DNA of 15,641 bases from Pseudomonas cavernicola. Its GTDB lineage: Bacteria > Pseudomonadota > Gammaproteobacteria > Pseudomonadales > Pseudomonadaceae. How positions within the stretch are numbered: the first letter of the stretch is position 1; every line of letters begins with the position of its first letter. This document shows positions 1 to 15,641 of the stretch, piece by piece. Below the pieces are notes generated by a model. The model did no database searches and was not told where the DNA came from. It saw only the letters and a list, made by a program, of their open reading frames with translations. The stretch covers positions 1-15,641 of the forward strand of contig NZ_QYUR01000004.1 of NCBI RefSeq assembly GCF_003596405.1, written 5' to 3'. A program made the position numbers and the translations under genes.

Positions 1-131
1 CCAGCCTGTTCGGGGGCGCGGCCGCTGACGAAGACGGTCATACCGGCAGCGCCGAGAGCCAGAGCAATGCCCTTGCCGACGCCACGACTGGCGCCAGTGA
101 CGACGGCGACCTGGGTTAGTTCTGTATTCAT
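1..131 (-). CDS. Short-chain dehydrogenase/reductase, N-terminal fragment (left copy)
   Basis: This is the first 43 or so residues of an SDR-family oxidoreductase, running off the window at base 1. The minus-strand ATG is at 131-129, preceded by an AGGAG Shine-Dalgarno at 138-142. The residues read V-V-T-G-A-S-R-G-V-G-K-G-I, the NAD(P)-binding glycine motif TGxxxGxG of classical SDRs at residues 12-19. The substrate cannot be told from this fragment. It is the same gene as 15468-15641, where slightly more is visible. In unique-locus terms it lies downstream of, and in the same direction as, the flavoprotein gene. Confidence 0.8.
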   Translation of the reverse strand, partial: MNTELTQVAVVTGASRGVGKGIALALGAAGMTVFVSGRAPEQA

Positions 132-181
132 ATGCAGCTCCTGGATTTTGTGCACGATCGGCGCCGTTTTCAGGCTCAGCT

Positions 182-271
182 TCGCGGATAAATCCGCTCC
201 TACAAAAGCCCGCAGTCGCGGCCATTTCACAGGCCGGACACGGCTCCCTGTGGGAGCGGATTTATCCGCGA
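182..271. repeat. REP-like inverted pair (left copy)
   Basis: TCGCGGATAAATCCGCTCC at 182-200 and GGAGCGGATTTATCCGCGA at 253-271 are exact inverted copies, with short extensions (CTACA and TGTG) on their outer flanks. Each copy is itself nearly palindromic. Paired copies of this type between genes are a familiar pattern in Pseudomonas (REP/REPIN elements). The spacer between them holds two of the one-base differences from the right arm: A4 against A5 at about 204-207 and C3 against C4 at about 209-211. Confidence 0.75.
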
Positions 272-293
272 TGGGTGGCACCTACGGCACTAG

Positions 294-2032
294 TTAGGTT
301 AATAGCGACGGACTGCTCAAGCGCTGGATCATCAGGCTCTGGTTCTTGATATGGTTCGCCGCCAGGTAACCGAAGGTCATGGCCGGGCCTATGGTGGAGC
401 CGGCACCCGGGTAGGTACGGCCCATCATCGAGGCCGCGCTGTTGCCGATCGCATACAGGCCGGCGATCGGCTGACCATCCACATGCAGTACGCGGGCATG
501 CACGTCGGTGAGCAGGCCGCCCTTGGTACCGATATCGCCGGCGTCGATGCGCACGGCATAGAACGGCCCCTTGGTGCAGCGGTGCCAGGCAGGGATGGGC
601 TGCACATTGGGATCACCGTAGTAGCGGTCGAACAGCGACTCGCCCTTATGGAAATCCTCGTCGCGCCCCTGCACGGCCATGGCGTTGAAGCGCTCCACGC
701 TGCGCGCCAATCCAGCGGGATCGACGCCGATCTGCCCGGCCAGGCCTCCAGGCTCGCGGCCTTGTGGAAATAGCCACGCAGGTGCTTTGGCAATTGCCAG
801 TCTGGCTGGGCGTAACCGGGCAGCAGCGCGCCGCAGGGTATTTGCGCCGGAACTCGGGCGTCGAAGACCATCCAGCAGGGCACGCTCACCGCGCCTTCGC
901 GTTGTTGGCATACATGGCGTAGACGATGTCGGTGTAGGGCGCTGCCTCGTTGACGAAGCGCTGGCCGGCGGAGTTGACCAGCACGCAGCCGGGCAAGGTA
1001 CGTTCGACGAACAGCGCGCGCTGTTTTTCCTCACCCGCAACCATGGGTGGTGGGCGCCCACCAACTGTGCCCCATCAGGGCTGTGTTCGCGCCTATGGCC
1101 TGGCCGGCGCGGATGGCGTCGCCGGTATTGTTCGGCGGCGTGGCGCTCCAGGTGGTCAGCGAAGGTTGTGGCAGATACTGCTCGCGCATCGCTGGTTACG
1201 TTCGAAACCACCGGCGGCGAGGATCACCCCATGGCGCGCCTTGATCCGTAGCGGACGCCCCTCACGGCTGGCCAGCACGCCACTCACCCGGCCGTCCTCG
1301 ACTATCAACTCTTCTAGCGCGCAGTTCAGCCACAGGGGTAGCGCGCGGTCCAACAGGGAGGCGCGCAAGGCGCCGATCAGCGCATTGCCCAGGGTCAGGA
1401 AACGGTCGCGGCGCGACAGCCGCCGACCCTCCCTATCCCGCCAGTAGCGCCAGATCACCCGCAGGGTCAGGCCGAGCCAACCCGGCCCACGGCAGAGCAG
1501 CACCTGCGCCTCCTTCATGGTCATGGCCATGCGCCCCATCATCAGGGTGCCGGGCGACGGCGGGCGCATGCGCAAAAATTCCTCACCCAGTTCGGCGGCA
1601 TCGAACGGCTGCGGGTCCATGGAGCGGTAACCGGCTTGCCGCCCTCCACCTCCGGGTAATAGTCGGCATAGTGGGGCTGCGCCTCGAAGCGCACCCGGCT
1701 GTGCCGCTCGAGGTACTCGACCATCTCGCGGCCGTGCTCGACATAGGCCTCGATGCGCCCATCGTCGATTTCCCCGTGGGTCACCGCTTTGATATAGCGA
1801 ATCGCCTCCTCCACCGAGTCCGTACCGCCGAGCGCGGCGATCCGATGGTTATTCGGAATCCAGATGCCGCCGCCGGACACCGCCGAAGTGCGCCATACTC
1901 CGCGCTCTTCTCGAGCAGCAGCACATTCAGCCCCAGGTCATGGGCGCGCAGCGCGGCGGTCATGGCCCCCGCTCCCGAGCCGACCACCAGCACATCGCAG
2001 CAGTCATCCCAGTTGATTTTGCCGTCACTCAT
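294..2032 (-). CDS. 3-ketosteroid delta1-dehydrogenase-like FAD flavoprotein, frameshifted left copy
   Basis: This is the same gene as 13563-15304, where the function is described. The minus-strand ATG at 2032-2030 has an AAGGAG ribosome site at 2041-2046, and the stop is at 296-294. The start region is the better one here: the T4 run at 2017-2020 keeps the N-terminus (MSDGKINWDD) in frame with the FAD motif, whereas the right arm lost one base. Ten other one-base differences break this copy, at about 573, 596, 743, 836, 856, 901, 1041, 1192, 1631 and 1891. Two of them (573 and 596) compensate, replacing a short internal stretch, so the right-arm N-P-C-L-A-P-L-H reads I-P-A-W-H-R-C-T here. 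These are best read as sequencing errors, not as gene decay. Confidence 0.8.
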
Positions 2033-2195
2033 GCGGCTCGCTCCTTTCTTGTTATACGAAGAGGCGCGCGCCGGACGGGCCGGCGGCAGTTAGACGGATT
2101 CTTATCCCCGCCCCGGCGAGCAACATCGTCCGATGGGACTACGGGCAAAGGGGTATGGGCGATGTGAATGCGGGCGCTCTGGTATGGGCTGTCTT

Positions 2196-2287
2196 CGTAG
2201 GGCGGGTGAAACCCGCCAAATAAAAACAAGCCCACACTATTAGCCAACCATCAGTTCTTTACCGCGCGGGTTTTACCCGCCCTACAA
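2196..2287. repeat. Second REP-like inverted pair, GTAGGGCGGGT type (left copy)
   Basis: CGTAGGGCGGGTGAAACCCGCC at 2196-2217 faces an inverted near copy, GCGCGGGTTTTACCCGCCCTACAA at 2264-2287. Each is a short palindrome in itself (GGCGGGT/ACCCGCC). The arrangement is that of a REP doublet. It differs in sequence from the pair at 182-271. Confidence 0.7.
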
Positions 2288-2349
2288 GGCTGTCGCTTTC
2301 TTCGGCGGCTTTGGGCGGCGCAGACAGTCTGCCCGGCGGGCAGCGCCAT

Positions 2350-2382
2350 GCCGGAGCGGACGATCAGCAGCGGCGCTCCGGC
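2350..2382. other. Hairpin in the divergent region (left copy)
   Basis: GCCGGAGCG (2350-2358) and CGCTCCGGC (2374-2382) form a perfect 9-base GC-rich stem with a 15-base loop. No T-run follows, so it is not a typical terminator. One GGACGAT motif starts at the edge of the stem. Confidence 0.5.
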
Positions 2383-2548
2383 AGTCGAAGCCTGGAATTT
2401 GAACCAAACTGATCTTAGGGATCGTCCGCGCTCACTAGTCTTTATGGACGATGTTGCGATTCCCCCGTGACCACATAGTCAGTCGCGCCTCACTTAACTG
2501 AACCTTGAGCGTAGGGCCTCGATGCCTTGCCTCACCGAGAGGAACAAA

Positions 2549-4183
2549 ATGATAAGAACAACAAAAAGCCAACTCCGTACACCGCTGAACAGCGCCATTC
2601 GCTTTGCGCTGGTAAGCCTGGCTGGCGGTTTGAGCCTGCAAGCCCAGGCGCTGTCCTTCCAGCCAGCGATGAGGTGGCCATAGATCTGGACACCACCCTG
2701 AGCTATGGCCTGGCCTGGCGTACCGACGACCGCGACCACCGACTGACCGCTGACGCCAATGGCAACGACGGTGACAACGCCTTCGACAAAGGCAGCCTGA
2801 TCAACAACCGCGTCGGCTTCCTCACCGAAGCCAACGTCAAATGGCGCGAAGACTACGGCCTGTTCGTTCGCGCCGCCGGCTTCTACGACAACGTCTACGA
2901 CCAGGGCAACGACAATGACACCGGCACCTCCAACTGTTTCGCCGGTGGTCAGTGCGCAAGACCCGACCGCTTTCCCCAGGACACCATCGACCAGCACCGC
3001 GAGGACCTGCGCCTGCTCGACTCCTACTTCTATGGCACCTGGGATGTAGCCGGCCGCGACCTCAACCTGCGCCTCGGCGATCAGGTGGTGAGCTGGGTGA
3101 GAGTCTGTTCTACCAAGGCATCTCGTCCGCGCAGAGCCCGGTGGACGCCACCAAGGCGACCACCCCCGGCGTCGAGGTCAAGGAGATCCTGCTGCCGGTC
3201 GGCCAGCTGTTCGCCCAGTACAGCCTGACCGACAACCTCAACCTGCAGGCCTACTACCAGTACGAGTGGGAAAAAACCGAACTGTTCGGGGTCGGCAGCT
3301 ACTTCTCCACCACCGACCTGATCGACGAAGGCGGCTTCAACGACGCCAGCGGTTTCCTCAAGCGGCTGGACGACGACGAACCGTCCGACAGCGGTCAATA
3401 CGGCGTGGCCATGACCTATACCGCCGAATCGCTGAACAATACCGAGTTCGGTGTTTACTATTCGCGTTTCCACGACAAGGCTCCGACGCTGGATTTCCTC
3501 AGCGACTTTGGCAGCTACCGGGTGCGCTACTTCGACGACATCGACCAATACGGCGCCAGTTTCGCCACCGTACTCGGCGACACCAGTTTCTCGGGTGAGG
3601 TCAGCTACCGCGATGGCCAGCCGGTGCTGGTCGATACCGCCACCACGTTCAACGGCTTCGGCTTCCCCATCGACATCCCGCTCCCGCCGCACGCGGTAAG
3701 TGCCGAAACCCTGCAAGCGCAGATGTCCATGATCCATGTGGTTGGCCCAACCTCCTGGGCGGACAACACCACCCTGGTCGGTGAAGTGGTTTACAACAAC
3801 GTCATGGACAACGACAAGGCGGAGTCTTTCACCGTCTTCATTCCTGGCATAGGCCCCCTCAACACTCCGGAAACCGACAAGCTCTTCAAGGACCGAGACG
3901 CCTGGGGCTACACCGTCCAGGCCTCGTTCGACTACAACAACGTGTTCAGCGGCTGGGACATGTCGGTTCCCATCACCTACAGCACCGCAGCGCAACGCGA
4001 TAGCTCGCTACTGGGCTCGATCAACTCGGGCGAGGGCGACGATCGCATGAGTGTCGCCAGCTCCTGGCGTTACCTCAACAACTTCACCGTGGAGGCTAGC
4101 TACAACGCTTTTCTGGGCAACTCGAAGAATGCCCCTTGGCAGACCGCGACAACGTCGCCCTCAACTTCAAATACCGTTTCTGA
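2549..4183 (+). CDS. DUF1302 family outer-membrane protein, frameshifted left copy
   Basis: The start is ATG 2549 (M-I-R-T-T-K-S), chosen because GAGAGG lies just upstream and because it begins a clean signal peptide; an in-frame upstream ATG at 2522 lacks these. The stop is TGA 4181-4183. Compared with the right arm this copy has lost a C at about 2663, a G at about 3095 and a C at about 4132, so it reads in pieces. At 3271-3276 it keeps an A6 run that the right arm shortened to five, and there this arm has the true frame (Y-E-W-E-K-T-E-L-F). Function and domain notes are under 11409-13045. DUF1329 follows after 23 bases in the same direction, suggesting one operon. Confidence 0.8.
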
Positions 4184-4206
4184 AGCCTCTGACGGAGGAA
4201 CCCAGC

Positions 4207-5587
4207 ATGACCAGAAGCACCCAAACCCTGTTCCGCACGGCCCTGGCCGTTACCCTGCTCAGCGGCAGCCTTGCCGTTCAAGCCAAGGTCAGCAACGAAG
4301 AGGCCGCTCGCCTGGGTCAAGATCTGACCCCCATGGGCGCGAGAAAGCCGGCAACGCCGACGGCAGCATCCCCGCCTGGTCCGGCAAATGGCGCGGCGCC
4401 CCGCCCCAGGTGAAATTCGCGGGCCCCGGCACGCCCTATCCAGACCCTTACGCCGATGAAAAACCCTTGTTCACCATCACCGCAGAGAACGTGGCGCAGT
4501 ACGCCGACAATCTCAGCGATGGCCAGAAGGCGCTGCTCAAACGCTATCCCACCACGTTCAAGATCCCGGTTTACCCGAGTCACCGCGACTTCCGCTACGA
4601 CCAGAAGACCGATGACAACATCAAACAGAATGCCCTCAACGCCGAGCTGATCGACGGCGGCTACGGCACCAAGAACGCCTTCGGCGCCTCGCCCTTCCCG
4701 ATCCCGAAGAACGGCAGCGAGCTGATGTTCAACCACGTCCTGCAGGGGCGCGCCGCGAAAGAAGAGGCCGACTACCTTCAGGTCGTGAACTATGCCGATG
4801 GCAACAAGGTCTTCGAGAAGGTCAACTACAAGATCCTCTCGACTTGGTCCGACACGAACCTTACGTTGGAGTCAGTCAATGGCGTTATGTCGCACTTCCT
4901 GCTGACCACTATGGAGCCCGTGCGCAAGAAAGGTGAGATGGTCGTTGGCCACGAATTCATCAACCCCGTAGCCTCACCCCGGCAGGCGTGGATGTACGCA
5001 CCAGGCCAACGCCGGGTACGTCGCGCACCCACTGTGGGCTATGACTCGCCCACCGGTGCTGGCGGCTTTCGCGTCTATGACGAGGACCGTCTGTTCAACG
5101 GCGCACCAGACCGCTACGAGTGGACGATCCTGGGCAAGAAAGAGCTCTACATCCCTACCACAACTACAAGCTCGACGATCCCAGCGTGAAGGCCGAGCAG
5201 TTGCTGGCCACCAAGGGCCACGTCAACCCTGACTATATGCGGTATGAGAAACACCGCGTCTGGGTGCTGGAAGCCAAGCTGAAGGAAGGCAGCCGCCACA
5301 TCTACGCCAAGCGCGTGCTCTACCTCGACGAGGACTCCTGGGCGGCTACGCTGGCTGACAACTACGACAACCGTGGCCAGTTTTGGCGCACCAACATGCA
5401 AGCCTCGATCTACACCTACGACACCCAGCGTTATCACGCCCGGTTGGGTATGTACCATGACCTGATCGCCGGCTCCTATCTGGTCGACCGGCTGCTGGTT
5501 GACCAGCAACCGGCGAAGTTGAATGCCAGCAACTTCACGGAAAGCGATTTCACCCCAGGCAACCTGCGCAAGTTGGGTACGCGCTAA
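4207..5587 (+). CDS. DUF1329 family exported protein, frameshifted left copy
   Basis: The start is ATG 4207, eight bases after GGAGG (4194-4198), and the stop is TAA 5585-5587. The first residues form a signal peptide (hydrophobic core ALAVTLLSGSLAV, likely cleavage after V-Q-A at residue 26). Two bases are missing relative to the right arm, a C at about 4340 and a C at about 5153, so the frame breaks near both ends. At about 4697-4699 this arm keeps CCC where the right arm has CC, and here it is the left version that keeps the frame (A-S-P-F-P-I-P-K-N). Combining the arms gives a 460-residue protein. Function notes are under 10004-11385. Confidence 0.8.
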
Positions 5588-5728
5588 GAACCTGCTCAAG
5601 ATCGTCGCGAGCGCAGGTCAGGCAAGGCGAAAACAGGCGAGGACGCGGAGTTTACGAGTGGTAAATGAGCAGTCCGAGCCTGTTTTCAACGCAGCATGGC
5701 CAAGCGCAGCAGATATTGAATAGGTTCT
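5587..5728. repeat. MITE-like nested palindromic repeat (left copy)
   Basis: The element is bounded by inverted ends AGAACCT (5587-5593) and AGGTTCT (5722-5728). Inside are a second inverted pair, GAAAACAGGC (5629-5638) and GCCTGTTTTC (5678-5687), and a third at the centre, TTTAC (5651-5655) and GTAAA (5661-5665). It is 142 bases, carries no gene, and its first base is the last base of the DUF1329 stop codon. I recall sequences of this kind recurring in Pseudomonas genomes, but copy number cannot be seen here. It could also help end transcription. Confidence 0.55.
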
Positions 5729-5735
5729 GAGCCTA

Positions 5736-5807
5736 GCTCCCTGATCGGCCCGTTCGCTCAGGGAGCCCAATTGCAGCCGGCGTGCGGCACAGCACAATCC
5801 GCACGCC
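5736..5807. other. Two adjacent hairpins upstream of the SurE-like gene (left copy)
   Basis: GCTCCCTGA (5736-5744) pairs with TCAGGGAGC (5758-5766) over a 13-base loop. GGCGTGCGG (5779-5787) pairs with CCGCACGCC (5799-5807) over an 11-base loop. Both are perfect 9-base stems without a T-run. They sit between the repeat and the SurE-like gene. The remaining bases to 5911 show only the ribosome site; I see no gene. Confidence 0.5.
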
Positions 5808-5911
5808 AGCAGCATATCTGTCGAACCTCTGTAACCAAGCCTTGCCAGACTGGCGGTGCCGCTGCGCCCCGCCGGTGATGGCCTTACTTTGATCGCATGG
5901 AGACGATAATA

Positions 5912-6901
5912 ATGAATAAGTTGTTAACCGCCGCCCTGGGCGTGGCCGGTGTGAGCCTGTCACTGCAGGCCAATGCTTTGAACATCCTGCTAACCAACGA
6001 TGACGGCTGCCGTGCGCCGGGCATCGGCTTCGTCTACCAGGCACTGGTTGGCGCCGGTCACCAGGTCACCCTGGTCGGCCCGCTGAACGACAGCAGTGGT
6101 ATCGGTGCCGCCAGCGTGGTCAACCCCGGCCAGGCCGTGGCGGTGACCGAGCTGGCGCCCGGCAAGTTCTGCGTCGGCCCGCCGGAAGGCTACACCCCTC
6201 CGGCCGGCAAGACCTCGGCAATCGGCACGCCGGTGGATGCGGTCAACGTCGGCCTTGGCCTGCTGCTCAAGGACAACCCACCGGATCTGGTGGTCTCCGG
6301 GACCAACTTCGGCGACAACGTCGGCCCACTGACCCAGATGTCCGGCACAGTGAACGCTGCCGTACGCGCCATGTTCAAGGGGGTGCCGGCGGTGGCGGTG
6401 TCTACCGCGATCGACATGGAGCTGTTTATGCGTGACCGCCAGGCTGGCTACCTGAAGACCCTGAACGCCATGGACGACACGGCCAACTTCGCGGTGAAGG
6501 TGATCGACAAGGCCTCTGCAACCGGTGCCCAGGCCAAGCGTCAGTGCGAGCAGAGCAAGGACAAAGCCAAGCCGTTCTGCGAGCTGAACGTACTCGGTTT
6601 GCCAGGCACCACCGGGCTGAACATCAACTACCCGGCCCGCGAAGCCAGCGAGGTGACTGGCGTCAGCTATGCACCGATCGGCGACTGGGGCACCGTGAAC
6701 TTCGTCCCGCAGCGCGGCGCGGATGGCATTGTACGGGTCAATCTGGTGTCGCCACCGACCCCGACAGCAGCCCAGCAGCAGGCCGATGCTTATCAGCTGT
6801 GGTCGGGCAATGCGGTGATCACCGTAATCGACGGCAATATGACCGCGTTACCGGCGCTGCAGGAGAAGGCCAAGCTGATGCTCGAAGGTCTGAAACCCTG
6901 A
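5912..6901 (+). CDS. Secreted SurE-like 5'/3'-nucleotidase (acid phosphatase), left copy
   Basis: This is a 329-residue SurE-family metal-dependent phosphatase with an export signal. SurE enzymes remove phosphate from nucleoside monophosphates. Residues 1-22 (M-N-K-L-L-T..., core AALGVAGVSLSL, cleavage after A-N-A) form a signal peptide, so a periplasmic site is inferred; classical SurE is cytoplasmic and about 250 residues. The SurE motifs follow: N-I-L-L-T-N-D-D-G with metal-binding D30 and D31, S61/S62 in N-D-S-S-G-I-G, G-T-P-V-D-A-V at 105-111, S-G-T-N-F-G-D-N-V-G with N132, then S-G-T-V-N-A-A. ATG 5912 is chosen over an in-frame ATG at 5897 because GGAG at 5899-5902 sits at the right distance and the signal peptide begins there. 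It is identical to the right copy. A bidirectional terminator follows. Confidence 0.88.
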   Translation: MNKLLTAALGVAGVSLSLQANALNILLTNDDGCRAPGIGFVYQALVGAGHQVTLVGPLNDSSGIGAASVVNPGQAVAVTELAPGKFCVGPPEGYTPPAGKTSAIGTPVDAVNVGLGLLLKDNPPDLVVSGTNFGDNVGPLTQMSGTVNAAVRAMFKGVPAVAVSTAIDMELFMRDRQAGYLKTLNAMDDTANFAVKVIDKASATGAQAKRQCEQSKDKAKPFCELNVLGLPGTTGLNINYPAREASEVTGVSYAPIGDWGTVNFVPQRGADGIVRVNLVSPPTPTAAQQQADAYQLWSGNAVITVIDGNMTALPALQEKAKLMLEGLKP

Positions 6902-6913
6902 TTCAGCAGATAT

Positions 6914-6944
6914 AAAAAAGCCCCGCCTAGTGCGGGGCTTTTTT
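6914..6944. terminator. Bidirectional rho-independent terminator (left copy)
   Basis: AAAAAAGCCCCGC, loop CTAGT, then GCGGGGCTTTTTT. The perfect GC stem is flanked by A6 and T6, so it works in both directions and serves the convergent SurE-like and helicase genes. Confidence 0.92.
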
Positions 6945-6964
6945 ATGGGGCTAATCAGCGCAGA

Positions 6965-7831
6965 TCAATCTTCGCGATAGCGACGCAGCTTCAACTGCTT
7001 ACCTGCCACACGAGTGTCCTTGAGCTTGGTCAGCAGACGCTCCAGGCCATCTTCCGGCAGCTCTACCAGGCTGAAGCTGTCACGCACCTGAATGCGACCG
7101 ATCGCCTCACGAGCCAGGCCGCCTTCGTTGAGGATGGCACCAAGCAGATTCTTCGCGGCGATACCATCACGGGCACCCAGCGCAGTACGGCAACGCGCAC
7201 GGCCATCGGCCAGCGGCATCGGCGCGCGACGCTCACGCACATCACCACGCTCGGAACGCTCACCGCTACGCTCGCTACGTTCACGCGGTGCACTGTTCGG
7301 CACCAGCGGCTGCTCACGCTCGACTTCAGCCAGGGTCAGCGCTTGGCCGTTGGTGGCTTTGCGCAGCAAAGCCGCGGCCAGCGCACGCGGGCTGCAACCG
7401 ATATCGGCGGTCAGACGATCCAGCAGATCGCCATGCGTCGCTTCAGCATCAGCCACCAGCGGCGCCAGGCTGCTGGTCAGCTTCTTGATGCGTGCCGTTA
7501 GCACAGCAGCAGCATCTGGCAGGCGCACTTCGGCGACTTTTTGTCCAGTCACACGCTCGATCACCTGCAGCATGCGGCGCTCACGCGGCGTCACCAGCAG
7601 CAAGGCGCGACCGGTACGACCGGCACGCCCGGTACGACCGATACGGTGCACATAGGATTCCGGATCGTACGGCATATCCACGTTCATCACGTGATGATGC
7701 GCGGCACGTCAAGGCACGGGCCGCGACGTCGGTAGCAACGACGATGTCCAGCGGCCATCTTTCAGCGAGTCGATCACACGCTCGGATTCTGCGCATGCAC
7801 CGTCAGCCGCAGCTGGATGCCGGCTCGCCTG
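6965..7831 (-). CDS. deaD: DeaD/DbpA-type DEAD-box RNA helicase, C-terminal part (left copy)
   Basis: This is an ATP-dependent RNA helicase of the DeaD (CsdA) type, which remodels structured RNA, for example in ribosome assembly and cold adaptation. The frame is clean from the stop at 6965 to about 7690. It shows helicase motif VI ([10 protein letters not shown]), the usual R-E-R-R-M-L-Q stretch, a linker rich in Arg, Ser and Glu (E-R-S-E-R-S-G-E-R), and a C-terminal DbpA-like RNA-binding domain (G-A-R-D-G-I to the L-R-R-Y-R-E-D end). From about 7690 to the fold the same gene continues (V-V-A-T-D-V-A-A-R motif V; S-L-K-D-G-R) but with missing bases. The N-terminal part, including the Walker A and DEAD motifs, is absent because the fold cuts it off. 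Confidence 0.85.
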
Positions 7832-8014
7832 ACGACAGGTCGCCGGACATCGGCGCCTGATGCTCGCGAGCCGTGATCCGGATCTGACTACGGCGCGGGC
7901 CGATGCCGCGTCACGTGATGAACGGATATGCCGATCCGGAATCCTATGTGCACCGTATCGTCTACCGGCGTGCCGGTACCGGTCGCGCCTTGCTGCTGTG
8001 ACGCCGCTGAGCGC
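7695..8014. other. Fold (hinge) of the inverted duplication with low-quality sequence
   Basis: The axis lies at about 7832-7835, where GATGCCGGCTCGCCTG (7816-7831) meets an imperfect complement in CAGGTCGCCGGACATC (7836-7851). Both sides encode the same helicase segment, but with many missing bases. The left side, read on the minus strand, can be rebuilt as a conserved DEAD-box stretch if a handful of bases are restored. The right side has lost about 40 percent of its bases between 7836 and 7924. Between 7925 and 8014 it lacks 14 bases, all deletions, at seven places. No gene should be called across this zone. No loop or spacer sequence separates the arms. Confidence 0.8.
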
Positions 8015-8626
8015 CGCATGCTGCAGGTGATCGAGCGTGTGACTGGACAAAAAGTCGCCGAAGTGCGCCTGCCAGATGCTGCTGCTGTGCTAACGGCACG
8101 CATCAAGAAGCTGACCAGCAGCCTGGCGCCGCTGGTGGCTGATGCTGAAGCGACGCATGGCGATCTGCTGGATCGTCTGACCGCCGATATCGGTTGCAGC
8201 CCGCGTGCGCTGGCCGCGGCTTTGCTGCGCAAAGCCACCAACGGCCAAGCGCTGACCCTGGCTGAAGTCGAGCGTGAGCAGCCGCTGGTGCCGAACAGTG
8301 CACCGCGTGAACGTAGCGAGCGTAGCGGTGAGCGTTCCGAGCGTGGTGATGTGCGTGAGCGTCGCGCGCCGATGCCGCTGGCCGATGGCCGTGCGCGTTG
8401 CCGTACTGCGCTGGGTGCCCGTGATGGTATCGCCGCGAAGAATCTGCTTGGTGCCATCCTCAACGAAGGCGGCCTGGCTCGTGAGGCGATCGGTCGCATT
8501 CAGGTGCGTGACAGCTTCAGCCTGGTAGAGCTGCCGGAAGATGGCCTGGAGCGTCTGCTGACCAAGCTCAAGGACACTCGTGTGGCAGGTAAGCAGTTGA
8601 AGCTGCGTCGCTATCGCGAAGATTGA
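7838..8626 (+). CDS. deaD: DeaD/DbpA-type RNA helicase, C-terminal part, degraded at the fold (right copy)
   Basis: This is the mirror copy of 6965-7831. The coding frame is reliable only from about 8014 ([10 protein letters not shown]) to the TGA at 8624-8626. Upstream, the Y-V-H-R-I motif VI segment is still recognisable near 7946 but is scrambled by deletions. An open frame can be drawn from 7928, but its first 25 or so residues are an artefact of those deletions. Everything after 8014 matches the left copy: the Arg/Ser/Glu linker and the DbpA-like RNA-binding domain. It is not a second helicase gene. Confidence 0.8.
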
Positions 8627-8646
8627 TCTGCGCTGATTAGCCCCAT

Positions 8647-8677
8647 AAAAAAGCCCCGCACTAGGCGGGGCTTTTTT
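8647..8677. terminator. Bidirectional rho-independent terminator (right copy)
   Basis: Identical to the terminator at 6914-6944: GCCCCGC stem, 5-base loop, A6 and T6 flanks. It lies between the convergent helicase (plus) and SurE-like (minus) genes. Confidence 0.92.
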
Positions 8678-8689
8678 ATATCTGCTGAA

Positions 8690-9679
8690 TCAGGGTTTCA
8701 GACCTTCGAGCATCAGCTTGGCCTTCTCCTGCAGCGCCGGTAACGCGGTCATATTGCCGTCGATTACGGTGATCACCGCATTGCCCGACCACAGCTGATA
8801 AGCATCGGCCTGCTGCTGGGCTGCTGTCGGGGTCGGTGGCGACACCAGATTGACCCGTACAATGCCATCCGCGCCGCGCTGCGGGACGAAGTTCACGGTG
8901 CCCCAGTCGCCGATCGGTGCATAGCTGACGCCAGTCACCTCGCTGGCTTCGCGGGCCGGGTAGTTGATGTTCAGCCCGGTGGTGCCTGGCAAACCGAGTA
9001 CGTTCAGCTCGCAGAACGGCTTGGCTTTGTCCTTGCTCTGCTCGCACTGACGCTTGGCCTGGGCACCGGTTGCAGAGGCCTTGTCGATCACCTTCACCGC
9101 GAAGTTGGCCGTGTCGTCCATGGCGTTCAGGGTCTTCAGGTAGCCAGCCTGGCGGTCACGCATAAACAGCTCCATGTCGATCGCGGTAGACACCGCCACC
9201 GCCGGCACCCCCTTGAACATGGCGCGTACGGCAGCGTTCACTGTGCCGGACATCTGGGTCAGTGGGCCGACGTTGTCGCCGAAGTTGGTCCCGGAGACCA
9301 CCAGATCCGGTGGGTTGTCCTTGAGCAGCAGGCCAAGGCCGACGTTGACCGCATCCACCGGCGTGCCGATTGCCGAGGTCTTGCCGGCCGGAGGGGTGTA
9401 GCCTTCCGGCGGGCCGACGCAGAACTTGCCGGGCGCCAGCTCGGTCACCGCCACGGCCTGGCCGGGGTTGACCACGCTGGCGGCACCGATACCACTGCTG
9501 TCGTTCAGCGGGCCGACCAGGGTGACCTGGTGACCGGCGCCAACCAGTGCCTGGTAGACGAAGCCGATGCCCGGCGCACGGCAGCCGTCATCGTTGGTTA
9601 GCAGGATGTTCAAAGCATTGGCCTGCAGTGACAGGCTCACACCGGCCACGCCCAGGGCGGCGGTTAACAACTTATTCAT
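8690..9679 (-). CDS. Secreted SurE-like 5'/3'-nucleotidase, right copy
   Basis: This mirror copy of 5912-6901 is the same over all 990 bases as far as I compared, so the open frame and 329-residue product are trustworthy. The minus-strand ATG is at 9679-9677 and the stop at 8692-8690. The signal peptide, the D-D-G metal site at residues 30-32, and the G-T-P-V-D and S-G-T-N motifs are as in the left copy. The extra 75 or so residues over a typical SurE lie in the signal peptide and in insertions such as the E-G-Y-T-P-P-A-G-K loop and the Cys-containing segment Q-C-E-Q-S-K-D-K-A-K-P-F-C. Two Cys in that segment could form a disulfide in the periplasm (inference). Confidence 0.88.
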   Translation of the reverse strand: MNKLLTAALGVAGVSLSLQANALNILLTNDDGCRAPGIGFVYQALVGAGHQVTLVGPLNDSSGIGAASVVNPGQAVAVTELAPGKFCVGPPEGYTPPAGKTSAIGTPVDAVNVGLGLLLKDNPPDLVVSGTNFGDNVGPLTQMSGTVNAAVRAMFKGVPAVAVSTAIDMELFMRDRQAGYLKTLNAMDDTANFAVKVIDKASATGAQAKRQCEQSKDKAKPFCELNVLGLPGTTGLNINYPAREASEVTGVSYAPIGDWGTVNFVPQRGADGIVRVNLVSPPTPTAAQQQADAYQLWSGNAVITVIDGNMTALPALQEKAKLMLEGLKP

Positions 9680-9783
9680 TATTATCGTCTCCATGCGATC
9701 AAAGTAAGGCCATCACCGGCGGGGCGCAGCGGCACCGCCAGTCTGGCAAGGCTTGGTTACAGAGGTTCGACAGATATGCTGCT

Positions 9784-9855
9784 GGCGTGCGGATTGTGCT
9801 GTGCCGCACGCCGGCTGCAATTGGGCTCCCTGAGCGAACGGGCCGATCAGGGAGC
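9784..9855. other. Two adjacent hairpins upstream of the SurE-like gene (right copy)
   Basis: Mirror of 5736-5807: stems at 9784-9792/9804-9812 and 9825-9833/9847-9855. Together with the repeat at 9863-10004 they fill most of the 324-base gap 9680-10003, which shows no gene. Confidence 0.5.
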
Positions 9856-9862
9856 TAGGCTC

Positions 9863-10004
9863 AGAACCTATTCAATATCTGCTGCGCTTGGCCATGCTGC
9901 GTTGAAAACAGGCTCGGACTGCTCATTTACCACTCGTAAACTCCGCGTCCTCGCCTGTTTTCGCCTTGCCTGACCTGCGCTCGCGACGATCTTGAGCAGG
10001 TTCT
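9863..10004. repeat. MITE-like nested palindromic repeat (right copy)
   Basis: Mirror of 5587-5728, with the same 7-base inverted ends and nested inner pairs. It abuts the DUF1329 stop codon at 10004. Its presence here is explained by the duplication of the whole locus, so it is not evidence of transposition. Confidence 0.55.
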
Positions 10005-11385
10005 TAGCGCGTACCCAACTTGCGCAGGTTGCCTGGGGTGAAATCGCTTTCCGTGAAGTTGCTGGCATTCAACTTCGCCGGTTGCTGGTCAACCAGCAGC
10101 CGGTCGACCAGATAGGAGCCGGCGATCAGGTCATGGTACATACCCAACCGGGCGTGATAACGCTGGGTGTCGTAGGTGTAGATCGAGGCTTGCATGTTGG
10201 TGCGCCAAAACTGGCCACGGTTGTCGTAGTTGTCAGCCAGCGTAGCCGCCCAGGAGTCCTCGTCGAGGTAGAGCACGCGCTTGGCGTAGATGTGGCGGCT
10301 GCCTTCCTTCAGCTTGGCTTCCAGCACCCAGACGCGGTGTTTCTCATACCGCATATAGTCAGGGTTGACGTGGCCCTTGGTGGCCAGCAACTGCTCGGCC
10401 TTCACGCTGGGATCGTCGAGCTTGTAGTTGTGGTAGGGGATGTAGAGCTCTTTCTTGCCCAGGATCGTCCACTCGTAGCGGTCTGGTGCGCCGTTGAACA
10501 GACGGTCCTCGTCATAGACGCGAAAGCCGCCAGCACCGGTGGGCGAGTCATAGCCCACAGTGGGTGCGCGACGTACCCGGCGTTGGCCTGGTGCGTACAT
10601 CCACGCCTGCCGGGGTGAGGCTACGGGGTTGATGAATTCGTGGCCAACGACCATCTCACCTTTCTTGCGCACGGGCTCCATAGTGGTCAGCAGGAAGTGC
10701 GACATAACGCCATTGACTGACTCCAACGTAAGGTTCGTGTCGGACCAAGTCGAGAGGATCTTGTAGTTGACCTTCTCGAAGACCTTGTTGCCATCGGCAT
10801 AGTTCACGACCTGAAGGTAGTCGGCCTCTTCTTTCGCGGCGCGCCCCTGCAGGACGTGGTTGAACATCAGCTCGCTGCCGTTCTTCGGGATCGGAAGGGC
10901 GAGGCGCCGAAGGCGTTCTTGGTGCCGTAGCCGCCGTCGATCAGCTCGGCGTTGAGGGCATTCTGTTTGATGTTGTCATCGGTCTTCTGGTCGTAGCGGA
11001 AGTCGCGGTGACTCGGGTAAACCGGGATCTTGAACGTGGTGGGATAGCGTTTGAGCAGCGCCTTCTGGCCATCGCTGAGATTGTCGGCGTACTGCGCCAC
11101 GTTCTCTGCGGTGATGGTGAACAAGGGTTTTTCATCGGCGTAAGGGTCTGGATAGGGCGTGCCGGGGCCCGCGAATTTCACCTGGGGCGGGGCGCCGCGC
11201 CATTTGCCGGACCAGGCGGGGATGCTGCCGTCGGCGTTGCCGGCTTTCTCGGCGCCCATGGGGGTCAGATCTTGACCCAGGCGAGCGGCCTCTTCGTTGC
11301 TGACCTTGGCTTGAACGGCAAGGCTGCCGCTGAGCAGGGTAACGGCCAGGGCCGTGCGGAACAGGGTTTGGGTGCTTCTGGTCAT
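10004..11385 (-). CDS. DUF1329 family exported protein, one frameshift (right copy)
   Basis: The minus-strand ATG is at 11385-11383 and the stop at 10006-10004. One C is missing at 10893-10894, which splits the frame into about 172 and 287 residues; restoring it from the left arm gives 460 residues, the usual size for DUF1329. The protein has a signal peptide (residues 1-26, ending A-V-Q-A) and no lipobox Cys that I can see, so it is probably periplasmic or held at the outer membrane. Family features seen are the N-terminal L-G-Q-D-L-T-P-M-G-A-E-K-A-G and I-P-A-W-S-G-K-W. DUF1329 proteins are commonly encoded next to DUF1302 proteins, often near transporters for hydrophobic compounds; the biochemical role is not established. 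The gene starts 23 bases after the DUF1302 stop, supporting co-transcription. Confidence 0.85.
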
Positions 11386-11408
11386 GCTGGGTTCCTCCGT
11401 CAGAGGCT

Positions 11409-13045
11409 TCAGAAACGGTATTTGAAGTTGAGGGCGACGTTGTCGCGGTCTGCCAAGGGGGCATTCTTCGAGTTGCCCAGAAAAGCGTTGTAGCTAGCCT
11501 CCACGGTGAAGTTGTTGAGGTAACGCCAGGAGCTGGCGACACTCATGCGATCGTCGCCCTCGCCCGAGTTGATCGAGCCCAGTAGCGAGCTATCGCGTTG
11601 CGCTGCGGTGCTGTAGGTGATGGGAACCGACATGTCCCAGCCGCTGAACACGTTGTTGTAGTCGAACGAGGCCTGGACGGTGTAGCCCCAGGCGTCTCGG
11701 TCCTTGAAGAGCTTGTCGGTTTCCGGAGTGTTGAGGGGGCCTATGCCAGGAATGAAGACGGTGAAAGACTCCGCCTTGTCGTTGTCCATGACGTTGTTGT
11801 AAACCACTTCACCGACCAGGGTGGTGTTGTCCGCCCAGGAGGTTGGGCCAACCACATGGATCATGGACATCTGCGCTTGCAGGGTTTCGGCACTTACCGC
11901 GTGCGGCGGGAGCGGGATGTCGATGGGGAAGCCGAAGCCGTTGAACGTGGTGGCGGTATCGACCAGCACCGGCTGGCCATCGCGGTAGCTGACCTCACCC
12001 GAGAAACTGGTGTCGCCGAGTACGGTGGCGAAACTGGCGCCGTATTGGTCGATGTCGTCGAAGTAGCGCACCCGGTAGCTGCCAAAGTCGCTGAGGAAAT
12101 CCAGCGTCGGAGCCTTGTCGTGGAAACGCGAATAGTAAACACCGAACTCGGTATTGTTCAGCGATTCGGCGGTATAGGTCATGGCCACGCCGTATTGACC
12201 GCTGTCGGACGGTTCGTCGTCGTCCAGCCGCTTGAGGAAACCGCTGGCGTCGTTGAAGCCGCCTTCGTCGATCAGGTCGGTGGTGGAGAAGTAGCTGCCG
12301 ACCCCGAACAGTTCGGTTTTTCCCACTCGTACTGGTAGTAGGCCTGCAGGTTGAGGTTGTCGGTCAGGCTGTACTGGGCGAACAGCTGGCCGACCGGCAG
12401 CAGGATCTCCTTGACCTCGACGCCGGGGGTGGTCGCCTTGGTGGCGTCCACCGGGCTCTGCGCGGACGAGATGCCTTGGTAGAACAGACTCTCACCCCAG
12501 CTCACCACCTGATCGCCGAGGCGCAGGTTGAGGTCGCGGCCGGCTACATCCCAGGTGCCATAGAAGTAGGAGTCGAGCAGGCGCAGGTCCTCGCGGTGCT
12601 GGTCGATGGTGTCCTGGGGAAAGCGGTCGGGTCTTGCGCACTGACCACCGGCGAAACAGTTGGAGGTGCCGGTGTCATTGTCGTTGCCCTGGTCGTAGAC
12701 GTTGTCGTAGAAGCCGGCGGCGCGAACGAACAGGCCGTAGTCTTCGCGCCATTTGACGTTGGCTTCGGTGAGGAAGCCGACGCGGTTGTTGATCAGGCTG
12801 CCTTTGTCGAAGGCGTTGTCACCGTCGTTGCCATTGGCGTCAGCGGTCAGTCGGTGGTCGCGGTCGTCGGTACGCCAGGCCAGGCCATAGCTCAGGGTGG
12901 TGTCCAGATCTATGGCCACCTCATCGCTGGGCTGGAAGGACAGCGCCTGGGCTTGCAGGCTCAAACCGCCAGCCAGGCTTACCAGCGCAAAGCGAATGGC
13001 GCTGTTCAGCGGTGTACGGAGTTGGCTTTTTGTTGTTCTTATCAT
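11409..13045 (-). CDS. DUF1302 family outer-membrane beta-barrel-like protein, one frameshift (right copy)
   Basis: The minus-strand ATG is at 13045-13043 and the stop at 11411-11409. One base is missing in the T-run at 12317-12321 (A5 on the coding strand against A6 in the left arm), which splits the frame; repaired, the product is 545 residues. Residues 1-34 form a signal peptide ending A-Q-A. The mature part is rich in alternating polar and aromatic strands and ends N-F-K-Y-R-F, a terminal Phe typical of outer-membrane barrels. A Cys pair (S-N-C-F-A-G-G-Q-C) may form a disulfide. DUF1302 proteins are thought to act at the outer membrane, possibly in passage of hydrophobic substrates; the exact role is unknown. 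It is the first gene of a likely DUF1302-DUF1329 operon, divergent from the flavoprotein. Confidence 0.85.
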
Positions 13046-13562
13046 TTTGTTCCTCTCGGTGAGGCAAGGCATCGAGGCCCTACGCTCAAGGTTCAGTTAA
13101 GTGAGGCGCGACTGACTATGTGGTCACGGGGGGAATCGCAACATCGTCCATAAAGACTAGTGAGCGCGGACGATCCCCTAAGATCAGTTTGGTTCAAATT
13201 CCAGGCTTCGACTGCCGGAGCGCCGCTGCTGATCGTCCGCTCCGGCATGGCGCTGCCCGCCGGGCAGACTGTCTGCGCCGCCCAAAGCCGCCGAAGAAAG
13301 CGACAGCCTTGTAGGGCGGGTAAAACCCGCGCGGTAAAGAACTGATGGTTGGCTAATAGTGTGGGCTTGTTTTTATTTGGCGGGTTTCACCCGCCCTACG
13401 AAGACAGCCCATACCAGAGCGCCCGCATTCACATCGCCCATACCCTTTGCCCGTAGTCCCATCGGACGATGTTGCTCGCCGGGGCGGGGATAAGAATCCG
13501 TCTAACTGCCGCCGGCCCGTCCGGCGCGCGCCTCTTCGTATAACAAGAAAGGAGCGAGCCGC
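13046..13562. promoter_or_regulatory. Divergent intergenic control region (right copy)
   Basis: Mirror of 2033-2548. It differs from it by three one-base run lengths: C6 against G/C5 near 13128, C4 against G3 near 13176, and G3 against G4 near 13445. The GGACGAT-type motifs are at 13143-13149, 13168-13174, 13232-13238 and 13464-13470. The 12-base inverted match is at 13138-13149 and 13464-13475. The hairpin is at 13214-13246. The flavoprotein ribosome site AAGGAG is at 13549-13554. I see no gene here and cannot place promoter boxes with confidence. Confidence 0.55.
13309..13400. repeat. Second REP-like inverted pair, GTAGGGCGGGT type (right copy)
   Basis: Mirror of 2196-2287: TTGTAGGGCGGGTAAAACCC... 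at 13309-13332 and its inverted partner at 13379-13400, with 46 bases between. Confidence 0.7.
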
Positions 13563-15304
13563 ATGAGTGACGGCAAATCAACTGGGATGACTGCTGCGAT
13601 GTGCTGGTGGTCGGCTCGGGAGCGGGGGCCATGACCGCCGCGCTGCGCGCCCATGACCTGGGGCTGAATGTGCTGCTGCTCGAGAAGAGCGCGGAGTATG
13701 GCGGCACTTCGGCGGTGTCCGGCGGCGGCATCTGGATTCCGAATAACCATCGGATCGCCGCGCTCGGCGGTACGGACTCGGTGGAGGAGGCGATTCGCTA
13801 TATCAAAGCGGTGACCCACGGGGAAATCGACGATGGGCGCATCGAGGCCTATGTCGAGCACGGCCGCGAGATGGTCGAGTACCTCGAGCGGCACAGCCGG
13901 GTGCGCTTCGAGGCGCAGCCCCACTATGCCGACTATTACCCGGAGGTGGAGGGCGGCAAGCCGGGTTACCGCTCCATGGACCCGCAGCCGTTCGATGCCG
14001 CCGAACTGGGTGAGGAATTTTTGCGCATGCGCCCGCCGTCGCCCGGCACCCTGATGATGGGGCGCATGGCCATGACCATGAAGGAGGCGCAGGTGCTGCT
14101 CTGCCGTGGGCCGGGTTGGCTCGGCCTGACCCTGCGGGTGATCTGGCGCTACTGGCGGGATAGGGAGGGTCGGCGGCTGTCGCGCCGCGACCGTTTCCTG
14201 ACCCTGGGCAATGCGCTGATCGGCGCCTTGCGCGCCTCCCTGTTGGACCGCGCGCTACCCCTGTGGCTGAACTGCGCGCTAGAAGAGTTGATAGTCGAGG
14301 ACGGCCGGGTGAGTGGCGTGCTGGCCAGCCGTGAGGGGCGTCCGCTACGGATCAAGGCGCGCCATGGGGTGATCCTCGCCGCCGGTGGTTTCGAACGTAA
14401 CCAGGCGATGCGCGAGCAGTATCTGCCACAACCTTCGCTGACCACCTGGAGCGCCACGCCGCCGAACAATACCGGCGACGCCATCCGCGCCGGCCAGGCC
14501 ATAGGCGCGAACACAGCCCTGATGGGGCACAGTTGGTGGGCGCCCACCACCCATGTTGCGGGTGAGGAAAAACAGCGCGCGCTGTTCGTCGAACGTACCT
14601 TGCCCGGCTGCGTGCTGGTCAACTCCGCCGGCCAGCGCTTCGTCAACGAGGCAGCGCCCTACACCGACATCGTCTACGCCATGTATGCCAACAACCGCGA
14701 AGGCGCGGTGAGCGTGCCCTGCTGGATGGTCTTCGACGCCGAGTTCCGGCGCAAATACCCCTGCGGCGCGCTGCTGCCCGGTTACGCCCAGCCAGACTGG
14801 CAATTGCCAAAGCACCTGCGTGGCTATTTCCACAAGGCCGCGAGCCTGGAGGCCCTGGCCGGGCAGATCGGCGTCGATCCCGCTGGATTGGCGCGCAGCG
14901 TGGAGCGCTTCAACGCCATGGCCGTGCAGGGGCGCGACGAGGATTTCCATAAGGGCGAGTCGCTGTTCGACCGCTACTACGGTGATCCCAATGTGCAGCC
15001 CAATCCCTGCCTGGCACCGCTGCACAAGGGGCCGTTCTATGCCGTGCGCATCGACGCCGGCGATATCGGTACCAAGGGCGGCCTGCTCACCGACGTGCAT
15101 GCCCGCGTACTGCATGTGGATGGTCAGCCGATCGCCGGCCTGTATGCGATCGGCAACAGCGCGGCCTCGATGATGGGCCGTACCTACCCGGGTGCCGGCT
15201 CCACCATAGGCCCGGCCATGACCTTCGGTTACCTGGCGGCGAACCATATCAAGAACCAGAGCCTGATGATCCAGCGCTTGAGCAGTCCGTCGCTATTAAC
15301 CTAA
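13563..15304 (+). CDS. 3-ketosteroid delta1-dehydrogenase-like FAD flavoprotein (right copy)
   Basis: This is the better copy of a flavoprotein of about 580 residues in the FAD_binding_2 group (fumarate reductase / KstD-like). KstD enzymes introduce the 1,2 double bond into 3-ketosteroid ring A using FAD. The N-terminus carries the FAD-binding fold (V-V-G-S-G-A-G-A-M-T-A-A, about residues 16-27) and a E-K-S-A-E-Y-G-G-T-S stretch. The C-terminus has G-R-T-Y-P-G-A-G-S-T-I-G-P-A-M-T-F-G-Y, in which Tyr542 and Gly546 match the spacing of the catalytic Tyr and Gly of Rhodococcus KSTD1 (Y487/G491); Tyr367 in F-V-N-E-A-A-P-Y is a candidate for a second Tyr. The ATG 13563 has a good ribosome site. 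One A is missing at 13575-13577, so the open frame seems to begin at GTG 13601; the left arm shows the true N-terminus. There is no signal peptide, so it is cytoplasmic. The substrate is unproven. Confidence 0.85.
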
Positions 15305-15325
15305 CTAGTGCGTAGGTGCCACCCA

Positions 15326-15417
15326 TCGCGGATAAATCCGCTCCCACAGGGAGCCGTGTCCGGCCTGTGAAATGGCCGCGACTGCGGGGCTTTTTGTAGG
15401 AGCGGATTTATCCGCGA
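15326..15417. repeat. REP-like inverted pair (right copy)
   Basis: TCGCGGATAAATCCGCTCCC at 15326-15345 and its inverted partner, TGTAGGAGCGGATTTATCCG onward, at 15395-15417. It lies in the 163-base gap between the flavoprotein and the short-chain dehydrogenase. Run lengths in the spacer (C/G4 and T/A5) are one longer than in the left copy. Confidence 0.75.
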
Positions 15418-15467
15418 AGCTGAGCCTGAAAACGGCGCCGATCGTGCACAAAATCCAGGAGCTGCAT

Positions 15468-15641
15468 ATGAATACAGAACTAACCCAGGTCGCCGTCGTC
15501 ACTGGCGCCAGTCGTGGCGTCGGCAAGGGCATTGCTCTGGCTCTCGGCGCTGCCGGTATGACCGTCTTCGTCAGCGGCCGCGCCCCCGAACAGGCTGGTT
15601 CCAGGCTGCATGGCCAGGCACTCACCGGCTCGCTCGAGGAG
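15468..15641 (+). CDS. Short-chain dehydrogenase/reductase, N-terminal fragment (right copy)
   Basis: ATG 15468 follows AGGAG (15457-15461) at a 6-base spacing. The 58 residues seen before the window ends are an SDR N-terminus: beta strand V-A-V-V-T-G, glycine motif T-G-A-S-R-G-V-G (residues 12-19), helix, then M-T-V-F-V-S-G-R, the second strand, whose following Arg often points to NADP(H) (weak evidence). Bases 15599-15641 extend beyond the end of the left arm. The gene is in the same direction as the flavoprotein 163 bases upstream, so the two may act on the same compound, for example hydroxyl/ketone interconversion before or after ring dehydrogenation (inference). The rest of the enzyme is outside the window. 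Confidence 0.85.
   Translation, partial: MNTELTQVAVVTGASRGVGKGIALALGAAGMTVFVSGRAPEQAGSRLHGQALTGSLEE

Follow-up and report, generated by a model that had tools for sequence, protein, structure and literature searches.

Is a contig that reads as one locus followed by its own reverse complement a natural palindrome, or a product of the way in which the DNA was read and assembled? The window analysed here raises this question over its full length, as its 15,641 bases make up the entire contig C4 of an assembly of eight contigs (C1 to C8; 5,626,424 bases).

Mirror symmetry and gene content of the window

The mirror is real in the letters and, as argued below, very probably not biological. On self-alignment, positions 1-7694 pair with 15598-7911 (minus strand) over 7710 columns with an identity of 99.507%, no mismatches, 34 gap openings and E = 0, in agreement with the giant mirror image described in a first-pass annotation of this DNA. 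The same annotation held that, outside the fold zone, the arms differ solely by one-base length changes, which is true; at about 7911-8010 the right arm carries deletions of up to 4 bases, some of them outside same-letter runs. The last 43 bases (15599-15641) lack a mirror partner because the left end of the window begins 43 bases further into the locus (C2:1910097 versus C2:1910054, on the contig that carries the second copy). The window can be divided into three parts:

1-7694, plus strand: forward arm, a copy of C2:1910097-1917801 with 19 differences and no substitutions
7695-7910, no strand assigned: degraded fold zone, a deletion-rich version of the chromosome of about 200 bases, with the probable turn inside the DEAD-box helicase gene
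7911-15641, minus strand: return arm, the reverse complement of C2:1910054-1917801

The genes recognized on the two arms are:

about 294-2032, minus strand: mirror of the FAD_binding_2 oxidoreductase gene, in several pieces
5897-6901, plus strand: SurE-family gene (PF01975), 334 aa, open in both arms; mirror at 8690-9694 on the minus strand
6965-7690, minus strand: DEAD-box helicase gene interrupted at the fold, of which the C-terminal portion is present (DbpA RNA-binding domain and end of Helicase_C)
within 7928-8626, plus strand: open frame that contains the mirror of this helicase portion, return arm
10004-11385, minus strand: DUF1329 gene (PF07044) in two pieces, return arm; mirrored in the forward arm
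11409-13072, minus strand: DUF1302 gene (PF06980) in two pieces, return arm; mirrored in the forward arm
13601-15304, plus strand: FAD_binding_2 oxidoreductase gene (PF00890), 567-aa frame, return arm

Seven of the 50 listed open reading frames (ORFs) of the window were scanned, and they contained the FAD-binding, SurE, DUF1329 (with LolA_like), DUF1302, DbpA and Helicase_C families; replication or telomere families were absent among these seven. Searches of the whole window against Rfam (gathering scores) and with ARAGORN found no RNA genes.

An unfolded copy on contig C2

The same locus is present unfolded on contig C2 (2,980,139 bases) at 1910054-1917932 and onwards, and at the contig level the place of the fold is covered unbroken by other sequence, with C2 running through it. 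With gene families on C2 assigned from the ORFs of the window, the helicase there is a 568-aa frame that remains open through the fold point, in line with the first-pass annotation, which had expected deaD to extend beyond the fold. On the same contig DUF1329 is likewise a single 460-aa open frame, and the FAD_binding_2 oxidoreductase and SurE have frames of 580 and 334 aa. A near-exact palindromic contig beside an unfolded chromosomal copy is also what a real inverted dimer would give, for example an inverted amplicon that arose by template switching or a linear replicon with hairpin ends. Against such a dimer, the seven scanned ORFs (of 50) belong to ordinary chromosomal families, and the arms carry one-base run-length changes that break reading frames and are, with a single exception, private to one arm.

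All 19 differences of the left arm from C2 are one-base run-length changes. The right arm (15598-7911) differs from C2 at 15 places without substitutions, with deletions of up to 4 bases at no more than 100 bases from the axis; when gaps are made cheaper, the return match reaches window position 7891 (7891-15641 against C2) and then includes one substitution. In a natural palindrome one would expect changes common to both arms, or substitutions, and errors private to each arm are the expected outcome when one molecule is read twice. The one difference common to both arms lies at C2:1913959, where the run is one base longer in both arms than in C2. C2 itself may be the copy in error at this site, because both arms agree and because the DUF1302 frame of C2 (509 aa) ends differently from that of the return arm near this position.

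Position of the turn

The axis, initially placed at about 7832-7835, is better seen as the degraded zone, some 200 bases long, than as a sharp point. The match of the forward arm to the chromosome extends as far as window position 7813 (C2:1917932). Positions 7814-7890 can be aligned as a return pass from near C2:1917970, very rich in deletions, with a score of 51.0 that is reached by none of 200 shuffles, though by a thin margin (best shuffle 50.8); read forward, the same stretch scores no better than shuffles, 85 of 200 of which reach its score. As the forward arm fits up to 7813 and 7814-7890 fits as a return pass, the sequence comparison places the turn probably at about 7813-7816, between C2:1917932 and about 1917970. 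The fold thus falls within 10% of the midpoint, and in any case inside 7695-7910 of the 15,641 bases. The end of the forward match and the start of the return match are 100 bases apart on the reference and on opposite strands, that is, within 200 bases of each other. Two adapter strings scored no better than shuffles at the axis (their scores are reached by 491/500 and 213/500 shuffles); neither string is detectable there, so that the axis gives no direct sign of a missed-adapter read. The 47-mer at the axis had no exact match in a collection of genome contigs that may leave out the genome of origin.

Fold-backs on every contig

Self-comparison of the contig ends (15-40 kb) and of the small contigs, with the interiors of C2, C3, C6 and C8 covered around matches only, revealed 11 fold axes at unrelated loci on all eight contigs. 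Palindromy confined to one or a few loci would suit a real inverted dimer, and this distribution is the decisive evidence against one. The axes, the place of the unfolded copy and the mismatches between arms in self-alignments are:

C4 (the window): unfolded on C2; no mismatches
C5: unfolded at C6:753001-760876; 20 mismatches
C7: unfolded at C8:889406-900212; no mismatches; return arm of just 175 bases, at the end of the contig
C1 end: unfolded at the C3 end; 12 mismatches
C6 start: unfolded at the C8 start; no mismatches
C2 end: unfolded at the C2 start; no mismatches
C3 start: no second long copy in the assembly; 24 mismatches
C6 end, two axes: 52 and 60 mismatches
C8 end, two axes: 28 and 114-116 mismatches

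The second copy is unfolded in all six cases compared, and C4, C5 and nearly all of C7 duplicate sequence that is present elsewhere in the assembly. At the ends of C6 and C8, which carry four of the axes, the sole copies found are the repeated passes themselves: a segment of about 9.8 kb (C6) or about 9.3 kb (C8) is passed three times in alternating direction, after which the contig continues. The mismatches between arms in some of the other fold-backs, absent from the window, count against the artefact reading, though they may in part reflect forced alignment through the axis. No fold was seen in the 35-40 kb searched at four of the ten large-contig ends (C1 start, C2 start, C3 end and C8 start; five large contigs).

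When the six axes with a second copy were pooled, giving 66,701 aligned columns, a steep gradient of errors towards the axis emerged. The indel letters per kb, by distance from the axis in bases, are:

0-50: 117 before the axis, 168 after
50-100: 45 before, 60 after
100-200: 31 before, 20 after
200-500: 3.9 before, 4.6 after
500-1000: 1.0 before, 0.8 after
1000-2000: 1.9 before, 0.2 after
2000-4000: 1.4 before, 0.6 after
beyond 4000: 4.1 before, 1.9 after

Only four substitutions occur in all over the six axes, and of the 146 indel letters located at least 200 bases from the axis, 130 lie in same-letter runs. Within 50 bases of the axis, the very high indel density and the low number of substitutions stem in part from the method, in which gap scoring was cheap and the alignments were extended as far as possible. 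Such a collapse of accuracy towards the axes also speaks against a real inverted dimer beside the chromosome, which we consider highly improbable. As the evidence is at the level of contigs, an extra biological copy of this one locus keeps a small probability. We give similarly little credence to the idea that inverted-dimer molecules, arising at numerous chromosomal sites through, for instance, fold-back replication, were truly present in the culture and are sampled by the contigs.

Origin of the fold

Based on these comparisons of sequence, the window is almost certainly no natural palindrome but a systematic artefact, in which long-read sequencing or the making of the library produced a fold-back that was assembled as a redundant contig. 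Such reads would have been common in the underlying long-read data. The first-pass annotation had likewise preferred a fold-back read or a mis-assembly, and this preference is upheld by the unfolded copy on C2, by the run-length indels private to each arm and by the fold-backs on all eight contigs. We envisage that reading ran along one strand over some 7.8 kb of chromosome and, at the end of the fragment, turned back along the complementary strand, yielding one continuous read, or a few such reads. Each pass would have brought its own base-calling or consensus errors in the form of run-length changes, with accuracy collapsing around the turn, and the assembler would then have kept the folded read as the separate redundant contig C4.

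A pure assembler error, in which two correct reads of opposite strands were joined end to end without any fold-back molecule or read, appears unlikely. It would agree with the location of the fold-backs, all of which, in a scan of contig ends and small contigs, were found either on small contigs or no more than about 32 kb from the end of a contig. However, joining by an assembler needs an overlap, and the axis instead holds a deletion-rich version of the passes of about 200 bases, resembling a badly read turn. The same gradient of accuracy emerges when the six axes are pooled, and C6 and C8 each show two successive turns, about 9.9 and 9.3 kb apart, as expected from repeated passes over one insert. 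The decay of accuracy towards the axis and the unrelated loci of the axes lead us to infer an origin of the fold in library making or sequencing, and not in the assembler alone.

Within this artefactual origin, the candidate routes are an undetected hairpin adapter (PacBio), a fold-back molecule (Nanopore) and amplification with strand displacement, among which we leave the choice open. In PacBio sequencing, an insert can be read several times when hairpin adapters go undetected. Undetected hairpin adapters or nested amplification products would fit the repeated, near-equal passes at the ends of C6 and C8. The finding matters only as a warning: since every one of the eight contigs of this assembly holds at least one fold-back, neither its gene counts nor its duplications, inverted repeats or contig-end annotation can be relied on.

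Comparison with known artefacts

Heinz, Meyerson and Li (2026, PMC12870357) define fold-back reads by a second segment that maps to the opposite strand at most 200 bases away, and they also filter for symmetry about the midpoint; they find searchable sequence between the segments in under half of such reads, and report fold-backs as virtually absent from PacBio HiFi (three PacBio samples in all) and as making up about 0.55-0.6% of Nanopore gDNA reads. The window resembles the reads described there in that both of its halves map to the same place on opposite strands, the fold is near the midpoint and the place is otherwise covered unbroken. It differs in that the paper deals with single reads from human and mouse samples, whereas here the artefact reached a bacterial assembly in the form of contigs.

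In their account of Pacasus, Warris et al. (2018, PMC6218980) describe how whole-genome amplification gives rise to artificial inverted copies, at times nested several deep, which disturb de novo assembly. The ends of C6 and C8 resemble these nested palindromes, though the DNA in that account was amplified and amplification is only a possible route here. For Nanopore sequencing, Spealman et al. (2020, PMC7229812) report a loss of bases behind the junction of inverted duplicates, with a low-quality region about as long as the preceding pass. The return arm of the window, which is deletion-rich for about 100 bases, is similar to the missed bases past such a junction. Unlike the effect so described, the loss here fades within about 200-500 bases and occurs on both sides of the axis, and for this reason that effect alone appears insufficient to account for it.

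Related genomes

The segment 7000-8600 of the window was searched against 38 genomes, namely its own, 24 of the same genus and 13 of the same order. Both halves of the window lie at one overlapping place on opposite strands in 24/24 genomes of the same genus (table read by eye), a result that means one place per genome for both halves, as distinct from continuation of the gene in relatives, and that further backs a fold-back or mis-assembly. That the left-half matches in relatives go no further than the fold is due to the query, which turns back at this point. Among the genomes of the same order, 12 of 13 gave at least a weak match and one gave none. When 21 SurE loci, all from Pseudomonas, were compared with the C2 copy, no single matched piece crossed the fold point in any of them; this comparison is uninformative on the fold, since no piece in the fetched stretches matched the helicase gene beside surE. 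The longest self-inverted match among these 21 loci is 145 bases, and the SurE protein has its best named relative in Pseudomonas sp. 2FG, with an identity of 90%.

Co-occurring gene matches in relatives and a run-length difference in the C2 copy

In 20 of the 21 SurE loci from named Pseudomonas genomes (L071-L091), the FAD oxidoreductase, DUF1302-DUF1329 and surE of the unfolded copy of the locus on contig C2 all have matches; the exception is L076, which is without an oxidoreductase match. The helicase gene of the C2 copy is not reached by a match in any of these 21 loci. At G000:C2:1913959 (G000 being the P. cavernicola genome itself), a run of C is one base shorter in the unfolded copy than in both arms of the window, and the DUF1302 frame near this position ends differently on C2 and in the return arm of the fold. 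The shorter run is possibly a consensus error in C2.

Repeated elements

Two repeated elements were delineated, one in the window and one on contig C8:

Window 5584-5734, with its mirror copy in the return arm: a repeat some 150 bases long, located between DUF1329 and surE
G000:C8:963120-978119 (L034), about positions 10256-11646 of this stretch: 1.3 kb element with further copies in the genome

As a single strand, the repeat at 5584-5734 is predicted to fold into one long hairpin with a free energy of -67.7 kcal/mol (z-score of -5.9; 0 of 200 shuffles), and full or partial copies at 80-96% identity are present at no fewer than 35 other places in the genome, with 40 of 308 candidates scored. 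A comparison with Rfam gave a sole hint, sX9, which falls under its cut-off. The repeat has the look of a small palindromic element, mobile or REP-like. For two other short stretches of the window, 147-275 and 2194-2292, other parts of the genome likewise contain copies at 85-91% (40 of 308 candidates scored).

The 1.3 kb element on C8 has at least 10 further copies at 98-100% identity, and its 54-base end recurs as many short copies (40 of 441 candidates scored in both cases). It resembles an insertion sequence that is accompanied by short palindromic repeats.

Contig ends and composition

The first 1,367 bases of C2 (L028) recur immediately ahead of the fold at the end of that contig (L029). 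C2 therefore has a head-to-tail overlap with itself, even though the genome is spread over several large contigs. Either C2 is a closed replicon, or the fold-back produced a join. The window has a G+C content of 60-65%, as do the stretches taken from C3, C6 and C8; the figure is 51-52% for C5 and C7, and 45% for the start of the 69.7 kb contig C1 (C1:1-20000, L011), which may represent a plasmid, a phage or an island.
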